Source of the DNA: Candidatus Nanohalarchaeota archaeon
GTDB taxonomy: Archaea; Nanohalarchaeota; Nanosalinia; Nanosalinales; Nanosalinaceae
Length of the DNA stretch: 64,000 nucleotides
Assembly: GCA_022729235.1 (NCBI GenBank)
Contig: JALDAJ010000001.1
Span: 700,442-764,441, forward strand
Direction of reading: 5' to 3'
The notes beneath the pieces are model-generated. The model had not been told where the DNA came from and made no database searches. It saw only the letters and a list, made by a program, of their open reading frames with translations. Shown here in pieces: positions 1 to 64,000 of this stretch. How positions within the stretch are numbered: the first letter of the stretch is position 1; each line of letters begins with the position of its first letter. The position numbers were made by a program, and so were the translations under genes.

Positions 1-24
1 TTAATTAAAGTAGTGGCGGTTAGA

Positions 25-137
25 TGCTGGCGCTGGGTTCGAAACTGCGAGGCAGTTTCTGTACCATAAGAAAATCTATGATTTTCGAGGATTTGAACCC
101 GAAGCTCGCCGTATCGGGAGCTTCTCTCATCAAATCC
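25..137. repeat. Hairpin cluster with T-arm-like fragments next to tRNA-Ser
   Basis: Three perfect inverted repeats lie in tandem: 41-59 (8-bp stem GAAACTGC, loop GAG), 70-86 (7-bp stem GAAAATC, loop TAT) and 101-124 (7-bp stem GAAGCTC, 10-nt loop). The third sits inside an outer palindrome, GGATTTGA at 89-96 with TCAAATCC at 130-137. That outer arm is T-loop sequence of a minus-strand tRNA. Positions 25-42 also resemble the 3' end of the adjacent tRNA-Ser. On the tRNA strand all of this lies downstream of the mature tRNA. No ORF is convincing here. Confidence 0.7.
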
Positions 138-154
138 GCAGTTTAGGCGTGAAA

Positions 155-243
155 CGCCGGCGCTGGGATTTGAACCCAGGAGGGCCGTCACAGCCCAGCA
201 GATCTCGAATCTGCCGCGTTCAACCAGACTCCGCCACGCCGGC
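155..243 (-). tRNA. tRNA-Ser (CGA)
   Basis: Read on the minus strand, the acceptor arms GCCGGCG and CGCCGGC pair fully and are followed by discriminator G, as expected for serine. The anticodon stem GCAGA/TCTGC holds the loop TTCGAGA, giving anticodon CGA. A long variable arm (TGGGC...GCCCT) makes it class II. The T arm is CTGGG-TTCAAAT-CCCAG. There is no intron, and CCA is not encoded. Confidence 0.95.
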
Positions 244-244
244 A

Positions 245-262
245 GAAACTTCTGGAAGTTTC
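245..262. repeat. Hairpin abutting the 5' end of tRNA-Ser
   Basis: GAAACTTC-TG-GAAGTTTC is a perfect 8-bp stem with a two-base loop, starting two bases outside the mature tRNA-Ser 5' end. It has the same GAA...TTC form as the hairpins on the other side of this tRNA. Confidence 0.7.
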
Positions 263-359
263 ATCACCAGAAACTGCGTTCCGACTTCGCCTCCAGCAGC
301 TTTCAGAATTAGGAGCTGTCGTGAAGCTTTTATTTAGTTGAGTTCCCGTTATCTGGTTT

Positions 360-1022
360 ATGGAGTACGGTTCTGTAGTTTTTGATATGGACGGAGTGAT
401 CCTTGACTCTATGAGGGACCATTCCTGGGTTTATGCTGCCGTTGAAAGGGTGGTGCAGGAAAAAGGTGTTGAAAGAGAGCTTGATAGAGGTGAAAAGGCG
501 GCGATACTTGGGGAGCAGGGTTTTGACCGTTGTGTTCAGTCTTGTGAGAAAATCGGTCTTGATCCTGGTGATGTCTGGACAGAGATTTGCCGCGCCACGA
601 CCCGTGTAAGAAAGGAGAGGATAGAAAGCGGGGAGATGACGCTTGTGGACGGTGCTGGAGAGATGATTAAAAAGATACACGCCCAGGAGAGGAAGATGGC
701 GCTGGTGAGTAACGCGCCGGATGAAGCTGTCAGGTTCGTTGTGCGACATTTTGAACTGGAGCGTTTTTTCGACTTCTATATAGGGTTAAGAGACTTCGAA
801 GACCTTGCCTCGAAGAAGCCTGCGCCGGACCACCTTGAGGTCGCGAAGGCAGAGCTCGGGAGAAACCCGTACCTGTACGTCGGGGATGCTGAGTCAGATG
901 TTATAGCAGCTCACAGGGCGGATATGGACGCGGCGTGGCTGCATCCTTCTAAGGAGTCTGACGTGAAGGCGGATTACGAACTTAAAGCACTGAACGCGCT
1001 GGAAAACGTGATTGATACGTGA
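360..1022 (+). CDS. HAD-superfamily phosphatase, first of a tandem pair
   Basis: A 220-residue HAD hydrolase, probably a small-metabolite phosphatase. It shows the nucleophile motif FDMDGVILDS near residues 8-17, motif II LVSNA in the middle, a Lys-Pro motif III (SKKPAPDHL), and motif IV YVGDAESDV. The cap between motifs I and II is helical, as in the phosphoglycolate phosphatase-like group. The substrate cannot be read from sequence. A TATA-like TTTTATTTAG about 26 bases before the ATG suggests a leaderless mRNA. The stop overlaps the next start by four bases, so the two HAD genes are co-transcribed. Confidence 0.85.
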   Translation: MEYGSVVFDMDGVILDSMRDHSWVYAAVERVVQEKGVERELDRGEKAAILGEQGFDRCVQSCEKIGLDPGDVWTEICRATTRVRKERIESGEMTLVDGAGEMIKKIHAQERKMALVSNAPDEAVRFVVRHFELERFFDFYIGLRDFEDLASKKPAPDHLEVAKAELGRNPYLYVGDAESDVIAAHRADMDAAWLHPSKESDVKADYELKALNALENVIDT

Positions 1023-1672
1023 GCTACGACGGCGTGATTTTCGACTTTGACGGCGTCCTTCTAAACTCTGGAGAGGATGGCTTTAAATGGGCAGGGAAGG
1101 CGAGAGAAGAGAAATCCCGTGAATTAGGCTACGACTACAGTTGTACAGCAGGATACATTTTTGCCTCTAGTTCATTCGAGGAGATGAAGAAAAAAGTGGA
1201 GCAGAGCCCGATGAGCTGGCAAGAGTTCATGGAGGTTGAAAAAGCTGCGGCACAAAGAAAGCTGGAACTTGTGAAGAGAGGACAGATGGAGCTTTTTCCT
1301 TCCGCCAGAGATGTTCTGGAAAATATAGGGGTTCCGAAGGCGGTTGTAAGCAACGCTTACGGGGACATAGTTGACGGTATAGTGAGACAGTTCGGGATAG
1401 ACGAGCACCTCGTGTACTGGACTGCGCCGAGACTGGATGATATCAAGAGATACCACAGCCTGGCGAAACCAGAGACAGACATGCTTGACCGCGCGATGAA
1501 AGAGATTGGTTCCCGTGACGTGATAATGGTCGGGGATAAGAAGTTTGATGTTCAGGCGGCGAAAAACGCGGGTATAGAATCTATTCTGGTCAACAGTTAC
1601 GGCGAAGATATCGATGCGGATCCTACTTATAGGGTTGAAAGCCTGGAAGAAGTACTCCGGATAGTCGGTTGA
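1019..1672 (+). CDS. HAD-superfamily phosphatase, second of a tandem pair
   Basis: A 217-residue HAD hydrolase starting at a GTG that overlaps the upstream stop (translational coupling). Motif I is FDFDGVLLNS, motif II is VVSNAYGD, motif III is the Lys in LAKPETD, and motif IV is MVGDKKFDVQAA. It is a distant paralog of the gene before it, with the same motif spacing but little similarity in the cap. The substrate is unknown. A thiolase-type gene follows closely and has its own promoter. Confidence 0.85.
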   Translation: MSYDGVIFDFDGVLLNSGEDGFKWAGKAREEKSRELGYDYSCTAGYIFASSSFEEMKKKVEQSPMSWQEFMEVEKAAAQRKLELVKRGQMELFPSARDVLENIGVPKAVVSNAYGDIVDGIVRQFGIDEHLVYWTAPRLDDIKRYHSLAKPETDMLDRAMKEIGSRDVIMVGDKKFDVQAAKNAGIESILVNSYGEDIDADPTYRVESLEEVLRIVG

Positions 1673-1707
1673 CAGCGTTAAAAATTTTCGCCGACGTTTT
1701 TCAGATT

Positions 1708-2673
1708 ATGACAGACGAAATCTGTTCAAAGTGTGATGCGGACGCGGTGATTCACCGCGAATATGAGGGCCGCTCGCTCTGCAAGAAGCACTTTTCTATA
1801 GATGTGAACAAGCAGGTCAAGAAGACTATAAGAGAAGGAGACCTGGTCGAGTCAGGTGACACGATAGCGGTCGGTCTCTCCGGTGGGAAAGACTCCGCGG
1901 TTCTGCTTGAACAGCTGGTAAAGGTCTTCGGTGAGCGACCGGATATCGAAATCGTTGGTGTGTCCGTCCACGAAGGGATCGATGAGTACCGCGACGAGTC
2001 GATAACAGCTGCGCAGGAACTGTGTGATGAACTCGGTGTGGCGCTTCACGTCGGGCGCTACAGTGATTACTACGATCTCAAGATGGACGATGTCGCGGAC
2101 GCGGGAGAGCGTGGGAACTGCACCTACTGCGGTATCTTCCGCCGCGACCTGTTGAACAAGTTAGCACGCGAAGTGGATGCGGACAAGATAGCTATCGGTC
2201 ACAACCTGGATGATGAGGCGCAGGCTATAATGATGAATTATATCAAGGGAGACACGAGGAGGCTGGCGCGCGTAGGTTCGAGAACGGACCAGGTGTCGCA
2301 CGACAAGTTCGTGCCGCGTATCAAGCCTCTTCTTGACGTCAGGGAGAAAGAAATCGCGCTTTACTCCCGGCTCCATGACTTGGGTGTCATCGACCGCTGC
2401 CCGCATGTTCAGGAGGGGACTCTGCGTCCCATGGTGAAGTCGTTCCTCAACAAGCTGGAGAGCCAGATGCCGGGTATAAAGCATTCCATCGTTTCCCAGG
2501 GTCACGACCTCTCCTCGCTCGTTGAAGAGAATTTTGAGTTCGAGGATTCGGAAATCAAGGAATGCGAGAGATGCGGTGAGCCGTGCTCCGGCGGTCTCTG
2601 TAGGAAGTGCCAGTTGCTTGATGATATAAAGAAGGCGGCGGACGAGAGCGAAGAACACGACTTCGAGAAATAA
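1708..2673 (+). CDS. ncsA: tRNA 2-thiolation PP-loop ATPase (TtuA/Ncs6 family)
   Basis: A 321-residue member of the TtuA/Ncs6 family, which adenylates and thiolates U34 or U54 in tRNA using a ubiquitin-like sulfur carrier. The PP-loop GLSGGKDSA lies near residue 56. A zinc site CSKC...C is at the N terminus and a second one (CERCGEPC...CRKC) is at the C terminus. CTYCG and GHNLDDEAQ are also typical. An in-frame TTG exists at 1669, but ATG 1708 is preferred because it places TTAAAAATTTT about 26 bases upstream and starts just before the zinc finger as in homologs. The sulfur carrier is not in this window. Confidence 0.9.
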   Translation: MTDEICSKCDADAVIHREYEGRSLCKKHFSIDVNKQVKKTIREGDLVESGDTIAVGLSGGKDSAVLLEQLVKVFGERPDIEIVGVSVHEGIDEYRDESITAAQELCDELGVALHVGRYSDYYDLKMDDVADAGERGNCTYCGIFRRDLLNKLAREVDADKIAIGHNLDDEAQAIMMNYIKGDTRRLARVGSRTDQVSHDKFVPRIKPLLDVREKEIALYSRLHDLGVIDRCPHVQEGTLRPMVKSFLNKLESQMPGIKHSIVSQGHDLSSLVEENFEFEDSEIKECERCGEPCSGGLCRKCQLLDDIKKAADESEEHDFEK

Positions 2674-2735
2674 ACCGGGGCGACGGATGTTTTTTCATTA
2701 TAAAAGAATTGACGGACCGTTGAATCCGGTTGACT

Positions 2736-3242
2736 ATGGATAGAAAGTTGATTCAGGTGACCCTTGCTTTCGTGGTCATCGCTGGAACAGTTTCCGCCCA
2801 GTCCCAGGATGCCGCTGAAAACGCTGTTCACAAGGTCGGGATAGTATCGGACCACGGTCCGCAGGTATTCCAATGTGAGCCCGGCAGTATTCCGGAGACT
2901 TCGCTCCTGGATAAGATGGAGAGCGAGGTAAAGAAGTTCTTTGATGTCGAAGAACAGGAGGAACCCGACCGCTGTAAGTACTGGTCACGTGAGTACGCTG
3001 TCCCTCAAGATGAGAACACGACTGAGTACAGGATAGGGGTCGTGAAGTACGAGAACAGGAGTGAAGAAGCACTTCTGGTCGCTGAGAGAGATGGTAGCGG
3101 AGTGTCCTACGCGGATGTCCTTGCTGACGGTGAGAGTGTGGGAGCTACTGGTGCTGACGGTATGTTCGAGCTTGATCTAGTGAATGTTTCCCGGGTAGAG
3201 GTCAAGACGTCCGACGGGAAGCTGGGGCTGGAAACTAGGTAG
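2736..3242 (+). CDS. Secreted protein, tandem paralog A
   Basis: A predicted exported protein of 168 residues with a Sec signal peptide (MDRKLIQ then a hydrophobic run ending VSAQ). The mature part is acidic. It has a conserved pair of cysteines (VFQC and DRCKYW) and a C-terminal beta-rich domain with the pattern DG-E-S-V-G-A-T-x-x-x-G. This resembles carboxypeptidase-regulatory or PEGA-like folds, though I cannot assign a family. It is clearly homologous to the next gene. ATG 2736 is preferred over TTG 2730. TATAAAAG lies about 32 bases upstream. Confidence 0.75.
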   Translation: MDRKLIQVTLAFVVIAGTVSAQSQDAAENAVHKVGIVSDHGPQVFQCEPGSIPETSLLDKMESEVKKFFDVEEQEEPDRCKYWSREYAVPQDENTTEYRIGVVKYENRSEEALLVAERDGSGVSYADVLADGESVGATGADGMFELDLVNVSRVEVKTSDGKLGLETR

Positions 3243-3385
3243 CGGAGAACTCTCCCTCCAACCTTCATTTCTTTTTTCTGTATATTCTATTTAAGGTGTT
3301 GTAACTCTTAGGACAGGATATAATCGCCTCTCCGAATAAAAGGGTTTTAATAAGGATTCTAAATACTGGGCTAAGGTGTTATTTG

Positions 3386-3877
3386 ATGAGGCAAAAGTCC
3401 GTCGCCCTAGTCGCTGGTTTGATAGTAGCCTTTACTTTCCACGCCACTGCGGCGCCGGCAGATGACTCCGGGGAGGTGGTGGAGCCGGAGGTCTTTGAAT
3501 GCGATTCTGATGATGTGCCTGATACCTCTATAACCGAGAAGTTCCGGAATGACGTGCTGAGCTTACTGGACCCTGAAGGTTACGACGAGAGATATCCTGA
3601 TGAGTGCAAGTCGTGGGCTGAAGAGTACAGGGTCGGGAGCGGTGAAAGCAACAGCAAGTACGCCGTGGAAGTTATGAAGTACGCCGGCGATGAGTGGGAC
3701 GCGGTTATCATGGTGGAGAGAAACGGTGGCGGCGTCCGGTACGCAAACGTCGAGCTGGACGGTGAAAGTATAGGAGCCACGGATTCACAGGGAATGCTTA
3801 AGACAGAACTGCCGGAAGATTTCAGCATCACAGTCAATACTTCTGACGGAGAATTCACGCTGGAAGGTACCAGGTAG
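3386..3877 (+). CDS. Secreted protein, tandem paralog B
   Basis: A 163-residue exported protein with signal peptide MRQKSVALVAGLIVAF...ATAAP. It aligns along its length with the preceding gene: VFEC and DECKSW give the same two cysteines, and VRYANVELDGESIGAT matches VSYADVLADGESVGAT. A single beta-sandwich-like domain exposed outside the cell is likely. The genes are separated by about 140 bases containing an AT-rich promoter, so each is probably transcribed alone. Function is unknown. ATG 3386 is chosen over TTG 3383. Confidence 0.75.
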   Translation: MRQKSVALVAGLIVAFTFHATAAPADDSGEVVEPEVFECDSDDVPDTSITEKFRNDVLSLLDPEGYDERYPDECKSWAEEYRVGSGESNSKYAVEVMKYAGDEWDAVIMVERNGGGVRYANVELDGESIGATDSQGMLKTELPEDFSITVNTSDGEFTLEGTR

Positions 3878-3936
3878 AGTCTTATACCGGTTTAACCGGG
3901 GTCAATAAAAGCGTGGATTTAATACATAGTAATATA

Positions 3937-4899
3937 ATGAAAGCTATCGTTTTAGCCGGTGGACACGCCACACGACTCTGGCCCGTGACGAAGGACCGGG
4001 CGAAACCTCTCCTACCTCTAGGCGACAGACCTATAATAGATTTCATCGTGGAGGAGCTGGAGGAAGAGGTTGACGACATAATCGTATCTACTAACGAAAA
4101 ATTTGCCTCCGACTTCGAGAAGTATATCGAAGACTTCGAACGTGAAGCCCGGGTGGTAGTCGAGAACCAGGGCTCCGAGGAGGAGAAGCCCGGGACAATC
4201 GGCGCGATAATCCAGCTGATAGAGAAAGAAGGTATCGACGAGGATCTGCTGATTGTCAACGGTGACAACTACCTCGGGTTCAGTTTTTCAGAACTCCTTG
4301 AGTTCTGCCGACACAAGGAGGCGCCGGTGAACGTGGTATATGATCTTGAACGTCTTGAAATGGCTTCATCCTTCGGGGTTGTTGACGTTAACGGTGACAG
4401 GATAGTTGACTTCGAGGAGAAGCCGGAGGAGCCTCCTTCGACCCTGATATCTACAGGTGTTTACTTCTTCCCGTCGCACCGTGTATCGATGTTCAAACAG
4501 TACGAGGAGCACTTCAAGGATTCCGAGGTTCCTGCGGATGAGTATCTCGACGAGCCCGGAAGACTGCTGGAGTGGGGTAAGGACCAGGCAGAGATATTCG
4601 CGTTCTCGTTTGACGGGGACTGGTTCGATGTCGGTACGCCCGAGGGTTACCTTGAGGCGCTTGACGCGGTGATGGACGGGAATATTGTCCATGGCGAGAC
4701 AGACGGGTGTGATATCGGTGAGAATGTTTTGGTCCTGCAGAATGCGGAGCTTGAGAATGTTGTGATAGAGAACAGTATCGTTTTCCCTGAGACCAGGATC
4801 AAGGATTCCGAGGTCAGGAACTCGCTAGTCGACAGCCACTCCGAAGTGGTTGACGCGGATATAAACGATGCTATCCTCGGGAAGCATACCTCGATGTAG
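3937..4899 (+). CDS. Sugar-phosphate nucleotidyltransferase with left-handed beta-helix tail
   Basis: A 320-residue NTP-transferase (glucose-1-phosphate thymidylyl/uridylyl or mannose-1-phosphate guanylyltransferase type). It makes an activated sugar for surface glycans. The N-terminal signature is LAGGHATRLWPVTKDRAKPL, with GDNY for metal and sugar binding, EKP, and DGDWFDVGTPEGYLEA. The C terminus (about 255-320) has short hexapeptide-like turns (IGENV, LENVVIENSIV), as in bifunctional archaeal ST0452-like enzymes but shortened. The in-frame GTG at 3913 is rejected because ATG 3937 precedes the canonical MKAIVLAGG start. Confidence 0.85.
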   Translation: MKAIVLAGGHATRLWPVTKDRAKPLLPLGDRPIIDFIVEELEEEVDDIIVSTNEKFASDFEKYIEDFEREARVVVENQGSEEEKPGTIGAIIQLIEKEGIDEDLLIVNGDNYLGFSFSELLEFCRHKEAPVNVVYDLERLEMASSFGVVDVNGDRIVDFEEKPEEPPSTLISTGVYFFPSHRVSMFKQYEEHFKDSEVPADEYLDEPGRLLEWGKDQAEIFAFSFDGDWFDVGTPEGYLEALDAVMDGNIVHGETDGCDIGENVLVLQNAELENVVIENSIVFPETRIKDSEVRNSLVDSHSEVVDADINDAILGKHTSM

Positions 4900-5101
4900 G
4901 TTCAGTGTGATATGGGTCGGGAGACACGTATCCTGTGATTGACTGGTAGACTTGCTGAGCGGAGTTGTAAACACGTTTTACAGCGTTATTCTCTCCGTAT
5001 AAGACTTCTGAACAGCAACCTGTAGATGACTCCTCGCTATCAGGGACGGCTGCGTCAAGTCCTTCCTCCTGGAAGCGTTCAAGGTAGTTTTTCAGTGACA
5101 T
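4871..5101 (-). CDS. Small hypothetical protein
   Basis: A 76-residue acidic ORF starting MSLKNYLERFQEEG, 26 bases downstream of the zincin-like gene on the same strand. Its 3' end overlaps the sugar nucleotidyltransferase by 29 bases in convergent orientation. It has no recognisable domain and no signal or membrane segment. Operonic position and a plausible acidic composition support it, but the overlap keeps confidence moderate. Confidence 0.45.
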   Translation of the reverse strand: MSLKNYLERFQEEGLDAAVPDSEESSTGCCSEVLYGENNAVKRVYNSAQQVYQSITGYVSPDPYHTEPTSRYASRG

Positions 5102-5127
5102 ACACTTTTTCTGGAACTGAACCTTTA

Positions 5128-5844
5128 TCAGAACTGTTTTACTGCGGTGTTATACTGCATAGAATTTTCAGCAGTACCGAGATACCCGTCTATCTCTCCC
5201 CAGCTTTCTTCGAAGTCAGTAAGGTATCTGTCCTGGAACTGTTGGTAATTGAAGCCGGTATCTAGGTATCCCGTCTGGCTGAGTTCCTGCGCCCCGTAGC
5301 TGAATTCTCTGCCGCTGGTGTAGGCATCCATGACTTCCTGTTCCATCTTCTCTATATCCTCCATCAGCTCCGTTTCCGGGTCGATACCTTTCTGCTTCAG
5401 CTCCCGTTCCCGCCTTTCTTTTTCATGAGGGTAGGAGCTCGGTAGGTCCTGCGGTAGTATCTTGTCGATTATCAGCTCTACCTCGCCCTCCATGTCGCTA
5501 ACTGTCCGACCGCTCATCTCCTTCACGAACTCTTCGGAGACACCGAACCTCTGTCTCAGCCAGTCGGAGAGTGTGTTGTTGAACTGCTTGACGTGCAGGA
5601 GCTCGTGTAGGACGGTCCTTCTCTTCTCTACTTCAGGTATTCGGGAAAAGCGGTGCCGGTTGAAGACCAGTTCCGTCCTTGCCCCGTTGAACCGGGTCTG
5701 TGCGAGAATATCTTGTGGCAGGTAATCTATCTCAATGCGGTCTATCTCCGATCCTGCTTCCAGCCCGAACTCTTCCGACACGCGGTTTACTCTGTCCTGT
5801 ACGCCCGCGGTGGGGTTCTTTGAGTCGGCGGTTACTCCTATCAT
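5128..5844 (-). CDS. Uncharacterised zincin-like metalloprotease
   Basis: A 238-residue protein with the zinc motif HELLHVKQ near residue 81, preceded by KRRTVL as in gluzincins. A possible third ligand or helper acid lies in DMEGEVELI about 40 residues later. The rest is acidic and helical, with no signal peptide or membrane span, so it is probably cytosolic. It starts five bases after the htpX stop, so the pair is transcribed together. Related folds are SprT-like and M48 peptidases; I cannot place it closer. Confidence 0.65.
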   Translation of the reverse strand: MIGVTADSKNPTAGVQDRVNRVSEEFGLEAGSEIDRIEIDYLPQDILAQTRFNGARTELVFNRHRFSRIPEVEKRRTVLHELLHVKQFNNTLSDWLRQRFGVSEEFVKEMSGRTVSDMEGEVELIIDKILPQDLPSSYPHEKERRERELKQKGIDPETELMEDIEKMEQEVMDAYTSGREFSYGAQELSQTGYLDTGFNYQQFQDRYLTDFEESWGEIDGYLGTAENSMQYNTAVKQF

Positions 5845-5849
5845 CGGGA

Positions 5850-6710
5850 CTAGACAGCTGTGTTTTCTATATTTTCCAGTCTTTTGTCAAGTGATGGGTG
5901 TGTTGAGAAGAACCTTGTCATCTTGTCGCCGGAGAACGGGTTCTCTATGAAAAGGTTGGAACCGGTCTCCTGGACCTGTGATGCCTTGTACTGGGAATTC
6001 TTGTTGGCGGAGCTTATCTTCCTGAGTGCGTCCTGGAGCCCGTTTTTCTGTCCGTGAATCCTGACTGCGTGCGAGTCGGCGCGGAACTCCATGCTCCTGG
6101 AGATTGCGAACCTGATGACCATGGCGATTATAGGTACGAGGATGAAGAACGCAAGTGATGCGACGGCTTCACCTCTCCTCCGGTCGCCCGAAAACATGGC
6201 GCCCCAGAAAGCCAATCTTGCGAGCACCGCTACCGCTCCTGCGATTGTAGCGACCGACGCATTGATGAGTGTGTCGCGGTTCTTGATGTGCGCGAGCTCG
6301 TGTGCAACTACGCCCGCGATTTCGTCTCTGTCGAGATGCTGCATCAGTCCTTCTGTCAGGCAGACCACACCTTTCTCGGGCGACCTGCCTGTTGCGAATG
6401 CGTTCGGTACCTGCATGTCGTTCTTATAGAGCCGGGGTTTCGGTATGTCCGCGTTCTCCGCCAGCTCCTCAAGCATTTCGTGATACTCAGGGTAGTCCTC
6501 CTCCGACATCTCTTCTGCGCCGTACATTTTCAGGACGATGCGGTCGGAGAACCAGTAGCTCCCAAAGTTCATCAGTCCTGCGAAGAGCAGCGCGATAACC
6601 ATTCCAGCTTCTCCTCCTAGAGTGTATCCTGCGCCTAGAAAGACGGCTGTAAGTACTGTTAGAAGCCCGAATACTTTGAAGTTAGCTTTTACACCCTGTG
6701 CTGTTACCAT
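5850..6710 (-). CDS. htpX: HtpX-type membrane zinc protease (M48)
   Basis: A 286-residue integral membrane metalloprotease for membrane-protein quality control. Two N-terminal transmembrane helices are followed by a cytosolic zincin core. The zinc motif is VVAHELAHIKNRD near residue 138, with the third ligand in SMEFRADSHAV. Two further hydrophobic segments (ASVATIAGAVAV and AFFILVPIIAMVI) lie between these motifs, the usual HtpX layout and length. A TTTAATAC box sits about 30 bases upstream. It forms an operon with the zincin-like gene downstream. Confidence 0.93.
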   Translation of the reverse strand: MVTAQGVKANFKVFGLLTVLTAVFLGAGYTLGGEAGMVIALLFAGLMNFGSYWFSDRIVLKMYGAEEMSEEDYPEYHEMLEELAENADIPKPRLYKNDMQVPNAFATGRSPEKGVVCLTEGLMQHLDRDEIAGVVAHELAHIKNRDTLINASVATIAGAVAVLARLAFWGAMFSGDRRRGEAVASLAFFILVPIIAMVIRFAISRSMEFRADSHAVRIHGQKNGLQDALRKISSANKNSQYKASQVQETGSNLFIENPFSGDKMTRFFSTHPSLDKRLENIENTAV

Positions 6711-6733
6711 GGTTTATCATTAACTTACGTGGT

Positions 6734-7228
6734 TCAAGTATTAAATTCGCTTTCAATGGTGTCGATTACAGGTTTCATATCCCTGTCAAACCTCCAGTTT
6801 TCCTGGGTTATCCTGTCAATCGGCAGGAATTCTGGTTCTCCTTCTGTGGAGCCTGATTTTTCTCCTCCAACAATTTCTGCCTTAAATAATGCTACAGAGC
6901 CCCGGCCTTCTTGTCTTATGCTTCCGAGGTACTCTTCTATTTCGACTTCAAAACCGGTTTCTTCCCCGGTCTCCCTGGCAGCTGTCTCCTCCAGTTTTTC
7001 ACCGGGTTCGGGTGTACCTCCCGGGAGCATGTAGAAGTCGTTTTTCCTGACTACAAGTAGTTCGTTGTCTTTAACTACCAGGGTGCTGGCGCCTGTGAAT
7101 GGGTAAAATATCCTTGCTACAAGTTTTTCCATTAACTCCTGTGGTTTCCCTCTTTCCAGGAATCGGAACCAGTCTCTGCATCTTATCCACAGCTTGAGAG
7201 GCATAAAGAAACCGTGGTTTCTATCCAT
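6734..7228 (-). CDS. Nudix hydrolase
   Basis: A 164-residue Nudix enzyme hydrolysing a nucleoside-diphosphate-linked substrate. The Nudix box is complete near residues 70-92: GGTPEPGEKLEETAA, then the RETGEETGF helix with its metal-binding glutamates. An N-terminal extension of about 40 residues (MDRNHGFFMPLKLW) precedes the fold and looks like a helical cap. It is oriented with htpX downstream, but htpX has its own promoter in the gap. Substrate is unknown. Confidence 0.85.
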   Translation of the reverse strand: MDRNHGFFMPLKLWIRCRDWFRFLERGKPQELMEKLVARIFYPFTGASTLVVKDNELLVVRKNDFYMLPGGTPEPGEKLEETAARETGEETGFEVEIEEYLGSIRQEGRGSVALFKAEIVGGEKSGSTEGEPEFLPIDRITQENWRFDRDMKPVIDTIESEFNT

Positions 7229-7272
7229 TTCAATGTTTCAGAGGGTGGAAAAAAGAAGGGCTTATATGAGAT

Positions 7273-8016
7273 TTACTGCAGTGGGAACTGCTCTTCTTCG
7301 TCTTCCATCTCGTTCTCTTCTTCCATCTCTGGTTCTTCTTCATCGAGGTACTGGTGTTCTCCCTGTTCTATCCTGTCCTGGAGTTCATCGTAGCTGTAGC
7401 ATTCCTCCTGTGGTTCCAGATCGACAAGGAAGTACTCACATGCCACTAACGTGTCCTGGTCAAGCTGTTCTATGCTGTCAGCTCCGACAGACATGGTTAT
7501 CTGCCCGTCGTCCAGTACAAGTGCCATGTAGTTTCCTTCGTCATCGCTGGCGTAGAAGAAGTCAGGATTCTCCTGCTGTTGCTCTTCATCAGGTTGCTGT
7601 TGGGGTTCCTGCTGCTCCTGCATCGGTTCCTGGTTCTCCTCGTTCATCTCATTGTTCTCCATCTCGTCTCCCGGGATTTCTTCGGGTAGCTCAGGTTCTC
7701 CAGGAGGTTCTGCTAGTGCCATGTCCTGGCATTCTGAGCTCGTTATCACTCTCTCATCTCCGAGACCCCACCATTCGGACTCTACTTCGACGAACTGCTG
7801 GCAGATCTGTGCTGTTTCATCGTCAAGCTCTGCGAAGCTTTCTACGGTGCCGTAGATGTACGTCGCGTCCTCACCGAAGAGGACGACATACATGTCTCCT
7901 TCATCGTCAAACCCGTAGATAGAGTTCAGGTTTCCGTCTGCCTGCTGTGCTGCGACTGCTCCGGACATTCCTATAGCTACTAGAGCTGCAAGTACTGTGA
8001 GTAGTGCTTTGTTCAT
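7273..8016 (-). CDS. Secreted acidic protein with an internal duplication
   Basis: A 247-residue exported protein. The signal peptide is MNKALLTVLAALVAIG...AVAAQQ. Two copies of a beta-rich unit follow. FDDEGDMYVVLFGED...ICQQF is near residues 35-80 and ASDDEGNYMALVLDD...ACEYF near 155-200. They are joined by a disordered Glu/Gln/Pro/Met/Asn linker, and a very acidic tail follows. Each unit has two cysteines, suggesting disulfides outside the cell. ATG 8016 is chosen over GTG 8025 because AGGTGG precedes it at ribosome-binding distance. Function is unknown. Confidence 0.75.
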   Translation of the reverse strand: MNKALLTVLAALVAIGMSGAVAAQQADGNLNSIYGFDDEGDMYVVLFGEDATYIYGTVESFAELDDETAQICQQFVEVESEWWGLGDERVITSSECQDMALAEPPGEPELPEEIPGDEMENNEMNEENQEPMQEQQEPQQQPDEEQQQENPDFFYASDDEGNYMALVLDDGQITMSVGADSIEQLDQDTLVACEYFLVDLEPQEECYSYDELQDRIEQGEHQYLDEEEPEMEEENEMEDEEEQFPLQ

Positions 8017-8131
8017 GTTTGCCACCTGTGAAGAGAACCCCGCTTAAATAAAATATGGGTTATTGCAGTCTAACACAGTTGATTTGAGGCAATGATGGGT
8101 TTAGAACAGTGTAAAAGGAAAAGTAAAAGTA

Positions 8132-8248
8132 GTCTGGCAGCGTCCCGAGCCTTCCGCCGGTAAGGCAGTACTACTCGGATCGCTTGGGGACTTTACTTCC
8201 GTGTTCGGAATGGGTACGGGTGTTGCCCCCCCGCTATGGCCGCCAGTA
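8132..8248 (-). rRNA. rrf: 5S ribosomal RNA
   Basis: On the minus strand the sequence begins CTGGCGGCCATAGCGGGG and contains the diagnostic loop-A/B region CCCATTCCGAACACGG and GTAAAGTCCCC. It ends CGGGACGCTGCCAG, pairing with the 5' end. Length is about 117 nt. No 16S or 23S lies near it, so the gene stands alone with its own promoter. Confidence 0.93.
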
Positions 8249-8270
8249 TTCCAAGTCATCGGGTCAAATT

Positions 8271-8278
8271 CTTTTAAA
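8271..8278 (-). promoter_or_regulatory. TATA box of the 5S rRNA gene
   Basis: TTTAAAAG on the minus strand is centred about 26 bases before the 5S 5' end, the standard archaeal TATA spacing. It supports independent transcription of 5S. Confidence 0.6.
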
Positions 8279-8429
8279 CCCTACTTTGCTCCAGACTTAA
8301 CTGCGCAGGTTCTTGACTGTTCTACTGCATCAGCTCTTCCTCGCTGTGTGCAAAAGAGGTATCCTGCTGTATTGATTACGGAGAAGGAAGAGTGATGAGT
8401 TATTTATTCGGCTGTTATACATGCTAGTT

Positions 8430-8684
8430 ATGGCTCGCGGCAGAAGTAATTCGTTCATCGGCAAGATAGAGAAATCGACTGTCGTTGACGCGGCGACGAT
8501 AGGCGTCCTTGTGTTCAATGCCTACGTGATATACGGGTCGCTGGGTCACAGAGTTGATTTAACTGATTTTGCGGCGAGCACCGAGGTGCTTGCTATCCAG
8601 CTCACAGGAGCGGCTGTTGTTCTCTATGCGCTGGAGTTCATGTACGACCGGGTTAAAGGCAGGAACAGTAGTCCTCTAGGCTAG
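8430..8684 (+). CDS. Small two-helix membrane protein
   Basis: An 84-residue protein with two hydrophobic segments (ATIGVLVFNAYVIYG and VLAIQLTGAAVVLYALEFM) and basic ends (MARGRSNSFIGK; RVKGRNSS). No family is recognised. ATG 8430 is chosen over ATG 8421 because TTATTTAT lies about 26 bases upstream. Its last nine bases overlap the end of the convergent PUA-like gene. Confidence 0.6.
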   Translation: MARGRSNSFIGKIEKSTVVDAATIGVLVFNAYVIYGSLGHRVDLTDFAASTEVLAIQLTGAAVVLYALEFMYDRVKGRNSSPLG

Positions 8685-9113
8685 TATTTTTGCGAGTTCC
8701 TTTCCACGTCCTTTCGGCACTCTTGACGAAACCGTACCGTTCCTGTAGAAACCGCAACCGATGATGTGGTCCTGGAACTTCAGTGCGACGTAACCCTCTT
8801 CACTCATCTGGCGTTCAACCATGTCTTCACGTCTCAGAAGCATGACAAGTTCGTCTCTATCAAGTTCAACCGTGTTTTTACCTATATCATCGCCAAGGAG
8901 CTGGAGCGCGTAGGTGGTCGGCTTCATGCCTATATCCATGATACGGATGAATCTGATGCCGTGGGTCTCGACTTCCAGTCCAGTCTCCGCGTCACTGGAG
9001 ACGAGCCAGAGGTCGCCTGATTTCTCCCGGAGTTCGTAGTCTTCTAGCTCTTCTCTGTTGATCCCGAACCTGTTCTCCAGGTATCTCCAGCCGTCACTTG
9101 CGGAACTTTGCAA
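8676..9113 (-). CDS. PUA-like RNA-binding protein, partner of the RsmB-type methylase
   Basis: A 145-residue protein resembling the stand-alone PUA-like domain attached to RsmF-type m5C methylases. The pattern IGMKPTTYALQLLGDDI, the GYVALKFQDHIIGCG strand and the basic tail PKGRGKELAKIL fit that family. The start overlaps the end of the methylase gene by 20 bases, so both are made from one mRNA. In many organisms the two are a single chain. It probably supplies substrate RNA binding. There is no catalytic motif. Confidence 0.7.
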   Translation of the reverse strand: MQSSASDGWRYLENRFGINREELEDYELREKSGDLWLVSSDAETGLEVETHGIRFIRIMDIGMKPTTYALQLLGDDIGKNTVELDRDELVMLLRREDMVERQMSEEGYVALKFQDHIIGCGFYRNGTVSSRVPKGRGKELAKILA

Positions 9114-9969
9114 CGTATATCACCCCGGAGTCCAGGTGGTGGGGGTAAACCCTGACGGTTTTGTTCATCTCTTCACTATATGATCTATCTTCGAATCTTT
9201 CTACGCCCCTGGTGTGTGGCGCCTCTGTATCTATTCTTTCCAGCTCTAGATCTGTATTCTCAAGGATGTGTTCCACCACTCCCTCGTTCTCCTCGGGCGC
9301 GATTGTGCAGGTAGAGTAGACCAGTGTGCCCTCCTCTTTCAGTAGTCTAGCTCCTTTCTCAACCAGCTGTTTCTGTAGCTCCGCCAGCCCCTCGATTTCG
9401 TCCTCTGGAGCAGGGTCGAAGTCTCTCCTGCATTGGTCGCCCTCTCCACTACACGGTGCATCGACGAGTATGCGGTCGTAATTCTCGTCCTCCGGCAGCT
9501 GTCGCCCGTCGTAGTTGGTCACTGTTATACTTGCTGATCCGGTTCTGTAAACGTTGGCGTGAAGACTCTGAAGCCTCTTACCCGAGGAGTCGTTCGCGAT
9601 AACACTTCCGCAGTTCTCGATTTCCGATGCAATCTGGGTTGCTTTTCCGCCCGGCGCCGCTGCCATATCAAGTATATTCTCATCTTTCTGTGGATTCATG
9701 ATTTTTACGGGTAGCGCCGCGGACTCTTCCTGGACGTAGTACTCGCCGAGCCAGTGAAGCATCGACTTCCCTGGTAGGTCTGTCCCGGGGAGCCTGTAGA
9801 CGTCAGGGTTCCAACTGGACTGTTCAACAGAGTCGAACTCTCGTCTCAGCCTTTCTTCAAAATCGTCGCCTGCCTTGATACAGTTCCTCCTGACGGTCTT
9901 GACCGCAGTTCTTCCGCACGCTTCCCGGAATGCTTCCCAGTCATCGATTATCGGTTTGTAGCGGTGCAT
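9094..9969 (-). CDS. NOL1/NOP2/Sun-family RNA m5C methyltransferase
   Basis: A 291-residue SAM-dependent cytosine-5 RNA methylase. The SAM site is DMAAAPGGKATQIA, near residues 100-113. Motif IV DAPCSGEGDQCR and motif VI YSTCTIAPEENE carry the two cysteines used in m5C catalysis, with the motif VI one as nucleophile. The N-terminal domain contains the usual LPGTDLPGKSMLHWLGEYYVQE. No PUA domain is fused; it is encoded by the overlapping next gene. The target (tRNA or rRNA) is not determined. Confidence 0.9.
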   Translation of the reverse strand: MHRYKPIIDDWEAFREACGRTAVKTVRRNCIKAGDDFEERLRREFDSVEQSSWNPDVYRLPGTDLPGKSMLHWLGEYYVQEESAALPVKIMNPQKDENILDMAAAPGGKATQIASEIENCGSVIANDSSGKRLQSLHANVYRTGSASITVTNYDGRQLPEDENYDRILVDAPCSGEGDQCRRDFDPAPEDEIEGLAELQKQLVEKGARLLKEEGTLVYSTCTIAPEENEGVVEHILENTDLELERIDTEAPHTRGVERFEDRSYSEEMNKTVRVYPHHLDSGVIYVAKFRK

Positions 9970-10000
9970 AATTCGGGATAAAGGAGGAGAGTTTTATGTT

Positions 10001-10567
10001 TCAAAGATCGCCCAGTGTCTGCTGACCTGTTTCTTCTCTCCCGAACGCATTTCTCAGGTCTTCCTCGAGCATCGGCTCCTTGGAGCGGTCGTAGAGGGCT
10101 GCTGCCGGGTGAAAAGTCGGCATTATCTTCTGTCCTTCACGCGTGAATATCCTGCCGTGTAGAGAGGTTATCCCTTTCTTGGTGTCAAGAAGCTCGCGTG
10201 AGGCGAAGTTACCGAGCGTGATTATCAGTTCTGGGTCGACGTTTTCGATTTCTTTCTCCAGTAGAGGGTTCCAGGCGCTGATTTCATTCTTTTTTGGGTC
10301 GCGGTTGTCGGGCGGTCTTATCTTGACGAGGTTCGTGATGTAGAGTTCTTCTCTTTCCATATCCATCTTATGCAGGATTTCGTCCAGTTTCTTTCCGGCG
10401 CGACCGACAAAGGGTTCGCCTTCCTCGACCTCGTTTGCCCCGGGAGCTTCGCCTACCAGCATGTAATCCGCGTCTTCAGAACCTACCGCGGGCACGAACC
10501 TTTCCTCGTCAAAGTGTTCTGAATCGAGCTGTGAGAAGAATTCCTGGTAACGCTCTCGGAAGTTCAT
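10001..10567 (-). CDS. Family-4-type uracil-DNA glycosylase lacking all cysteines
   Basis: A 188-residue member of the family 4/5 UDG fold that removes uracil from DNA. Seen: GEAPGANEVEEGEPFVGRAGKKL near residues 39-61, YITNLVKIRPPDNRDP, LGNFASRELL and the catalytic loop FHPAAAL. Family-4 enzymes normally bind a 4Fe-4S cluster by four cysteines. This protein has none: the KCRPP position is KIRPP and the later cysteine position is Trp (EISAWNP). The in-frame TTG at 10609 is rejected; ATG 10567 has CCTAAAAAAC about 27 bases upstream. Confidence 0.85.
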   Translation of the reverse strand: MNFRERYQEFFSQLDSEHFDEERFVPAVGSEDADYMLVGEAPGANEVEEGEPFVGRAGKKLDEILHKMDMEREELYITNLVKIRPPDNRDPKKNEISAWNPLLEKEIENVDPELIITLGNFASRELLDTKKGITSLHGRIFTREGQKIMPTFHPAAALYDRSKEPMLEEDLRNAFGREETGQQTLGDL

Positions 10568-10619
10568 GGGCGGGGTTTGAGACCTGAGTTTTTTAGGTTG
10601 TACTGTCAACAGGTTATCT

Positions 10620-10802
10620 ATGGATTTATCGGAGCTTGATAGAGAACAGAGACTGACACTTGTTGGAGTCGTAGCTGTGATACTGGGTATCGTGGCGGTA
10701 CCGCCTTTGATGCAGCACTTCTACGATGTGAGCGCCATACGTGTTGCATTCGTTGTAATAGTTATCTATGCCGCGTTCAGCTGGTACCTGAAGAGTCGTT
10801 GA
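10620..10802 (+). CDS. Small two-helix membrane protein
   Basis: A 60-residue protein with a charged N terminus (MDLSELDREQRL) and two transmembrane helices (LVGVVAVILGIVAVPPL and VAFVVIVIYAAFSWYL), ending KSR. It is divergent from the UDG gene, with starts about 50 bases apart. No family is recognised; the hairpin topology is clear. Confidence 0.65.
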   Translation: MDLSELDREQRLTLVGVVAVILGIVAVPPLMQHFYDVSAIRVAFVVIVIYAAFSWYLKSR

Positions 10803-10887
10803 ATGGAATAAGATGGTTTTGGTGTGAAAAAATCTCTGTTCCGAATAAGTGCACTTAAACACTCGCAGTTACTCGAATCTGTGGTCT

Positions 10888-11646
10888 ATGAAACCGAGAT
10901 ACATACTTTTGGCTGTATTTTTGATGCTTGTAATAGGTGCTGTACTCGCTATTTCACATACCCAGGATGAGGGACAGGAAGAAACCTCGCAGGTCCGTGT
11001 TGTTCACATGTCGCCGGGTTTACAGGACGTAAGTGTCTTCATAGATGGTGAACGCAAGGCAGACGGTGTAGGCTTCGGGCAGGCTTCGGTTTACCAGGAG
11101 GTTGATACTGGTGACAGAGAGATTCAGGTAGCGCCGGCAGGGGCAGGTGTTGACCAGGAGTTAGCCGCCACCCGTTTCACTTTTGAGGAGGGAGAGTCCT
11201 ATACCGTGGTCGTCACCGATAGAGGGTTCTCCCCTGGTGTAGAAGTTATCCAGGATGATCCTCAACCGCAGCCCGGTCAGTCCCAGTTCAGGGTGGCGCA
11301 GTTCTCGCCTGACTTGCTTGAAGTGGATGTGGTTATTGAGGACGGTCCTTTGAGAAGAATAGATGGTATACCTTACAGGTCATCTAGCGGTTACCAGTCG
11401 ATTGAGCCAGGAAGTTACAGTCTGAGAGTTGAGGATGCGCCGGGTAGAGAGGTCTTTACAGGGGATGTATCGCTGGAAGAGGATGCTACTTACACACTGT
11501 TCGTTGCGGGCGCGAGAGGTGCACCGCAGGGTTTACAGGTGGTGCCTGTAATCGATTCCCCGGAACCTGTAGAGCCAGAACCTGATAATGATGTACATGT
11601 AGATGATAGAGAATTTCTGATTGAATGCAGAATCGTGGAGCAGTGA
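10888..11646 (+). CDS. Secreted or membrane-anchored DUF4397 protein
   Basis: A 252-residue extracellular protein. An N-terminal hydrophobic helix (ILLAVFLMLVIGAVLA) is followed by two tandem DUF4397-type beta domains. Each begins with a VRVVHMSPGLQDVSVFIDG or FRVAQFSPDLLEVDVVIED strand pattern and ends with TYTLFVAG or SYTVVVTD. Linkers are Pro/Glu rich. The family is common on halophile surfaces and of unknown role. ATG 10888 is preferred to GTG 10849 because CACTTAAACACT is 28 bases upstream. Confidence 0.8.
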   Translation: MKPRYILLAVFLMLVIGAVLAISHTQDEGQEETSQVRVVHMSPGLQDVSVFIDGERKADGVGFGQASVYQEVDTGDREIQVAPAGAGVDQELAATRFTFEEGESYTVVVTDRGFSPGVEVIQDDPQPQPGQSQFRVAQFSPDLLEVDVVIEDGPLRRIDGIPYRSSSGYQSIEPGSYSLRVEDAPGREVFTGDVSLEEDATYTLFVAGARGAPQGLQVVPVIDSPEPVEPEPDNDVHVDDREFLIECRIVEQ

Positions 11647-11649
11647 CAG

Positions 11650-13893
11650 TCAGAGCTCGATTTTTCTTAGCCTGTTAGAGTTCGTGACCACCGAGATACT
11701 TGAAGTAGCCATAGCTATCTCCGCGATTACAGGGTGGAGAAGTCCTGCGAACGCAACTGGTATCGCCAGGACGTTGTAGACGAACGCCCAGAACAGGTTC
11801 TCCTTTATCTTCGTGAAAATTGCGTCTGAAAGTTTGAACGCCTTCACGACAGCGGTCAGGTCGCCCTTTACAAGCGTCACATCAGCGGTTTCAATCGCGA
11901 TGTCTGTCCCGGTCCCGATAGCGATGCCGACATTCGCCTGCTTGAGAGCGGGCGCATCGTTTATCCCGTCGCCGACCATCGCCACGTTCCTGCCCTCGCC
12001 CTGTAACTCCCTGACTTTCTCGATCTTGTCCTCGGGAAGCACTTCCGCCATCACGTTCTCGATACCTACTCTATCTGCTATCGCCTCCGCGGTCTTCTCG
12101 TTGTCCCCGGTTATCATCCAGACCTCGAAGCCCTCATCACTGAGGTATTCAACTGCCTCAGCAGAGTCTTCTTTCAACGTGTCCGCGACAGCGATGACTC
12201 CGAGAACGTTTTCCTCGTCAGCGACAAACATCGCGGTCTTGCCCTCCGCTTCCAGTTCCTCCGCGATTTCCCCAAATGCGGACTCGGTTCCGAACTTGTC
12301 CATCAGCTTCCTGTTCCCGATGAGGTACGTTTCGCCGCCGATGTCTGCCTTCACGCCTTTCCCGGTAAAGCTCTCGAACTCCGAAATCTCTCTGAGTTCT
12401 AGTTCTTTTTCTTCCGCTCTCTCGACTATCGCCTGCCCGAGCGGGTGCTCACTTCCTTTCTCCACGGACGCGGCGATTTCCAGGAGTTTTTCTTTCTCCA
12501 TATCGGTCTCGATGTCGGTGACCTCGGGCTCGCCATGGGTTATAGTCCCGGTTTTGTCGAGTATGACTGCGTCGAGTTTTCTCATGGTCTGGATGGCTTC
12601 ACCGTCTCTGAATATGACTCCGTTCTCCGCCGCCTTACCGGTACCCACCATCAACGCCGTTGGAGTCGCCAGCCCGAGGGCGCATGGGCACGCGATTACG
12701 AGCACTGCTACGAGCACGAAAATCGCCTGCGTTAAAGGATCCGCGGCGGGACTTACCCAGGGGAGCCACCCGCCGATATTCACCGCGAGCTGTGAGAAGA
12801 ACTCGGGGAAAAAGTACCAGAGAGTGGCTGCAGTAAATGCTGTAAGTATAACTACCGGGACGAAGTAGGAGGTCACGCGGTCGGCGAACGCCTGGATAGG
12901 GACCTTGGTTCCCTGAGCCTCCTCTACGAGGTCGACGACCTGCGAGAAGAAGGTGTCCTCCCCGACTTTTGTTGCCTCCATCTTGATGCGCCCGGTCTGG
13001 TTGACGGTCGACCCTATCACCTCGTCACCTTCCTGTTTCGACACGGGCTCGCTTTCACCTGTCGCCATCGACTCGTCCACGCTGGACTCGCCCTCTACTA
13101 TCTCGCCGTCAACAGGGATTTTCTCGCCGGGTTTCACGACCAGGGTGTCGCCAACTTCTACTTTTTCGACAGGCACCTCTTTTTCTTCCCCATCGACTAT
13201 TTTCCGGGCGGTCTCCGCCTGTACGGACATCAGTTTCTCTATTGCCTCTGACGCCCGACCTTTTGCCTTATTTTCAACGTATTTTCCGGTCAGGTGGAAC
13301 GCCATTATCATCGCGCCTATCGCGGCGTAGTTCTGCAACGGCATGAAGAACACGAGCACGCCTGTAATAAACGCGACGGATGTACCCATGGTTATCAGGG
13401 TGTCCATGTTCGCGTTGAGGTGTCTTGCAGCATTTATCGATGCTCTGTGAACAGGTTTTCCGAGCCAGAAAACGACGGGTATCGATGCGAGAAGCATCAG
13501 GAGGTCCATCTGCGTGTGCGTCATACCGATGTCAATAAGGTCCCACATCGCTACAATCATGAAGACTGCGAGCGGGACCGTGATTATCCATGCATAGAGC
13601 ATCCGGCTGTAGCTGTAGTCGGTCTCAACTGCCGAGTGACTGCTGTGTTCATGACTTTCGTGTCCTTCCTCTTCCCTGACGCTGTAGCCGGCGCTCTCAA
13701 CTGCTTCAACCAAATCGCTGTACCCTGTTTCTTCAGAATGTTCTATATGCGCCTTCCCGCTTGCGTAGTTGACACTGACTTCTTCCACGCCTTCAACGCT
13801 GGAAAGGCTTTTCTCGATGCTGGATACGCAGGACGCGCAGTGCATCCCTTCTATGTTGAGTTTGGTTTTCTCAGTCGCTTCAGAGTCTTTCAT
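11650..13893 (-). CDS. copA: Copper-exporting P1B-type ATPase
   Basis: A 747-residue copper pump. One N-terminal heavy-metal domain with GMHCASC (residues 16-22) is followed by a His-rich linker ([10 protein letters not shown]). Eight membrane helices carry the CPC ion motif (ACPCALGL, about 402). The phosphorylation site DKTGT is near 445, SEHPLGQA is the nucleotide-binding His motif, and [10 protein letters not shown] closes the P domain. The N terminus overlaps the DUF411 gene by four bases. With the divergent PadR/TRASH regulator it forms a copper-defence unit. Confidence 0.96.
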
Positions 13894-14354
13894 CGTGTCG
13901 TGAACTCGCCTTTGACATTTCCCTCAGATATCTTGAAAAACTGCCATTCTTCGGACTTTGATCCCGGCATACCTGGGCTGCCAGAAGGCATCCCTGGGAG
14001 CACTACTGCGTCCGCGTCAGGTTCTTCTTCAACGACCTCGTTGAACACGTCAACTGGGACGTGACCCTTGATTACGTAATCATCCATTTCTGTCAGATGA
14101 CAGGACCAGTAGTTCTCGGGTATCCCGTGCCTCTTGTAGATTTGCTGGAGTTCATGATTACTGTGTTCGACTACTTTGATATCGGCTCCTGCTCTCTCAA
14201 GATGCTGAACGTGCCCGGTACAACAGTTGCAGTTAGGTGACAGATGAACTGTAGCTTCGTCGAACTCTGCGTCCTCTGCCGAGCCGCTTGATGCGATGAG
14301 TATGCCCGCGACCAGCAGTACTCCGAGCGCTACAATGCCGTGTTTCCAGTTCAT
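13890..14354 (-). CDS. Exported DUF411 metal-binding protein
   Basis: A 154-residue DUF411 protein with an N-terminal membrane or signal helix ([16 protein letters not shown]), so it acts outside the cell. The metal-binding CNCC motif is in [12 protein letters not shown], and the family signatures [16 protein letters not shown] and [13 protein letters not shown] are complete. DUF411 proteins accompany copper resistance genes. Here it is the first gene of the operon with copA, whose start overlaps its stop by four bases. It likely binds copper at the surface; the exact step is unknown. Confidence 0.88.
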
Positions 14355-14368
14355 AATATGTCTTATTG

Positions 14369-14401
14369 TGATACACTGTTTTTATATCATATGCTGATAC
14401 A
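14369..14401. promoter_or_regulatory. Shared divergent promoter and candidate copper operator
   Basis: The 55-base gap between DUF411/copA and the PadR gene holds TATCA-N5-TGATA (14385-14399) and a direct repeat of TGATACA (14369-14375 and 14395-14401). The AT-rich core TTTTTATATCAT lies about 25-30 bases from both start codons, so one site can serve as TATA box in both directions. A repressor on the inverted repeat would block both genes. The assignment is inference. Confidence 0.5.
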
Positions 14402-14409
14402 TCTTCTGT

Positions 14410-14814
14410 ATGTCGGAGCAAAAGGAACTGGATGTCTCAAACACTATCCGGCTCTACACTTTACTACTTCTAGAAACTGAGCCTAAGCACGGCTATCGGA
14501 TAATCAAGGACCTGAAAAAGATCACTGGCAAGGAGCCGACCACTTCGCATATCTACCCGTTTCTACAGGATCTGGCGGAGGAAGGGTATGTTGACACCAG
14601 GAAGGAGGGTAGAAAAAAGATTTATCGGCTGACTGATGACGGTGAAGACTTTGTGCAGGAGCAGATAGATTCTTTCGCGACAATCCTTGACGCGGCTCTC
14701 CAGGACAGGATCGAGGAGTGCGCGCACTGCGACTGCAAGATTTACGACGGTGGCTACGAGGAGAACGGGAATGTCTACTGCTGTAGTCACTGTGCTGAGG
14801 CGGACCAGGGATAG
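14410..14814 (+). CDS. PadR-like regulator with cysteine-rich metal-sensing tail
   Basis: A 134-residue transcription factor. Residues 10-95 form a PadR-type winged helix (LLLLETEPKHGYRII...TTSHIYPFLQDLAEEGYV...YRLTDDG). The C terminus carries CAHCDCKIYD...YCCSHCAE, a TRASH-like metal-binding knot with six cysteines. It is divergent from the copper export operon over a 55-base gap, so it is most likely the copper-responsive repressor of that operon and of itself. Sensing of another soft metal cannot be excluded. Confidence 0.8.
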   Translation: MSEQKELDVSNTIRLYTLLLLETEPKHGYRIIKDLKKITGKEPTTSHIYPFLQDLAEEGYVDTRKEGRKKIYRLTDDGEDFVQEQIDSFATILDAALQDRIEECAHCDCKIYDGGYEENGNVYCCSHCAEADQG

Positions 14815-14861
14815 CCTGTTCTACAGGGGAGGATTTAATTCTGCAACGGTATGTTAGAGGC

Positions 14862-15122
14862 ATGCCTGATGAGACAGTTTTCAAGATGGAGGAGCGCATG
14901 GAGCCTTTCGAGATAGCCGAGTACCTCCGGGAGATAGCGGACAGGCTCGAGAGAGAAGAACCTATAGACCTGAGCTCGGGGGCGCAGTCTGTGAACCTGG
15001 AGACGTCGGGGGAAACAGTTTTCGAAGTGGAAGTCGAGAGAGACCGTGAAGACAGCGAGGAGAAGCTGGAACTGGAGATTGAGTGGAAACGGCGAGAGAG
15101 CTCGGGGCTGGAGATAGGTTGA
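14862..15122 (+). CDS. Amphi-Trp domain protein
   Basis: An 86-residue protein matching the amphi-Trp domain. A helical EPFEIAEYLREIADRLE is followed by beta strands ending in the alternating acidic strand EEKLELEIEWKRR with the conserved Trp. The family is small, acidic and of unknown function, common in halophilic archaea. GGATTTAATT lies about 27 bases before the ATG, so it is its own unit between the copper regulator and the Met-rich protein. Confidence 0.75.
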   Translation: MPDETVFKMEERMEPFEIAEYLREIADRLEREEPIDLSSGAQSVNLETSGETVFEVEVERDREDSEEKLELEIEWKRRESSGLEIG

Positions 15123-15170
15123 ACCTGTTTCTACAGCTCTAGAAAAAAGAAAAACAAAATCTGTTCCTAT

Positions 15171-15482
15171 CTAGTTCTGCTGTTGTTCTTCCTCCATTTC
15201 ATCGTCTTCTGTTTCTTCATCTTCCATCTCTTCCATCATCTCTTCCATTCTGTCCATCATTTCCTCCATCTCCTGCATCATCTCTTCCATCATCTGCTGG
15301 TGTTCTTGCATGTGTTCTTGATGTTCCTGCATCTGTTGATGCATCTGCTGTCTCTGCTGGTCTTCAGGCATCTCTTCTTCGTCTTCTTCCATCTCTCCGT
15401 TGTGCATCATCGCTGTCGCGGAAGAGGCTAGACCGATAGCCAGGATAGCGATAAGCGCTGTCGAGAATAGTTTTTTGTTCAT
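15171..15482 (-). CDS. Secreted Met/His/Gln/Glu-rich protein
   Basis: A 103-residue exported protein. The signal peptide is MNKKLFSTALIAILAIG...SSATA; the mature part is almost wholly M, E, Q, H and D. HQQMQEHQEHMQEHQQ-type repeats lead into EEMMQEMEEMMDRMEEM, giving many M-x2-3-M pairs and histidines. Such spacing is typical of proteins that bind Cu(I), and the copper module lies about 350 bases away. The sequence also predicts a long helix or coiled coil. ATG 15482 is chosen because the longer frame upstream adds no signal sequence. The metal role is inference. Confidence 0.7.
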   Translation of the reverse strand: MNKKLFSTALIAILAIGLASSATAMMHNGEMEEDEEEMPEDQQRQQMHQQMQEHQEHMQEHQQMMEEMMQEMEEMMDRMEEMMEEMEDEETEDDEMEEEQQQN

Positions 15483-15629
15483 CTTGGTCACCCGTGATGT
15501 GGCTGTCTGCCGCATTAAATAGGCATTACTGTGGTACAGTGTTACTGTCAAAGTCGGAAAATCTAGAAATTTATTTGGAAACTCGGAACGTTTTCTGGGC
15601 ATATCAAATCTGTGGAGAGGAAACTTCGT

Positions 15630-15703
15630 TCCCGACCCCCCGATTTGAACGGGGGACAAGTCGCTCTACAGGCGACCGCTCTGCCAGACTGAGCTAGGTC
15701 GGG
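15630..15703 (-). tRNA. tRNA-Tyr (GTA)
   Basis: On the minus strand CCCGACC pairs with GGTCGGG, discriminator A, with C1-G72 as expected for archaeal tyrosine tRNA. The anticodon stem GTCGC/GCGAC encloses CTGTAGA, giving anticodon GTA. The T arm is CCCCG-TTCAAAT-CGGGG. There is no intron. A copy of its 5' end lies 70 bases upstream. Confidence 0.95.
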
Positions 15704-15779
15704 AAATGGCTTTCAGGCGTGATCGACCGGTCAGACCAGAAACCTGTATGGTTTCGACCTGAGCTAGGTCGGGAAATGG
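15689..15779 (-). repeat. Duplicated 5' end of tRNA-Tyr around a hairpin insert
   Basis: Positions 15689-15709 (first 15 bases of tRNA-Tyr plus six bases of 5' flank) recur identically at 15759-15779. Between them lie 49 bases containing the perfect hairpin GAAACC-TGTAT-GGTTTC (15739-15755) and the palindrome GACCGGTC. The duplicated piece ends in the D arm, so the outer copy cannot be a tRNA. Confidence 0.8.
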
Positions 15780-15812
15780 TTTCCGACAATGTCAAGGTAG
15801 AAGGTCAAGTTT

Positions 15813-17174
15813 TTAAGTGTCGCGCGGGTTGAAGCCGACTTCGACCTCACTGCTCTCTTTTGGTTCTCTTTCCTCGGATTTCAGCTCTGCTTCTGGCAGT
15901 GTCACGTCACCTTCCACCTCGAACAGAGGGTTGATTGTGTACTCGAACACTCTCTGGTCGCCAGGTTCAAGTTCTTCTATATCCCAGGTGAGTCTTGTCC
16001 CGTTCGGGGTTTTCCGGATCACGGGGCGTGCCATGGCGAACTTGTCGTTTACAGAGGCGATGTCAGGTACGAAGTCGGTGAGTTCTACGTTTTTCAGTGT
16101 CTCGTTTGACCTGTTCTCTACCTCTATATGGATTTTGACGCCGTCCTCTGTTTCTCGCCCTGTTTTCACTAGTTTCACAGGATTTCTTAACCTCTTCAGG
16201 AGAACCAGTCCTCCGAGCAGGGCTGCCAGGATTGTCAGCGGTATCCAGTACTGGATGGTGTAGCTTACCGAATCGCTGCTTCCAGGTTCAAGTTCGAGGT
16301 TCCATGTGTATACGTAAGAGTCTTCGTGTATCTCGGTCTGGTCAGGTTCCTGGTCAAAACTTGTTATCGGTGATAGGTATCTTGGCAGGGTTTCCTGGAG
16401 TTCTACAGGATTCTCAGTGTTTCCCTGGTTTTCCGCTCCGATTGTTTTAAAGTAGAAAAGTATCCTATTGTCAACGTCGACGGTTCTTTCGATTTTCTCA
16501 AGTCGCTCTACTTCAACGCGGTGTCCTGTGACCTCCCCCTGTGTTTCTCCACGTTCGATGTAGAATGTTACGTCTTGATCTCCTGGAGGGGTGTTTTCAG
16601 GTATTTCCAGGGAAAGAGTCATCATGACCTGTGAACTTGGATCCAGTGGTAGCCCGGATTTATTGACCTGGTGGCCCCCTAACTCTGCTCTGATGGAGTA
16701 GTCTTCAACTGTTTCTCGTGCTGTGTTTGCTAATTCTATCGTGTACTCTGCTTCTTCACCGGGTTCGTAGCTTGCCTTGTTGCTGGATAAACGGGTTATC
16801 GAAATATCGTATGGGCTTTTAACTGCGAACTGTGATTCCAGTTTTTGTGTCTGATCTCCTGCGTTTATGAAGACGTTGAACATGTAGTTCTGCTGCAGTA
16901 TATCATCAGGAGGTGTCACCTGTATTTCGAGCGTCTTTGTTTCTCCAGGGTCCAGAAAAGTATTGGATTTTTCAACATTGAACCACTGTGAGTGAGGATT
17001 GACGCTTGTTGAGAAGAGTTCTCTCTCGCCGAGAGTGTTTTCGACTGTTAGCTCGAATTGACCGGGGTTATCGGTGCTTGCGGTCCTGTCAATGGTTTCT
17101 ATCGAGGCGGAGAAGGCTGCTGCCGTTCCTGCCAGCAGGATCAAGAAGGCTGCTGTGACGGCACTTTTACGCAT
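15813..17174 (-). CDS. Membrane-anchored Ig-fold repeat protein
   Basis: A 453-residue surface protein. It has a signal peptide (AVTAAFLILLAGTAAAF), then about three extracellular Ig/NPCBM-associated-like beta domains (FELTVENTLGE, EYTIELANTARE, TWNLELEPGSSD). A transmembrane helix WIPLTILAALLGGLVLL lies near residue 315. A further domain after the helix repeats the same fold with LDWxxx-type features (IHIEVENRSNETLKNVEL). It resembles COG1470-type proteins and may serve surface assembly. No catalytic motif is seen. Confidence 0.75.
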   Translation of the reverse strand: MRKSAVTAAFLILLAGTAAAFSASIETIDRTASTDNPGQFELTVENTLGERELFSTSVNPHSQWFNVEKSNTFLDPGETKTLEIQVTPPDDILQQNYMFNVFINAGDQTQKLESQFAVKSPYDISITRLSSNKASYEPGEEAEYTIELANTARETVEDYSIRAELGGHQVNKSGLPLDPSSQVMMTLSLEIPENTPPGDQDVTFYIERGETQGEVTGHRVEVERLEKIERTVDVDNRILFYFKTIGAENQGNTENPVELQETLPRYLSPITSFDQEPDQTEIHEDSYVYTWNLELEPGSSDSVSYTIQYWIPLTILAALLGGLVLLKRLRNPVKLVKTGRETEDGVKIHIEVENRSNETLKNVELTDFVPDIASVNDKFAMARPVIRKTPNGTRLTWDIEELEPGDQRVFEYTINPLFEVEGDVTLPEAELKSEEREPKESSEVEVGFNPRDT

Positions 17175-17256
17175 GGTGTAGCTTTGTCCTCTGAATATTT
17201 AAAACCGCGATACCCATGGATAGACCTTTTTAAACAGCAGAGCACCGATTTCTTTT

Positions 17257-18318
17257 ATGGAGGAAGATGTTCTAGTACTCGGGGCAGGATTCGCAGGGAT
17301 AAACACTTCTCTAAGACTTTCGAGAAAAGGATTCGAGGTTACTCTGGTGGATATGAATAGTTCCCACGAGTTCACGCCGGGTATAATAGACCTGTTCGGG
17401 GATAGGATTACAGAGAAAAGTCTAAGTCTTGATATGGAAGAGTTCCTGGACGGGACAGGCATACAGTTTGAGCAGGAGCTTGTCGAAGGTATAAACCCTG
17501 ATAAAGAAGTTGTTCATACAGGTAGCGGGGATTATCACTATGATTATCTCGTAGTTGCGCTAGGTGGAGACGTAAAGACAAACGGCGTCGACATCTCGGA
17601 GGCGGTAACCGTATACAGTATTGAAGATGCAAAGAGGATACGTGAGCAGATCGGAGATGTGGACGAGGTTTTGGTGGTAGGGGCAGGCTACACAGGTATA
17701 GAAGCTGCCACAGAACTCCGGTTACAGGGTCTGGGTGTCACTGTTGTAGATAAGTCTACTCGCCCTATGCCGTGCTCGACTGAGGAGGTCTCGCATACTG
17801 TCCTTGACTACATGAACGAGAAGGGGATAAAATTCAGGGGAGGTAAGAAAGTAGTTGATGTCACGGAGAACGGGGTTGAGACAGAAGAAGATGAGATAAA
17901 CGCGGATATGGTGGTCTGGGCAGGAGGCATCAGGTCCTCGAAAGTGGTGAGAGATTCATTTGACACTGATAGCGGTCTGCCGGTGAATGCCGGGCTTTCA
18001 TCAGAAGAGTACTCGAACGTCTTCGCCGCGGGAGACTGTGCTGATACGGATGCCCTGAACACGGCGCAGAATGCCGAGAAACAGGGTAGGCTTATAGCCG
18101 AGAACATGCTGAAGAGAGAGGATGAAAGCCTGGAGGGTTATGAGCCTGGAAAGGAGCTTCTCGTGGTTTCTATGGGTGACACAGGGATGCTGGTACACGG
18201 CGATCGTGTTTTCAAGAACAGGTCTTTCCGGTTCCTGAAGAAGTTGATACGGAGGATGTATTTCCTGAGACTGAGCTATGAGAAGATGAGAATCAGGGTT
18301 TCTCGCATCTTCGGATAG
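17257..18318 (+). CDS. NDH-2-like FAD/NAD(P)H oxidoreductase
   Basis: A 353-residue pyridine nucleotide-disulfide oxidoreductase-fold enzyme of the type II NADH dehydrogenase/sulfide:quinone group. The FAD motif VLGAGFAGINTSLRL is at residues 6-20, the NAD motif VVGAGYTGIEAATEL near 135, and the FAD-closing FAAGDCAD near 250. The C terminus is basic and amphipathic (FLKKLIRRMYFLRLSYEKMRIR), as in peripheral membrane NDH-2. No redox cysteine pair is seen. CTTTTTAAAC lies about 27 bases upstream. The electron acceptor is unknown. Confidence 0.82.
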   Translation: MEEDVLVLGAGFAGINTSLRLSRKGFEVTLVDMNSSHEFTPGIIDLFGDRITEKSLSLDMEEFLDGTGIQFEQELVEGINPDKEVVHTGSGDYHYDYLVVALGGDVKTNGVDISEAVTVYSIEDAKRIREQIGDVDEVLVVGAGYTGIEAATELRLQGLGVTVVDKSTRPMPCSTEEVSHTVLDYMNEKGIKFRGGKKVVDVTENGVETEEDEINADMVVWAGGIRSSKVVRDSFDTDSGLPVNAGLSSEEYSNVFAAGDCADTDALNTAQNAEKQGRLIAENMLKREDESLEGYEPGKELLVVSMGDTGMLVHGDRVFKNRSFRFLKKLIRRMYFLRLSYEKMRIRVSRIFG

Positions 18319-18380
18319 TTGTAATACATAATTCTGTATAAAGCGTTATTAGGCATTTTTGTAATGCGATGGTATTACAA
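18319..18380. repeat. TTGTAAT inverted repeats before the GIY-YIG gene
   Basis: TTGTAATAC at 18319-18327 is the exact reverse complement of GTATTACAA at 18372-18380. A third element TTGTAATGC at 18359-18367 forms a tighter hairpin with the last. The stretch starts directly after the oxidoreductase stop and ends about 66 bases before the GIY-YIG start. It could be an operator or a terminator. Confidence 0.5.
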
Positions 18381-18446
18381 TTGCTGGTTTTTGGGCGGAG
18401 GATATAGGTTCTCAAATTAATAAGCGAGCTGTGAGATTTTGTGTTT

Positions 18447-19265
18447 ATGCAGATCGTAAATGAGGAAGATGTTTCCGGCGAGAGGTGGCTGGGGTTTGAA
18501 TGGTCTGACTGGTCTCTGCTCAAGCCACGCACAAAGAAGATTTCGCAGGTCCCTGAGACACCAGGTTTTTTCCGTATAAAGAAAGTAGGCGGTCGGGGAC
18601 TGGATTATGTTGGACAGACTGGGCGAAATCTCAAGGAGCGTCTTATCCACCTTGCCAACCAGGTGAATGCTGATAAGAGACCGGACGACTCGAAGTCGTC
18701 TGCGAAGCATCTATGGGAGTTAAAGGATTTTGGTGGTGGCAGGTTCGAGTTCTCTTATATCAACCCGAATATCGCGCGTTCAGAGATTGATAGGCTGGGT
18801 CTGGAGAACGTTATGTTCGCGATGCATGTCCGGTACAGGGGTAAGAGTCCTACCGTAAATCTTGACCGCAAACTGAATACGCGGGAGAGTGAGTCGGTCC
18901 TGGATAGGCTGGAATGGGGTATGGGGGAGATGACTTCCCGGGACTGGATGGGTCTGGACTGGACGGAGCCCCGGAGGATGAAGGATCGGATGGAAATCGA
19001 CTGCTCTCACGTAGTCTACCGCATCTGGTTCCCGGATTTTACACCGCCCCTGGCCTACATCGGTAAGAGTACGAACGTCGCCAACCGCCTGATAAAACAT
19101 GAGAAAAAGTTTGGTTCGAGCGCTCTCTTTTCAGTAGCTCCTATCAAATCCAATCTGAAGGATGTTGAGGCTTCACTGATAGCGAACCACTACATAACTA
19201 CCAATACTTTGCCCAAGGGACAGGATGGTAGAAGAAACAAGTTCAGGTGGAGACACAACAAATAA
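18447..19265 (+). CDS. Protein with two tandem GIY-YIG-like nuclease domains
   Basis: A 272-residue protein. Domain 1 (about 40-145) has GFFRIKK...LDYVGQTGRNLKERLIHL. Domain 2 (about 188-265) has VVYRIW...LAYIGKSTNVANRLIKHEKKFG, then the acidic helix LKDVEASLIANHY and TNTLPKG. Each half is preceded by a matching Trp-rich motif (WLGFEWSDW and WMGLDWTEP), so the gene arose by internal duplication. GIY-YIG domains cut DNA in repair, homing and restriction enzymes. No methylase or helicase lies next to it. AT-rich flanks on both sides suggest recent arrival. ATG 18447 is preferred over GTG 18441. Confidence 0.7.
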   Translation: MQIVNEEDVSGERWLGFEWSDWSLLKPRTKKISQVPETPGFFRIKKVGGRGLDYVGQTGRNLKERLIHLANQVNADKRPDDSKSSAKHLWELKDFGGGRFEFSYINPNIARSEIDRLGLENVMFAMHVRYRGKSPTVNLDRKLNTRESESVLDRLEWGMGEMTSRDWMGLDWTEPRRMKDRMEIDCSHVVYRIWFPDFTPPLAYIGKSTNVANRLIKHEKKFGSSALFSVAPIKSNLKDVEASLIANHYITTNTLPKGQDGRRNKFRWRHNK

Positions 19266-19438
19266 ACGCTTTATAATCGTCCATTTTGTGTTTGGAGATA
19301 TTAAAATATTTTTATCCGGGTTTGATGACTTATCCTATATTTTATCCTTATTTTGACCTTATTATAGAGTTTTAAGCTCTCTAGGCGTTGTTTAAAAGAC
19401 CCTAAGTTTAAATAACGAATTTTACGCGTTTCTATAAT

Positions 19439-19861
19439 ATGGTGAAACATGCGTCCAAGACGACGATTCTAACGTTTCTCATAACCTCTTTGATTCTAAT
19501 ACCTTCTGTAAGCGCCCAGGAGGAAGATAGCGGTCCCGAGATAGAGATGGTGGAGCCCTGGCCCTCAGATGTAGGGCACAACGACTACCTGTACACTGAT
19601 GCTCGTATAGAAAGTACAGGGGATGAAGTTGATGCCTGGTACGAAGTAAAAGATGAGGCTGGTAACTTAGAGGGAGAAAGAGAGATTGTGGACACAGTGG
19701 GTGACGGGTACTACGTCAGCCCCAGGGCGATACAGGTTGAAGGCGGTGAGACTTATGATGTTGAAGTTACTGCCTGTGAAGCCGGTGGAGAGTGCAGCTC
19801 GAAACAGGTTACGGTCATGACGGAGTGCATGATAGACTTACTCGGGGACTGCATGTACTGA
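19439..19861 (+). CDS. Secreted single beta-sandwich protein
   Basis: A 140-residue exported protein with signal peptide ILTFLITSLILIPSVSAQ. The mature acidic part looks like one Ig/cadherin-like domain (PEIEMVEPWPSD...YEVKDEAGNLEGE...GGETYDVEVTACEAGGECSSKQVTV) with four cysteines near the C terminus (CEAGGEC, CMIDLLGDC) that could form two disulfides. A 170-base AT-rich gap with TTTAAATAAC about 28 bases before the ATG drives it. Function is unknown. Confidence 0.7.
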   Translation: MVKHASKTTILTFLITSLILIPSVSAQEEDSGPEIEMVEPWPSDVGHNDYLYTDARIESTGDEVDAWYEVKDEAGNLEGEREIVDTVGDGYYVSPRAIQVEGGETYDVEVTACEAGGECSSKQVTVMTECMIDLLGDCMY

Positions 19862-19945
19862 TACCCTCTATTTTTCTCTATTTTTATCTAAGATATTTCG
19901 CTGTGAAGCCAAGGCATATACAGCAGGATGTCAAGTAATCATATT

Positions 19946-20056
19946 ATGTCCGAGCTACTGCAGTTTTTACCCACTAGCAAAGGGGAAGGAGTCCTGTTCT
20001 TCGCATTTCTCTACCTGGTTTACATGGCAGGAAAGAAGATAAGAGACAGGTTCTAG
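19946..20056 (+). CDS. Very small single-span membrane protein
   Basis: A 36-codon ORF: MSELLQFLPTSKGEG, one hydrophobic helix (VLFFAFLYLVYMAG), then the basic end KKIRDRF. The positive-inside pattern places the C terminus in the cytoplasm. GCATATACA lies about 27 bases before the ATG, the spacing used by verified leaderless genes here. It ends 11 bases before the convergent DUF502 gene. No homolog is recognised. Confidence 0.5.
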   Translation: MSELLQFLPTSKGEGVLFFAFLYLVYMAGKKIRDRF

Positions 20057-20067
20057 GACCATGATTA

Positions 20068-20694
20068 TCAAGTCTCACGCTCCGGCTTCCCGTCTTCATC
20101 ATCTTCTTCTCCAAAGCCCGCACTGAACGTCCTCTTCAGTATTTTCTCCCGCGGTTCATCGGGTTCGAAGAACTTCTCGTCTTCCACCTCTATTACGTGA
20201 CCTGACGCGACATTAGGCGAGGTCGGTAGGAAGAGGACTTCACGACCGTCCTCCGCGGTGTTGCCTGTCCTGTACGCGGTAAGTCTTGTACCATCAAAGT
20301 CCAGTTTCACAGGGTCTGTCAACCTGTCACTGCCGTGGAAGAGAGTGTCTGAAGCTGCTTTCGTGAGGCTGTAAACCCTGCCCAGCAACGGAACCCTGTC
20401 CATCGACCGGTCCAGCGCCTTCTCCGCCCTCAAACCCGGCGAGGTACCGGTCAGAAAGCCCGTTAAAGCCACCAGCAGAGCTCCCCCGAAAAGGAATACC
20501 GCGAGCTGTAAAGCTCTGTTAACAGGGTCGTACGCGGTGACTTCAAGGAGAGCCATCCCCGGTATCGCCTCTATACGCTGCACCAGCCAGAATATGACGT
20601 AGAGCGTTACCAGGATCGGCGCCAGAACGACAGCTCCGCGGGTAACGAAACGCCTGTCTAACCAGCCTCCGTTTCCAGAGTCGCCTTCAGCCAT
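20068..20694 (-). CDS. DUF502 membrane protein
   Basis: A 208-residue DUF502 family protein with two N-terminal transmembrane helices (VVLAPILVTLYVIFWLV and LAVFLFGGALLVALTGFLTG). The conserved loop RVPLLGRVYSLTKAASDTLF follows, then a soluble beta domain (VLFLPTSPNVASGHVIEV). Function is unknown; a bacterial and plant family with the same layout exists. ATG 20694 is chosen over the upstream ATG 20742 because GCTATAG sits about 25 bases before it and the longer N terminus is atypical. Confidence 0.8.
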   Translation of the reverse strand: MAEGDSGNGGWLDRRFVTRGAVVLAPILVTLYVIFWLVQRIEAIPGMALLEVTAYDPVNRALQLAVFLFGGALLVALTGFLTGTSPGLRAEKALDRSMDRVPLLGRVYSLTKAASDTLFHGSDRLTDPVKLDFDGTRLTAYRTGNTAEDGREVLFLPTSPNVASGHVIEVEDEKFFEPDEPREKILKRTFSAGFGEEDDEDGKPERET

Positions 20695-20798
20695 ATGTGC
20701 TTCTATAGCTGAAAAACAGTGAGTATTACGGTGGCGAAGCATAACTGTCCGTGACTATCAACCAAACTCTACTAAATGATTGCGGAGAAAACGGTGTT

Positions 20799-20888
20799 AT
20801 GGTAGAATTCGAGACACGCATATTCGAAAGGAATATGCTTCGATTGAATTCTATCGAACAACGTGATAAAAATGGTAGAATTCGAGAC
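20799..20888 (+). repeat. Duplicated start of the downstream gene around a double-hairpin insert
   Basis: The first 17 bases of the next gene (ATGGTAGAATTCGAGAC, 20872-20888) occur identically at 20799-20815. The 56 bases between hold two perfect hairpins back to back: GCATATTC-GAAAG-GAATATGC (20818-20838) and TTCGAT-N8-ATCGAA (20839-20858). The layout matches the tRNA-Tyr and tRNA-Lys inserts. Confidence 0.8.
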
Positions 20889-21147
20889 TATTGAGAAGGA
20901 AAGACAGGACTACGGAAACTTCCCTGGAGAAAAATTCATCGAGGTGTCCCGGAACAAAGCTATACAGGATGACGGCACTGAAAACTCGTTCATACAGATC
21001 TCCACCGGGTATTACGATGAGGTGGGAGACGCCGGGTACAAGAAAAGGTTCACCGTACCGACCGACGAAAAAGCAGTCGAACACATAGTGGAAAAACTAC
21101 CGGAAATCTTCGAAAAAGAACAGGAAGCACGGGAAGAAGCAGAATAG
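20872..21147 (+). CDS. Small conserved-looking acidic protein
   Basis: A 91-residue protein (MVEFETIEKERQDYG...) with charged strands and a C-terminal helix (EHIVEKLPEIFEKEQEAREE). The pattern 'FIEVSRNKAIQDD...SFIQISTGYYDE..KRFTVP' suggests a small beta-sheet domain, possibly a transcription-cofactor-like fold, but no family is assigned. GATAAAA directly before the ATG is too close to be its TATA box. A 56-base hairpin insert separates the gene from its presumed older promoter, so expression may be altered. Confidence 0.65.
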   Translation: MVEFETIEKERQDYGNFPGEKFIEVSRNKAIQDDGTENSFIQISTGYYDEVGDAGYKKRFTVPTDEKAVEHIVEKLPEIFEKEQEAREEAE

Positions 21148-21168
21148 GGCTTGAAGACAGGAAAAATA

Positions 21169-21230
21169 GGCTCATAAAGAGCCGGGATCAACAAGTCCCG
21201 GAACTCCTAGAAAGCTTCAGAGAAGCTTTC
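21169..21230. repeat. Three consecutive perfect hairpins
   Basis: GGCTC-ATAAA-GAGCC (21169-21183), CCGGGA-N8-TCCCGG (21182-21201) and GAAAGCTTC-AGA-GAAGCTTTC (21210-21230) stand in a row in the 196-base gap between a small gene and tRNA-Thr. The last has a 9-bp stem. There is no T run after them on either strand. The remaining gap to 21343 shows nothing else I can name. Confidence 0.65.
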
Positions 21231-21343
21231 CTGAGCAGGGTCTCGGATACATCTCACAAATGCATCGACGACCTTACCATAAACAACCGACTACAACCTT
21301 AAATAACAAGCCAGGGACTAGGTCCGTACACAGATAATAGGCT

Positions 21344-21511
21344 AGCCCCCGGTGGGATTTGAACCCACGGCTTATCCCTAGCTTGCTTCGCGCTTTTTAT
21401 CCGGCATCCTGTTGGAAGCCGGACTCGAAACTCTGCGAGTTTCTGCGCCTCGCAACTTGTGAGTTGCTCGGTTACAAGGGGATCGCTCTAGCCAGACTGA
21501 GCCACGGAGGC
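21344..21511 (-). tRNA. tRNA-Thr (TGT) with a 93-nt intron
   Basis: On the minus strand the acceptor arms GCCTCCG and CGGGGGC pair with one wobble, discriminator T as in haloarchaeal threonine tRNA. The anticodon stem ATCCC/GGGAT and loop CTTGTA(A) give anticodon TGT. An intron of about 93 nt (21380-21472) interrupts the canonical 37/38 position. It contains the hairpins GAAACTC-TGC-GAGTTTC and GCAACT-TGTG-AGTTGC. The T arm is GTGGG-TTCAAAT-CCCAC. Confidence 0.92.
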
Positions 21512-21588
21512 GTCGATGTCTGATAGAGAATCTGGTTCTGTTAACAGTTAAATACTTGGTTGGCTGCTATGTCTCATAGAATTATTGC

Positions 21589-21690
21589 TCAGTCTTCTCT
21601 TTCCTTTTCTACAAGGTCTTTTATCTTCATGAGGAGGTAGAAGATGAGGAGGTATCTCCAGTATTTCCTAAGTGTTCTCCTTACGCCCAT
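21589..21690 (-). CDS. Possible very small protein
   Basis: A 33-codon ORF: MGVRRTLRKYWRYLLIFYLLMKIKDLVEKERED. It has basic residues, one short hydrophobic stretch and a charged tail, suggesting a peripheral or single-span membrane peptide. TGATAAAC lies about 27 bases upstream. No homolog is recognised, and a random ORF of this length is possible. Confidence 0.4.
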   Translation of the reverse strand: MGVRRTLRKYWRYLLIFYLLMKIKDLVEKERED

Positions 21691-21745
21691 GCCGGTTAAA
21701 GAACCGTCACAGTTTATCAGGACTGCTTCATTCCTGTGAAGAGAT

Positions 21746-22042
21746 TTATTCTGTCACGTCGCTTGGATCGGGCGCCCTGTTCTTGACCTCTTTCTTCGCT
21801 GCATCCTTGATTCTTTTGATATTGCTGCTTCTTTCGCATTCCGGGCATTCGATCCACCATGGCCGAGAACCTAGTTCTTCGCTTCTTTCGAATTCGTGTC
21901 CGCAGAACGGGCAGGTCATCTGGTAGTGGAATGTCTCGTTGTCGTATGAGAACATCTTGATCTGCCCTGTTTCCTCGCCGTCATCGTTTTCCAGTTTGCG
22001 GTTGGTAACGTACTCGGCTTTATCGTAGTCGATCTCTTTCAT
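21746..22042 (-). CDS. Small zinc-ribbon protein
   Basis: A 98-residue protein with a two-part zinc ribbon, CPFCGHEF and CPEC, near residues 44-69 separated by SRPWWIE. An acidic N-terminal strand region (YVTNRKLENDDGEETGQIKMFSYD) precedes it. It is probably a nucleic-acid or protein-binding ribbon; the role is unknown. It stands alone on the minus strand before tRNA-Thr. Confidence 0.65.
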   Translation of the reverse strand: MKEIDYDKAEYVTNRKLENDDGEETGQIKMFSYDNETFHYQMTCPFCGHEFERSEELGSRPWWIECPECERSSNIKRIKDAAKKEVKNRAPDPSDVTE

Positions 22043-22087
22043 CTTTCTATCAATACCTTGACAACTGTAAGTTTTAAGTTTTTGATT

Positions 22088-22567
22088 TCAGCCCACCATT
22101 TTACGGTATACGGGTTCTACGTCTTCCTCATCCAGGTCTATCTCTGTCTTTTCAAGTCCTTCCGCATCAAACAGGGCTTTCCCTATCTCCAGAAAGTCTT
22201 TTGGTTCATCGAACTTGAGATGCTTGATGTCCGGGTTGTACCGTTTCAGATTCCTGTAATCCCATTCTCGTTCCGTGTTCAGGATGCGCAGGTCGTACCC
22301 CATGACTGTTGCGAGAAACGCCCGAGCCGCGTCCTCCTTCGATTCAATCCGCGCGTAAGCCTGCTCGTCCACAGGGCTTCCGTTCAACCCCTCTCGTTCT
22401 TCTCCATTGACTTTGTAGATCTCCACCCCAGGAGTTCTGCCCAGGATTTCGGGGTCGTCTGTCTCCACCACGAGTTTTCCCGAGTCTTCCCGGATATCCT
22501 CGACTTTCTTTTCAAGGTTCTCTTTGAGTTTCTCGATTTTCTCTGTAGGCGTAACCTCGATTTCCAT
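22088..22567 (-). CDS. Archaeal hypothetical protein with THUMP-like strand pattern
   Basis: A 159-residue acidic protein. It opens with a coiled segment (TEKIEKLKENLEKKVEDI), then LVVETDDPEILGRTPGVEIYKVNG, a strand-helix pattern reminiscent of THUMP domains. EDAARAFLATVMGYDLRILNTEREWDYRNLKRYNPDIKHLKF is the most distinctive stretch. No catalytic motif is seen. ATG 22567 is chosen over TTG 22585. It is divergent from the Ser-rich gene with a shared TATA region. Confidence 0.6.
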   Translation of the reverse strand: MEIEVTPTEKIEKLKENLEKKVEDIREDSGKLVVETDDPEILGRTPGVEIYKVNGEEREGLNGSPVDEQAYARIESKEDAARAFLATVMGYDLRILNTEREWDYRNLKRYNPDIKHLKFDEPKDFLEIGKALFDAEGLEKTEIDLDEEDVEPVYRKMVG

Positions 22568-22591
22568 ATGATTTGTTACTTGCAAGGAAAG

Positions 22592-22600
22592 CTTTTATGT
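22592..22600. promoter_or_regulatory. Shared bidirectional TATA region
   Basis: CTTTTATGT (ACATAAAAG on the other strand) lies about 26 bases before the plus-strand start at 22622 and about 29 bases before the minus-strand start at 22567. One AT-rich box therefore sits at the correct distance for both leaderless genes. Confidence 0.4.
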
Positions 22601-22621
22601 AACGGCTCTAAACGCGTTAAC

Positions 22622-23032
22622 ATGAAGCTGTTCGACAGGATATCCGAGGACGGGGAGGAGGTAGAAATTGAATCCTCTGCGGCGATAGAGGAAAGCAGTA
22701 GTTCACAGGAGGAAAGTCGTTTGAGGAGAGAGGTCGAGGACGAAGTCGTGGACGGGTCAGGTTCTACCGGTACAGGTTCTTCCAGCTCTTCAGACTCCAG
22801 TTTGCCGGGTGTGAGTTACGGTGATTCAGGTTCTTCAAGCAGTTCGTCTTCCCGTTCTACTAAGTCTAGCTCCTCATCAACTTCCAGCTCGCTTCCAGGG
22901 ATGTCGAGCGGAGGCTCAACTACGTCTTCCCACAGTATTGACCTGGAGGATGTACATGAACAGAATAAGGAGATAATAGAACTACTTAAAGACATAAAGT
23001 CCGAGGTAGGTGGTAACGATAAGCTACTTTGA
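22622..23032 (+). CDS. Serine-rich disordered protein with C-terminal helix, paralog A
   Basis: A 136-residue protein in three parts: an acidic N-terminal head (MKLFDRISEDGEEVEIESSAA), a serine/glycine linker (about 28-105) with LPGVS and LPGMS islands, and a C-terminal helix DVHEQNKEIIELLKDIKSEV. The head and tail may bind partners while the linker acts as a tether. The next gene has the same layout and overlaps its end by 23 bases. Function is unknown. Confidence 0.65.
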   Translation: MKLFDRISEDGEEVEIESSAAIEESSSSQEESRLRREVEDEVVDGSGSTGTGSSSSSDSSLPGVSYGDSGSSSSSSSRSTKSSSSSTSSSLPGMSSGGSTTSSHSIDLEDVHEQNKEIIELLKDIKSEVGGNDKLL

Positions 23033-23564
23033 TAACGTGAAGGATTCTGTGAAGGACAAGGATTCACGAGACAAGGCCAACTTCGAGACCCTGAGGAAGG
23101 CGGCTGAAGAATCATCGGAGAGCCCTGAAAACAAGGAAGGTGATGATACCGGTATAGAAGTCCTGGAGGAAGGGCTTTCCAAGGAAGCGCCTGGGAAAAC
23201 GCAGAAGGAGAAAAAGCGGGAGCAGAGGAATCAGCAGGGTGATGGGGAGGAAGATGTCAACGATTCCGGGAACCTGTTACCTTCCAGCTCAAGCGGTAGC
23301 TCTTCCACGGCTTCGAAAACAGGTAGTTCAGAAGCGGGTTCGATGTCCGGTTCCGGTGGTTCTTCCAGCTCAGGCATCGGTTCTTCAGGCAGTTCTCCTG
23401 GAGGTTCTGCAGTCGACCAGATGTCCGGTAACAAGCCGGGTAAAAGTTCTGGAACCAGCAATGACTCTTCTAGTGAGAACAGTTCCTCTCTAGAGGAGAA
23501 GCTTGACACCATCATCGAGCAGAACGAAAGGATGATAAGGATACTTGAGAGCTTCGGGAGCTAG
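23010..23564 (+). CDS. Serine-rich disordered protein with C-terminal helix, paralog B
   Basis: A 184-residue protein. A charged N terminus (FDNVKDSVKDKDSRDKANFETLRKAAEE) leads to a Lys/Glu/Gln stretch, a Ser/Gly linker (about 90-155), then the helix LEEKLDTIIEQNERMIRILESF. This tail matches the EQN-x2-I-x-LL pattern of the gene before it. The start is a GTG inside the previous gene, so the two are translationally coupled. The matched tails suggest hetero-oligomer formation; this is inference. Confidence 0.65.
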   Translation: MVTISYFDNVKDSVKDKDSRDKANFETLRKAAEESSESPENKEGDDTGIEVLEEGLSKEAPGKTQKEKKREQRNQQGDGEEDVNDSGNLLPSSSSGSSSTASKTGSSEAGSMSGSGGSSSSGIGSSGSSPGGSAVDQMSGNKPGKSSGTSNDSSSENSSSLEEKLDTIIEQNERMIRILESFGS

Positions 23565-23574
23565 CCTAAGTTTT

Positions 23575-23850
23575 CTAGACTACCTTGACAGGTATCTTTC
23601 TGCGTCCTTCGTCGGTGCTCTCCATTTCTTCGAGTAAGCTGATTTCAAGTTCGAGCTGTTTCCGTGTGTTGGATTCGAAGAACTCCATCTCCAGCTGGTT
23701 GTCCTTGTTTGGTTCGATTTCGACTTCTTCTCTTCCTTTAAAGGAGAGTCCTACCTCGCCTTCTCTTATCTTTTCTGCAAAGTTTTCAAGGAAGTTAGCA
23801 AGTTCTTCATTGTTGAATTCGAAGTCGAGTTCTACTTCTTCGGTTGACAT
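23575..23850 (-). CDS. Amphi-Trp-like protein without the tryptophan
   Basis: A 91-residue acidic protein with the amphi-Trp order: an acidic strand (EEVELDFEFNN), a helix ELANFLENFAEKIREGEVGL, and alternating strands (EEVEIEPNKDNQLEMEFFE, KQLELEISLLEE). The usual Trp at the end of the last strand is replaced here. It lies convergent with the Ser-rich pair and downstream of the GTPase cluster. Function is unknown. Confidence 0.6.
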   Translation of the reverse strand: MSTEEVELDFEFNNEELANFLENFAEKIREGEVGLSFKGREEVEIEPNKDNQLEMEFFESNTRKQLELEISLLEEMESTDEGRRKIPVKVV

Positions 23851-23892
23851 ATATTGAATCTTCTCGTGGGAACTGTTTTATTTTTTAAGGTC

Positions 23893-24162
23893 TTATTCTC
23901 CGTCTTCACCGGTTTTCTGTTCCAGCTTCCTTGCGAGGAAGTGGTCTTTCTCTTCGAGTTCTCTTATCGACTCGATTGCGAACAGGTAACCTGTACCTAT
24001 CATCACCAGTCCGAGAACTGCGGGAGCCAGGTCAATCAGACCTACTAGCGGTAGTATGTTGGATATAACGAGTAGTACTCCCAGCGTGAACAGGGCGAAA
24101 GATACTGCTATCTCCTGGTTTATGCTCATCTTTTTGAGTCCGAATCGGTCTTTTTCTGTCAT
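23893..24162 (-). CDS. Small two-helix membrane protein
   Basis: An 89-residue protein with two transmembrane segments (SFALFTLGVLLVISNIL and LAPAVLGLVMIGTGYLFAI) and a charged C-terminal helix (RELEEKDHFLARKLEQKTGED). It follows the DUF2072 gene on the same strand after a short gap and may belong to that operon. GTG 24171 would add three residues. No family is recognised. Confidence 0.6.
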   Translation of the reverse strand: MTEKDRFGLKKMSINQEIAVSFALFTLGVLLVISNILPLVGLIDLAPAVLGLVMIGTGYLFAIESIRELEEKDHFLARKLEQKTGEDGE

Positions 24163-24179
24163 TCGAATCACCGAGAGCG

Positions 24180-24563
24180 TTATTCTAGCTCCTCTAGGTC
24201 GAGATTAGCATCTTCCGGGTTGAATGCGGAAGGTAGCTGTATGTAGTAGTTTCCTTCTTCCCTCCTTATAACTAATGGTATTTCTTTGAGTAGGCGGGAG
24301 ATGTTTATCTGGTATACGCCTTCTTCCTTGATGCTTATCGAGTCAAGGTCGAACTCGAACTTGATATTGGCTCTTTCTTCTACTCCTTCCTTCGCCATCT
24401 CCCTGATTTCGGAAGTGACCTCTTCTTTTTCTTCCTGCGACATCTCTTCTGTCTCCCCATCTTTCTCGTACATAAAGAGCGAGGAGCCGCAGTCGCAGCC
24501 GCTTATCAGTTCATCGCTCCCGTCATCATACATCTCTCCGCAGTTCATACATCTATGGGGCAT
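24180..24563 (-). CDS. oapC: DUF2072 zinc-ribbon protein (OapC-like)
   Basis: A 127-residue protein with an N-terminal zinc ribbon (CMNCGEMYDDGSDEL...GCDCGSSLFMY) and a C-terminal beta domain (GVYQINISRLLKEIPLVIRREEGNYYIQLPSAF). This matches the archaeal DUF2072 family, found in a conserved trio with an Era-like GTPase and a DUF2073 protein. The same trio occurs here in order with gaps of 0-4 bases. In Haloferax such genes are named oap (origin-associated). The molecular role is unproven. Confidence 0.75.
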   Translation of the reverse strand: MPHRCMNCGEMYDDGSDELISGCDCGSSLFMYEKDGETEEMSQEEKEEVTSEIREMAKEGVEERANIKFEFDLDSISIKEEGVYQINISRLLKEIPLVIRREEGNYYIQLPSAFNPEDANLDLEELE

Positions 24564-24567
24564 GATT

Positions 24568-24951
24568 TCACTCCTCCATCTTTGCCAGGAATGAAACGGT
24601 ATCTGGTTCTTCCTTGATTTTTTCCATGACGCGGGAGTTGCCTACTATCGTTAATCCCTGTCGGTACTGCTCGTTGAGAACTCTCTTGTAGAGGATGCTT
24701 TTTGCCTTTTCAATCCTGGAATCGCCTCCATCGAACCCCATGAATTCCACGCCCGGGAAATCCTCGTCTGCCTTTTCTACAGAGTTCTCGATAAGTTTTC
24801 GTTTTTCTTCCGGAGTCCATCCTTCTTCGAGTACCAGCACGGAGTTGTCTTTAACCTTCTCAAGAACAAATTCCAGCTTGTCTGTGAAGGCTTTCTCGTC
24901 TGAAAGCCTCTCCTTCGAGAGAAATTCTATTGTGACCCCGTCATCTGTCAT
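24568..24951 (-). CDS. oapB: DUF2073 protein (OapB-like)
   Basis: A 127-residue protein of the DUF2073 type. Markers are VLVLEEGWTPEEKRKLIENSV, then FPGVEFMGFDG, and the C-terminal GLTIVGNSRVMEKIKEEPDTVSF. It sits between the Era-like GTPase and the DUF2072 ribbon protein, the arrangement conserved in euryarchaea. The start immediately follows the GTPase stop. It probably forms a complex with both partners; the ligand may be RNA. This is inference. Confidence 0.75.
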   Translation of the reverse strand: MTDDGVTIEFLSKERLSDEKAFTDKLEFVLEKVKDNSVLVLEEGWTPEEKRKLIENSVEKADEDFPGVEFMGFDGGDSRIEKAKSILYKRVLNEQYRQGLTIVGNSRVMEKIKEEPDTVSFLAKMEE

Positions 24952-25578
24952 CTAACTCAACCTTTCGACTATTTCCTCATAAAGTTTGTCAATATTATTG
25001 CCTTCTTTCGCAGATATCTCTATTACAGGGTGCTGCGGGAAAGCATCGCGCACTCTTTGTGCATCTGCTTCTTCGAGGTCTATCTTGTTCGCTACCACCA
25101 GTATAGGTATGTCCTTTGCCTCCAGGTTACCGATAATTGTGACGTTAACCTGGGTGTACGGATCCTCTGTAGCATCAAAAATCACCAGGCACGCGTCCAC
25201 GTTGTCAAGGTACTTTATCGCCTCAACGATTCCTTTCGTTGCCTCTTTGGCGCGACCCTTCGCATCGTCCTCCTCTATACCGTGTTCAGTGAAATCCTTG
25301 AAGTCTACATTCGTTGAAATACCAGGCATGTCAAGCAGGTTCATCTCCACCGATTGACCATCTGCCTCTATCTCGACTTTTTCTTTTTTCTCTACGATAC
25401 GGGTCTCGTGAGGTACCTCGGAAACATTACTCATCTCTTCCCCGGTTATATCAAGAGATATCTGGTTCGCGAGAGTAGACTTTCCGGCGTTAGGAGGGCC
25501 ATATATGCCTATAGAGAGGTCATCTTTTTCCGAATCACTGAAGAGACTGTTGAGAAGTTCCCTGAGCCTTTTGATCAT
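24952..25578 (-). CDS. oapA: Era-like GTPase of the oap cluster
   Basis: A 208-residue small GTPase. G1 is YGPPNAGKSTLAN near residue 26, G3 is DMPG (LLDMPGIST), G4 is NKID (VVANKIDL), and G5 is SAKEGN. There is no KH domain, unlike bacterial Era. It heads a minus-strand operon with DUF2073 and DUF2072 genes. The protein likely acts as the switch of that complex, possibly in ribosome assembly or at the replication origin; neither is shown here. Confidence 0.85.
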   Translation of the reverse strand: MIKRLRELLNSLFSDSEKDDLSIGIYGPPNAGKSTLANQISLDITGEEMSNVSEVPHETRIVEKKEKVEIEADGQSVEMNLLDMPGISTNVDFKDFTEHGIEEDDAKGRAKEATKGIVEAIKYLDNVDACLVIFDATEDPYTQVNVTIIGNLEAKDIPILVVANKIDLEEADAQRVRDAFPQHPVIEISAKEGNNIDKLYEEIVERLS

Positions 25579-25677
25579 TTTGACACCAGCTAATGGTAAA
25601 TCAGGTCTTTAAGTATAAAAACTATTTCCTCTCTTTCACCCGGGAATAATAAAGAAATGACACCTAAAAATGGCAAC

Positions 25678-26115
25678 ATGAAGACTGAAAAAGGCGTGAT
25701 AATTGTCGCGTACAAGCGGAAGAACGCTCCCCGCTACGTTGTCCTTAAGAGGAAGAAGAACTGGGAAGGCTGGGAAACTCCTAAAGGACACCTGGAGGAT
25801 GAGGGCTACGAGGAAACGGTTAAGGAGGAGATGCAGGAGGAGGCAGGCATCTCTGGGGACGAGATACTCGCTATAGAGGATATGGAGGAGACAGTCTTGT
25901 GGGAGTACAGTCAGGATGGTGAAGATTTCCGGAAAGAGTACCGTGCATTTCTAGTAGAAGTAGATGAGGGCGCACATGTTGATGTGTCGAGAAATCCCTG
26001 CGATGAGCACGAACACGGCTACTTCTTCAGTTTCCGTGACGCCAGCGAGATGGTGACTCATGATAACAACCGCGAGCTACTGGAGAAGGCTCATGAGATG
26101 GTAACTGGAGAGTGA
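25678..26115 (+). CDS. Nudix hydrolase, Ap4A-hydrolase-like
   Basis: A 145-residue Nudix protein (KTEKGVIIVAYKRKN...YVVLKRKKNWEGWETPKGHLED) resembling diadenosine polyphosphate hydrolases, which have this GW.TPKGH strand. The Nudix box is GHLEDEGYEETVKEEMQEEAGI. The first loop is one residue short and Arg is replaced by Glu, but the EExxEE core glutamates remain. Two starts are possible; ATG 25678 places the AATAATAAAG box about 29 bases upstream, while ATG 25657 would leave it too close. Confidence 0.8.
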   Translation: MKTEKGVIIVAYKRKNAPRYVVLKRKKNWEGWETPKGHLEDEGYEETVKEEMQEEAGISGDEILAIEDMEETVLWEYSQDGEDFRKEYRAFLVEVDEGAHVDVSRNPCDEHEHGYFFSFRDASEMVTHDNNRELLEKAHEMVTGE

Positions 26116-26153
26116 GCTGAACCGATTTAAACATGGCGTGTATTCTAACAGGT

Positions 26154-26405
26154 ATGACACAGCCAGACGAGATGCTGGAAATTTACCAGTTTGAAGGATG
26201 TCCTTACTGCTCAAAAGTCAGACAGAAGATGACCGAACTAGGTCTCGACTTCATCGCGAAGAGTGTTGATCCTCACGGTGACAGGCAGCGTGTAAAAGAG
26301 GTCAGTGATCAGACAGGTGTCCCTGTCCTCGTAGACCCGAACACCGATACAGTCATGCCAGAGAGCGACGACATCGTGGAGTATCTGGAAAAACAGTACG
26401 AATAA
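26154..26405 (+). CDS. Glutaredoxin-like thiol oxidoreductase
   Basis: An 83-residue glutaredoxin fold with active site CPYC (IYQFEGCPYCSKVR), the cis-Pro motif TGVPVLVDP, and the terminal ESDDIVEYLEKQYE, as in GST-N/glutaredoxin-like archaeal proteins. It reduces disulfides, probably with a low-molecular-weight thiol; which one is unknown. The longer frame from 26133 adds only MACILTG. ATG 26154 has GATTTAAAC 27 bases upstream and is preferred. Confidence 0.85.
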   Translation: MTQPDEMLEIYQFEGCPYCSKVRQKMTELGLDFIAKSVDPHGDRQRVKEVSDQTGVPVLVDPNTDTVMPESDDIVEYLEKQYE

Positions 26406-26436
26406 CTTTTAATTTCTTATTCCGCAGTAGCAACGT

Positions 26437-26883
26437 ATGCCTGATAGTAGACTCTTGAAAGAACTCGATATCTCTCCGGCTGAACTGGCTGAGATGACAG
26501 AAAGCGAATATCGGAACACTCTTCTTAGACATGATTATCCTTTAACCGAGCCTGTAATAGTATCTGTTGAGGACTCTATAGCAAGGGAAAGAGAGAAGCT
26601 TGAAAGTTTTTGTGCGCCGTATTCAGGTGCGGAAAAATGGCTTTGGATAGGTGAAGAGATACTTCCTCGCTGGGCAGAAGTTCTCTCCGAACTCGATGAA
26701 AGAGTAAATTACGCGGATTCAAGTGGACTAGAGACAGAATACAAAGGAGTATTGTCCCCGCGGCTCAAGAAGGCTACAGGACTGATGAAGCGTCTGGAGG
26801 CAAATCCGGTAGACTATGATATATCGGAGTTTGTGGATAGACTCCGTGGAATGGAAAACACATATGAAAGGAAATTAAAGTAG
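26437..26883 (+). CDS. Hypothetical helical protein
   Basis: A 148-residue soluble, mostly helical protein (LKELDISPAELAEMTESEYRNTLL..., KWLWIGEEILPRWAEVL, GVLSPRLKKATGLMKRLEANP). Tryptophans cluster in the centre. The DNA is slightly AT-richer than around it. There are no recognisable motifs. It lies between glutaredoxin and tRNA-Ile with its own AT-rich leader (CTTTTAATTTCTTATT). Confidence 0.55.
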   Translation: MPDSRLLKELDISPAELAEMTESEYRNTLLRHDYPLTEPVIVSVEDSIAREREKLESFCAPYSGAEKWLWIGEEILPRWAEVLSELDERVNYADSSGLETEYKGVLSPRLKKATGLMKRLEANPVDYDISEFVDRLRGMENTYERKLK

Positions 26884-26910
26884 TTCTGTCTCTACTGAAG
26901 GACTTGGAAA

Positions 26911-27046
26911 TGGACCGGCCCAGATTTGAACTGGGGATCTCCACCTGTCTGAATTCCTCCGCATAGCGGAGATTTCAGATAATAGAAGCTGGTTAAGGCT
27001 TCGAGTCTATCAGGGTGGTGCTATAACCAAGCTAAGCCACCGGTCC
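26911..27046 (-). tRNA. tRNA-Ile (GAT) with a 61-nt intron
   Basis: On the minus strand GGACCGG pairs with CCGGTCC, discriminator A. The anticodon stem CCACC/GGTGG and loop CTGATA give anticodon GAT. The intron (26947-27007) interrupts position 37/38. It folds into TCTGAA..TTCAGA around CTCCGC-ATA-GCGGAG plus GAAGC-N8-GCTTC. The T arm is CCCAG-TTCAAAT-CTGGG. Confidence 0.92.
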
Positions 27047-27141
27047 GTGCTAGCTAGTAATAGTTGAATGCTTGGAAAGTATTTTTAATGCATTGGCAGA
27101 GAGTCCGTGATTTTTATTTGAGGATTTAAAATACTGTTTCT

Positions 27142-27612
27142 GTGGGACTTGAAGAATTAGAAGAAGATATCAGGCAACTTGAGCAGGATCTTGAAAGTCT
27201 TGTTCCCCAGAAGAAGGCAGCTTCGGCTAAACTGTTTCTAGATCAGTTCATGCCTCTCGCTATACTGATGCTAACTTTGATGATTGCCTTCCATATTTTC
27301 ATCCCAGTAAGCGATAGCATGGCTGTCGCTGTCAGCTACATGAACGTGGCTATCCTGTTCTTCTTCAGCGCCCGGTTCACGCTTGCTTTCATGCTGGCGG
27401 ATTCGCATAAAGGATTCCTCCGTGAACACTGGTTTGACGCGCTGCTTGTTCTACCAGCTTTTGCATTAGTCAAGGATATACGTCTGCTGCTTGCCCTAGA
27501 GTCCAGGACAGAGGAACGCGCTGTTATAGGCACTATTTTCGCGAGGAATACGACGGTTGCCAGCCAGTTAACCAAGATAATTACCTGGATCAGAAGAATT
27601 CTCAGGTTCTAA
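27142..27612 (+). CDS. Membrane protein with voltage-sensor-like segments
   Basis: A 156-residue protein starting at GTG. An N-terminal coiled coil (LEELEEDIRQLEQDLESL) is followed by three or four hydrophobic segments. The stretch FFFSARFTLAFMLADSHKGFLREHWFDALLVLPAFALVKDIRLLLAL resembles S2-S3-S4 of six-helix cation channels, with an Arg/Lys-bearing last helix. There is no pore domain, so it may be a stand-alone sensor domain. The C terminus is basic (ITWIRRILRF). Confidence 0.55.
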   Translation: MGLEELEEDIRQLEQDLESLVPQKKAASAKLFLDQFMPLAILMLTLMIAFHIFIPVSDSMAVAVSYMNVAILFFFSARFTLAFMLADSHKGFLREHWFDALLVLPAFALVKDIRLLLALESRTEERAVIGTIFARNTTVASQLTKIITWIRRILRF

Positions 27613-27627
27613 AAACATATCTCTGAT

Positions 27628-27772
27628 ATGGGTCCAACGGGATTTGAGACGAAAACAAGTTTTCTTAGTCAAATCACGTTTAACCAGCACGAAGTGATGG
27701 GCCCAACGGGATTTGAATTCGAAGAAGCAAGTTCTTCTGCAATCAAATCCCGGGAGAAAGCATATCTTTGAT
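27628..27772 (-). repeat. Tandem copies of the tRNA-Lys 3' end with long palindromes
   Basis: The last 20 or so bases of tRNA-Lys (T loop, T stem and acceptor strand) are repeated at 27697-27716 (identical) and 27628-27647 (one change), 76 and 69 bases apart. Each copy leads into a two-part hairpin. One is CGGGATTTGA...TCAAATCCCG (27707-27752) around GAAGAA-GCAAG-TTCTTC. The other is ATTTGA...TCAAAT (27642-27674) around GAAAAC-AA-GTTTTC. A short hairpin CATATC-AAA/AGA-GATATG lies at both outer ends. Confidence 0.85.
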
Positions 27773-27773
27773 A

Positions 27774-27908
27774 TGGGCCCAACGGGATTTGAACCCGCGA
27801 CGCCCGGCTTTCTTTGAAGCTTGGCTGACGCCTTGCTTCTAGGTCCTCGTCCCTTGCGGGACTTGAGGCTTAAAAGGCCGGTGCTCTGCCAGACTGAGCT
27901 ATGGGCCC
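27774..27908 (-). tRNA. tRNA-Lys (TTT) with a 61-nt intron
   Basis: On the minus strand GGGCCCA pairs with TGGGCCC, discriminator A. The anticodon stem CCGGC/GCCGG and loop CTTTTA give anticodon TTT. The intron (27810-27870) sits at 37/38 and contains GTCCC-TTGC-GGGAC inside CCTC..GAGG. The T arm is GCGGG-TTCAAAT-CCCGT. Two partial copies of its 3' end follow downstream. Confidence 0.94.
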
Positions 27909-27961
27909 ATGCGTATGGGTAATTGTTGTAGAATACCTGAGGTTTTTATACTGTCCGCCGA

Positions 27962-28177
27962 TTACACGGTTTCCTGTTCGAAGTCGCCGTACTGGATGTT
28001 CTGTATCGCGTGGTACGGGATGAACATGTGTTCGGACTGCACTTCCTGTACAAGTTCTTCTTCGTTGAATATCCAGGGGTTTTCGATTTCCACTCCGTTA
28101 TCTACTCTATCTACCTGGTCTTCGTCTTCCAGGAGGAAGTCTCCGGCATCTGTTAGAACTATGGCTGAGAATTTCAT
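27962..28177 (-). CDS. Small acidic hypothetical protein
   Basis: A 71-residue protein (MKFSAIVLTDAGDFLLEDED...PWIFNEEELVQEVQSEHMFIPYHAIQNIQYG) just downstream of rpl37e on the same strand, separated by nine bases. The FIPYHAIQNIQYG ending is a compact beta strand pattern, as in small Sm- or PRC-like barrels, but no family is assigned. Operon position with L37e and Lsm suggests an RNA-linked role; this is inference. Confidence 0.6.
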   Translation of the reverse strand: MKFSAIVLTDAGDFLLEDEDQVDRVDNGVEIENPWIFNEEELVQEVQSEHMFIPYHAIQNIQYGDFEQETV

Positions 28178-28186
28178 GTCGGATAT

Positions 28187-28339
28187 TTACGGCGATGCTT
28201 CGTCGAAGTCCTCACGTTTGGAGGTCTTCCCGAATCCGCAGGATGCGCACACTTTCTTTGTGAGGTGGTATGCTTTCTTTCCGCAGCGTCTGCATTTGCC
28301 GTGGGTTTTCTTGTTTCCGACTCCAAGTTCTGATGCCAT
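28187..28339 (-). CDS. rpl37e: Ribosomal protein L37e
   Basis: A 50-residue ribosomal protein, too short for many gene finders. The sequence [20 protein letters not shown], then [18 protein letters not shown], shows the zinc-binding CRRC and CASC pairs of L37e. AGGTGA lies nine bases before the ATG as a ribosome-binding site. It directly follows the Lsm gene, the usual archaeal arrangement. Confidence 0.95.
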
Positions 28340-28358
28340 TGTTAGTCACCTGTGAGGT

Positions 28359-28592
28359 TTATTCCGGGCTGACCACGATGACATTGTCTCCACGTACAAG
28401 CAGCTTACCGTAGTCTGTTCTGCCGTCATCGTTGTTCCTTGAGGCGTTTTCAAGCCACATGTTGAGGTGGAGGTCGAAAGCTCTGAGTTTTCCTGTAACT
28501 GTTGAACCGTCCTTGAGTTCTGCTATTACTTGGTCGCCTTTCGCCCTGTCTAGGACGTCTAGTGGTCTTGTACCGTCATCGTTGTTTCCCAT
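28359..28592 (-). CDS. lsm: Sm-like (Lsm) RNA-binding protein
   Basis: A 77-residue Sm-fold protein that forms a ring and binds U-rich RNA. The Sm1 motif is VIAELKDGSTVTGKLRAFDLHLNMWLEN and the Sm2 motif is GKLLVRGDNVIVV, both complete. A short polar N terminus (MGNNDDGTRPLD) precedes. It heads an operon with rpl37e. An AGGTG sequence precedes the start. Confidence 0.95.
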   Translation of the reverse strand: MGNNDDGTRPLDVLDRAKGDQVIAELKDGSTVTGKLRAFDLHLNMWLENASRNNDDGRTDYGKLLVRGDNVIVVSPE

Positions 28593-28709
28593 AGAAAATA
28601 CACCTGTATCCTCGGTTTCCGGAACAACTTATATAAACCTACTGAGAGTCCTCGAGAGAGGAGGGTGGGCGAGCGACTTTTTATAAAGTTTAGAGGTGAT
28701 TCACGGTTT

Positions 28710-29087
28710 ATGGCAATCTGGCACAGACGCTCATACATGAAGAAGACTGGTGGAAGTACTAGACCTTATAGAAAGTCTCGTAAATACGATCTCGGGTCTG
28801 AGTTCTCGGAACCTGAGGTAGGCGAGAAACGTGTAGAGCAGAGACGTGTCCGTGGTGGAAACCAGAAGAATGTTGTCAGGCGTTCGGAGACTGTGAATCT
28901 TGCTGTTGATGGAGAAGTAGAGCAGGTTGAAATCGAGTCTGTGGAAGACAATCCTGCGAACCCGAACTATGTGAGACGTTCGCTTTTGACTAAAGGAACG
29001 ATAGTTGAGACAGAGGAAGGTCGCGCAGAAATTACTTCTAGACCGGGTCAGGACGGAGTTGTAAATGCGAGACTGACTGACGAATAG
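28710..29087 (+). CDS. rps8e: Ribosomal protein S8e
   Basis: A 125-residue small-subunit protein. The N-terminal signature is MAIWHRRSYMKKTGGSTRPY, then RKYDLGSEFSEPEVGEKRVEQRRVRGGNQKN and the C-terminal NPNYVRRSLLTKGTIVET, typical of archaeal S8e. The in-frame start at 28665 is rejected; ATG 28710 matches the family N terminus. It is divergent from the Lsm operon. Confidence 0.95.
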   Translation: MAIWHRRSYMKKTGGSTRPYRKSRKYDLGSEFSEPEVGEKRVEQRRVRGGNQKNVVRRSETVNLAVDGEVEQVEIESVEDNPANPNYVRRSLLTKGTIVETEEGRAEITSRPGQDGVVNARLTDE

Positions 29088-29240
29088 CCTGTGTTTATAT
29101 CTTGTCTCGCATTTAGTCAAACGCAAAGCTCGTTGAATAAGGGCTTCTTAGTCAACTGTGTTGGAATACTGGTTGCTCGAACGGTATCTCGTGAGCCATA
29201 CAGATTTATACAGTAAATAATAAAGAGAGAGGATAGGTTA

Positions 29241-29363
29241 CTAGCCCTTCACCATTTCACGTACCCGGTGGAAGGGTCTGGCTAGTGTGGAAATCACTGA
29301 ACTCTGTTCGAAGTTGACCGGAATCTGTCGGCCGGCCTCATCCGCAAAATCCGTTGCCATCAT
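29241..29363 (-). CDS. Possible 40-residue protein
   Basis: ORF MMATDFADEAGRQIPVNFEQ followed by SSVISTLARPFHRVREMVKG. TATAAAAG lies about 23 bases upstream on the minus strand, and GGGAGGTGG provides a ribosome-binding site ten bases before the ATG, so both signals agree. The acidic start and basic amphipathic end are unlike random sequence. It follows the Orc1-linked small gene on the same strand. No homolog is recognised. The rest of the gap back to 29088 shows nothing definite. Confidence 0.5.
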   Translation of the reverse strand: MMATDFADEAGRQIPVNFEQSSVISTLARPFHRVREMVKG

Positions 29364-29387
29364 GCTGTTTTCCACCTCCCAACCCTT

Positions 29388-29624
29388 TTATACCATTCCC
29401 TTTGAGGCGTTTATCCGCCGAATAATAGCGTTAGCAACGCTGTCGACCTCTTTTTCCGCTATCCTTAGTTCTTCCAGAGCTTCTCGTTCCTTTTTAGGCA
29501 GGTAATAGAGGTTGTTCTCGTACTTTGCGAGTTTCATCAACCAGTTATTCGCGATGCGTGGTTTATAAAGAAACGAATAGTTCTCCGTTAGTTCCGCTAT
29601 TCCGGTAGAGTGTATTTCCGCCAC
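29388..29624 (-). CDS. Small protein co-transcribed with orc1
   Basis: A 78-residue helical protein (MAEIHSTGIAELTENYSFLYK..., then the helix LPKKEREALEELRIAEKEVDSVANAIIRRI). Its start overlaps the orc1 3' end by 28 bases in another frame, so it is translated from the same mRNA. No family is recognised. The helix could mediate dimerisation. Confidence 0.6.
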   Translation of the reverse strand: MAEIHSTGIAELTENYSFLYKPRIANNWLMKLAKYENNLYYLPKKEREALEELRIAEKEVDSVANAIIRRINASKGMV

Positions 29625-30610
29625 CGTCCTTCTCCCTCGGTCTCTATCAGCCTGTAGTGGTCCATCTTGTTGAGATATTTCCGTAAGGTTCTTTCCACCT
29701 TAGGGTCATCAATTTCTTCACTATAGCGTTCGTATAACTCGCCGGGCTGTATCTCACCCTCATCCTGGATGATGTCGTAAAGAGCTTTCTGGTGCCGGTT
29801 GAGCATGTCCAGTGACTTTGACTTGTTCTGTTTCTCCGCCTTGGGTAGTGACTTCTCGACTATTCCCTCGGTGATTTCCTCTTTATCACCTGACTCGGCG
29901 TCTTCCGCTGCTATCCGTAGAGAGTTGATCGCCACCCTTGCGTCTCCATCCGCCCGGTTTGCTATCCGGTGAAGAAGTGAGGTGTCGATAACACCATCGT
30001 ATAACCCCCAGTCCCGCCGATCTTTCAAGATATCAACCAGTTCCTCAGTCGAGTAGGAGGGAAAGTGTACCTCTCTCGTACCTTCAAGCGAGGAGCGTAT
30101 TCTATCATCTACATCGTACAGCGCGGTCTCTTTGTTCGCTATCATTATCAGCGCCACATTCTCACGTGCGAAGTCGTAGAGAATCCTTTCCTGCTCTATC
30201 TGGTCGACCTCGTCCAGGACGACAACCGTCTTTCTCTTAATCGCTTTTTCCCTGAACTTATCCACGAGTTCATCGGTAGGGGTGCCGGTCCTGTGTATCA
30301 GGTTGACACCGAGGTCCTGCAGCAGGTTGTAGTAGACCTTGAAACGGGAAGGATATCTCCAGCAGTTGACACTCCCCATCACGACCTCGGAGGAATGTTT
30401 CTGCATCTCGTCTATCACGTACTCTGCCATGGTCGTCTTCCCGGTCCCGGGCGGTCCGTAGAGAAGCATGTTTCTCGGAGAATCGTTCTCAAGTAGCGGC
30501 TCTAGGTTCCTCTTGATCTCATGTATCTGGTTATCTCTGTGCACCATCCTCTTCGGGATGAATCCTTCCCGGAGTACTCTTGCGTCCTCTATAACCGATC
30601 GCCGTCTCAC
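29597..30610 (-). CDS. orc1: Orc1/Cdc6 replication initiator
   Basis: A 337-residue origin-binding AAA+ ATPase. Walker A YGPPGTGKTTMAEYV is near residue 50, Walker B VVLDEVDQ near 130, and sensor 2 GDARVAINSLRIA near 220. The C terminus is a winged helix (KALYDIIQDEGEIQPGELYERY...VERTLRKYLNKM). It loads MCM at origins. Length is slightly below haloarchaeal Orc1 proteins. TTTTAAAC about 26 bases upstream is the likely TATA box. The adjoining gap is a candidate origin. Confidence 0.95.
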   Translation of the reverse strand: MRRRSVIEDARVLREGFIPKRMVHRDNQIHEIKRNLEPLLENDSPRNMLLYGPPGTGKTTMAEYVIDEMQKHSSEVVMGSVNCWRYPSRFKVYYNLLQDLGVNLIHRTGTPTDELVDKFREKAIKRKTVVVLDEVDQIEQERILYDFARENVALIMIANKETALYDVDDRIRSSLEGTREVHFPSYSTEELVDILKDRRDWGLYDGVIDTSLLHRIANRADGDARVAINSLRIAAEDAESGDKEEITEGIVEKSLPKAEKQNKSKSLDMLNRHQKALYDIIQDEGEIQPGELYERYSEEIDDPKVERTLRKYLNKMDHYRLIETEGEGRWRKYTLPE

Positions 30611-30784
30611 GGAAACACTATTCTTCCGCTAGTTTAAAAGAAGAATTATGGCGGCGTTCCGGTAGTTCCGCGACTGGTTACCGCACGAACAGATGTTCGT
30701 GCTTTGAGCAGGTCAACTATTACGAGTAGACTGCGACGCTCGGTCGACACGCAATATAAGACTCCGGCGGGTGCCAAAGAGAGA
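30611..30784. other. Structured intergenic region upstream of orc1
   Basis: This 174-base gap between the DRG GTPase and orc1 holds the perfect hairpin GCACGAAC-AGAT-GTTCGTGC, flanked by TAGTT and AACTA arms that could extend it. On the minus strand CTTATATTG is a TATA-like box about 25 bases before the structured part, and TTCTTCTTTT follows it. It could be a small RNA gene, an origin element, or both. I find no clear origin recognition box. Confidence 0.35.
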
Positions 30785-31870
30785 TTAAACATGCCGCAGG
30801 TTGAGCTCAAGAATGTCCTCGTCCATAAGTTCGTGGTCGGTTCCGACCTTCTGCTCGGGGAACTTGGAGCTGTCTCCTGTGACTTTGGCAGCCTTGAACC
30901 TGTCTCTCATGTCGCCCGGTAGCTCGTCAAGAGCGTCCCCGACTGTATCACCTTCTCTCAGTATCAAGGGCTCGTCTCTGTCCGGGTCTTCTCCTTTCTT
31001 CTTCATGTAGATGCGGATAAGGCTAAGTCCTTCGAACATCAGGTCCTTGAGTTCGTCGAGGTTTTCCCCTGTCTCTGCGGATATCAAGAGGTCATGCTCT
31101 TCCTTAAACTCTTTTCGTATCCCTGCATCTATCTGGTCGATTTTGTTGACCGCGCTTATCATCGGTACGTACTTCCTGTTGTCCATTAGCCCGTCGATAA
31201 ACCTGTCCAGACCGACTTTTTCTCTGATAACTGCGTTCGCGTTCACGTATCCGCGCTGGTGCATTATGTCTCGTATTGTCTCCTCGTTGATGTCAAGGTC
31301 GACAGTTGACGAGATATTGATTCCGCCCTTTCCTTTCTTCTCGATTTTCATGTCGGGGGAGGACTTATTCAGTCTGATATCTGCGTTGTAGAGCTCCTGT
31401 GTGATTTCTTCGTAGCGCATTTCTTCCGGGTCGAGCAGTATCAGTACGAGGTCGGCGTTTCTCACGACAGATAATACCTGTGTGCCGTCACCTTTCCCTT
31501 CTGCTGCACCTCCTATCAGTCCTGGCACGTCAAGTATCTGGATGTTCGCGCCCTTGTGCTTCATCATGCCGGGCTCAACGTCGAGCGTCGTAAACTCGTA
31601 TTCTCCAGTCTCTGACTCTGCGTTCGTCAAGGCGTTTAGAAGAGTGGACTTTCCTACGCTTGGAAATCCTACGAGAGCGACTGTCGCATCTCCTCTCTTC
31701 TTGACCGCGTAACCTGAGGTGTCTCCGGTACCTTTCTGCTTCTGCTGTTTCTCCTCCTTCAGCTCCGCGATTCTAGCCTTTAATCTGCCGCGTTCAGTCT
31801 CCGTGGACTTGTTGACTGGTGTCTCATGGAGTTTCTCTTCCAGTTCCTGTATGCGGTCGTCTATTCCCAT
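30785..31870 (-). CDS. DRG-type Obg-family GTPase with TGS domain
   Basis: A 361-residue GTPase of the archaeal/eukaryotic DRG (Rbg) family that associates with translating ribosomes. An N-terminal helical region (IQELEEKLHETPVNKSTETE) precedes G1 GFPSVGKSTLLNALT, G3 DVPGLIGGAAEGKGDG, the long helix-rich insert, and G4 NKID. The C-terminal TGS domain (about 290-361) has LILREGDTVGDALDELPGDM and ends LELNLRHV. All core motifs are intact. Confidence 0.93.
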   Translation of the reverse strand: MGIDDRIQELEEKLHETPVNKSTETERGRLKARIAELKEEKQQKQKGTGDTSGYAVKKRGDATVALVGFPSVGKSTLLNALTNAESETGEYEFTTLDVEPGMMKHKGANIQILDVPGLIGGAAEGKGDGTQVLSVVRNADLVLILLDPEEMRYEEITQELYNADIRLNKSSPDMKIEKKGKGGINISSTVDLDINEETIRDIMHQRGYVNANAVIREKVGLDRFIDGLMDNRKYVPMISAVNKIDQIDAGIRKEFKEEHDLLISAETGENLDELKDLMFEGLSLIRIYMKKKGEDPDRDEPLILREGDTVGDALDELPGDMRDRFKAAKVTGDSSKFPEQKVGTDHELMDEDILELNLRHV

Positions 31871-31932
31871 CTTTGGATAGAAAAAGCTCTAGGGAAAGTT
31901 AAAATAGTTCAGTTTGAGAGAATGCTTTTCCT

Positions 31933-32229
31933 CTACTCGACCATCTCTATGTTACCGTCCCGGCCGATGTTGAGCTGGATGTCGTCAGCCCATTCCCTGA
32001 CGTATGCTCCTGTGATCTCGACTTCTGCTCCTTCTTCAATCGCGTCGATTTCTTCCTCCCAGAGCGTGAGGTCGATTTCTCCAGTGTCGTCTTCAAAGAC
32101 GCATGTAACGATTTTTTTCTGCCCGTACTGTGTCGAGACAGCACGTGGAGTTGGGAGCTCCTTGATTGTTCCTGTGATTTCAACGCCGTCGTCTTCAGGA
32201 CCTAGTTCCTCAACAGTCTTCTCAGTCAT
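31933..32229 (-). CDS. Single OB-fold nucleic-acid-binding protein
   Basis: A 98-residue protein made of one OB fold of the RPA/SSB type: VEITGTIKELPTPRAVSTQYGQKKIVTCVFEDDTGEIDLTLWEEEID, then GAEVEITGAYVREWADDIQLNIG. No zinc finger or C-terminal domain is present. It probably binds single-stranded DNA or RNA and may be an accessory to the RPA-type protein at 36.3 kb. Confidence 0.8.
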   Translation of the reverse strand: MTEKTVEELGPEDDGVEITGTIKELPTPRAVSTQYGQKKIVTCVFEDDTGEIDLTLWEEEIDAIEEGAEVEITGAYVREWADDIQLNIGRDGNIEMVE

Positions 32230-32352
32230 GTGTAACCACTGGGTCAGAATAGCCTTACCACTTTTAAAAGACTTCCGTTTTTCGAGGGCGAGATAGTGGT
32301 TTTGTCTCCAGTTTCCGTGGCTGTTAAAACTCTCAGAGACTTATTCTAGAAC

Positions 32353-33228
32353 ATGAAACTACCCTGGAACAACCAGGAAAAACAGGAGAAGATAGAAGAA
32401 CTGGAGGAAAGTATTGAAGAGCTGGAGGAGGAACGCGACAGGTACGAGAAGCGTTTCGAGGCGGAGAAGGAGCGCCGATCCGGGCTTGCGAGGAAGAAGC
32501 AGGAGGCGGAGGAAGAACTTAACCGTTTGAAGGATAAGGTAGAGAGTTTGAAGGATGCTAACGGTGAGGAAGAGGATAAAAGAGCTGGTAGGGACATAGC
32601 CCGGCTCAGTTTCAGGGAAGGATACCGTCTTCTGGAGAAACTGGATTCTGTCAAGTCTTCCAGGAGAGACATGGTAACCGTTTTCTCGCCGGGAGAGATC
32701 AGCGAGGTCGAGGATCTGAAAGGGTTGAAGAACACGTTGAACCTGGAGCAGGTACAGAGACTCCAGGCCACCAGTTCCTTCGTTGCTTTCATGGACCCGG
32801 ATATGTCTGACCTGGTGCTGAAAACCCTGCCATTCTTAGATGCGAAGTGGACCCTCTCGGACGGTTTCGAGGTAGAGCCTCTACTGGATTTCATAGACTC
32901 TGAAAAAACATGGGTGCTGGTCTCCGCAGGTGAGACAGAGATATACAGGGAACAGTCAGGGGAGTATGAGGAAGTCGACAGGGTTAAATCCCGCGTTGAT
33001 CGACAGCACGGGAAAGGCGGTTTCTCACAGGACCGTTTCGAGCGGAAGCGCGAAGGGCAGATAAAACAACACCTGGGAGAGGTTGAAGAAGCACTGGCGG
33101 GTATGGAAAAGGTCTATCTCCTGGGTGACAGAAAACTATGTAAGGAGTTACCGGGCGAGTATCTTGGTGGGTTCGACCCCAATTCATCGCCACCGGAAGT
33201 ATTTTACAGTTTCCAAAGGGTCAGGTAA
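32353..33228 (+). CDS. Vms1/ANKZF1-like peptidyl-tRNA release factor
   Basis: A 291-residue protein. Residues 10-75 form a coiled coil (EKIEELEESIEELEEERDRYEKRF). An eRF1-like core (about 95-290) carries the diagnostic loop HGKGGFSQDRFERKREGQI near residue 219, equivalent to the GxxQ loop of Vms1/ANKZF1. These enzymes free peptides from tRNA on stalled 60S/50S particles. Later strands (KVYLLGDRKLCKELP) fit the same fold. The next gene starts three bases later, so EndoIII is co-transcribed. No RqcH gene is in this window. Confidence 0.78.
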   Translation: MKLPWNNQEKQEKIEELEESIEELEEERDRYEKRFEAEKERRSGLARKKQEAEEELNRLKDKVESLKDANGEEEDKRAGRDIARLSFREGYRLLEKLDSVKSSRRDMVTVFSPGEISEVEDLKGLKNTLNLEQVQRLQATSSFVAFMDPDMSDLVLKTLPFLDAKWTLSDGFEVEPLLDFIDSEKTWVLVSAGETEIYREQSGEYEEVDRVKSRVDRQHGKGGFSQDRFERKREGQIKQHLGEVEEALAGMEKVYLLGDRKLCKELPGEYLGGFDPNSSPPEVFYSFQRVR

Positions 33229-33231
33229 ACC

Positions 33232-33879
33232 ATGGACGACAAGCAGAAGATAAGGGAGATGTATGAATGGCTTCTTGACAGGTACGGTGAGCCGGGAGAG
33301 CCGTTTGAGATAAACGGTGTCGACTACGTTATAGAAACGATTCTCTCACAGAACACGAACGATGTGAACCGGGATAAGGCTTACAGGAACCTCGTGGATA
33401 AATACGGTCACGACTACGAGGCTATAGAGAACGCCGATATCAACGAGTTAATTGATACGATCCGTATCGCGGGTCTAGGTCCGACAAAGGCTGAAAGGAT
33501 ACAGGGTGCGCTAGAGATTATCCGTGAAGATACGGGTGGCGAGTACAGCATCGAGTTCTTAGAGGATAAGAGTGTTGAAGATGCAAAGGCGTGGTTGACT
33601 GATATACCTGGTATCGGTCCGAAGACAGCCTCGGTGATACTCTGCTTCCATTTCCGGATGCCGACCTTCCCTGTCGACACGCATGTCCATCGCCTGTGTA
33701 AAAGGTACGGTCTGGTCCCGGAAAACGCTTCGCGGAAAAAGACGCATGAGATTATGGAAGAAAAGGTTCCTGATGACATCAAGTATCCGTTCCACCGGCT
33801 GCTTATCGAGCACGGACGGGCAGAATGTACTGCTAGAAAGGATAACTGTGAATGTGAGTTATGTGAACGGTACGGTTAA
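33232..33879 (+). CDS. nth: Endonuclease III-family DNA glycosylase
   Basis: A 215-residue HhH-GPD glycosylase/AP lyase for oxidised pyrimidines. The hairpin IPGIGPKTASVIL supplies the catalytic Lys131, and FPVDTHVHR supplies Asp149. Four C-terminal cysteines are at 199, 206, 208 and 211 (C-x6-C-x-C-x2-C) rather than the usual C-x6-C-x2-C-x5-C, so the iron-sulfur loop is compressed or altered. It forms an operon with the Vms1-like gene. Catalytic residues are intact. Confidence 0.92.
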   Translation: MDDKQKIREMYEWLLDRYGEPGEPFEINGVDYVIETILSQNTNDVNRDKAYRNLVDKYGHDYEAIENADINELIDTIRIAGLGPTKAERIQGALEIIREDTGGEYSIEFLEDKSVEDAKAWLTDIPGIGPKTASVILCFHFRMPTFPVDTHVHRLCKRYGLVPENASRKKTHEIMEEKVPDDIKYPFHRLLIEHGRAECTARKDNCECELCERYG

Positions 33880-33923
33880 GGCCTCCGCCATGAATTTAAG
33901 TTTTGCAAATCTATTGTAGGCAT

Positions 33924-34220
33924 ATGGTAGATTGGCCTGGTAAAGACGAACTAGTTGAGACTATGTCCGATATCCCGAGAGCAGCATCGGAAAACGTTGA
34001 ATACTACAAAGAAAACATAGACTCTCTTCAAGAAAATTATCCCGGAGAGTGGATAGCCATCATCGACGGTGGAGATGGGGTAGAGGTTCTTGAAGGCGCG
34101 GCTGATACAGATATATCTGTAGATCAAGTAAGTTCAGAGATAGAAGCTGTAAGGGAAGAATACGGACAAGAAGCTTACTTCGGATTTGTTCCTGACCCGG
34201 AGACCATATACATTCTTTAG
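33924..34220 (+). CDS. DUF5678-like small protein
   Basis: A 98-residue acidic protein (MVDWPGKDELVETM...). The centre NIDSLQENYPGEWIAIIDGGDGVEVLEGA followed by AYFGFVPDP is close to the DUF5678 pattern of a short helix, 'YPGEWVAI' and two strands. Function is unknown; these proteins are often adaptors. ATG 33924 has ATTTAAG about 28 bases upstream; the longer frame is rejected. Confidence 0.6.
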   Translation: MVDWPGKDELVETMSDIPRAASENVEYYKENIDSLQENYPGEWIAIIDGGDGVEVLEGAADTDISVDQVSSEIEAVREEYGQEAYFGFVPDPETIYIL

Positions 34221-34248
34221 TAAAAGAAAAATATTGGCGGGAGCGAAA

Positions 34249-34482
34249 TCACTCCTCGTTGTCTTCTAGTTCGTCTGTCAGGTCTTCAGCTGCTCCTTGT
34301 GCTGCCTGTTGCTGTTGCTGCATCTCTTCTACGATTTCTTGCGCCTTCTCGTTGATTGTGTCCTGGTCAATCATGTCTTCTTCTTCGAGTACGGCTAGAA
34401 GAGCGTGTACCGTCAGTTCCAGGTTGCCGAGTTTCTGCTGGAACATCTGCATGACCTGCTGAGAATTCATCTGGTCGTTCAT
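34249..34482 (-). CDS. Small Gln/Glu-rich helical protein
   Basis: A 77-residue protein. Its N-terminal half is a possible amphipathic helix pair (VMQMFQQKLGNLELTVHALLAVLEEEDMI). Its C-terminal half is Gln/Glu/Ala rich (EIVEEMQQQQQAAQGAAEDL). An AGGTG motif precedes the start. It has a prefoldin-like flavour but is too short for one. Role is unknown. Confidence 0.6.
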   Translation of the reverse strand: MNDQMNSQQVMQMFQQKLGNLELTVHALLAVLEEEDMIDQDTINEKAQEIVEEMQQQQQAAQGAAEDLTDELEDNEE

Positions 34483-34579
34483 TGTGTAAACACCTTGAAA
34501 GAGTGCAACAGGTGTTTAACCTGCCACCTCTACACCTGTCCAAGGGTATGGGCAGTAACTCTTTTAAGGGGGCTGGATT

Positions 34580-35191
34580 TTATTCTTCCGGATCAGGGTT
34601 TACATCGGGTTCGAGGATGTTGTTTGTGAAGATTTTCAGGTGTTCCTCTGCGTCCTGGAGGAAGTTTTCCAGTATACGTGATGATTCGTCGATGTTGTCT
34701 GTAACGTCCCCGGATACTATTCCAACCAGGTCGGTGGATTTGTATAGCGGATCAGTCATGTCTTTTCCACGGAGGGATAGGTCGGGCGGGGCTGAGTCTA
34801 CGAGCAGTATATTGACTTCAGGGTGTTCTCTGCGGTATATGTCCTGGAACTCGCTTATGTAGTCGTTGACGTATACCTGGTCAAGTATTTTTTCTTGTTT
34901 AGATTTGGAGAAGAGACCTCCGGGAGGAATGTTTTCTGCACATATAGTTTCGCGGGCGATGGCTGTTCCGGGAATAGTTGCAGGCGCCAGGGCAAGGGCG
35001 GTTTCGTTAGTCATTATAGGGAGGTTAAGATTGTAGAAGTAACCCTTGCTACAGGGTATCTCATGTACCTCCGGACTGTAGTCTTCCAGGTGGGCTCCTG
35101 TCTGTTCTGCGACGGTTACATCATATTTTTGACCCTTGTCGTACTCGAGAAAGTAAAATCTTTTCCGGTCAGATAATCCTACATCTACCAC
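34580..35191 (-). CDS. Hypothetical protein
   Basis: A 203-residue soluble protein with mixed strands and helices (RKRFYFLEYDKGQKYDVTVAEQTG..., ILLVDSAPPDLSLRGKDMTDPLYKSTDLVGIVSGDV). The phrase NILLVDSAPPD suggests an alpha/beta core with an acidic loop after a strand, but no catalytic signature is recognised. It is monocistronic. The 160-base gap to the right shows a TTTAAATGG on the plus strand and nothing else definite. Confidence 0.6.
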   Translation of the reverse strand: MVDVGLSDRKRFYFLEYDKGQKYDVTVAEQTGAHLEDYSPEVHEIPCSKGYFYNLNLPIMTNETALALAPATIPGTAIARETICAENIPPGGLFSKSKQEKILDQVYVNDYISEFQDIYRREHPEVNILLVDSAPPDLSLRGKDMTDPLYKSTDLVGIVSGDVTDNIDESSRILENFLQDAEEHLKIFTNNILEPDVNPDPEE

Positions 35192-35352
35192 TGAAATCCC
35201 CTCTTGAGAGTTGGAGGGTCGAGTGCATATCAGCTTATTTTCAGAACAACAGGTGTATTTGAGCGATTACAAGTCTTTAAATGGATTAGAAAGCGGGAAC
35301 ACTGTTTCTAGAATCCTGCACTCGCTATAGTAGACTCAAGAGATTTTTCTGC

Positions 35353-35757
35353 CTAGCCTTCCAGTGGCGTCCGGGCGCCACATGCCTGGCACTTCATAAT
35401 CTCCACGCCTTTCTCCTTGACTATTTCGGTATCAGGGCGTTCACATTTCGGACAGAAAACGTACTCATCCGCGTACTGCTGGACTTTCGCCTGTACGCTC
35501 CCGCGCCGGAATTCGCCGTTCAGCACCAGGTCTCCGCCGTCAACATGTCCTGCTGTACCGAGTTCGTTCTGGATGTACTTGGAAACGTGCTTCTGCTCCC
35601 GTCCGAATGCTTCCACAATCTCCTTGAAGTTCTCGATAACAGTATTTGAACCGGACTTCTTCGTCTCCGCGACAGGAACCTCAAAACGCTCGCCCTGCTC
35701 CTCTACCTCCGGTACCTCTTCCATACCTTTTTCCAGCAAATCTTCGTAGTCAGTCAT
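35353..35757 (-). CDS. eif2b: Translation initiation factor aIF2 subunit beta
   Basis: A 134-residue subunit of the initiator-tRNA carrier aIF2. An N-terminal helix (DYEDLLEKGMEEVPE) leads to the core alpha/beta domain (GSNTVIENFKEIVEAFGREQKHVSKYIQNELGTAG) and a C-terminal zinc ribbon FCPKCERPDTEIV...KCQACGA. ATG 35757 gives the canonical N terminus; the longer frame to 35820 adds a basic stretch not found in the family. Confidence 0.94.
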   Translation of the reverse strand: MTDYEDLLEKGMEEVPEVEEQGERFEVPVAETKKSGSNTVIENFKEIVEAFGREQKHVSKYIQNELGTAGHVDGGDLVLNGEFRRGSVQAKVQQYADEYVFCPKCERPDTEIVKEKGVEIMKCQACGARTPLEG

Positions 35758-35849
35758 ATCCCTGTCTTGTAAGCGAAGTTTCTTAACTGCTTTTCCAGTC
35801 GGGTATCTGTTTTTATACATTGGGCTTGCGATGCAGGCAGGCGATAAAC

Positions 35850-36296
35850 GTGACTTACGACGAACTTTTCCACGGTACTAGAAGAGATGAACGGGATGAA
35901 AAACAGTATATCAAGAGCCGAACCGAATACGTGTTGCCCTGGCAGGATTCTCTGGAAGACTTTGTGCAGGATGCTATAGATGAGGGTGCTACTGATTTCG
36001 AGGTGTTTCTTGAGCCTGAAGACTGCATAGATGGCGGAGGAGGTTATGAATCCCCGGATACGTGGCTGTTCAACGTAGGTGTGAGAACGGAGACCGAGGA
36101 TGCGAATATGGAGTACATCCACTCACGGAGTGAGAGGTCTGATTTCGCGAACTTCCACGAGGTCCATAATGAGGCTGAACAGGTGTTCGGAGGGGACCTG
36201 AAATATCTTAGAGGTGAAGTTGCCAAGAAAGCCTGTACCTATGCAGATGAGAGTGAAGAGGTCGGGGTTACAGTGAAAGGTCTGGCTTACAAGTAA
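35850..36296 (+). CDS. Hypothetical acidic protein
   Basis: A 148-residue protein if begun at GTG 35850 (MTYDELFHGTRRDERDEKQYIKSRTEYVLPWQDSLEDFVQDAIDEGATDFEVFL). It has an alpha/beta outlook, with a Gly-rich loop (DGGGGYESPDTWLFNVG) and a C-terminal helix (LRGEVAKKACTYADE). No family is recognised. The start is uncertain: TTG 35820 is also in frame. TTTTTATACA at 35809 lies about 38 bases before the GTG. Confidence 0.5.
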   Translation: MTYDELFHGTRRDERDEKQYIKSRTEYVLPWQDSLEDFVQDAIDEGATDFEVFLEPEDCIDGGGGYESPDTWLFNVGVRTETEDANMEYIHSRSERSDFANFHEVHNEAEQVFGGDLKYLRGEVAKKACTYADESEEVGVTVKGLAYK

Positions 36297-36304
36297 ACCG
36301 GTTT

Positions 36305-37048
36305 CTAAAGCTTCTTAATCTTCCCTGGGTTGGGTTCGTAGAACGTCCCTTCGCTAAGTAGGGAGTTGATTGTGTCTTCAAGCTGGTCTTCATCCGTGTC
36401 GATTTCATCCGCGATGTCGCTGTAATCCGCTCCGTCACCCTCGTCGAGTCTTTCCACGGCGTCGATGACTTTGCGTTCTAGGTTCTCCCGGTTTTCGTTG
36501 TTCCCTGTGTCGAACTGTTCTCCAAACGATTGCAGTAGTGCATCGACTTCATCTTCTTCAAGTTTACCTGCCATCTCTTTCTCGATTTCGTCCTGGCTTT
36601 TTCCTGACTCCTTGAGCTGTTTCACGGTACTTCTTATCTGCTGCCACTCCTCCCTTGTTTTCCTTTTCCTTAACTGGTGGAGTAGCTCGTGCTCTACATC
36701 CTGTTTTACAAGTATCTCTGCGTTCATGTAGACCTGACCCTGGTACTCCCGTACCTTGCCGACTGCTTCAACTATGTCGCCTACTTCGAAGTCTTCCATC
36801 GGTTCGAGTTCGTTGAAGAATTTAAGCTGTGTGGTATCGGTTCCATCATCCACTGTTATCGCGCCGTAGGTCTCATCTTCGTTGATGAATGTGTCGACAA
36901 CAGTCCCGACTATCCTTGCTCTTGAAAGTCTCTTACCTCCGGGTGTTAGAAGGTAGTTGGGTGTGAAACCTTCTTTCTGGAAATATTTTCCGGAGTTAAG
37001 TTCTTCCGCATCTGTCAGCTTCGCTGTCTGTCTCTTCTGCTGTGGCAT
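36305..37048 (-). CDS. RPA-type single-stranded DNA-binding protein (COG3390)
   Basis: A 247-residue RPA32-like protein. The N-terminal OB fold (about 40-120) includes RARIVGTVVDTFINEDETYGAITVDDGTDTTQLKFF and GDIVEAVGKVREYQGQVYMNAEIL. A helical middle and a C-terminal winged helix follow (YSDIADEIDTDEDQLEDTINSLLSEGTFYEPNPGKIKKL). The last 15 residues closely resemble the end of MCM encoded nearby on the same strand. It protects ssDNA during replication and repair. Confidence 0.88.
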   Translation of the reverse strand: MPQQKRQTAKLTDAEELNSGKYFQKEGFTPNYLLTPGGKRLSRARIVGTVVDTFINEDETYGAITVDDGTDTTQLKFFNELEPMEDFEVGDIVEAVGKVREYQGQVYMNAEILVKQDVEHELLHQLRKRKTREEWQQIRSTVKQLKESGKSQDEIEKEMAGKLEEDEVDALLQSFGEQFDTGNNENRENLERKVIDAVERLDEGDGADYSDIADEIDTDEDQLEDTINSLLSEGTFYEPNPGKIKKL

Positions 37049-37142
37049 ACTTTTCTTCTTGGACTAAAATGTTAAGAATCCAATGTATGTAGCGAATATC
37101 TGGCTCGAGTTATTTAACATTTTGATCTCTAAGAGCTGACTA

Positions 37143-37526
37143 ATGAGACTTTGGAGGGATGAAGAGGTTCCTGAGGGATTAGAGACTCTTTTAGAGGAAA
37201 CAAGGGGGTCTGATCCTGTAGCTGACCATCGTAACGAAGTACATAACGCTTTGCAGGAAAATTCGAGATATGTTCTCTATGTCGATTCTCATGATAGAGA
37301 AAGGGTTTCTATAGGAACTGTTGAGGATGGAGAGTTTGATGTAGAACTTGCTTTCTACAGAGGACGTGACTACGGGGATAAAGAGGTTTACAGTCGTCTT
37401 CCTAGAGGGATTATCTCTGAGCTGAGTTACTCTCTTGAAGAACTGTCTGATGGTCAGGAAGGAAGTCATCCGCTGGGAAGTTTCAAATCCTATAAATTCG
37501 TTGAGATGCCTGATTTGGAGAAGTAA
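37143..37526 (+). CDS. Hypothetical protein
   Basis: A 127-residue acidic protein. It shows a beta-rich core (SRYVLYVDSHDRERVSIGTVEDGEFDVELAFYRG) followed by a helix (LPRGIISELSYSLEEL). No family is recognised. It sits alone on the plus strand between RPA and MCM genes, ending three bases before the convergent mcm stop. Confidence 0.55.
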   Translation: MRLWRDEEVPEGLETLLEETRGSDPVADHRNEVHNALQENSRYVLYVDSHDRERVSIGTVEDGEFDVELAFYRGRDYGDKEVYSRLPRGIISELSYSLEELSDGQEGSHPLGSFKSYKFVEMPDLEK

Positions 37527-37529
37527 TGA

Positions 37530-39518
37530 TCAGACCTGCTGGATGTGTCCGGGTTGTGGTTCCCAGAGGTCACCCTCTCGTTTGAGTCGGTTTATGATTT
37601 CTTCTGCAGTGTCCTGGTCAAGACCCTGTTCTTTTGCGGTTTCGATGATTTCTTCGACTTCTACTGGGCTGTCGTCTCCTCCTTGGCTGCGGATGATTTG
37701 TTTCACTGTCTGTAGCCTGTTGCGCTGTGAGCTTGAGACACCGCTTTCTATCATGTCGATGTCGTAGTCACCTGTCTCAGGGTCGACTCCTATCTGTTGC
37801 AGGCAGTAAGTCAGTATGTCGATGGCGCGTTGAGCATCTTTCTCGATAACTTCTTCCCGTAGTTCTGTTCTTGCGGAGGCTTCTGCGACACGCACGAGCG
37901 CCTCTAACTGGCGGGCGGTGATTGGTACGCTGTCGCCTTCTTCCTGTCCGCTTTCACGCATATTTACGTAGAACTCCTGTATCTGGTCCGCTGCCTCCTG
38001 GGTCAGGTCGGGGCGCAGGTTCTTTGCGTGAGCCACGTATTTTCTCAGTATCTCGGCATCGATTTCCGCGTCAGTTTCCTCCGGATCCATATGGTTCTGG
38101 AGTACTTTGCGCGAGAGCTCCTTGTCTTTTTCCTGGTCGGGTTCGTCTTTCACGGGAAATATGAAGTCGAACCTGGAGAGCAGTGTGTCGCCCAGATCTA
38201 TCTGCTGTGGTATAGGCTCGTAAGGATCGAACCGCCCGAGCTTGGGGTTACCTGCCGCGAGGATGGAGGTCTGTGCGTTAAGTGTTGCCTGGATGTTTGC
38301 CTTTGCAACAGATATCTGCTGCTGTTCCATCGCCTCGTGGAGTGAGCTCCTATCTTCGGTTCCCATCTTGTCGATTTCGTCGATGGATGCTAAACCTTTG
38401 TGCGCGAGGACAACTGCTCCCGCCTCAAGTTCGAATTCGCCTGTCTGCTCGTTCCTTACCGCCGCGGCGGTTAGACCGGCTCCGGTTGATGACTTACCGA
38501 CCACGTATCTTCCTTTCGGTGCGAGTTCTCCCGTGAACTTGAGTATCTGTGACTTACCTGTTCCCGGCTCTCCGATGAGTAGTATGTGTAGGTCGCCCCT
38601 GGACACGACTCCGTCTTCCCGCGTCTTCTGGACGCCGCCAAATAGCTGGAGTGCGACTGCTTCCTTGACCTTTTCGTGACCGTAGATGCTTGGTGCGATG
38701 GAGTCGGCTATCCTCTGGAATATCTTCGGGTCGTCGCCAAGTTCTTCTATCTCTTCGATTTCCTCTTCGCTCAGTTCAAGTTCCTCGAATTCCTGTTCGG
38801 TGGGGTCGAGGTAGTTCGCGTCCATGTAGATGTCGTATTTCTTTGAGTTCTTCTGGAAGGGTTGTTCTCTGAGAATCCCGGTGATGTGGGCGACGTTACC
38901 CGGCACCACTTTTTTCTGGAAATCCGGGTCGACCAGGTCACCCTCCAATCGCACATTTATGGTCGCGGGCTGTTCCGAGCCCTCTCTCGATTCCGGGTTT
39001 TCTTCTAGTACAATGTTCTGCGTGTCGGTCATGACCTTTTCCACGACCTCGAACTTTCGGGAGCCGCACTCGCACTTGTAAGGCGACTTTAACTCGCTCG
39101 AATCCTGTTCCTTCTCGTACTGGTCTCCGCATTGGGTGCACTCGAAGATACCCATCTTGATCTCCGGTTTGACCTGCGAGGCGCGTTTTATCATTCCTTC
39201 CAGTGGGACGAACTTCCCGATGTGCTCGGAGCGCAGGTTCTTTAGCTTGACAAAGTCCTCCTCCGGCATGTTCTCGAACCGGACCTGGAGTTCCTCATCC
39301 GATATTATGTCAACTCCTTTCACTCCTTCTTCCGCCGCATCCACGGCGCTGTCAGGGTTTTCTCTCAGGTAGTCCGAGAGCCGGGGTTCAAATATGTCGA
39401 GTTCCTGGAAGTCTACAACAACGGAGTCTTCTCCGTCTTGGACAGCTTCAGCTACCTGTCTGTACCATTTCTGTGAGAAGAATTCTTCGAACTCTCTCAC
39501 CGCCTCCCCGTAATCCAT
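37530..39518 (-). CDS. mcm: MCM replicative helicase
   Basis: A 662-residue replicative helicase subunit. The N-terminal domain has the zinc site CTQC...CEC near residues 125-150. The AAA+ core has Walker A GEPGTGKSQILKF near 315, Walker B LASIDEIDKM, the sensor 1 Asn in AAGNPKLGRFD and the arginine finger LLSRFDFIF. The C-terminal winged helix (about 600-662) ends EGDLWEPQPGHIQQV. No intein is present. The gene is monocistronic and divergent from the DCoH-like pair. Confidence 0.97.
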   Translation of the reverse strand: MDYGEAVREFEEFFSQKWYRQVAEAVQDGEDSVVVDFQELDIFEPRLSDYLRENPDSAVDAAEEGVKGVDIISDEELQVRFENMPEEDFVKLKNLRSEHIGKFVPLEGMIKRASQVKPEIKMGIFECTQCGDQYEKEQDSSELKSPYKCECGSRKFEVVEKVMTDTQNIVLEENPESREGSEQPATINVRLEGDLVDPDFQKKVVPGNVAHITGILREQPFQKNSKKYDIYMDANYLDPTEQEFEELELSEEEIEEIEELGDDPKIFQRIADSIAPSIYGHEKVKEAVALQLFGGVQKTREDGVVSRGDLHILLIGEPGTGKSQILKFTGELAPKGRYVVGKSSTGAGLTAAAVRNEQTGEFELEAGAVVLAHKGLASIDEIDKMGTEDRSSLHEAMEQQQISVAKANIQATLNAQTSILAAGNPKLGRFDPYEPIPQQIDLGDTLLSRFDFIFPVKDEPDQEKDKELSRKVLQNHMDPEETDAEIDAEILRKYVAHAKNLRPDLTQEAADQIQEFYVNMRESGQEEGDSVPITARQLEALVRVAEASARTELREEVIEKDAQRAIDILTYCLQQIGVDPETGDYDIDMIESGVSSSQRNRLQTVKQIIRSQGGDDSPVEVEEIIETAKEQGLDQDTAEEIINRLKREGDLWEPQPGHIQQV

Positions 39519-39572
39519 AGCATTACAGTGTTGGGTGGAAAGAGTGAAAAACCTTCAAGCACTCTAGTAACT

Positions 39573-39878
39573 ATGGCAGAAGACAAGGTGCTTTCCGAGG
39601 AAGAGATACAGGAACAACTGGAAGATATGAGTATATGGGGTTTGCAGTTTGAAAGACTTACAACTAGAGTTGAGTTCGAGAACTACAAAGAGGCAGTTTT
39701 CTTCGCAAACACAGTGTTCTCACTTGCAGAAGAGGCGTTCCACCATCCAGAGGTCAAGGTGGAGTACGGTGCCGTCGAGATCGATCTCTTCACGCACGAG
39801 GTCGAAGGTGTTACCGAGGCAGACATAGAGATGGCGAGGAAGATAGAGGAAAAGGCTCACGAGATAGACTGGGAGTAA
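39573..39878 (+). CDS. DCoH/pterin carbinolamine dehydratase-like protein, catalytic copy
   Basis: A 101-residue DCoH-fold protein. The fold runs through LSEEEIQEQLEDMSIWGLQFERLTTRVEFENYKEAVFFANTV. The active-site histidines appear to be kept: HHPEV at 57-58 and THEV at 75, followed by GVTEADIEMA. This family dehydrates 4a-hydroxy-tetrahydropterin or serves as a dimerisation cofactor. The native substrate in an archaeon without known pterin hydroxylases is unclear. ATG 39573 is chosen over the upstream frame. Confidence 0.82.
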   Translation: MAEDKVLSEEEIQEQLEDMSIWGLQFERLTTRVEFENYKEAVFFANTVFSLAEEAFHHPEVKVEYGAVEIDLFTHEVEGVTEADIEMARKIEEKAHEIDWE

Positions 39879-39930
39879 TATTCGGTGTTTCTAGGAAAGA
39901 GTCAAAAACGTGCTTTCTAAAGGACTATCT

Positions 39931-40227
39931 ATGACGGAGAAACTCTCTGAGGAAGAGGTATCGGAAGCTGTAGACGGACTGAGCATATGGGGTTTTGAGT
40001 CAGGCAGGTTTGCTACACGTGTAGAGTTCGAGAATTATGACGAAGTCGTCCTTTTCGCGAACACAGTGTTCAACATCGCCGATGAAGAAGGTAAGTATCC
40101 CGAGGTGCAGGCGAATGAGGATGCAGTCCTTATCGATTTATGGACTCCTGACGTAGGGATTACGAAAGCAGATGTTGAACTAGCGCGTAAGATCGAGGAG
40201 AAGCTGAGGAGTATGGACTGGGAATGA
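39931..40227 (+). CDS. DCoH-like paralog lacking the active-site histidines
   Basis: A 98-residue tandem paralog of the previous gene (SEAVDGLSIWGFESGRFATRVEFENYDEVVLFANTVFNIA). The HH pair becomes GK (DEEGKYPEVQ) and TH becomes TP (DLWTPDVGITKADVELA). The fold and helix positions are kept, so it is probably a non-catalytic partner or scaffold. The 50-base gap holds its own promoter-like GTCAAAAACG stretch. Confidence 0.8.
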   Translation: MTEKLSEEEVSEAVDGLSIWGFESGRFATRVEFENYDEVVLFANTVFNIADEEGKYPEVQANEDAVLIDLWTPDVGITKADVELARKIEEKLRSMDWE

Positions 40228-40262
40228 ATGTTTTTTTAAGGTGGAGACCTCTATAGTTTCCT

Positions 40263-40667
40263 ATGGCTGCGTCTACACAAGAAAGACAGTTATTTGAGAG
40301 GCTTGAGAGCTTTGACCCTGACGCCATGATTGAAAACGCTCTGATAGCCAAGGAGGGGCTGGAAAGACTGGAAGAGATCATAACCGTCGAGGTTCAGGAA
40401 ATCGAAGTCATTCAGAATGAGATAAGGGATTTATCTAGTAAGGCGATGAACGGAGGCCTTGAACCCGAAGAGCTTCAGGAATTAAAGGACTTGATGAGTC
40501 ACGAGGAGAAGTTCAAGTACGTCATGGAGAGTATCGAAGACTTTGCGGATTCTGAACAAGGCCAGGCTCTACGGGATTTACTGAATAATGCGGATAAGAT
40601 GGAGGAGCGCATGGACCGGTTAGAACGCGTGACTGCAGAGATAAGAGAGATGGAAACACAGGGTTAA
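40263..40667 (+). CDS. Coiled-coil protein
   Basis: A 134-residue acidic helical protein with heptad-like helices (AKEGLERLEEIITVEVQEIEVIQNEIRDL, NNADKMEERMDRLERVTAEIREM). There are no cysteines, no signal and no membrane segment. TTTTTTTAAG lies about 27 bases upstream. It ends four bases inside the convergent Nudix gene. Function is unknown. Confidence 0.6.
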   Translation: MAASTQERQLFERLESFDPDAMIENALIAKEGLERLEEIITVEVQEIEVIQNEIRDLSSKAMNGGLEPEELQELKDLMSHEEKFKYVMESIEDFADSEQGQALRDLLNNADKMEERMDRLERVTAEIREMETQG

Positions 40668-41122
40668 TCTAGAAGTTTGAGCTGGTTCCAGAGTAAGTCA
40701 AGAGAGTAACTCTCTCCTTCTTGATACTTTTCTAAGACCTTTTTTCTATTTTCATGTCTTAAATCGAGTTCCGGAATTTTCTCCTTCGGTATGAATTTAA
40801 CATCCAGTATCTCTCCTTTCCCAGGAGGTTCTTCAAATTTTTTCTCTACAGGTTCTGCAGTGAATCTAAAAGAAATGTTCTCAGTTCCGTCTCTCTGATT
40901 AAGCTCCTTGTAAACTCCAAGGAATCCTGTGATTTCGATTTTATAGCCGGTTTCTTCCAGTACCTCTCTTTTTACGCACTCAATAATTGACTCTCTATCC
41001 TCCCATCCTCCACCTGGAAAGTCCCATGTCTCGTGAACATGGTCTTTCCCTTCTTGAACCATCAGAATCTCTCCTTTATCGTTTTCAACAATTGCTCCTG
41101 CACTGGCGTAGAAAGATGACAT
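40664..41122 (-). CDS. Nudix hydrolase of the HEPN/MNT cassette
   Basis: A 152-residue Nudix enzyme. The Nudix box is GGGWEDRESIIECVKREVLEETGY, complete. Flanking strands are FYASAGAIVENDKGEILMV and FRFTAEPVEKKF. It begins directly at the HEPN stop, so it is the third gene of the cassette. It could hydrolyse an NTP or remove a nucleotide adduct made by the MNT enzyme. That link is a hypothesis; a house-cleaning role is equally possible. Confidence 0.85.
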   Translation of the reverse strand: MSSFYASAGAIVENDKGEILMVQEGKDHVHETWDFPGGGWEDRESIIECVKREVLEETGYKIEITGFLGVYKELNQRDGTENISFRFTAEPVEKKFEEPPGKGEILDVKFIPKEKIPELDLRHENRKKVLEKYQEGESYSLDLLWNQLKLLD

Positions 41123-41533
41123 TTATTTCTCCTTGATTATGTGTTTCCGCGCTAGTTTTATGATTTCTTCTGCTCTTTCTTTTTGGGTTGTTTCGCCTCT
41201 GTATCTTATATCGTTCCTAAGTTTTCTGAATTGGTTTATTTTGTTAGCTTCTGCTTCTGTCAGTATGTTGTTTTCTTTTGCGTATGCGATTATTGCTTCG
41301 TGGTTGTATGGTTTGTAGCCTTGCTCTGCCATGAACGATTGTAGGCGCTGTCTCAGGGCTTCGTAGGCGTCTTCAAACTTGAATGTTGCGTTTTCTTCTG
41401 TTAGTTCTGACTTTCCTATCTGTTGTTTGAACCGGTTTTCGGCCTGTTTCTTCAGTGATTTTGCCTCTGATTTTGATGACGATCCGGTTCTTACCTTTCC
41501 TTCTTTTAGGTATTCTTCGAAGCTTTTCATCAT
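41123..41533 (-). CDS. HEPN-domain protein, likely toxin partner
   Basis: A 136-residue all-helical HEPN-type protein. The central FKFEDAYEALRQRLQSFMAEQGYKPYNHEAI and the terminal FRKLRNDIRYRGE fit HEPN proteins paired with MNT enzymes. The motif R106-N-D-I-R-Y111 has Tyr where many HEPN RNases have His (R-x4-6-H). Catalysis may therefore be altered, although the Tyr could be the nucleotidylation site. It overlaps the MNT gene by four bases. Confidence 0.72.
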   Translation of the reverse strand: MMKSFEEYLKEGKVRTGSSSKSEAKSLKKQAENRFKQQIGKSELTEENATFKFEDAYEALRQRLQSFMAEQGYKPYNHEAIIAYAKENNILTEAEANKINQFRKLRNDIRYRGETTQKERAEEIIKLARKHIIKEK

Positions 41534-42051
41534 TCCATTTCCAGATAGCCATACAGTGTTATTCCATTGGCAAGTGTTTCGAGCATGTTCCTTGGTATTT
41601 CTTCTTTTTTGAACTCTGTTACTGATACTTCTCTATCCATTATCTCCTCTTCTGTGTCTGCAGTTTCTGTGGTTATGACTGCTATGTCTATATCGCTATC
41701 CTCCACATCCTCTCCCTTTGCGAAGCTCCCGAAAAGCACAATTGCTTCAGGATATGAGTATTTTTCTACTATTTGATCTATTAAAGAGCTTTGATAAAGT
41801 TTTTCCAGATTTATAACTTGTTTTAGTCTTAAAGCGTCTATATTATCTCTTTTAAAGGTTGTTAGTCTCTGATTTCCTCTCTTTCTTGTCTTGACTATGC
41901 CTTCTTCTTCGAACTTCCTGATTTTCTCCGAGATCCAGGGCTTTGACAGTCCGGTCTCTCTTGCGACCTCAGATATACTGAATTCTGTAGTTGGATGAGT
42001 ACAGAAGAATTTCAGCAGCTCGGTTTCAGCATCGTTAATTAAACTTAACAT
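41530..42051 (-). CDS. Winged-helix-fused MNT nucleotidyltransferase, likely antitoxin
   Basis: A 173-residue fusion. Residues 1-68 form a winged helix (FSISEVARETGLSKPWISEKIRKFEEEGIVKT). Residues 98-170 are a minimal nucleotidyltransferase with VLFGSFAKGEDVEDSDIDIAVI: the GS at 108-109 and D120/D122 are the catalytic pieces. MNT antitoxins nucleotidylate HEPN toxins. Here the same chain also carries a DNA-binding domain, so it can control its own promoter, where a perfect palindrome overlaps the start codon. AT-richer than its neighbours. Confidence 0.82.
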   Translation of the reverse strand: MLSLINDAETELLKFFCTHPTTEFSISEVARETGLSKPWISEKIRKFEEEGIVKTRKRGNQRLTTFKRDNIDALRLKQVINLEKLYQSSLIDQIVEKYSYPEAIVLFGSFAKGEDVEDSDIDIAVITTETADTEEEIMDREVSVTEFKKEEIPRNMLETLANGITLYGYLEME

Positions 42052-42078
42052 ATGTTAACTAATATTAATGAATGTTAA
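42045..42078 (-). promoter_or_regulatory. Candidate operator of the HEPN/MNT cassette
   Basis: TTAACATATGTTAA (42045-42058) is a perfect 14-bp palindrome covering the MNT start codon. A further TGTTAA follows at 42073-42078, after ACTAATATTAATGAA, giving same-face spacing of 20 bases. The winged helix of the first gene is the obvious candidate ligand. Beyond it to 42221 the gap is AT-rich with no gene. Confidence 0.5.
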
Positions 42079-42221
42079 TAAAAGTTTAGACGTGGATGGT
42101 AGAGAGGAGCATTTGTGAATTCAGATAATTATACTGGCTTTTCCTCTAGAACGCTTTTGGTTGTATCTCAGGATCTGTCAGCCAACATCTTTGTCTTAAG
42201 AAAAGAAAGGATGTAAAAAAC

Positions 42222-42791
42222 TTACTCGAGAGCCCCGATTTCCTGGAGGTTCTCTTTCAGTCTTGAGATTCCTTCCTGTACGTCGTCGTAGGTTCTGCCT
42301 CCTGTGCAGACTATGCGTCCTGAGGAGAACAGCAGGAACACTACTTTAGGATCGTCGAGCCTGTATACGAGTCCTGGGAACTGTTCCGGTTCGTACTCTG
42401 TACCGACGAGTTCGAAAGCTATCCTGTTCAGGTTAAGAGTCTGCCCTAGTTCCGACGAAGCTACCATGTTCTGGACAGTTATGTCCGGCTTGGTCTCGAT
42501 ATCTACTTCTGCTTCCCGCAGTTCGTCGATGATCTTGTGTACTGCGTCCTTTGCCATCTCCGGGCTCTGTGTTCCGGTACAGACGACCTTTCCGGAGCCG
42601 AAAATCAGTGCTGCGGCTTTCGGTTCTTTCAGTCTGTATACGAGTCCTGGGAACTGCTCTGGTTCGTATTCTGTGTTTTCGAGGTAGATTGCGATTCTGT
42701 CGAGAGGCATCCTCCGGTCGAGTGTTGTGGAGGCAACGACGTTCTCAATTTTGATGTTTTCATCTTTTTTGATCTCGTGTTCTTGGGCCAT
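42222..42791 (-). CDS. tbp: TATA-binding protein
   Basis: A 189-residue TBP with the two-fold repeated saddle. Repeat 1 is IKIENVVASTTLDRRMPLDRIAIYLENTEYEPEQFPGLVYRL and repeat 2 is VQNMVASSELGQTLNLNRIAFELVGTEYEPEQFPGLVYRLDDP. A short charged N-terminal tail (MAQEHEIKKDE) is present. AGGTGATT just before the ATG gives a ribosome-binding site, so this mRNA has a leader. TFB is encoded at 58.5 kb. Confidence 0.97.
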   Translation of the reverse strand: MAQEHEIKKDENIKIENVVASTTLDRRMPLDRIAIYLENTEYEPEQFPGLVYRLKEPKAAALIFGSGKVVCTGTQSPEMAKDAVHKIIDELREAEVDIETKPDITVQNMVASSELGQTLNLNRIAFELVGTEYEPEQFPGLVYRLDDPKVVFLLFSSGRIVCTGGRTYDDVQEGISRLKENLQEIGALE

Positions 42792-43000
42792 TGATAATCA
42801 CCTGGGAATCCGGGAGAAAGACTTCCCGCTTTTATATAGTTTATAACCTGTTTAAAAAGGAACTCTTTTAAAAAGGAGGGTGTTTTCAGAATACGGGTTA
42901 CTTCAAAACGTTTTATGCAGGAAGACCTATTCGTTTGATTTACTAGCGTTCTAAGACGTGAAAGGTTTGTTTCAAAAGCGTGGAGTGACACTTTGAATCT

Positions 43001-43222
43001 ATGGAGACATATCAAAGACAGCTGGTACTTCTTATAGGGTTCATGTCGCTGTTGGCGGCGGTAGTGCTTTTTCTGTTCGTCTATGCGCCTGAACCTCTTG
43101 ATGTTCCATCGGTCAGTGTTGCCCTGCCCGAACCTGTTTATGAAGGGTTAAATGCGAGTCTAGAGGGGTGGAGGTCGCTCATGTCTGATGTTGGAACGGG
43201 TGTCAACGCTACTACTTCCTGA
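43001..43222 (+). CDS. Small single-span membrane protein
   Basis: A 73-residue protein with a basic start (METYQRQ), one transmembrane helix (LVLLIGFMSLLAAVVLFLFVY) and a short outside tail (LPEPVYEGLNASLEGWRSLM) with possible N-glycosylation sites (NAS, NAT). Function is unknown. It stands alone, ending two bases before the convergent Pop5 gene. Confidence 0.55.
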   Translation: METYQRQLVLLIGFMSLLAAVVLFLFVYAPEPLDVPSVSVALPEPVYEGLNASLEGWRSLMSDVGTGVNATTS

Positions 43223-43224
43223 TT

Positions 43225-43554
43225 TTACTCTTCAAGAGACGTGATAGTGCCCGAGACCTTTTTTACCTCAAGAAAGCCTTTTTCTCCTCCTAACTCATTA
43301 ATCAGCGCCAGGGCTGCCCGGAGGTCGCTTTCCCGGGCGGTGTTAACTCTCATTACTCCTTTCTGGGTATCTTCATCGAACTTGTTTCCGATTATCCAGA
43401 AATCTGCCTCACTGCATCCTTTTGAACCGAGGAAACCGAGTGCTGAATCCCAGACAGCGTTTACTACGTCGCCGAGTTCTACCGGTGTCTCCGAGTGTAT
43501 TTTGAAGCATAGGTAACGCTGTTTTTCCCTGAGAGAGGGAGGTAACCTATTCAT
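43225..43554 (-). CDS. rnp2: RNase P protein component 2 (Pop5)
   Basis: A 109-residue Pop5/Rpp14 homolog, one of the archaeal RNase P proteins that help cut tRNA 5' leaders. The start PPSLREKQRYLCFKIHSE and the strand GVMRVNTARESDLRAALALINEL fit the family. Its start overlaps the Rpp30 stop by four bases, the usual pairing. Confidence 0.9.
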   Translation of the reverse strand: MNRLPPSLREKQRYLCFKIHSETPVELGDVVNAVWDSALGFLGSKGCSEADFWIIGNKFDEDTQKGVMRVNTARESDLRAALALINELGGEKGFLEVKKVSGTITSLEE

Positions 43555-44168
43555 CCTTCTTCAACCTCCACGCCTGGTCGGACGACGCCACCGTCCTTAG
43601 CTTTCTTGGCTCGCTCCAGTATGTTTTTTGGGTGTTTGGAGACTGCTTTGCTGCCTTTGTGTCCGAGAGAGTCGATAATCGATTTCAGGTCGCGTGGCGC
43701 CCTCAGCTCGTACCTGTCGCTGGCTCCAGTTGTTATTACGTAGGGCGTACCGTACTTTTCGCACAGCTTCAGGTTGCGGCGCCAGTGTTTCAGGATATGT
43801 GATTTTTGCTTGCTCCCTGTCACTAACTGCTGGAGGTCGAAACCTATCGCAACCTTGTTTTCAGCAGCTTCCTCCGCGACTACATGGTCGATTCCTGAAT
43901 CTTTTCTTCCATGTTCCGGGTGCAGGAGAATATCTACTCTTGTATCTGAGACAGCCTTCCTGTTAAGTTCTTCATCCCCGCCCTTGAATACCAGGACGTC
44001 AGCGTCTTCGCGCTTGTCGCCTATCTTCCGCTTCAACTCGCCCCAGTCATCTGCCTCCAGGAAAACGGTTGTGAACTCGCAGTTAGTCTTGCTCCATCCC
44101 AGTTCTTCCGCGAACTCCTTCATCTTGTCAGAAGTGTTGCGGAGACAGAGGTCGTAGAAGTTGGTCAT
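43551..44168 (-). CDS. rnp3: RNase P protein component 3 (Rpp30)
   Basis: A 205-residue TIM-barrel RNase P protein. Barrel strands carry YDLCLR near the start, VLVFKGGDEELNRKAVSDTRVDILLHPEHG, VAIGFDLQQL and YVITTGASDRYELRAPRDLKSI. It binds Pop5 and the P RNA; the P RNA gene is not recognised in this window. It leads an operon with Pop5. Confidence 0.9.
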   Translation of the reverse strand: MTNFYDLCLRNTSDKMKEFAEELGWSKTNCEFTTVFLEADDWGELKRKIGDKREDADVLVFKGGDEELNRKAVSDTRVDILLHPEHGRKDSGIDHVVAEEAAENKVAIGFDLQQLVTGSKQKSHILKHWRRNLKLCEKYGTPYVITTGASDRYELRAPRDLKSIIDSLGHKGSKAVSKHPKNILERAKKAKDGGVVRPGVEVEEG

Positions 44169-44212
44169 GGGAAAATATTGTATTAAATAGTTAAGAATCG
44201 GAGGGAAAGATT

Positions 44213-44788
44213 CTACTTCCCGCGTCCTTCGTTAGATGCCTGGCTTGGTCTTACCTTTTCGGCGCCCTTACCTTTGTTCCCTAGTCCGCGGCTTTCCTTC
44301 GAGGCAGGAGTCTTGCCCCGCTCAACGCGGTCGCGCTGTTCACAGATCCAGTTCACGTCATCGTCGCTTTCGATCTGCGGGTGATCGGGGTCGACCATGA
44401 TAATTTCGTACCATTTGTAGTTACCGTCTTCTGCAACCCAGTAAGAGTTGAGCACTTCCAGGTTGTCGTACCTGTCAGATGCACGCTGCTCCGCGATGAC
44501 ACGTTTCGACTTCTTCGGTGAGAAACGGGTCTGTCCTGTCCTCTTAGGTCTCCTGCCTGCGGTCAGTCTTTCTCTCTTGCTGTGTCCCTTGGTAACTCTT
44601 GAACGTACTACTGTGAATCCTTCCTTTGCTTTGTACCCGAGCTGTCGCGCCTTCGGGATGCGAGTTGGATTATCGACTTTTACTATTGCATCCTGGTCTC
44701 TCCATTCCACGAGACGTTCCTGCCAGAGTTCGTCTAGGTTCTCCTTCGGTTGCTCGTACTGTTCACGGGCGTATTTGTAGTAGCTCAT
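44213..44788 (-). CDS. rpl15e: Ribosomal protein L15e
   Basis: A 191-residue large-subunit protein. Family markers are MSYYKYAREQYEQP, RIPKARQLGYKAKEGF, RVTKGHSKRERL.GGRRPKR-like repeats (here TAGRRPKR), and LEVLNSYWVAEDGNYKWYEIIMVDPDHP. The C terminus (RGLGNKGKGAEKVRPS) is also typical. It leads into the Rpp30/Pop5 pair 40 bases downstream. Confidence 0.96.
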   Translation of the reverse strand: MSYYKYAREQYEQPKENLDELWQERLVEWRDQDAIVKVDNPTRIPKARQLGYKAKEGFTVVRSRVTKGHSKRERLTAGRRPKRTGQTRFSPKKSKRVIAEQRASDRYDNLEVLNSYWVAEDGNYKWYEIIMVDPDHPQIESDDDVNWICEQRDRVERGKTPASKESRGLGNKGKGAEKVRPSQASNEGRGK

Positions 44789-44909
44789 ACCTTGGAAAGA
44801 GTAGGAAAATATTATAAACCTCTTGCCAAGTGTTGTGATTTGGAGATTCTAGCCTAGCTGACGGCGAAACCTATAAAACACATGTATGTTATCATTCTCG
44901 TGTGATACT

Positions 44910-45254
44910 ATGCATCCGGCATTAAAGATTCTGATCGGAGCGCTGATGGTGGTCGTAGGAGTTTACTCCTCAGTCACTTTCTGGGACGAACTCCTGATTG
45001 CGTTTAAGGCAGGGATCGGTCCACTGCTAGTTCTCATCGGCGCATTCATCGTATGGCTTGAAAGCGATGAGTGGAAGATGAGGCGTGAGCAGAGAGATAC
45101 AGGGATTCAGCAGAGATTTGAGACAGAGACTGAAGAGGAGGCTGACGAAGAAGCTGTTGAGGAAGAAGAGGAAGGCTTCACCTGCGGAGAATGTGGAAAG
45201 ACTTTCGACACACAGAGAGGGCGCAGCATCCACCAGGCGCAGAAGCACGAGTAA
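44910..45254 (+). CDS. Membrane protein with a C-terminal C2H2 zinc finger
   Basis: A 114-residue protein. Two transmembrane helices (ALKILIGALMVVVGVYSSV and FKAGIGPLLVLIGAFIVWL) are followed by an acidic linker (ETETEEEADEEAVEEEEE) and a single classic zinc finger CGECGKTFDTQRGRSIHQAQKHE. Such TM-plus-C2H2 proteins occur in halophilic archaea; function is unknown. ATG 44910 is chosen over ATG 44886, which adds a short unconserved leader. Confidence 0.7.
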   Translation: MHPALKILIGALMVVVGVYSSVTFWDELLIAFKAGIGPLLVLIGAFIVWLESDEWKMRREQRDTGIQQRFETETEEEADEEAVEEEEEGFTCGECGKTFDTQRGRSIHQAQKHE

Positions 45255-45316
45255 GAAGCCGCGGAAAGCGGTCTACTTCATTTCTTATCTTTATTCCGTC
45301 GAGTGTAATGATATGG

Positions 45317-46984
45317 TTACTGCTGCTTGTAAAGGTTCTCGACTTTCTCTACTGAGTCGGCTTCTTCTTTGTCTTCACGGAACTGTTTCATTCTTGGGAA
45401 GCGGAGGGCGTATCCTGAGGTATAGGTGGGTGATTCCTGTATCTCCTCGTACTCGACCTCTACTATAACTTCGGGCTGGACTTCTATGTCGCGGCCCTCT
45501 TCCTTTACGATTAGCGGCTCCAGTTTTTCGGTTATCTCTTCGAGCTGTTCATCAGTCAGTCCGGTAGCCATCTTTCCAACTTCCTTGTACCTGTCTGTTT
45601 CCGGGTCGTAGGTTCCAAGTTTCAGGCTTCCTATCCATCCTGAGCGCCGACCTTCTCCCCATTCCCCGCCTATTATCGCGAGGTCAAGTGTCTCCATCAC
45701 AGGTTTCAGCTTGACCATGTATCCTACGCGGGAACCGGGTTTGTACTTTGCTTCCAGCGCTTTCATTATGATGCCTTCTTGCCCGTCCGCAAGGGCGCGT
45801 TGCTGCATCTCCTGCGCAACCTCCGCCTCTCCGGTCTCTATGTGGTCAACCAGTCTCAGTTCTCGCTCCTTTTCATCCACGATTTCTTCAAGTTTCTCCC
45901 AGCGATCTCTGTACTTCTCTTCTATCATTGATTCTCCGAGGTATATCAGGTCGAAAGGCCTGACTTCTACGGGTATCTGTTTCTTCAGTTTCTGGATGTC
46001 GTACTTTCTCTTGATGCGTTTGGACAGCTGCTGGAACGGTATCATCGAGTGGTCGTCAGGGTCGTAAGCCACTATCTCGGTGTCTATTATGGCTTCTTCC
46101 GCGCTGAGGTTCTGCTTAACTGCTTTCGCGACATCCGGGAACTGCTTTGTGACATCTTCGAGTCGACGGGTGAACACCTTAACCTCGCCGTCTTTCACGT
46201 GTACCTGGGCACGCATCCCGTCGTACTTGTAATCTATGGCTGCGGGTCTACCGACTGTTTCGAACCCTTCTTCGATTGTATCGACCTTCCTGGCGAGCAT
46301 CGAATTGACTGGCTGGAGTATTTCCATGTCGAGAGATCTTACCTCTTCTATACTCTCTCTGCACGCTTCCGCTACCTGCGTGAAATCGTTTGTGAAATTG
46401 TACGCGCGCTGGATGTCTTCGGCGTGTTCTCCGTTGAAGAACGCCTCGGACAGCGCATCTCTTACTATACCCTCTCCGACACCTAGTCTCATGTTCTGGA
46501 GGAACGTCCTCGTGACGTACCGTGCTTCTTCCGGTTCCGCGGAGGAGATCATGTCCGCAACTTCTTTTCTCTTGGTGTCCATACTGACTGATTCTCCGTC
46601 ACCCTCTCCCATCAGGGCGACTTTCTCCAGTTTGTCCATTATCATTTCCGCGGTCAGTTTCTTTTCCATGAGTCTTTGCTGGGTCTTCTCCTCGACCATC
46701 TCTTCCGCTACCTCTCCAAGATCTCCTTTTTCTCTCCAGAGATCTTCGACCTCACTTCCACTTATACCTGTCGCCTCCGAGATGATGTCTACCATCGTCT
46801 TACTTGAGATGCCGAGGTCGAGGTCTTTCCATGAAGGGAATGGTCGCCCCATTGATAGAAGTACTACCTGCGGGAGATCATCTTCTGCTTCCTTGAAAAG
46901 TCCTGCCAGTATGGATGTTTTCTCCAGTGTTGACTGTGTTGACTCCAGTTCTTGATAGGTCTCTACGAGTCGGGAGTATTCCAT
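45317..46984 (-). CDS. lig: ATP-dependent DNA ligase
   Basis: A 555-residue ligase I-type enzyme. An N-terminal DNA-binding domain (YSRLVETYQELESTQSTLEKTSIL to VTRTFLQNMRLGVGEG) leads to the adenylation domain with KYDGMRAQVH (Lys near residue 246) and DTEIVAYD. The OB domain has EGIIMKALEAKYKPGSRVGYMVKLK and ends at VEYEEIQESPTYTSGYALRFPRMKQFREDK. It seals nicks on the lagging strand and in repair. It is monocistronic. Confidence 0.96.
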   Translation of the reverse strand: MEYSRLVETYQELESTQSTLEKTSILAGLFKEAEDDLPQVVLLSMGRPFPSWKDLDLGISSKTMVDIISEATGISGSEVEDLWREKGDLGEVAEEMVEEKTQQRLMEKKLTAEMIMDKLEKVALMGEGDGESVSMDTKRKEVADMISSAEPEEARYVTRTFLQNMRLGVGEGIVRDALSEAFFNGEHAEDIQRAYNFTNDFTQVAEACRESIEEVRSLDMEILQPVNSMLARKVDTIEEGFETVGRPAAIDYKYDGMRAQVHVKDGEVKVFTRRLEDVTKQFPDVAKAVKQNLSAEEAIIDTEIVAYDPDDHSMIPFQQLSKRIKRKYDIQKLKKQIPVEVRPFDLIYLGESMIEEKYRDRWEKLEEIVDEKERELRLVDHIETGEAEVAQEMQQRALADGQEGIIMKALEAKYKPGSRVGYMVKLKPVMETLDLAIIGGEWGEGRRSGWIGSLKLGTYDPETDRYKEVGKMATGLTDEQLEEITEKLEPLIVKEEGRDIEVQPEVIVEVEYEEIQESPTYTSGYALRFPRMKQFREDKEEADSVEKVENLYKQQ

Positions 46985-47041
46985 ATTACATAGATTTTTC
47001 CTGAAAGGTTTAAAATTGGCTTTTAACCAGTTTAAATAGAG

Positions 47042-47683
47042 ATGTCCGCTTTCGAAGATATACGGGAACTACCTTCATTCCGCAGGGCGAGAGAAGAGGT
47101 TATACCGCGCGAAGTGATGGGAAAGATACTCGAGGCGGGTAGACACGCTCCTTCTCCTGGAAACGTACAGAGCCTGGAGTTCATAGTAGTTGAGGATGAC
47201 ACCAAGAAAGAGAAGCTCTACCGCGCTACGGATGACGAGAGGGTGGAGCAGGCTCCTACAGCGGTTATAGTAGTTTCCGATATTGAGAGGCTGGGACGGC
47301 GACTGGGTGAGGGTGCCGAGAGACAGGCTTACTCTGAGTCAGCAACTGCTGTCCAGAATATGAGAGTGGTCGCTGCAGAGGAGGAGGTGGCTTCTGTGTG
47401 GATAGGAGGTTTTGATGAAAACGTGGTTAATGAACAGTTCTCTGTTCCGAACGGCAAGAAGTCGTTATCAATCGTTTTATTTGCCTATACTGACGATCCT
47501 GTTTACGTGGAACAGAGGTTTGGTATGAATGAGGTTTGCTTCTATGATGAGTATAGCAACCAGATAAACAGTTTCTGGGATGAGCCCGGCTGGCGGGGTG
47601 TTAGGGAGGAGTCTCGTATCCAGAAGAAAAGAGCCCGGAGCGTCATGGGTTTATTCAGGAGGAAACTGAAACAGCTTTTATAA
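47042..47683 (+). CDS. Nitroreductase-family flavoprotein
   Basis: A 213-residue FMN-dependent oxidoreductase. RRAREEVIPREVMGKILEAGRHAPSPGNVQSLEFIVVED contains the FMN-phosphate contacts. SATAVQNMRVVAAEEEVASVWIGGFDEN fits the dimer helix and flavin loop. The C terminus is basic (RIQKKRARSVMGLFRRKLKQLL), which may bind membranes. The substrate is unknown. CTTTTAACC lies about 17-20 bases upstream. Confidence 0.85.
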   Translation: MSAFEDIRELPSFRRAREEVIPREVMGKILEAGRHAPSPGNVQSLEFIVVEDDTKKEKLYRATDDERVEQAPTAVIVVSDIERLGRRLGEGAERQAYSESATAVQNMRVVAAEEEVASVWIGGFDENVVNEQFSVPNGKKSLSIVLFAYTDDPVYVEQRFGMNEVCFYDEYSNQINSFWDEPGWRGVREESRIQKKRARSVMGLFRRKLKQLL

Positions 47684-47801
47684 ATATCAGGGGATAATGA
47701 TTGTTTACCGGGCGATGATAAAAATTTCCTAGAGGTGTAGAAAAGCTCTGGAAAAAGGTTTATAACTGCCCGGACGATACAAATTCATAGAGTGGTTGCA
47801 A

Positions 47802-48620
47802 ATGGTAGCTAGCCAAGAAACACTGGATAAACTCGAGGACATCGGACTAAACATGTATGAAAGGAAAATTTACGCTGCTCTACTGGGCAGAGGTACTTCT
47901 ACTGCCGGTGAACTGTCCGAAATGACTAATGTTCCTCGCTCCCGGGCTTACGATGTCCTGGAATCTCTGGCTGAAAAAGGATTTTCTGTAATAAAGTCTT
48001 CTCAACCGATGGAGTACGTTGCAATCCCGCCTGAACAGGCTATCGAGAATATTAAGAAACAGCACCAGAAAGATCTCCAGGAGAAACTTGATAGACTTGA
48101 ATCGTTCAAGGATTCTGAAGCTGTAGGCGAGCTTGAAGGTCTCTACGACCAAGGCGTTGAACTGGTCGATCCTGCAGAGATGTCAGGGTCACTGCAGGGA
48201 CGCCACCAGATCCACCAGCACATGGGTACGATGTTCCAGCAGGCACAGAAGAGTATTAAGGTAGCTACCTCGGAACAGGGGCTAAATGATATCTACGAGA
48301 ATCACTCTGACCTTCTTGAGGAAGCTAGAGAACAGGGAGTTAACGTGAGGATTCTAGCTCCGGTAACTGATAACAACCGTAACGCATACGAGAACCTCAG
48401 CAATGTAGCCGAGGTCAGACACCTGGACGAAGGAAACGAGTTCGACATGCCTAATGGGCGTTTCGCGATAGTTGATAACGACGGTCTAACGGTTTCCATG
48501 ACTGGTGAAGATGTTCACTCGACCCAGGACACGGCGTTCTGGACGAGGAGCGATCACCTCGCCGAGTCGACTATGGAGCCTGTCTTTGACATGCTCTGGC
48601 ATCACTCTGAGGAGCCTTAA
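47802..48620 (+). CDS. TrmB-family transcriptional regulator
   Basis: A 272-residue regulator. The N-terminal winged helix (DIGLNMYERKIYAALLGRGTSTAGELSEMTNVPRSRAYDVLESLAEKGF) is followed by a coiled coil (EQAIENIKKQHQKDLQEKLDRLESFKDS). The C-terminal effector domain is phospholipase D-like (about 125-265), with VATSEQGLNDIYEN and FAIVDNDGLTVSMTGEDVH. TrmB proteins sense sugars or related metabolites. No sugar transporter is adjacent. ATG 47802 follows TTTATAACT by 38 bases, so there is a short leader. Confidence 0.88.
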   Translation: MVASQETLDKLEDIGLNMYERKIYAALLGRGTSTAGELSEMTNVPRSRAYDVLESLAEKGFSVIKSSQPMEYVAIPPEQAIENIKKQHQKDLQEKLDRLESFKDSEAVGELEGLYDQGVELVDPAEMSGSLQGRHQIHQHMGTMFQQAQKSIKVATSEQGLNDIYENHSDLLEEAREQGVNVRILAPVTDNNRNAYENLSNVAEVRHLDEGNEFDMPNGRFAIVDNDGLTVSMTGEDVHSTQDTAFWTRSDHLAESTMEPVFDMLWHHSEEP

Positions 48621-48667
48621 GACGACCTACTCTTTTTGATACCTTGCTTATTTCAGGTATTCTTCGA

Positions 48668-49546
48668 TTACAGGACTGACCTGAGAGGTGCGTTTATTGA
48701 GTTAATGTTTAGAATGTCGGGGAGAGATACGCTGGGGAAGAAGAGTTCCAGTAGACCAAACTCCGGTCTGTCCTCTACCCTGAAGACCCTGAGTTCCTTG
48801 TCAGTCATGTTCTCGGCAACTTTTACAGATGTCTCGCGACCACCGAGCTCGTCGACAAGTCCCAGCTCCTCTGCTTCTTCACCGAGGAATATCCGTCCTG
48901 TGGTAGCTTCTTCAAGCTCTTCGTCTGTAAGATTGCGGTTATCATCGACCAGTTCGATAAAATCTTCGTGAACCGTGTCAGTCATCTGTTGCAGTATCTC
49001 AAGCTCCTCTTCAGTTGCCTCGTCGAAAGGCGAACCGAGTTCTTTGTACTCTCCCGAGGTGATGTTCACGTACTCTATTCCCAGTTCATCCATAAGTTCC
49101 GAGAACTCGGGATAAGATGCAGTAACTCCTATACTACCGGTCACAGAAACTTCATCCACCACTATCTGATCACATCCCAGGGAAGCCAGGTAAGCTCCTG
49201 AGGCACCTACATCTCTGACCCGGCAAACGGTAGGTACATCGGCTGCATCTATAGCTCTCATGACTTCTTTCGAGGCGACTACTGCTCCTCCGCCAGAATT
49301 GATTTCGTAGATTATGGCGTCTGCACCTTCATTTTTTGCCTGTCCTGTGAGAGACCTGACCTGTTCTGGTGTTATGTCTCCCGAGGTGAAAGACTGAGAT
49401 GATGGAACTATGTTACCGGAGAGATCGATTACCGCGGCATCGCCTCTTTCATCGAATAAATCTGTCCAGAAAGCTGACCCGGATACGCTCATTAAAACAA
49501 ATAGTGCTGTAACAAAAAGAGTCTTTGTCTTGAGTTGCATACACAT
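48668..49546 (-). CDS. sppA: SppA-type signal peptide peptidase (S49)
   Basis: A 292-residue exported or membrane-anchored serine protease that degrades leftover signal peptides. The N-terminal hydrophobic segment (TLFVTALFVLMSVSGSAF) anchors it. The ClpP-fold core has INSGGGAVVASKEVM, the nucleophile Ser in DVGASGAYLASLGCD and the general-base Lys in YKELGSPFDEATEEE. A C-terminal extension (about 30 residues) is hydrophobic. A second ATG six bases downstream is equally possible. Confidence 0.9.
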   Translation of the reverse strand: MCMQLKTKTLFVTALFVLMSVSGSAFWTDLFDERGDAAVIDLSGNIVPSSQSFTSGDITPEQVRSLTGQAKNEGADAIIYEINSGGGAVVASKEVMRAIDAADVPTVCRVRDVGASGAYLASLGCDQIVVDEVSVTGSIGVTASYPEFSELMDELGIEYVNITSGEYKELGSPFDEATEEELEILQQMTDTVHEDFIELVDDNRNLTDEELEEATTGRIFLGEEAEELGLVDELGGRETSVKVAENMTDKELRVFRVEDRPEFGLLELFFPSVSLPDILNINSINAPLRSVL

Positions 49547-49589
49547 TGCACTGAATTTGTTTCTTTTTAACTTTTCATATATCGAGATT

Positions 49590-49667
49590 ATGGTATCGCT
49601 AGAGGAGGAGATTATTGCCGGCTACTTGAAATCACCGGAAGGTTTGATGTATACGCTGCTTATTTAA
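49590..49667 (+). CDS. Possible micro-ORF
   Basis: ATG GTA TCG opens a 25-codon ORF: MVSLEEEIIAGYLKSPEGLM, then YTLLI. CTTTTTAAC lies about 25 bases upstream, the usual leaderless spacing. It is acidic in the helix and hydrophobic at the end. It is too short to be sure, and no homolog is recognised. Confidence 0.25.
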   Translation: MVSLEEEIIAGYLKSPEGLMYTLLI

Positions 49668-49701
49668 CTTTAATCAGGGTCAAGTCCAGTAGTTGACGAG
49701 T

Positions 49702-50028
49702 ATGGGCATTGAATACAACGAGCAAGATGCTGAGATCCTTGTAGAATCCTGTTCTCAGGTAGGAGAGGTTTTCCGTAGTTACGAGCTTAGAATGGCAATG
49801 ACCGCGAAATCTCCTGATGGCGGTTATTCAACCGAAGAGGTCAATTATGCTTTGGAAATGTTAGAAGACCGAGAGAGGGTAGATGTTGAGGGAGTCAAAA
49901 GAGATGCGCTTGGTAATCATACTTGGGTCAGAAATGAAGATCTGGACGAAGAACACGTGAAGGAGTTGCTAGTTGAACCTGAATCTGAGATAGAGGAAGG
50001 GGGTTCGTTTCTGGATGCTCTTGTTTGA
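49702..50028 (+). CDS. Hypothetical acidic protein
   Basis: A 108-residue protein (MGIEYNEQDAEILVESCSQVGEVFRSYELRMAMTA...). Helix-turn features (YSTEEVNYALEMLEDRERVDVEGVKRD) suggest a small winged helix: a three-helix core then a short hairpin. It could be DNA binding, but no family is recognised. TTTAACTTTAA is about 28 bases upstream of the preferred ATG at 49702; TTG 49693 is rejected. Confidence 0.55.
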   Translation: MGIEYNEQDAEILVESCSQVGEVFRSYELRMAMTAKSPDGGYSTEEVNYALEMLEDRERVDVEGVKRDALGNHTWVRNEDLDEEHVKELLVEPESEIEEGGSFLDALV

Positions 50029-50083
50029 TTCCGGATAGCTTGGCTGAAGGAGTTTTTAACTTTTCATCTTGAGTATTGGACAT

Positions 50084-51658
50084 ATGACTCTCAAACAGCT
50101 TTCACGTGAAATAATAGAAGAAATCGAGTCCGGTGAGATTGAGTCCAAGGACGAGATAGAGTCCCGGAAGAAACGGTTGTGCAGCGAGCTTGAATTTGAA
50201 GGACTGCCGAAGAACTCTGACATACTGGAGTTCGTTGAGGATGAGGAAGAACGGGCACAGAAGTTGCTGAAGACAAAACCGATGCGAACAATCTCAGGTA
50301 TCGCGAATATCGCTATCATGGCACGACCCGCTCCATGTGGGGGTGGGTGCATATACTGCCCGAAAGGAGAGAACGCCCCGCAGAGCTATACCGGTAAGGA
50401 GCCTGCCACGCGTAGAGCGATAAGAAACCAATACGACCCGTTTGATCAGGTGCATGACCGTCTGGGACAGTACGAGAAGAACGGTCACGCCATCGACAAG
50501 TCCAAACTGATTGTTATGGGCGGGACATTCCCGTTCCAGGACCCGGAGTACCAGGAAGAATTCATGCTCGGCGCATGGAACGGTTTCAACACTTACACAG
50601 GAAACGAGGAGAAGGTTGACAACCTGGAAGACGCGGTGGAGATCAATGAGACTGCGGATGTCCGGTGTGTCGGAGTTACTTTCGAGACCCGCCCTGATAT
50701 CTGTGAGACCGCGCACATCGACCGTATCCTCGAGTTCGGCGGGACACGTACTGAGATGGGTGTCCAGACCGTCTTTGATGAGACACATGAACTGACAAAC
50801 CGAGGTCACGGCATGGATAAAGTGATAGAAGCTACCCGCAGGTTAAAGAACGCGGGTTTCAAGGTTTGCTACCACCTGATGCTTGGTCTCCCCGGTGAGG
50901 ACTACGAGGATGATATAAGGAAGTTCAAGGAGGTTTTCTCCAACCAGGACTACCAGCCGGACGAAGTCAAAATTTACCCGTGCGAGGTCATCCAGGGCAC
51001 CGAGCTCTACAGGCGGTACGAGGAAGGCGACTTCGAACCCATCACCAGCGAGGAGGCCAAGGAGAGGTTGAAGGAGATACAGAAAGAAGTGATTCCTCCG
51101 CGCGTCCGAATCAAGAGGGTGATGCGTGATATACCTTCAACAGAAGTCGATGCAGGACCGCAGCTCACCAACATGCGCCAGATGGCTCTCCAGGAACTTG
51201 ACAAGGAGGGAGAACGGTGCCGCTGTATAAGGTGCAGGGAGGCCGGTCACGTCCGGCAGAAACGCGGTGAAGAGCCGGAAGATGTGGAGTTCTTGGAACG
51301 CGTATACGATGCTTCAGGCGGTAAGGAGTTCTTCCTCAGCTACGAGGATGTGGACAAGGATATTATCCTCGGCTTTCTCAGGGCGAGGGCGCCGCCGGAA
51401 AGCTTCCGGCCGGAAATTGACGACGATACCCTTATAGTCAGGCAGCTCAAGGTCCTCGGCTCCTCGACAGAGATCGGTGAAGAAGAGGGAGAGGTACAGC
51501 ACCGCGGGTTCGGAAAGCGACTGATGGAGAAGGCCGAGGAGAAAGCCCGTGAACTCGGCCGTGACAGGGTCGCGGTGATCTCGGGAGTCGGCGTCCGAGA
51601 ATACTATAGAAAGCTCGGCTACGAGAAAGAAGGAGTTTACATGGTTAAAGAGCTTTGA
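50084..51658 (+). CDS. elp3: Elp3-type radical SAM tRNA uridine acetyltransferase
   Basis: A 524-residue enzyme that modifies U34 of tRNA (cm5U and derivatives). The radical SAM site is CGGGCIYCP near residue 84. The core continues with MGGTFPFQDPEYQEEF, VGVTFETRPD and TEMGVQTVFDETHELTNRGHG. A zinc site with CRCIRCREAGH lies near 385, and a GNAT acetyltransferase domain (HRGFGKRLMEKAEEKAREL) forms the C terminus. No Elp1/2 is needed in archaea. ATG 50084 has TTTTTAAC about 28 bases upstream. Confidence 0.96.
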   Translation: MTLKQLSREIIEEIESGEIESKDEIESRKKRLCSELEFEGLPKNSDILEFVEDEEERAQKLLKTKPMRTISGIANIAIMARPAPCGGGCIYCPKGENAPQSYTGKEPATRRAIRNQYDPFDQVHDRLGQYEKNGHAIDKSKLIVMGGTFPFQDPEYQEEFMLGAWNGFNTYTGNEEKVDNLEDAVEINETADVRCVGVTFETRPDICETAHIDRILEFGGTRTEMGVQTVFDETHELTNRGHGMDKVIEATRRLKNAGFKVCYHLMLGLPGEDYEDDIRKFKEVFSNQDYQPDEVKIYPCEVIQGTELYRRYEEGDFEPITSEEAKERLKEIQKEVIPPRVRIKRVMRDIPSTEVDAGPQLTNMRQMALQELDKEGERCRCIRCREAGHVRQKRGEEPEDVEFLERVYDASGGKEFFLSYEDVDKDIILGFLRARAPPESFRPEIDDDTLIVRQLKVLGSSTEIGEEEGEVQHRGFGKRLMEKAEEKARELGRDRVAVISGVGVREYYRKLGYEKEGVYMVKEL

Positions 51659-51717
51659 GTATCTTCTCTTGATTTAACGTAATTTTTATCAATTTTAGGC
51701 TTGGAATAGAGTTTATA

Positions 51718-52149
51718 ATGGCTGAGAATGTTTTTGTGGATTCCTCGGTTTTTCTTTCTCACGTATTGAATGATAGAGACTCTGAGTGGTCTAGAAAGAA
51801 GCTGGCTAGGATTAAGAATGATTCTAGAGGTAATTTTGAGCCTTTCACTAGTCATGTTGTTTTGGGAGAGGTTAAGATCTCGATAGTAGAGGCTTCTGAG
51901 AATAGGTATGTCCAGGATCTTTATGAGAGGTTTCTCACTTATTTTGATGTCGATAAGTATTACCTTACAACTGTGGGGAAAGAGGATTACATTGATATGT
52001 TGGAAGAAGTTCGGAGTATTGATGAAAGGATTTCTTACAATGATTGCAGAATAGTTGCGGAGGCATTAGCAGAGAATTGTAACAAGCTCTACACCACTGA
52101 TAGGGATTGGAGCAAGAGATTTGGTATAGAAGTAGTTGGTCCTGAATAA
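51718..52149 (+). CDS. PIN-domain ribonuclease-like protein
   Basis: A 143-residue PIN-fold protein. Acidic active-site residues are at VFVDSSVFLSH (Asp8), in LGEVKIS (Glu), in ISYNDCRIVAEAL (Asp) and at TTDRDWS (Asp), the usual set. VapC toxins and stand-alone PIN RNases share this layout. No same-strand antitoxin gene precedes it. The DNA is AT-richer than the elp3 gene before it. A small convergent ORF ends two bases past its stop. Confidence 0.8.
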   Translation: MAENVFVDSSVFLSHVLNDRDSEWSRKKLARIKNDSRGNFEPFTSHVVLGEVKISIVEASENRYVQDLYERFLTYFDVDKYYLTTVGKEDYIDMLEEVRSIDERISYNDCRIVAEALAENCNKLYTTDRDWSKRFGIEVVGPE

Positions 52150-52150
52150 G

Positions 52151-52252
52151 CTATTTCTCGTGTTTCTTGTTTACTTCTTCGATTACTTCTGCCGCCGACT
52201 TATCCCTGTACTCTGGCTTTATCATCTTCTTTACATTTTTCCCGTTGCTCAT
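52151..52252 (-). CDS. Small basic peptide convergent with the PIN gene
   Basis: A 33-codon ORF: MSNGKNVKKMIKPEYRDKSA, then AEVIEEVNKKHEK. Both expression signals are good: TTATTTAAGATTAG about 27 bases upstream and a strong GGGGAGGAA ribosome site seven bases before the ATG. The sequence ends in an amphipathic helix. Its stop lies one base from the PIN stop. No homolog is recognised. Confidence 0.5.
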   Translation of the reverse strand: MSNGKNVKKMIKPEYRDKSAAEVIEEVNKKHEK

Positions 52253-52354
52253 AGTATTTCCTCCCCGCTCTAATCTTAAATAATCTTTTGCACTCGAGTT
52301 GCGAATCAGAAAATAAAAACGGTGTTCCCCTCCCCAGAGGCTCACCGATCGGGT

Positions 52355-52636
52355 TCAGTTGGAGTGCGTGTTTTTGAGTGTCTGCCACTGGTCCGCGAAC
52401 TCGTCTTTCATGTGTTCAAGTGCTATCCTTTCCTCGTCGCTCAGTTCTTTTGATTCGACTATGTTCCTGTAAATCTTGTACGGATGTGTCGGTACTTCTT
52501 CGTCCATGTTGTTCCTGAACTTGTCTTCAAACTTGTCGCGGTGTTTCTCCACTTTTTCCTCGAGGACTCCTTTTTCCTCCCATTGATCGGCGAGCTTTTC
52601 TTTGGAACTTTTTCCGATATCCCACATGCTCGCCAT
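52355..52636 (-). CDS. Small helical hypothetical protein
   Basis: A 93-residue charged helical protein (MASMWDIGKSSKEKLADQWEEKGVLEEKVEKHRDKFEDKF..., HPYKIYRNIVESKELSDEERIALEHMKDEFADQWQTL). No domain is recognised. It is followed on the same strand by the 33-codon basic peptide, which has its own promoter. The 186-base gap upstream (to 52822) contains GACCAGA-N8-TCTGGTC and nothing else I can name. Confidence 0.55.
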   Translation of the reverse strand: MASMWDIGKSSKEKLADQWEEKGVLEEKVEKHRDKFEDKFRNNMDEEVPTHPYKIYRNIVESKELSDEERIALEHMKDEFADQWQTLKNTHSN

Positions 52637-52822
52637 ACCGAATATTATTGCAGGGAGCCTTATTAACCTTGTCCTTGTCTTAGAACGTCGCTAGCGCACT
52701 AGATAGTGATTTCTGTATCCGATAAGTGATGACAATATCTTAAACCTTTTCACAGGATCATAACTTTCTTTATATAGAGACGGGACCAGATTTAACAGTC
52801 TGGTCAAGTATCTTGAGAAGTA

Positions 52823-53530
52823 ATGACGAGTATTATCAATGTTTTGGCGGAGAGTTTCCAGCTTTTGATGGATAGACCGGTGCTTTTCGTCCCCAAGATA
52901 GTCTCTGCGCTGATAGGTGCCTTCTGGATTGTTGGACTTGTTGAATTCTTTTTCTCAGGTCAGGGCTCGCTCTACTTTTACGCGGTTACAGCCCCGTTTA
53001 TATCGGTTTCAGGGCTCTTTGCAGCGGTGATGCTGGCTGTTATGGTTAAGAAGGAAGATTCGGGGAATATACTGAAGGAAGGATTTCTTGGAGCCCTGTC
53101 AAAGTGGAAAGGTATAGCCGTCTCTACAGCTTTCCTGGTGCTTATGAGCTTCCTGGTTTTCATCCCTGTGTCTATCGGACTGGCATATTTCTTGCTGGTT
53201 GGTTCGATATCGTGGCTTGTTGCAGGGTTTTTCCTGACTATGGCTCTGCTGGTGATAATGACGTTTCTAGTCTATTTCTTTCCTATCAGCTTAGTGGAGA
53301 AGGAATCAGTTATCAGGGGATTCCGGGATTCGGCGCAGACTTCTGTGGGTAACTCAAAGGAGGTTATGGCGCTCACATTCTTTTCCTTTGTTGTTCTTAT
53401 CCTCGCATCTCTAGCGAGCAACCAGGAGTTCAGGGCTCTAGGGTTCGCGAGTTTTATCATTATGCGAGTTATATCCGGTATTATCACGACTTACGTCTTC
53501 GTTGTGAGTCCGAAATATTACTTATCGTAA
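52823..53530 (+). CDS. Multi-span membrane protein (DUF7847/DUF975-like)
   Basis: A 235-residue protein with about six transmembrane helices (LFVPKIVSALIGAFWIV, PFISVSGLFAAVMLAVMV, TAFLVLMSFLVFIPVSIGLAY, WLVAGFFLTMALLVIMTFLVYFF and two more near the end). FPISLVEKESVIRGFRDSAQTS before the last pair is characteristic of this widespread archaeal/bacterial membrane family of unknown function. A 7-bp hairpin lies just upstream of the ATG. Confidence 0.7.
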   Translation: MTSIINVLAESFQLLMDRPVLFVPKIVSALIGAFWIVGLVEFFFSGQGSLYFYAVTAPFISVSGLFAAVMLAVMVKKEDSGNILKEGFLGALSKWKGIAVSTAFLVLMSFLVFIPVSIGLAYFLLVGSISWLVAGFFLTMALLVIMTFLVYFFPISLVEKESVIRGFRDSAQTSVGNSKEVMALTFFSFVVLILASLASNQEFRALGFASFIIMRVISGIITTYVFVVSPKYYLS

Positions 53531-53537
53531 TCTAGAA

Positions 53538-54107
53538 CTAACCTCTCAGCGTTTCAACAAGCTTCTTTGCTGCTTCTTGGGCATGTCCTTCCCTGTTCTC
53601 GATGACCTTGAGGTACGCCCCGGTCAGGACCGCGTCTGTTGACGCCATCTCTCTCGCGACTTTTTGGTACTGCCTGATGTCAGCTGGCGAGTCGTGCTCC
53701 CTGTCCCGGTCCTCGTCTCCCTGAGTCCGTGACCAGATCGCCTCTGCGTCTGCATGTAGAAGTATTATCTTCGACGGGTCTAGGTTCTCGACAGTCCACT
53801 TTGGAAGGCCAGGCAAGTATCCGTAAGGTGTTTTTATCGCGGCGTGTGTATCGACTATGATATCGTTTTCTCGGGAGTCTTCAACTATCGACTTCGCCGC
53901 TTCCTTCTGCACCTTCTTGCTGGTCTCGGTGTCGAGCTCTTTCAGTTCGTCTCTGCTATCTACCAGTCCTTCTTCCCGTGCTGTTTCCAGCATCCGGTCG
54001 CCGTAGTTGATGACCTCGTAGTCTCTGTCCGATAGAAGCATCGCTTCCTCAAGAACTGTAGATTTTCCGACTCCTGAAAGTCCGACAAGTATATTGACTT
54101 CTCCCAT
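53538..54107 (-). CDS. adkA: Archaeal-type adenylate kinase
   Basis: A 189-residue nucleoside monophosphate kinase of the AdkA family. P-loop GLSGVGKSTVLEEA at residues 9-22, NYGDRMLETAREEGLV, IIVDTHAAIKTPYGYLPGLP and the lid-like WSRTQGDEDRDREHDSPADI define it. It balances ATP, ADP and AMP. It starts two bases after the CCA enzyme stop, so both are in one operon. Confidence 0.94.
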   Translation of the reverse strand: MGEVNILVGLSGVGKSTVLEEAMLLSDRDYEVINYGDRMLETAREEGLVDSRDELKELDTETSKKVQKEAAKSIVEDSRENDIIVDTHAAIKTPYGYLPGLPKWTVENLDPSKIILLHADAEAIWSRTQGDEDRDREHDSPADIRQYQKVAREMASTDAVLTGAYLKVIENREGHAQEAAKKLVETLRG

Positions 54108-54109
54108 AG

Positions 54110-55456
54110 TTAGTTACCTACCTGTAGTTTCCGGGCAAGATAATTTAACCATTTCTCCTCGGATTCCAGCGGATCCGCAAAACCGAAGTCGACTATTTTC
54201 TCTGCGACGTTGCCCGGTATTCCTTTCTGTTCGAGCTCTCCTGAAAGAAAGTCCTTGAGGAAGTCTTTCGCGTCTGTGTACTCACGTCCGGTCTTCGCGT
54301 AAAGCCTGTCTCCTTTCACGTAAGCGTTTTCGTACTTCGACGTGAACTGTTCCAGGTGGTCGTGACCGTGGAAAACTTTCGGACCTTTCTGCTCCTGTAT
54401 CTCTGGTAGTTCGCGCTTCAGCTCGAAGAAGATACGCGTCTTTTCATCTCCGGCGTGGAAACCAGATTCAAAGATTCTGAAGTCGTGTTTCTCAAGTTCG
54501 TCCTCAAGCCTCCGGAGGGTTTTCCTCATCTGCGGGTAGACCACGTCCTCCACGTCCTCCGGCGTCTCAAACCTTATGACGAGGAAGTCACCCCGTTTCT
54601 CCATCTCCTGTTTCAACTCGAACTCGGTATAGTCAGGCTCCTGCTTCTCGAAGAAGTTGATGCCTGGGTTTTCGAGAAACTGCCAGCACCTGTAGATGAA
54701 CTCCGAGTAATTTTTCATGGAAAGTACCGAGGCGACGTTTCTCTCCGGGTCAACAGGATCGATAACCACTAGTCTGTCGCTCTCGAATTTTTCCTCCAGC
54801 TCTTCCGGCAGTTCCCCGCCGTGGTGGTCTTCCGGGTCGATAACTTCCCGCTCACCCCACTGCGAGACGCTTTCCACAAGTTCCTCGAAGCTTCCGTAGT
54901 GGTTGACCAGTACCTCGCATAGGTAGCCGGAGAAACCTCTGACCTTTAATGAGGAGCCGTAGAGACATCCTGACCGCAGGAAGACTTTCAGCACGACGAC
55001 GTCTTTCCTCTGTTCCTCCGTCAGGTTCTCCTTCAGCCACCGCGAGTGGTGAGGAGTCCTGTCAACGGCGCTCTTGATATCGTCAGGTGAGACGTCGTGG
55101 CACGGCACTATCTCGACCTCGTGACCGTTGATTTCGCCTTTCGTGTACGGGTGCTCCGCATATTCTATCTCAAAATCACCTGAGAACTCGTTAAAAACTG
55201 CTTTCCCGACGTCCAGTCCGCGGTCTTCCAGTTCTGTTCTTTTGATGTTCTCCGGGAATAGGACGAAAATGTCGATGTCGCGGTCGCCCTTCATCGCGGT
55301 GCCTCTTGCGCTGGAGCCGGCGAAATGCGTCTCAAGCCCGAACTCTTCCTCGATAAAATCCGCGATTTCCTGGTACTTCTCCTGTGTCTCTTCCAGCTCT
55401 TCTTCCTCAGGGTAATGCTGTTCCAGCACTTTCTCTCTCAGGCGTTCTATGTTCAT
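54110..55456 (-). CDS. cca: Archaeal CCA-adding enzyme
   Basis: A 448-residue class I tRNA nucleotidyltransferase that adds CCA to tRNA 3' ends; tRNAs in this window lack encoded CCA. The catalytic motif GSSARGTAMKGDRDIDIFVLF is near residue 50 and the third Asp near residue 105. The central domain has TPHHSRWLKENLTEEQRKDVVVLK and RSGCLYGSSLKVRGFSGYLCE. The tail domain follows to LNYLARKLQVGN. ATG 55456 gives MNIERLREKVL; the frame to 55477 is unneeded. Confidence 0.94.
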   Translation of the reverse strand: MNIERLREKVLEQHYPEEEELEETQEKYQEIADFIEEEFGLETHFAGSSARGTAMKGDRDIDIFVLFPENIKRTELEDRGLDVGKAVFNEFSGDFEIEYAEHPYTKGEINGHEVEIVPCHDVSPDDIKSAVDRTPHHSRWLKENLTEEQRKDVVVLKVFLRSGCLYGSSLKVRGFSGYLCEVLVNHYGSFEELVESVSQWGEREVIDPEDHHGGELPEELEEKFESDRLVVIDPVDPERNVASVLSMKNYSEFIYRCWQFLENPGINFFEKQEPDYTEFELKQEMEKRGDFLVIRFETPEDVEDVVYPQMRKTLRRLEDELEKHDFRIFESGFHAGDEKTRIFFELKRELPEIQEQKGPKVFHGHDHLEQFTSKYENAYVKGDRLYAKTGREYTDAKDFLKDFLSGELEQKGIPGNVAEKIVDFGFADPLESEEKWLNYLARKLQVGN

Positions 55457-55497
55457 ATAGAAGGAGTTACCGATCAACAGGTTTTAATCTTTCCAAG

Positions 55498-56256
55498 TTA
55501 CCTATCTCGACTGATTGTCGCCTTGACGGGTAGGTGGTCGGATACCTGGCTTGAGATAGTTTTACTGCTCCGGTATTCTAAGTCTCCGGAGATGAAGAGG
55601 TTATCCAGCCGATATTCCAGTTCATCTACGCTCCAGCCCCTGTAATCGAAAGGTTTGACTGTCCAGGTCGGTTTATCGCTTCCCACGCGTTCCAGCTTCT
55701 CTTCCACCATCTGGAGCTCCTCGTTTTCCAGGGGTGCGTTGAAGTCTCCCGCGAGAACCACCGGTTCTTCAAAACTGTCAACTACTGAGAGCAGATTCTG
55801 GACCTCCGCCGTCCGTATCTCGGTGGTATTGAACCTGTGAGAGTACTGTAGGTGGGTGGTCAGGAATCGTATAGAGGCACCTTCTACGTCGATTTCGGTG
55901 TTAATCAGTATCCGCGGTTCTTTCTCCGGTGTTCCATCATACGAAATGTTCTCGGGGTTAAGCGAATGAGGTTCGCTGTCTTTAATCGGGTAGCGTGAGA
56001 TAACTGCGTTCCCCATCTCGTGCTGTCTGTCTGAGTCGTACTTCCGGAAGTCAAGTGCAGGATAGAAAACGTAATTATACCCGAGTTCTTCCGCCACGTC
56101 TTCGATGATGTTCAGAGGAGAGTCTTCATCGTAGTAAATTGCGGCCTCCTGGATGCCGATGACATCTATATCGTTTTCACGGATGACCTTCGCTATTCCC
56201 TCTACGTCTCTGTCACCGAAAACCCAGATGTTCCACGAGGCAACGGTTATCTCCAT
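55498..56256 (-). CDS. Endonuclease/exonuclease/phosphatase-family enzyme
   Basis: A 252-residue EEP-superfamily phosphodiesterase. SWNIWVFGDRD (Asn for metal), GIQEAAIYY (metal Glu), TTHLQYSHRFNTTEIR, LAGDFNAPLENEEL (Asp/Asn) and the terminal SQVSDHLPVKATI (catalytic Asp-His) are all present. Substrates in the family range from DNA to phospholipids; it lacks the extra loops of exonuclease III. It lies between the CCA operon and aIF5A. Confidence 0.85.
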   Translation of the reverse strand: MEITVASWNIWVFGDRDVEGIAKVIRENDIDVIGIQEAAIYYDEDSPLNIIEDVAEELGYNYVFYPALDFRKYDSDRQHEMGNAVISRYPIKDSEPHSLNPENISYDGTPEKEPRILINTEIDVEGASIRFLTTHLQYSHRFNTTEIRTAEVQNLLSVVDSFEEPVVLAGDFNAPLENEELQMVEEKLERVGSDKPTWTVKPFDYRGWSVDELEYRLDNLFISGDLEYRSSKTISSQVSDHLPVKATISRDR

Positions 56257-56272
56257 GGTGAGAAATATAGCT

Positions 56273-56656
56273 CTAGTCTTTCAGTCCTTTAACGAGTTTC
56301 CGGTCTTCGATGACCCAGTATTTAATCTCGTCGCCTTCTCCTGCGTCGAGGTCGTCTGGTAGTTCCATTTCCTCTGTCTCGTAGGTGTCCATGTCCATGA
56401 CCTGTGCGATGTTTCCGTCGCGTGAGACGACTTGACCGACTTTCTTGTCGATGTCGGGCGACATCATCATAGTGTCACCGGGCTTAGTTATGTGCCTGTC
56501 CTTGTCGTCGAAGACTCCGCGTGCCTTAATCTTGACTTTTGCACTTCCGTGTTTTCCTGGACTGGATTTAGAGGTTCCTCTTACTTCGCACGGTTCGTCG
56601 TCGATGATTACGTACCGTCCGCGTTTTAGACTTGATGCTTCTACCTGTTTTGCCAT
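56273..56656 (-). CDS. eif5a: Translation factor aIF5A
   Basis: A 127-residue aIF5A. The hypusine loop SKSSPGKHGSAK puts the modified lysine at position 35. The N-terminal barrel (LKRGRYVIIDDEPCEVRGT) and C-terminal OB fold (VGQVVSRDGNIAQVMDMDTYETEEMEL) are complete. It relieves ribosome stalling on difficult peptide bonds. It starts seven bases after the histone stop, so the two share an mRNA. Confidence 0.97.
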   Translation of the reverse strand: MAKQVEASSLKRGRYVIIDDEPCEVRGTSKSSPGKHGSAKVKIKARGVFDDKDRHITKPGDTMMMSPDIDKKVGQVVSRDGNIAQVMDMDTYETEEMELPDDLDAGEGDEIKYWVIEDRKLVKGLKD

Positions 56657-56663
56657 TATTCTT

Positions 56664-56861
56664 TCACTGTGTCGCCATTTCTACATCTTCTTTTTTAACT
56701 GTGTTCCTCTCTGCGTGGTCAGCCATCCTGATCGCTTCCTGTGCGATGTCCTGTCCTGCGTCTTCCACTGCTTTTCGGAGTTCTTCTACGGCGTCTTCAG
56801 AAACGCGGTCGGCACCAGCCTGCCGGATGATTCTTTCGATTGGAGCTTTTGGGAGGCTCAT
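56664..56861 (-). CDS. Archaeal histone
   Basis: A 65-residue histone-fold protein: LPKAPIERIIRQAGADRVSEDAVEELRKAVEDAGQDIAQEAIRMADHAERNTVKKEDVEMA. The helix-strand-helix layout, the conserved RVSEDAV loop and the NTVKKEDV ending are standard. It has no tail and dimerises to wrap DNA. ATG 56861 is preferred; an ATG nine bases upstream is possible. It heads an operon with aIF5A. Confidence 0.95.
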   Translation of the reverse strand: MSLPKAPIERIIRQAGADRVSEDAVEELRKAVEDAGQDIAQEAIRMADHAERNTVKKEDVEMATQ

Positions 56862-56948
56862 GGATATCACAAGAAAATTGCTTCGGACAGACTTTAATAT
56901 GAAACGGTTGTCATCAGTCTTATAGAGTTTGAAACGTGTTCTTTTACT

Positions 56949-57398
56949 ATGAATGCGGTAGTTGACTCGAATGTTTTTATGAGGGGTAGAGCGAATCTAG
57001 AATTTGAACGGTTTTACACAGTTCCCTCGGTGATGGATGAGCTGGAGAGCCCGGGTGCGAGGCTGAGTTTTGACGCTGCCGATGTTAGGGTGGAGGAGCC
57101 TTCCGATGAGAGTCTTGAGAAGGTTCGCCAGAAGTCTGATGAAATCAATTCACCGACTTCCGGGGTTGATGAGGAGTTATTGGCGCTCGCTCTCGATATG
57201 GGTGAGGTCCTCGTGACGGATGATCTGGCTCTACAGAATCTTGCTTCACACACCGGTGTTAGGTTCCGGGCGTATATGGGTGATGAGATAGAGGAGGAGC
57301 GTATATGGGTGCGTGTCTGCGGTAACTGCGGTGAAGAAGTTGAAGGTGAGAGATGTCCGCGTTGCGGACAGAGAGACATCAAGAGGAAACCAGGTTAG
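56949..57398 (+). CDS. nob1: Nob1 endonuclease for rRNA 3' maturation
   Basis: A 149-residue Nob1 homolog that trims the 3' end of 16S rRNA. The PIN domain opens VVDSNVFMRGR (Asp6) and carries SGVDEELLALALDMGEVLVTDDLALQNLA with the other acidic residues. The C-terminal zinc ribbon is VCGNCGEEVEGERCPRCG. Length is typical of archaeal Nob1. Its 3' end overlaps the convergent permease by 20 bases. Confidence 0.93.
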   Translation: MNAVVDSNVFMRGRANLEFERFYTVPSVMDELESPGARLSFDAADVRVEEPSDESLEKVRQKSDEINSPTSGVDEELLALALDMGEVLVTDDLALQNLASHTGVRFRAYMGDEIEEERIWVRVCGNCGEEVEGERCPRCGQRDIKRKPG

Positions 57399-58407
57399 TG
57401 TAGTTCAGGATAAACTCCTTGGTTAGTATCAGGAGTAGCGGTCCAAGTATTATGCCCTTCAGTCCGAGTGTAAGCGGTCCTGCAAGGAAGCCTATGAAGA
57501 TTATCAGCGGATGTTCATTCATCTTTTTCGCGCCGATATAGGGTCTGAAGAAGATTTCTGGCAGGATATTGATCACTACTACGCCGAATCCGATGATAAG
57601 CGAGCCTTTGAGGGGTTCGCCGGCGAATAGGTAGTAAGCGCCCAGTGGCGCGTACAGCATGAACCCTGCTACTATAGGTAGTAGTGCCGCTACCGCGATA
57701 ATCACTGCCCAGAGAGGTATCAATGGGATGGAGGAGGTGATGTTTGCTATCACGTAGAACCCTAGCGCGGTGAGAACACCTATAACTGCCGCGACCAGGA
57801 GCTGTGTGATGAAGACTCCTCTAAAGATAGAGTCTATAGATCTTATCAGTGAACGGATGATTTTTTCCTCATTTTCTGGTAAGTTATCTATTATGTCGAA
57901 GATTTTTTCCTTAATCCGGTCCCCGTCCTTGTAGAGATAGATAAGGGTGACGAGGTAGATGCCGAGGTCTATCATTATCCGCGGTATAGAGGCTAGCGTA
58001 GATCTCAGGTAATTCTCAAGACCTATGAGTAGGGTGTTGGTGAATTCGACGACCTGTGCCCGGAACTCTTCGGGCAGGTTCAGGAAGTCTATTACGGCGT
58101 TGATGTTCCTCTGGAGATCTAGCGCGAATACCTGTAAAGATATGAGGATGTCGTGGAAGTTATTGATGAAAAAGAACAACCCCAGGCTTATCGCTCCTAT
58201 AACGGATGAGATGACTATTATTGAGGACAGGAAATCATTTTCCAGTCGCTGGTTCAGTCCGCGATGGGCGAATCTTAAAAGATAAGCTGTCGCTGCCGCC
58301 AGTATCAGTGCGTCAAGGAAGGGATACAAAACAAATATGCTTCCCAGGGCTAGCAGTACCGCCGCCCCGAGTATCTCTCTCTTGAAACGGGTATTATCTG
58401 GCGACAT
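57379..58407 (-). CDS. AI-2E (PerM)-family membrane protein
   Basis: A 342-residue integral membrane protein. Two opening helices (VLLALGSIFVLYPFLDALILAAAT...) are followed by an amphipathic extramembrane stretch (HDILISLQVFALDLQRNINAVIDF). The C-terminal helices carry the family signatures ALLPIVAGFMLYAPLGAYYL and FRPYIGAKKMNEHPLIIFIGFLAGPLTLGLKGIILGPLLLILTKEF. Members export small molecules or ions, and some are Na+/H+ antiporters. The substrate here is unknown. ATG 58407 is preferred over the longer frame. Confidence 0.88.
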   Translation of the reverse strand: MSPDNTRFKREILGAAVLLALGSIFVLYPFLDALILAAATAYLLRFAHRGLNQRLENDFLSSIIVISSVIGAISLGLFFFINNFHDILISLQVFALDLQRNINAVIDFLNLPEEFRAQVVEFTNTLLIGLENYLRSTLASIPRIMIDLGIYLVTLIYLYKDGDRIKEKIFDIIDNLPENEEKIIRSLIRSIDSIFRGVFITQLLVAAVIGVLTALGFYVIANITSSIPLIPLWAVIIAVAALLPIVAGFMLYAPLGAYYLFAGEPLKGSLIIGFGVVVINILPEIFFRPYIGAKKMNEHPLIIFIGFLAGPLTLGLKGIILGPLLLILTKEFILNYTNLVSS

Positions 58408-58547
58408 TAGACTATATTGGGTATATCTACGTTTTATTATCTGTGACAGTGAACATGTTGTCACCGAAGAGTCAGGCAACCTTTGGAAAGATATTTAAAT
58501 GTGGGGGGTAAACTTGTAGGATATTGCAGGGGGAGGGACAAGTTTCT

Positions 58548-59669
58548 ATGTCCAAAAATGATACTATGTCAGAACAGGAGCACGTACCGCGTCGCGATTT
58601 CGACTCATACCAGGTTCCCGAAGACTGGGAAACTGAAGAAGATGAAGACGAAAACCTAGAGGAAGAAGCAGCACCAGAGGCTGAAGAGTCTGGAGAAGAG
58701 AAAACTGTCGCTGAAGGCGAAGGATATACTGTAGTCCAGGAAGAAGCCGAAGAAGGCGACATGGTTCTAACATGTCCCGAATGTGAATCACAGAGATTCG
58801 AGGAAGATTCCGCAGAAGGACAGCTTGTCTGTGTAGATTGTGGGGTAGTTGTCGATGAGAACCGGATCGATGAATCCGCAGAGTGGAGGGCGTTCAACGA
58901 GGAAGAGCGTGAGAAGAAGGCTCGCGCCGGACAGCCTCTTACATACACGAAACACGACATGGGAGTATCGACCGAGATCGGTAAAGGTTCTGGAGAGCTT
59001 TACAAGGTTTCTGGTAATAAAAGAGCCCAGTACTACAGGCTGAGGAAATGGCACAAGCGCCTGACAAAGTCCAAGGACCGCAACCTCGGGTTCGCTCTAT
59101 CCGAACTCAACTCGATGGTGTCCAACCTCAACCTTCCCGAATCAGTCCACGAAGAAGTCGCCCGACTATACGAGAAAGCGGTCGACAAGGGACTGGTGAG
59201 AGGACGTTCCATGGAGTCCATCATCTCCGCGCTACTCTACATCGTCGCGAGAAAACAGGGGACTCCAAGGACTCTTGACGAGATCTCCGAGGCTTCAGGC
59301 ATCGAGAAGAGAGAGATCGGTAGAGCATACCGTTACGTTGCGCGTGAACTCGGACTCAGAATCCTACCGGCGAAGCCGCAGGACTACGTACCGCGTTTCG
59401 CTGGAAAACTCCAGCTATCAGGAGAAGTCCAGGCAAGAGCGCGTCAAATTCTCAAGGAAGCAAGAGAAAAAGACCTTCTGTCCGGTAAAGGACCGACAGG
59501 TCTCGCAGCCGCCGCGCTCTACATCGCCGCAGTACTCGAAGGCGAGAAGAGAACGCAGAGAGAAGTAGCAGACGTAGTCGGAGTCACCGAGGTCACGATC
59601 AGGAACCGCTACAAAGAACTTGCGGAGAAACTCGGCCTCGAAGAAGAGCTGGAAGAGAAGTCGAATTGA
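58548..59669 (+). CDS. tfb: Transcription initiation factor B
   Basis: A 373-residue TFB. An unusually long acidic N-terminal extension (about 1-70, DWETEEDEDENLEEEAAPEAEES) precedes the zinc ribbon, Cys 76, 79, 95 and 98 (CPEC...CVDC). The B-finger follows (VDENRIDESAEWRAFNEEE), then two cyclin repeats ending in the helix-turn-helix TQREVADVVGVTEVTIRNRYKELAEKLG that reads the BRE. ATATTTAAATG at 58488 and GGGGGAGGG about 12 bases before the ATG indicate a leadered mRNA. The last 81 bases are duplicated downstream. Confidence 0.96.
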   Translation: MSKNDTMSEQEHVPRRDFDSYQVPEDWETEEDEDENLEEEAAPEAEESGEEKTVAEGEGYTVVQEEAEEGDMVLTCPECESQRFEEDSAEGQLVCVDCGVVVDENRIDESAEWRAFNEEEREKKARAGQPLTYTKHDMGVSTEIGKGSGELYKVSGNKRAQYYRLRKWHKRLTKSKDRNLGFALSELNSMVSNLNLPESVHEEVARLYEKAVDKGLVRGRSMESIISALLYIVARKQGTPRTLDEISEASGIEKREIGRAYRYVARELGLRILPAKPQDYVPRFAGKLQLSGEVQARARQILKEAREKDLLSGKGPTGLAAAALYIAAVLEGEKRTQREVADVVGVTEVTIRNRYKELAEKLGLEEELEEKSN

Positions 59670-60008
59670 TCGGCTTTTCATATTTCCTTCTATTTATTTT
59701 TCTTCTACCTTCAGATTTTGACGTCAAGCAAGTTTTTTGACCGGTGATTAAAGCCGGTAAACGGTTACAGTTTAGCGACTTAGATTGGCAGGCGTAATCA
59801 GGAAGTCTGGCGTTCGTGAAGAAGACGTAAACGCTGGAGCAGAGTTCTATGAAAGACTCGTGAAAGGGTACAGGAGCTGTTTGCAGAGATGTAGAAAGAG
59901 CTGAAGGCAACGGACGAAAGACAGCGATGTTTATGTCTTAAACGTCTCTCGCTTTGACTGGCAGTTTTCCCAATTTATTTCTTTTCTTTTTCTATTCTCT
60001 CAAGAGTC
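59670..60008. other. Gene-poor left part of the element
   Basis: The 339 bases after tfb start AT-rich (TTTATTTTTCTTCTACC), a possible terminator. A frame at about 59783-59902 reads VIRKSGVREEDVNAGAEFYE, then RLVKGYRSCLQRCRKS and a stop, without a clear start or promoter. It could be a decayed small gene. Nothing else is recognisable. Confidence 0.35.
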
Positions 60009-61178
60009 CTATGTCAATTGCGATAGGCGCCATAATTGAGCTAAAATGATTAAAATACTTGATATGATGAATAATGCCTTTAAAGACTTGATGACAAAGT
60101 TTTTCGACCTTATAATTTTATCCTCGGAGCTTGGTAGTTCTATCTTGTATTTTGGATAGACTTCTTCCGATCCAGAAAGTTTGAAGTTGTAAGATGGATT
60201 CACTTTTTCTCCGTTAACGATTATGGCTGAATTCTGTAATTTGTATATTTTTGGCCATTTTTGGGCTCTATTGATATAGCTTATTCTATCTTTTGTCTTA
60301 TCACTTATTCTAAAGTCCTCATCTAAGCAGTCTAAGGCCTCTATCAGTGCGGTTTCTTCTATTCTACACAAATGACTCTCTTCATCAAGCTCAATTATTA
60401 ATTTTTTAGGCTTTTCTTCAGAAAGGTCGCTAGCTTTGTTGGGATATACTCTGTCAGGATAAAGATGTTCATGTCCTCTGAAGTAGGGTGCGGAGTCTTC
60501 GTACCCACAGTTTTCGCAGGTAAAATCCCATCCTTTTGTGATTATTTCGTTGCTGTTGCATACTGGACAGGTGTATTCTTCATCAGGATTGTCTTCAGGG
60601 TTGTACAGATTCTCATAATCAATCTCCTGCGAGGGTTTTTTATCAAACATTTTAAAATCGTGTTTGTGGTAAAAGTATGCGGGTAAATACGAGTAACCCT
60701 GATATGGTGATCTCAATTCCTCCAGATTATCAGATGAGAAAAGATGCGGTCTCTTTATTTCCTCATCTTTACTCCAGAAAAATAGATTAGAACGTTCTTC
60801 GTCCACTTTATCAAGTCCTGTTTCCGTTATATTGTACAGTCTGGCGCTTACAGATTCGTCGCTCCGGCTTACTTCTAAAAGTCTAGAAGCGGCATCTGCG
60901 AGTATTGAGAAGTCTTTAGGATTTTTCTGAGGGCAGGGCATCTTTTCTACATATTTATTTCCAATGAATACTCTGTTGTCGCCGATAAACTCGCCTACAA
61001 GCTTATCTTTATCTACTTCTATATCGTCCTCTTGGACATCAAAAAGTTTAGCTACTCTTTCCAGACGTTTATCTTCTTTTTCTTGGTTTTCATCTCTTAA
61101 AATGATAATTTCTTTGTTTATTTGTTTCAGGGCAGCTTCTGGATTTTCTGATTCGATAAGGTAATACTCTATTGCCAC
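60009..61178 (-). CDS. AT-rich cargo gene: zinc-ribbon protein with C-terminal membrane anchor
   Basis: A 389-residue protein of unknown family. The N terminus is helical and charged (EAALKQINKEIIILRDENQEKEDKRLERVAKLF). A zinc ribbon CPVC...CENCGYED lies near residues 210-235, followed by a beta-rich region (KKLIIELDEESHLCRIEETALIEAL). One C-terminal helix (SLKALFIISSILIILAQLW) anchors it with the bulk in the cytoplasm. Codon choice is AT-rich (AAA, ATA, TTT, AGA) and Lys/Ile content is well above its neighbours. It lies between the two tfb-end repeats, so it looks like element cargo. Confidence 0.75.
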   Translation of the reverse strand: MAIEYYLIESENPEAALKQINKEIIILRDENQEKEDKRLERVAKLFDVQEDDIEVDKDKLVGEFIGDNRVFIGNKYVEKMPCPQKNPKDFSILADAASRLLEVSRSDESVSARLYNITETGLDKVDEERSNLFFWSKDEEIKRPHLFSSDNLEELRSPYQGYSYLPAYFYHKHDFKMFDKKPSQEIDYENLYNPEDNPDEEYTCPVCNSNEIITKGWDFTCENCGYEDSAPYFRGHEHLYPDRVYPNKASDLSEEKPKKLIIELDEESHLCRIEETALIEALDCLDEDFRISDKTKDRISYINRAQKWPKIYKLQNSAIIVNGEKVNPSYNFKLSGSEEVYPKYKIELPSSEDKIIRSKNFVIKSLKALFIISSILIILAQLWRLSQLT

Positions 61179-61234
61179 AATAGCAATTTGAAGGTGCTTA
61201 AATGTTAAATTTATTCAGCGTTTATAGCTGAGGA

Positions 61235-61315
61235 GAGGTCACAATCAGGAACCGCTACAAAGAACTTGCGGAGAAACTCGGCCTCGAAGAAGAGCTGGAA
61301 GAGAAATCCAACTAA
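61235..61315 (+). pseudogene. Detached 3' end of tfb
   Basis: Encodes in frame the last 26 residues of TFB (VTIRNRYKELAEKLG...EEKSN and stop) with five synonymous differences from the intact gene. It has no start or upstream coding sequence. It is either the original tfb end displaced by integration or the far attachment site. Confidence 0.8.
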
Positions 61316-61344
61316 CGCGTGGTTACGCTCGAGCGGGACGCAAG

Positions 61345-61383
61345 AAGCCATTCAACTGAATGGCTTTCGCCGCTAACGCGGCG
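61345..61383 (+). terminator. Strong double hairpin before a T-rich stretch
   Basis: AAGCCATTCA-AC-TGAATGGCTT (10-bp stem, 61345-61366) is directly followed by CGCCGC-TAAC-GCGGCG (61368-61383) and then TTATTTCTCTATTTTTATATTG. In plus orientation this resembles a termination signal, placed just after the detached tfb end, as if it were the old tfb terminator. The 175 bases that follow to 61558 are AT-rich with no gene. Confidence 0.45.
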
Positions 61384-61558
61384 CACTTATTTCTCTATTT
61401 TTATATTGTTTATCTGAGAATGTCTCTAGATTTCGGTTCAAAGCTCGAGTCCTGCCGATTTTATGTTTCCACATTTCTAAGGAGTTTGGGAGATGCCAAA
61501 GAAGTGCGAATTATTCTTTACCAGAGCGTAATAAAATTTTATTTTTAGATTTGACTCT

Positions 61559-62656
61559 ATGGGTTCGGCAAAAACAGAATCACAAAAAGAAATTTCGGCT
61601 GAAGAAATAGCCGATATAGACAGTTTGGGAGATTTAAGAGATTTGACAAATGAAGAATGTATTGAGGCTGCTTATTCTAAAGCCAAAGAGGTTTGGTGGG
61701 AAGATAAATTTAGTCCTCCAGACACTGAAACTGAGAGTCTGCCAGGAGAATCTGTTGAGATCGAGGGAACTAATTATGAAATACATCCTGTTGACCATGG
61801 TCTGAATGCGCCATTAATGAAGCCAGGAAGTGAAATTGTAGAATCGGTTCAAGGAGAAGTAGAGGATGTTCTGAGTGATAATGGCGAAGTATACATTGAA
61901 CAAGACTTGAAGGGACAATTTGACTTGGAAAGCTTTGATGTCACAGAAATCGATGATAGGTCTTGGGCCGATAACCAGTTTGACGAATATAAGGAGATAG
62001 ATGGGCTAATTGGGCAATCTAAAACGCTGGGTAAAGTGTGCTTAGCCGTACCTCTTATAGCAGGAATCAAAGGTTATGAGGCGCTAACAGGAAACCGAGT
62101 GTTTGATGAAGAAGGTTATAACGGCATCTATGCCAGAGAAGATATTGGCGAACTGGAAGTTTTGAAAGCAGATATGGAGGCAAGATTCCTGCCAACTGAT
62201 TTAGAAGAAGAATACCTTTGGGAAACAGACTCTGAGAAAGCTATTAACTTAATTGAACGCTCTAATAGAATGGCAGATTACATATTTAATGTATCGGACT
62301 CCGAAGAGGTACGTGCTATTGTAGGAGGAGCTCACTATCCCTTTGTCATGGATAGACTTCAGGAATACAAGGAGGGAGAAAGAAATCAAGAGATTGAGTT
62401 CGATATTTACACAGTGAATTTGGAGCCGGAAAGACCTGCAGCAATAAGCTTGGCTTCAGGCCTAATATCAGCTTACTTTTTATCACAGGGAGAGATGAGA
62501 GCTGCCAAGGCTTTTGGAGGAATTTCGGCTCTTTCAGGTACGATGGCCGGAGTCTCATACTGGGCTTCCTCAACGCTGAAGACCGTGACAAATGATATGC
62601 AGAACTCTCAAGTACCGGATTCACATTTATACGCCGAAGGTTATATCGAGGAGTAA
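61559..62656 (+). CDS. Divergent TraB/PrgY-like membrane protein
   Basis: A 365-residue acidic protein. The layout recalls the TraB/GumN superfamily. It has an early strand with His (YEIHPVDHGLN), a helix and strand ending in Glu (EIVESVQGEVEDVLSDNGEVYIEQ), and a late ERSNRMADYIF...VRAIVGGAHYPFVMDRLQEY, close to the TraB 'ER..MA...VGAGH' pattern. Two hydrophobic C-terminal stretches (AAISLASGLISAYFLS and AFGGISALSGTMAGVSYWA) follow. The DNA is AT-richer than the rest of the window. The family call is tentative. Confidence 0.55.
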   Translation: MGSAKTESQKEISAEEIADIDSLGDLRDLTNEECIEAAYSKAKEVWWEDKFSPPDTETESLPGESVEIEGTNYEIHPVDHGLNAPLMKPGSEIVESVQGEVEDVLSDNGEVYIEQDLKGQFDLESFDVTEIDDRSWADNQFDEYKEIDGLIGQSKTLGKVCLAVPLIAGIKGYEALTGNRVFDEEGYNGIYAREDIGELEVLKADMEARFLPTDLEEEYLWETDSEKAINLIERSNRMADYIFNVSDSEEVRAIVGGAHYPFVMDRLQEYKEGERNQEIEFDIYTVNLEPERPAAISLASGLISAYFLSQGEMRAAKAFGGISALSGTMAGVSYWASSTLKTVTNDMQNSQVPDSHLYAEGYIEE

Positions 62657-62715
62657 AAGGGATTCCGAAATATCTGATTGCGTATCTTTTGATTCTCAAA
62701 TCTTGGCTCTGCAAC

Positions 62716-63024
62716 TCATTCTTCTCCGTGCAGCCTATGTTTCTGCGGGTCGTAGATGTAGTGTTCCCAGAGTTTCTGGAGCTGTGGTAGTGTCATGGTT
62801 GCGAGTACGAAGGCGACCGCGGGGACTACAGAGTTGATGAACGGGTCTGGTAGATCGGCGGCGAAGAAGTAGATTACGATCACAATGTATGTCAGGACTG
62901 TTATAGCTATTCTTCGTTCCCAGCTGATTTCCCATGCCTTGTCTTTCTCCGCTTTCTTGTTTCTGTCCTTTATCTGTTCTATTTCTTCTTCAAGTCCGTC
63001 AACGCGTTTTTCTAAATCGGCCAT
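62716..63024 (-). CDS. Coiled-coil two-helix membrane protein
   Basis: A 102-residue protein. An N-terminal coiled coil (DLEKRVDGLEEEIEQIKDRNKKAEKDKAWEISWERR) is followed by two transmembrane helices (IAITVLTYIVIVIYFFAADL and VVPAVAFVLATMTLPQLQ) and the end LWEHYIYDPQKH. This architecture is seen in small membrane proteins of many prokaryotes; function is unknown. Composition returns to the genome norm here. Confidence 0.65.
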   Translation of the reverse strand: MADLEKRVDGLEEEIEQIKDRNKKAEKDKAWEISWERRIAITVLTYIVIVIYFFAADLPDPFINSVVPAVAFVLATMTLPQLQKLWEHYIYDPQKHRLHGEE

Positions 63025-63084
63025 ATTAATTTCTGTTGAACTTCTCTCTAATAATATTTTTTAGTGGTTTGTCCTGTTACGGGG

Positions 63085-63603
63085 TCATTCTGTGTTTTTC
63101 GTGTATGTAGTGAAGCTGGTATCTTCGCGCAGGTAGAAGTCTATGGTTCTCTTGAGTTCGTGGTAGGAGATGTTTCTCTGTGAGACATATGTCTCGGTTC
63201 TGTCCTGGATCAGGTGGTTCTGTTTCAGGAAGTCCCAGTGGTCGATCCTGTCTGAGAGGTAGTTGTCTCCTATTTCTTCTAGTTTATCCTTGACTGGTCT
63301 CTCCAAGTATCTCTCTATAAGGTCAGGTTCTTCCTCGATATCGACTTCTATGAAAAGTCTTTGCTCGCAGTACGAACCGCCTACCTGGACAAGGTGTTTG
63401 ATCCTGACTTCTTCCAGATTTTCGTATTCCGGGAGGTCTTGCAGATTGAATCGTCCCTCCAACCTTTCAAGAAGCTCTCTGTAATCTACGTCCTCTGCTT
63501 CATAGCTGCCAGGAAATACTTCCTCTAGGTCGGTCTCTAGATTTGCTGCCGGGTTACGTATGTATATATCTGAGTCTTTGCGAAAACCTCGTGAATGCTT
63601 CAT
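63085..63603 (-). CDS. Hypothetical protein
   Basis: A 172-residue soluble, charged protein (MKHSRGFRKDSDIYIRNPAANLETDLEEVFPGSYEAEDVDYRELLERLEGRF...). The centre has strand patterns (VRIKHLVQVGGSYCEQRLFIEVDIEEEPDLIERYL), and the end is helical (SQRNISYHELKRTIDFYLRED). No family is recognised. Confidence 0.55.
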   Translation of the reverse strand: MKHSRGFRKDSDIYIRNPAANLETDLEEVFPGSYEAEDVDYRELLERLEGRFNLQDLPEYENLEEVRIKHLVQVGGSYCEQRLFIEVDIEEEPDLIERYLERPVKDKLEEIGDNYLSDRIDHWDFLKQNHLIQDRTETYVSQRNISYHELKRTIDFYLREDTSFTTYTKNTE

Positions 63604-63663
63604 TTTGCCGGGTAAGAAGTTCTATCGCTTGGTTTCTATCCTGTCTGAACTGCCGCGTTACCT

Positions 63664-64000
63664 TTAAATAGAGAAATTACGTAGGAGTGAATTCAGCCAT
63701 GATGAATCATCCAGAGCGCTCTTAAGCTCATTGATTGTCTCTTCTTCGTAAGGACCGAGAGATATTGTTCCCGTGTATTCTCTATTCTGTCCGTTGTCCT
63801 GTACATGTAGTTTGTCGTGTCGATCAGGGTCATCGGTTTCTCTGACCTCTGCATAGAGCCAGCCATCTCTAGGTGAATAGTCGAGGAATAGAGAAGAAGG
63901 GATTTCGCCGGTCCGATCTGGGACTAGGATACTATGTAGTGTAGGGAAGTCTATAGTTCCTTCTGCTTCAGTTTTATAGGTTTCAGTTGTATGGTCTTGG
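63664..64000 (-). CDS. Hypothetical protein, cut by the window edge
   Basis: An open frame runs off the right edge. The visible 111 residues include TIDFPTLHSILVPDRTGEIP, SLFLDYSPRDGWLYAEVRET, REYTGTISLGPYEEETINEL, and end SWLNSLLRNFSI with TAA. The alternating strands suggest a small beta domain followed by a helix. No family is recognised and the start is outside the window. Confidence 0.5.
   Translation of the reverse strand, partial: QDHTTETYKTEAEGTIDFPTLHSILVPDRTGEIPSSLFLDYSPRDGWLYAEVRETDDPDRHDKLHVQDNGQNREYTGTISLGPYEEETINELKSALDDSSWLNSLLRNFSI

Follow-up and report, generated by a model that had tools for sequence, protein, structure and literature searches.

The minus strand of the region studied carries a tRNA-Lys(UUU) gene interrupted by a canonical intron and followed downstream, that is, towards falling coordinates, by two short cassettes of 76 and 69 nt, each of which ends in a copy of the 3' tail (nt 54-73) of that same tRNA. 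The locus lies in a window of 64,000 nucleotides (the whole stretch of DNA analysed; positions 700,442 to 764,441 of the forward strand of contig JALDAJ010000001.1, assembly GCA_022729235.1, Candidatus Nanohalarchaeota archaeon), belonging to a 1.03-Mb single-contig genome. The tRNA was identified with ARAGORN, with introns allowed, and with Rfam (RF00005, 55.4 bits), while the cassettes were recognized both by direct reading and by an independent repeat search, which returned a 36-nt direct-repeat family at 27612, 27681 and 27757 (spacings of 69 and 76). The features are as follows, with all coordinates referring to the window.

27774-27908, minus strand: tRNA-Lys(UUU) gene with a canonical 37/38 intron, its 3' tail (nt 54-73) being tail copy 1 at 27774-27793.
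27698-27773, minus strand: cassette 1 (tRNA-proximal, probably newer), made of a first hairpin (HP1), a linker, a second hairpin (HP2) and tail copy 2.
27761-27775, minus strand: HP1 of cassette 1, CATATC AAA GATATG, whose 5' arm begins in the last bases of the tRNA.
27743-27751, minus strand: T' of cassette 1, GGGATTTGA, the complement of nt 55-63 of the tail, pairing perfectly with tail copy 2.
27718-27742, minus strand: inner hairpin H2 of cassette 1, of the GAAGAACTTGCTTC type.
27698-27717, minus strand: tail copy 2, identical to nt 54-73 of the tRNA (20/20).
27629-27697, minus strand: cassette 2 (distal, probably older), made of HP1, a linker, HP2 and tail copy 3.
27684-27700, minus strand: HP1 of cassette 2, CCATCAC TTC GTGCTGG, reaching into the end of tail copy 2.
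27669-27677, minus strand: T' of cassette 2, GTGATTTGA, with one mismatch to tail copy 3.
27629-27648, minus strand: tail copy 3, degenerate (GGACCC for GGGCCC, and C for T at nt 54).
27616-27630, minus strand: terminal HP1-like hairpin, CATATC AGA GATATG, followed by T5, a possible terminator.

The arrangement described in an earlier note was thus confirmed. The three copies of TGGG(C/T)CCAACGGGATTTGA(A/G) lie at 27629-27648, 27698-27717 and 27774-27793, and the arms TCAAATCCC (27743-27751) / GGGATTTGA (27709-27717), which are perfect, and TCAAATCAC / GGGATTTGA (27669-27677 / 27640-27648), with one mismatch, are present, as are the inner GAA..TTC hairpins and the CATATC NNN GATATG hairpins at 27616-27630 and 27761-27775. 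The pairing of T' with the tail was also seen in predicted folds, and the GGGATTTGA..TCAAATCCC unit is the only exact one in the genome. The similarity is beyond chance, since the own-tail score in the Lys trailer (20/20 overall and 13/13 for the last 13 nt) exceeds all 858 cross-tRNA controls (maximum 16/20 and 10/13). Nevertheless, two details of the note need to be changed: the tRNA is on the minus strand, so that the copies form its downstream trailer, and the inner hairpins, which the note had considered of unrelated sequence, belong to a recurring hairpin family of this genome. Clusters of three GAA..TTC hairpins also occur away from tRNAs (G000:C1:626180-626260 and 288490-288560, G000:C1 being the contig of this genome), one of them with the same hairpin as cassette 2 and apparently at the start of a gene, although the window as a whole shows no excess of hairpins over shuffled sequences (62 versus 60-64). 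The convergent ORF 27142-27612 ends just before the array, and nothing but the tRNAs matches Rfam, apart from one chance hit in a scan at E<=5. In addition, some tRNA leaders end in a hairpin whose 3' arm is the first bases of the tRNA (CCCAT ACGC ATGGG for Lys, at 27890-27915), mirroring HP1 at the 3' end, and about half of the tRNAs of the genome carry introns of 30-203 nt at 37/38, some of which contain perfect hairpins like those of the cassettes (Trp, Ser(GGA), Met, Thr).

The array is not a local accident. When each tRNA trailer of the genome was scored for a copy of its own tail against the tails of other tRNAs, 11 of 34 stood out (p<=0.012 by at least one of two scores), and 13 by a combined looser rule, namely Lys, Phe, Cys, Trp, Gly(GCC), Gly(TCC), Pro(GGG), Glu, Ser(UGA), Ser(CGA), Asp and, more weakly, Ser(GGA) and Met. 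A preference for A57 tRNAs in this genome was not significant (12/25 versus 1/7, p=0.2), and cassettes on G57 tRNAs do occur in Halorubrum. The motif GATTTGA-N15-40-TCAAATC occurs at 7 places, all behind tRNAs, with none in the reversed control. The tail-T'-tail arrangement was then sought in one genome per species of 84,980 species. The 80 stretches returned include about 50 archaeal tRNA 3' ends, where the true cases are Nanohaloarchaea, Halobacteria and a few other lineages, mostly named as halophiles (Halorutilus, Actinarchaeum halophilum) or of unstated habitat (Ods bins, one Woesearchaeon), while the rest look like chance matches. Several tRNAs of Nanoarchaeota/Pacearchaeota (L076, L081, L082, L087) are followed by a different, conserved trailer, GATTTGAACCTTGGTNTCAAATCCYGAGC, without an own-tail copy. 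No case was found in about 120 other archaeal genomes. A strict pattern applied across Halobacteria was found in 1 of 146 genomes, but its gap limit was too narrow for haloarchaeal units (genome G150 itself is missed), so this is no measure of prevalence.

Each cassette belongs to the tRNA in front of it. Over 54 units, the 11 nt of the tail copy beyond the searched motif match the own tRNA at 9.4 positions and other tRNAs at 4.6. Moreover, the stretch before GATTTGA matches the complement of the own tail better than permuted tails do, with z=5.9 in Halobacteria (0/5000) and a weaker specificity, z=3.0, in Nanohaloarchaea (8/5000). As regards the extent of the inverted part, an ungapped test showed a clear signal only at nt 61-63 (some to 66) and a depletion opposite nt 67 in Nanohaloarchaea, whereas a gapped test maintained a full-length inverted tail in Halobacteria; the arrangement is better read as two hairpins with a linker. 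A census of Halorubrum sp. Atlit-26R which was not based on that motif showed own-tail copies in 17 of 38 tRNAs (one because a second tRNA-Asp gene follows, which itself has a cassette), 16 of them 13/13 where the controls never exceed 11/13. T' also follows T-loop variants, TTCGAATCCC being found with GGGATTCGAA, TTCGAACCCGCC with GGCGGGTTCGAA and TTCAATTCC with GGAATTGAA; in the census genome, Leu(UAA) with TTCGAATCCC has AGGGATTCGAACC, Val(UAC) with TTCGAACCC has GGGTTCGAA, and Phe with TTCAAATCGGG has CCCGATTTGA.

In turn, one and the same core is reused on different tRNAs. The core CTATCAGTCGC...CGTCTGATTCC occurs at 17 places in 10 of 12 Halorubrum genomes, with none in the reversed control. 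All 17 are flanked by a T' arm and a tRNA tail, and 16 have a tRNA just upstream (Asp, three Gly species, two Arg, Val), the exception being locus L232, where no upstream tRNA was found on the stretch examined; at locus L236, ARAGORN names an Ala tRNA although the tail is that of Gly(GCC). The arms on both sides are those of the host tRNA, for example GGAATTGAACCC..CCGGTTCGATTCC at Gly(CCC) and GGCGGGTTCGAACCC..CCGGTTCGAACCCGCC at Val, while the tips vary and sometimes contain nested hairpins. Two broad core types recur, CAGGGAG..CGACYG and CCCT..TCCGG, although genome-wide co-location with tRNAs was tested for one core only.

The structure of the cassettes is kept. On 21 distinct cores of the second type, 90.2% of cells pair, 9 pairs changed on both sides, and 28 two-sided cells were counted against 8.5 after shuffling (0/500), while sliding by one column halves the pairing (slid controls, 15-52% paired). 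The stem next to the core changed from ATCAG/CTGAT to ACCAG/CTGGT and GGAAG/CTTCC. In 92 units, the differences between tail copy 2 and the tRNA keep a G-U pair with T' in 14 of 18 cases, against 12 of 33 changes of the same type in the unpaired acceptor part (Fisher p=0.008), although in this test indel copies were left out by a rule chosen after the data had been seen, and related sequences are not independent events. Both facts favour selection on a folded strand over pure mutation, but they do not distinguish RNA from single-stranded DNA. The alternatives put forward in the earlier note, that the pairing is being kept or was made by one mechanism, are therefore supported: counterparts exist behind about a third of the tRNAs of the same genome and behind many tRNAs of other Nanohaloarchaea and of Halobacteria, the compensatory and G-U changes show that pairing is kept, and the swapped cores with tRNA-specific arms show one common kind of element.

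The cassettes are also dynamic. At tRNA-Gly of Halorubrum, species carry different cassettes or none, always exactly between the last base of the tRNA (N73) and a tail copy, and the same distal unit (B) lies behind a variable tRNA-proximal cassette in about ten species and directly behind the tRNA in about nine. At tRNA-Ala(CGC) of Halorubrum (L200), an 87-nt cassette stands at least fourfold in near-perfect tandem, its inverted part seeming to pair with the acceptor end rather than with the T-loop. In the window, cassette 1 is, outside the tail, 80% identical to the tRNA-Trp cassette of the same genome, and its inner hairpin has relatives in the Trp and Phe cassettes, whereas cassette 2 is 85% identical to the single cassette behind tRNA-Lys of a relative of the same family with the length of Nanohaloarchaeon SG9 (CP012986). 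Since, in addition, the proximal arms are perfect and the distal tail is degenerate, the proximal cassette is probably the younger. At Gly(UCC), the trailer copies still read GACGCCGCA while the tRNA now reads GACTCCGCA, a fossil of the old tail and a sign that the copies themselves are not held to the tRNA. Distal copies decay, so a function of the tail copy itself is unlikely.

With moderate confidence, we interpret the locus as a two-cassette array of a family of small (about 50-130 nt) hairpin elements which sit behind tRNA genes of halophilic archaea, each insertion lying between N73 and a new copy of the tRNA's own 3' tail (nt 54-73, sometimes 61-73). HP1 reaches into the last 3-5 nt of the preceding tail, and HP2 pairs T' with the new tail copy around a core. 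From these data it is inferred that the cassettes spread by inserting at, or being copied into, the tRNA 3' end with duplication of the tail, that new ones are usually added next to the tRNA, and that old ones are lost by recombination between tail repeats. It is less certain that the array is transcribed as the pre-tRNA trailer (a T-rich stretch lies within 15 nt after the last tail copy in 8 of 10 arrays, but the test against other tRNAs was not significant, p=0.24) and that HP2, which pairs nt 54-63 of the extra tail, is kept because it hides this tail, which would otherwise compete with the real one for the 5' acceptor strand; this would explain why T' has to track the tRNA. Nevertheless, no transposase or recombinase could be tied to the cassettes: no Y1 transposase was found in 27 Nanohaloarchaea, although control genomes gave the expected signal, and the unit-rich genomes G005, G020 and G023 showed no tyrosine integrase at threshold, though two of these are incomplete. 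A further reading, which is not excluded but has to be considered unlikely, is that of a new class of mobile hairpin element shared between Nanohaloarchaea and Halobacteria (the group to which their known hosts belong), inserting behind tRNA genes through a dedicated mechanism, possibly the recombination of a folded single strand as in integrons, with arms rewritten to match each new tRNA, so that the tRNA 3' end serves as a programmable landing site.

Among the alternatives, a purely mutational origin survives best, although it is considered less likely. In this case, replication at the hairpin-prone tRNA 3' end would repeatedly switch template, the nascent strand folding back (making T') and then realigning at the T-arm (making the extra tail), while cores would travel between tRNAs because all T-arms share about 9-11 bp, so that no element, enzyme or function would be needed. 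The order tail-H1-T'-H2-tail is what two fold-backs would leave, the arms extend into whatever flanks the hairpin, GAA..TTC hairpins recur near tRNAs and at some other places of this genome, and no dedicated transposase was found. However, the cores keep the same asymmetric internal loop (CCCT against TCCGG) on most of the 17 tRNA loci while the arms outside it are rewritten, when a fold-back through the core should have made it symmetric, and the two-sided and G-U changes point to a kept structure.

An integron-like site-specific recombination is more doubtful. Here, T'-H2-tail would fold as single-stranded DNA into a hairpin rebuilding a double-stranded tRNA attB-like core, which a tRNA-specific tyrosine integrase would insert behind the tail, giving cassette arrays. 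Every cassette ends in a foldable site whose stem equals the tRNA T-arm/tail, arrays, presence/absence and mostly proximal variation were observed, and tyrosine integrases occur in 13 of 27 genomes. Moreover, a recurrent single extra base at nt 57/58 (TTCACAATC, TTCATAATC) in tail copies behind Gly, Thr and Lys tRNAs (loci L162, L170, L180, L193, L201) resembles extrahelical bases, or looks as if the copy's T-loop were being spoiled in the same way. Nevertheless, no gene-carrying cassette with this end was seen, the presence of integrases showed no consistent link with the cassettes, and strand exchange does not by itself create an inverted copy of the target.

Ordinary scars, that is, attachment-site duplications left by viruses or plasmids which integrated into tRNA genes and later lost their middle, are very unlikely. 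It is true that tRNA 3' tails are classic attachment sites (PMC8371274, PMC3119063) and that real integrations lie at the same loci, such as the apparent integrated elements at Halorubrum tRNA-Gly in L168 and L183, or the module at tRNA-Pro(UGG) of this genome (L032, G000:C1:158627-160699), where two genes which, judged by eye from the sequence, look like a nucleotidyltransferase/HEPN pair separate the tRNA from a partial second copy starting in the D-arm/anticodon region, whose T-arm is interrupted by two hairpins before its acceptor end (SG9 has a related but uninterrupted arrangement). However, the interiors are one conserved hairpin family with target-matched T' rather than random remnants, only 2 hits were obtained in 2.9 million viral contigs (IMG/VR) and none by similarity in phages or plasmids, and 30-45% of the tRNAs are affected. 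The cassettes warn that tail duplications behind tRNAs in halophiles need not be virus attachment scars. Finally, a T-arm intron spliced from tail copy 1 to the last copy by the archaeal endonuclease, although identical tails would give the same mature tRNA, archaeal T-loop introns are known and this genome has many 37/38 introns, is highly improbable, since tail copy 1 is complete and folds normally, T' makes a continuous helix rather than a bulge-helix-bulge in the folds examined (no dedicated search for the latter was run), and distal copies carry acceptor mutations that would break the spliced tRNA.

Although tRNA genes are under severe constraint, a third or more of them in these archaea carry shuffled hairpin cassettes made from their own 3' ends, and an element whose pairing arms track the identity of the gene it sits behind has not been described as far as the open-licence literature searched shows, an older description in a subscription journal being possible. 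In this context, each of the known families that could be tested fails a defining feature. The short mobile repeats SMR-A of Haloquadratum walsbyi (PMC3119063) are likewise tiny (about 110 bp), bounded by inverted repeats, transposase-free, present in a haloarchaeon and prone to target palindromes, and their mobilization has been called enigmatic, but they have fixed terminal repeats and no target duplication and sit in IS605/PATE palindromes, while the outer arms of the cassettes follow the host tRNA, the cassettes are flanked by tail copies, and all 17 places of the one core tested are flanked by tRNA tails. REP/BIME and PATE palindromic repeats are also short palindromes amplified without coding capacity, but no Y1 transposase was found in the nanohaloarchaeal genomes and the arms of the cassettes depend on the host tRNA. 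The attachment-site duplications of integrative elements (PMC8371274, PMC3119063) share the duplication of a tRNA 3' part at the far end of an insertion, but here the insert is 50-130 nt of conserved hairpin, too short for an integrase and without cargo. The inserts between tails are related hairpins and not the unique spacers of a CRISPR array. The distal repeats of E. coli tyrT (rtT RNA) probably lie within the tRNA transcription unit and form tandem repeats behind a tRNA gene, as here, each carrying about 19 bp of the 3' end of the preceding tRNA, but they would represent one locus with 178-bp repeats, with no T'-tail hairpin known and no reuse on other tRNAs, and no match to the Rfam rtT model was obtained here. 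Lastly, the layout resembles that of integron cassette arrays, whose attC sites are probably likewise foldable imperfect palindromes with a variable tip at the end of each cassette, although no genes were seen in the cassettes and the site is made of tRNA sequence.

What the first reader, a model, noticed from the sequence alone, without database searches (positions are those of the whole stretch)
59589..61315. 81-bp duplication of the tfb 3' end flanks an AT-rich segment
The two copies differ at five positions and every change is silent: ACG/ACA, AAG/AAA, TCG/TCC, AAT/AAC and TGA/TAA. Random decay would not do this, so both copies have served as a functional gene end. Site-specific integrating elements often carry the end of their target gene so the target stays intact. 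An essential transcription factor as the target, with a single membrane-anchored cargo gene and no integrase, would be an unusual minimal element.
Basis: partly seen in the sequence, partly recalled or inferred. Interest (0 to 1): 0.88.

Follow-up and report, generated by a model that had tools for sequence, protein, structure and literature searches.

The report
Gene-end scar beside mobile hairpin
In a tiny salt-loving archaeon, the end of an essential transcription-factor gene was copied when foreign DNA inserted beside it without breaking it, and the leftover copy touches a small hairpin sequence that turns out to be scattered through tRNA genes and gene ends across this group of archaea and is in no RNA catalogue searched.

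Summary
In detail: window 59589-59669 and 61235-61315 share 76/81 bases, five differences, all silent (random chance 0.0003-0.0014). The 1,565 bp between is AT-rich (37.7% GC) and holds a decayed small gene and an orphan 389-aa membrane-anchored gene, no integrase. The window lies in a 1.03-Mb genome of a family that also holds Nanohaloarchaea SG9. The copy is not from a tfb paralog. In family members the tfb-trm1 gap holds unrelated genes or none, but only this genome has the repeat. Best reading: a second tfb allele's end arrived with the segment, keeping tfb intact; copy 2 is the older, native end. Whether a trans-acting recombinase or homologous recombination did it is open. New: copy 2's stop codon abuts a covarying hairpin motif (R1, TGGTTACGCTCG-N6-ACGCAA). 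R1 is nearly confined to DPANN in a GTDB scan (38 of 40 hits), absent from Rfam, occurs as tRNA introns or right at tRNA and protein-gene ends, and outside introns is flanked by duplicated gene ends in 15 of 39 cases (control 2.9%), sometimes in tandem. tfb therefore looks like a re-used insertion site of a DPANN-wide mobile hairpin system. The 'minimal element' reading is only partly supported.

The parts
58554..59669 (+). tfb, transcription initiation factor B (371 aa from this start), intact; its 3' end is copy 1
   Evidence: Pfam TFIIB 4.8e-47 and Zn_Ribbon_TF 2.7e-15; 85-89% identical orthologs throughout the family
59589..59669 (+). copy 1 of the tfb 3' end, in use today; ends AAG TCG AAT TGA
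59598..59659 (+). 62-nt perfect core shared with 61244-61305; any crossover that joined the two alleles must lie here
59670..61234 (.). AT-rich inserted segment, 1565 bp, 37.7% GC
59786..59916 (+). decayed copy of a small 55-aa gene that is intact at G000:C1 ~880.9 kb; frameshifted
   Evidence: blastn 63% over 139 nt, E 2e-9; no Pfam family for the intact gene
60009..61178 (-). orphan cargo gene, 389 aa, CxxC-type zinc ribbon about residues 201-230, C-terminal transmembrane helix
   Evidence: no relative in 60 genomes beyond a 33-aa zinc-ribbon match, GTDB contigs, IMG/VR, phages or plasmids; only weak zinc-ribbon Pfam hits; single-sequence AlphaFold pLDDT 35, only the C-terminal helix confident
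61235..61315 (+). copy 2 of the tfb 3' end, now a remnant; ends AAA TCC AAC TAA
   Evidence: closer than or equal to copy 1 to the tfb end of every relative
61314..61343 (+). R1 motif: stem CGC/GCG, loop TGGTTACGCTCG, then ACGCAA
   Evidence: R1 model 44.9 bits, E 8e-10 in the genome search, 2.6e-10 over the tfb loci
61316..61385 (+). R1 unit: motif plus two following hairpins; begins right at the stop codon of copy 2
   Evidence: fold -32.9 kcal/mol
61559..62656 (+). AT-rich 365-aa gene behind the R1 unit, part of the variable tfb-trm1 gap
   Evidence: no Pfam hit; relatives at 34% and 27% identity in 2 of 30 genomes
62716..63603 (-). two further small genes (102 and 172 aa) of the gap; trm1 (PF02005) and the A-type ATPase genes follow beyond the window end

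Best explanation
The 81-bp repeat is the scar of a gene-end-preserving insertion at the tfb 3' end, at a site used at least twice. First, an R1 hairpin unit came to sit directly behind the stop codon of tfb (today's copy 2 + R1 + the 365-aa gene). Later a 1.65-kb DNA that carried another allele of the tfb end (today's copy 1), its T-rich flank, a decayed gene and the 389-aa gene joined in through the 62-bp perfect core. tfb stayed intact with the new end, and the old end was pushed downstream as a remnant. Shown: the repeat, its silent divergence, the foreign composition, the R1 motif, the variable gap in relatives. Inferred: order of events, a circular or att-type intermediate, and a recombinase acting in trans (the integrase at C1:862694, just downstream of an R1-containing tRNA-Thr, is a candidate only).
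For: Silent-only divergence, P 0.0003-0.0014. Copy 2 is nearer than or equal to copy 1 to every relative and uses tfb's preferred codons (TCC 10: TCG 2, AAC 7: AAT 2), so copy 1's tail is the newcomer. Insert GC is an outlier. The tfb-trm1 gap carries unrelated genes in other genera, none in G017 and G011. G001's tfb contig ends at the tfb 3' end and overlaps the next contig by exactly 141 bp, as at a branch of an assembly graph with k=141 (inference). R1 elsewhere abuts tRNA or protein-gene ends with duplicated gene ends, with tandem re-use (L084, L117, L147) and with diverged but coding-conserved fragments (L071, L092, L227). Precedents: thaumarchaeal elements in 3'-distal regions of protein genes and tandem re-use of one site (PMC6563490); a 1.8-kb element between a tRNA fragment and an intron-gaining tRNA in Caldiarchaeum (PMC3293823).
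Against: No recombinase, no second copy, no empty site in a sister strain, no free form. In other R1 insertions with a flanking duplication the second copy lies about 65-140 nt beyond the motif; here it lies 1.6 kb upstream and none downstream, so the R1 unit and the 1.6-kb segment may be unrelated events. In relatives the gap cargo shows no att-like repeat, so the variable gap could come from ordinary recombination of flanking core genes. tfb's preferred ACA is in copy 2, mildly against the assigned crossover polarity on the left side.
Confidence: 0.5

Rival explanations
1. Homologous recombination with an illegitimate second end: DNA from a related strain's tfb locus (tfb end + terminator + its own gap cargo) recombined at tfb by homology, and its far end joined to the recipient's tfb end by micro-homology (GAG), giving the repeat without any mobile element.
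For: Explains allelic silent differences, absence of a recombinase, the host-type decayed gene, and a gap that turns over in nearly every genus. The left edge of the repeat is an arbitrary mid-gene point with a GAG at the junction.
Against: Needs a rare end-joining event exactly inside the same 81 bp; does not explain why R1 stands at the stop codon or why gene-end duplications recur next to R1 elsewhere.
Confidence: 0.33
2. RNA- or R1-driven duplication: the R1 unit moved together with the 81-bp tfb end (copy 2 + R1 is the mobile piece) and was inserted downstream of tfb; the 389-aa gene was already there.
For: Copy 2 abuts R1 as gene fragments abut R1 in L066/L106, L117, L119, L227. Copy 1 has a T-rich flank weakly similar to the relatives' tfb flanks.
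Against: Copy 2, not copy 1, looks native by codon use and similarity to relatives; the flank behind the R1 unit is T-rich too and scores similarly.
Confidence: 0.1
3. Simple local duplication of the tfb end followed by drift.
For: One genome only, short repeat.
Against: A non-coding copy would not keep only silent changes (P 0.0003-0.0014) and would not look more ancestral than the functional copy.
Confidence: 0.05
4. Assembly artefact joining two strains' tfb ends.
For: The two ends look like alleles of one species or of close species.
Against: Single-contig 1.03-Mb genome; the cargo frame is open; the same kind of structure occurs beside R1 in many independent assemblies.
Confidence: 0.03

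Closest known systems
Tyrosine-recombinase or casposon elements integrated in 3'-distal regions of archaeal protein genes (Krupovic et al. 2019, PMC6563490)
   Same: The target gene keeps an intact end supplied by the insert; direct repeat of the gene end at both sides; tandem re-use of one site is described there
   Different: tfb is not among the named protein-gene targets there; no integrase or Cas1; the repeat (81 bp) is longer than the 29-69 bp that paper quotes for crenarchaeal att sites; the segment is only 1.6 kb
Caldiarchaeum tRNA-Thr disruption element (Sugahara et al. 2012, PMC3293823)
   Same: A 1.8-kb piece lies between a gene fragment and the intact gene, together with gain of an intron; a mobile element is proposed as cause
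   Different: [quoted passage not shown] here the target is a protein gene and nothing recurs but R1
Archaeal tRNA introns (bulge-helix-bulge)
   Same: Many R1 copies are tRNA introns in the anticodon loop, others in the T-loop
   Different: R1 also sits outside genes, even antisense at tRNA 5' ends, so it is not only a splicing unit; it shares a fixed 18-base motif across tRNAs and phyla
Archaeal group I introns (PMC6125680)
   Same: Structured inserts in RNA genes, including those of DPANN
   Different: No Rfam group I match; the 39 introns of that paper are all in rRNA genes; R1 units flanked by gene-end duplications are about 70-140 nt

Membership tests
Site-specific integrative element with att in a gene 3' end | Direct repeat of the gene end flanking the insert, gene kept intact | tested here: met
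Site-specific integrative element with att in a gene 3' end | Integrase or other recombinase encoded in the insert | tested here: not met
   no PF00589 match in the segment; nearest integrases 79 and 102 kb away; cargo has no recombinase domain
Site-specific integrative element with att in a gene 3' end | Empty site in a close relative | tested here: inconclusive
   empty or differently filled tfb-trm1 gaps in other genera only; no same-genus genome held
Site-specific integrative element with att in a gene 3' end | Free circular form or copies on plasmids or viruses | tested here: inconclusive
   no match in phage, plasmid or IMG/VR collections; reads not available
R1 hairpin family (defined here) | Covarying stem around loop TGGTTACGCTCG, then ACGCAA | tested here: met
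   92.5% of cells paired, covariation 0.775 against 0.232 shuffled; window copy 44.9 bits, but its fourth stem pair is G-A and it was one of the 33 sequences used to build the model
R1 hairpin family (defined here) | Gene-end duplication directly on both sides of the unit (common outside introns) | tested here: not met
   copy 2 on the 5' side only; no copy within 140 nt downstream
Archaeal tRNA (BHB) intron | Flanked by exons that are joined by splicing | tested here: not met
   at tfb it stands after a stop codon with no exon pair; other R1 copies lie between tRNA halves; splicing itself not tested
Casposon | Cas1-type casposase, terminal inverted repeats | not tested
   the segment holds only the 389-aa gene, with no Cas1-like Pfam hit; terminal inverted repeats were not searched for specifically
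tfb paralog remnant | Copy 2 resembles a second tfb gene better than this tfb | tested here: not met
   copy 2 encodes the same amino acids as this tfb end; the other TFB genes of G000 match at 54% and 44%

The most novel reading that the evidence does not exclude
R1 units are a DPANN-wide class of very small mobile hairpin elements (about 70-140 nt, up to about 330 nt where they form dispersed structured repeats, no protein of their own) that insert at exact ends of tRNA and protein genes or inside tRNAs as introns, carry along pieces of their target gene, and can act as landing sites for further DNA such as the tfb cargo.
Probability: 0.35. Interest if true: 0.85.

Novelty: new variant of a known kind. 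Interest (0 to 1): 0.62.

Why it matters
tfb would be a new integration target: a core transcription factor whose last codons are exchanged with inserted DNA. More broadly, the hairpin behind copy 2 ties together three things usually studied apart in archaea: tRNA introns, gene-end integration scars and short dispersed repeats. Sugahara et al. proposed that mobile elements carry introns into tRNA genes; R1 gives a sequence tag with dozens of copies, some in near-identical tandem units, with which that proposal can be tested directly in DPANN archaea.

Tried and rejected
Search for the cargo protein in GTDB contigs, IMG/VR, phages, plasmids and 60 genomes: no relative. Degenerate tfb-end pattern in IMG/VR: none. 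R1 pattern in IMG/VR: none. Integrase near tfb in relatives: none. A second attR for the integrases beside R1-containing tRNA-Thr genes in G000 and G002: not found within the 20 kb read. R1 behind tfb in relatives (G018 looked similar by eye): rejected by the model. Similarity of the flanks behind copy 1 and behind the R1 unit to relatives' terminators: both marginal (5 and 2 of 200 shuffles), so not used. Single-sequence structure of the 389-aa protein: too poor for a fold search. Literature: no hit for the R1 sequence or for DPANN mobile tRNA introns in the library held. A first automatic classification of R1 contexts misread intron-containing tRNAs and was replaced.

Full report
Observation. 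The repeat is real and as described: 81 nt, 76 identical, five differences, all silent, start-to-start 1646. Five random changes would all be silent with P of 0.0003-0.0014. The right edge of both copies is the stop codon; the left edge is mid-gene. The differences sit at position 9 and in the last ten bases, leaving a 62-nt perfect core. The segment between is 37.7% GC against 48.6% for the window, and its gene has the lowest GC of 55.

Setting. The window is part of a 1,027,595-bp single-contig genome. Behind tfb the conserved neighbours are trm1 (PF02005) and genes that look like A-type ATPase subunits H and I (own reading of the sequences). The gap between tfb and trm1 is filled with unrelated genes in nearly every genus (one to seven open frames; a ZIP transporter, an HhH-GPD glycosylase and a GNAT enzyme among them) and is empty in G017 and G011. 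Only two genomes of one genus share a cargo gene (G008, G015). No relative has a repeat of its tfb end. In G001 the tfb contig ends nine bases or so before the end of the stop codon and overlaps the next contig by exactly 141 bases, which is what an assembler with k=141 leaves at a branch; I infer variation at the tfb end there too.

Cargo. The 389-aa gene has no relative in any collection searched, apart from a 33-residue match over its zinc ribbon. It has a CxxC zinc ribbon and a C-terminal membrane helix.

Which copy is native? For every relative copy 2 is at least as close as copy 1, and its last codons follow tfb's own preference (TCC 10: TCG 2; AAC 7: AAT 2). Copy 2 shows no sign of non-silent change although it is no longer used. 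So copy 2 was probably the working end until recently, and copy 1's tail came with the segment. The other TFB genes of the genome are too distant to be the source.

The R1 motif. The bases right after copy 2's TAA matched a tRNA intron elsewhere in the same genome (locus L003) and a tRNA region beside an integrase in G002. The shared motif, TGGTTACGCTCG-N6-ACGCAA, gave 40 exact hits in GTDB genomes, 38 of them in records titled Woesearchaeota, Nanoarchaeota, Nanohaloarchaea and similar or unnamed archaea, and none in IMG/VR. About 7 chance hits were expected by my estimate, and the two bacterial hits are taken as such. The four pairs around the loop covary strongly: 34 cells with both sides changed, score 0.775 against 0.232 shuffled and at most 0.107 when slid. 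No Rfam family matches it. A model finds it in 14 of 60 genomes of the relatives search, up to nine matches per genome, some of them weak, and in 26 of 147 genomes of the phylum around a woesearchaeal genome, up to 15 per genome.

Where R1 sits. Of 61 copies with enough flank, 17 are anticodon-loop tRNA introns and at least 5 lie in the T-loop. Five abut a mature tRNA end, three of these antisense at the 5' end, which speaks for insertion at the DNA level. Six stand just upstream of a tRNA. A duplication of the adjoining sequence spans 16 of 61: 1 of 22 intron copies and 15 of 39 others, against 14 of 480 random positions. Examples: a 45-bp protein-gene end with its stop codon (L066/L106), tRNA-Leu 5' end 16 bp (L129), tRNA 3' end 24 bp (L147), tRNA-Glu with its upstream region 48 bp in a tandem array (L117). 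In L071, L092 and L227 the gene fragment differs from the intact gene but keeps most of the coding sense, as at tfb. In G117 and G066 the motif is part of a dispersed structured repeat of roughly 250-330 nt. In G000 itself R1 occurs in tRNA-Thr(GGT), tRNA-Cys, at tfb, and in an interrupted form at window 30672-30755.

Synthesis. R1 marks places where DNA has inserted at gene ends while a copy of the end was left over. tfb copy 2 + R1 looks like such a place, except that its own downstream copy is missing. The later segment re-used the site: it brought copy 1 and the cargo. Tandem re-use of the same gene end is seen in L084, L117 and L147, and is known for tyrosine recombinases and casposons (PMC6563490). 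The closest precedent is the Caldiarchaeum tRNA-Thr locus, where a tRNA fragment lies 1.8 kb from an intron-containing copy and a mobile element is held responsible (PMC3293823).

What remains open. No recombinase is encoded in the segment. The integrase at C1:862694 starts about 0.2 kb behind an R1-containing tRNA-Thr, as does one in G002, but integrases favour tRNA genes anyway, so this is a lead and not evidence. Homologous recombination with one illegitimate end explains the tfb repeat alone nearly as well; it does not explain R1. I put a site-specific or R1-linked insertion at 0.5, homology-driven import at 0.33.

Novelty. Gene-end-preserving insertion is a known kind; tfb as target and the tie to R1 are new here as far as the library held shows. 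R1 itself may be a new class of mobile structured element; I could not find it in Rfam or in the papers searched, but subscription papers and preprints were not covered.

Noticed in passing
window 61314-61385; L066, L081, L084, L092, L105, L113, L117, L119, L129, L147, L207, L227: A DPANN-wide covarying hairpin motif (R1) as tRNA intron or at gene ends with duplicated gene ends; not in Rfam. Deserves its own study.
   Followed up: partly
window 30672-30755: An R1 unit whose loop is interrupted by about 60 nt; model match E 9.7e-4.
   Followed up: partly
G117 (L215-L222), G066 (L228-L231): R1 as part of dispersed, highly structured repeats of roughly 250-330 nt in woesearchaeal genomes, many at contig ends of MAGs.
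   Followed up: partly
L117, L084: Tandem arrays of R1 plus tRNA 5' fragment (in L117 with upstream sequence, 48 bp in all) in front of an intact tRNA-Glu and tRNA-Pro.
   Followed up: partly
tfb-trm1 gap in G001-G018: The interval between tfb and trm1 holds different genes in nearly every genus of the family (ZIP transporter, HhH-GPD glycosylase, GNAT and unknowns).
   Followed up: partly
window 39591-42674: Diverged internal repeats (285 bp at 65%; 58 bp at 84%) near two AT-rich genes (40664-41122, 41530-42051).
   Followed up: no
G001:C31 end and C48 start: Contigs overlap by exactly 141 bp at the tfb 3' end, suggesting a branch in the assembly graph, i.e. a variable sequence behind tfb in that population.
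   Followed up: no
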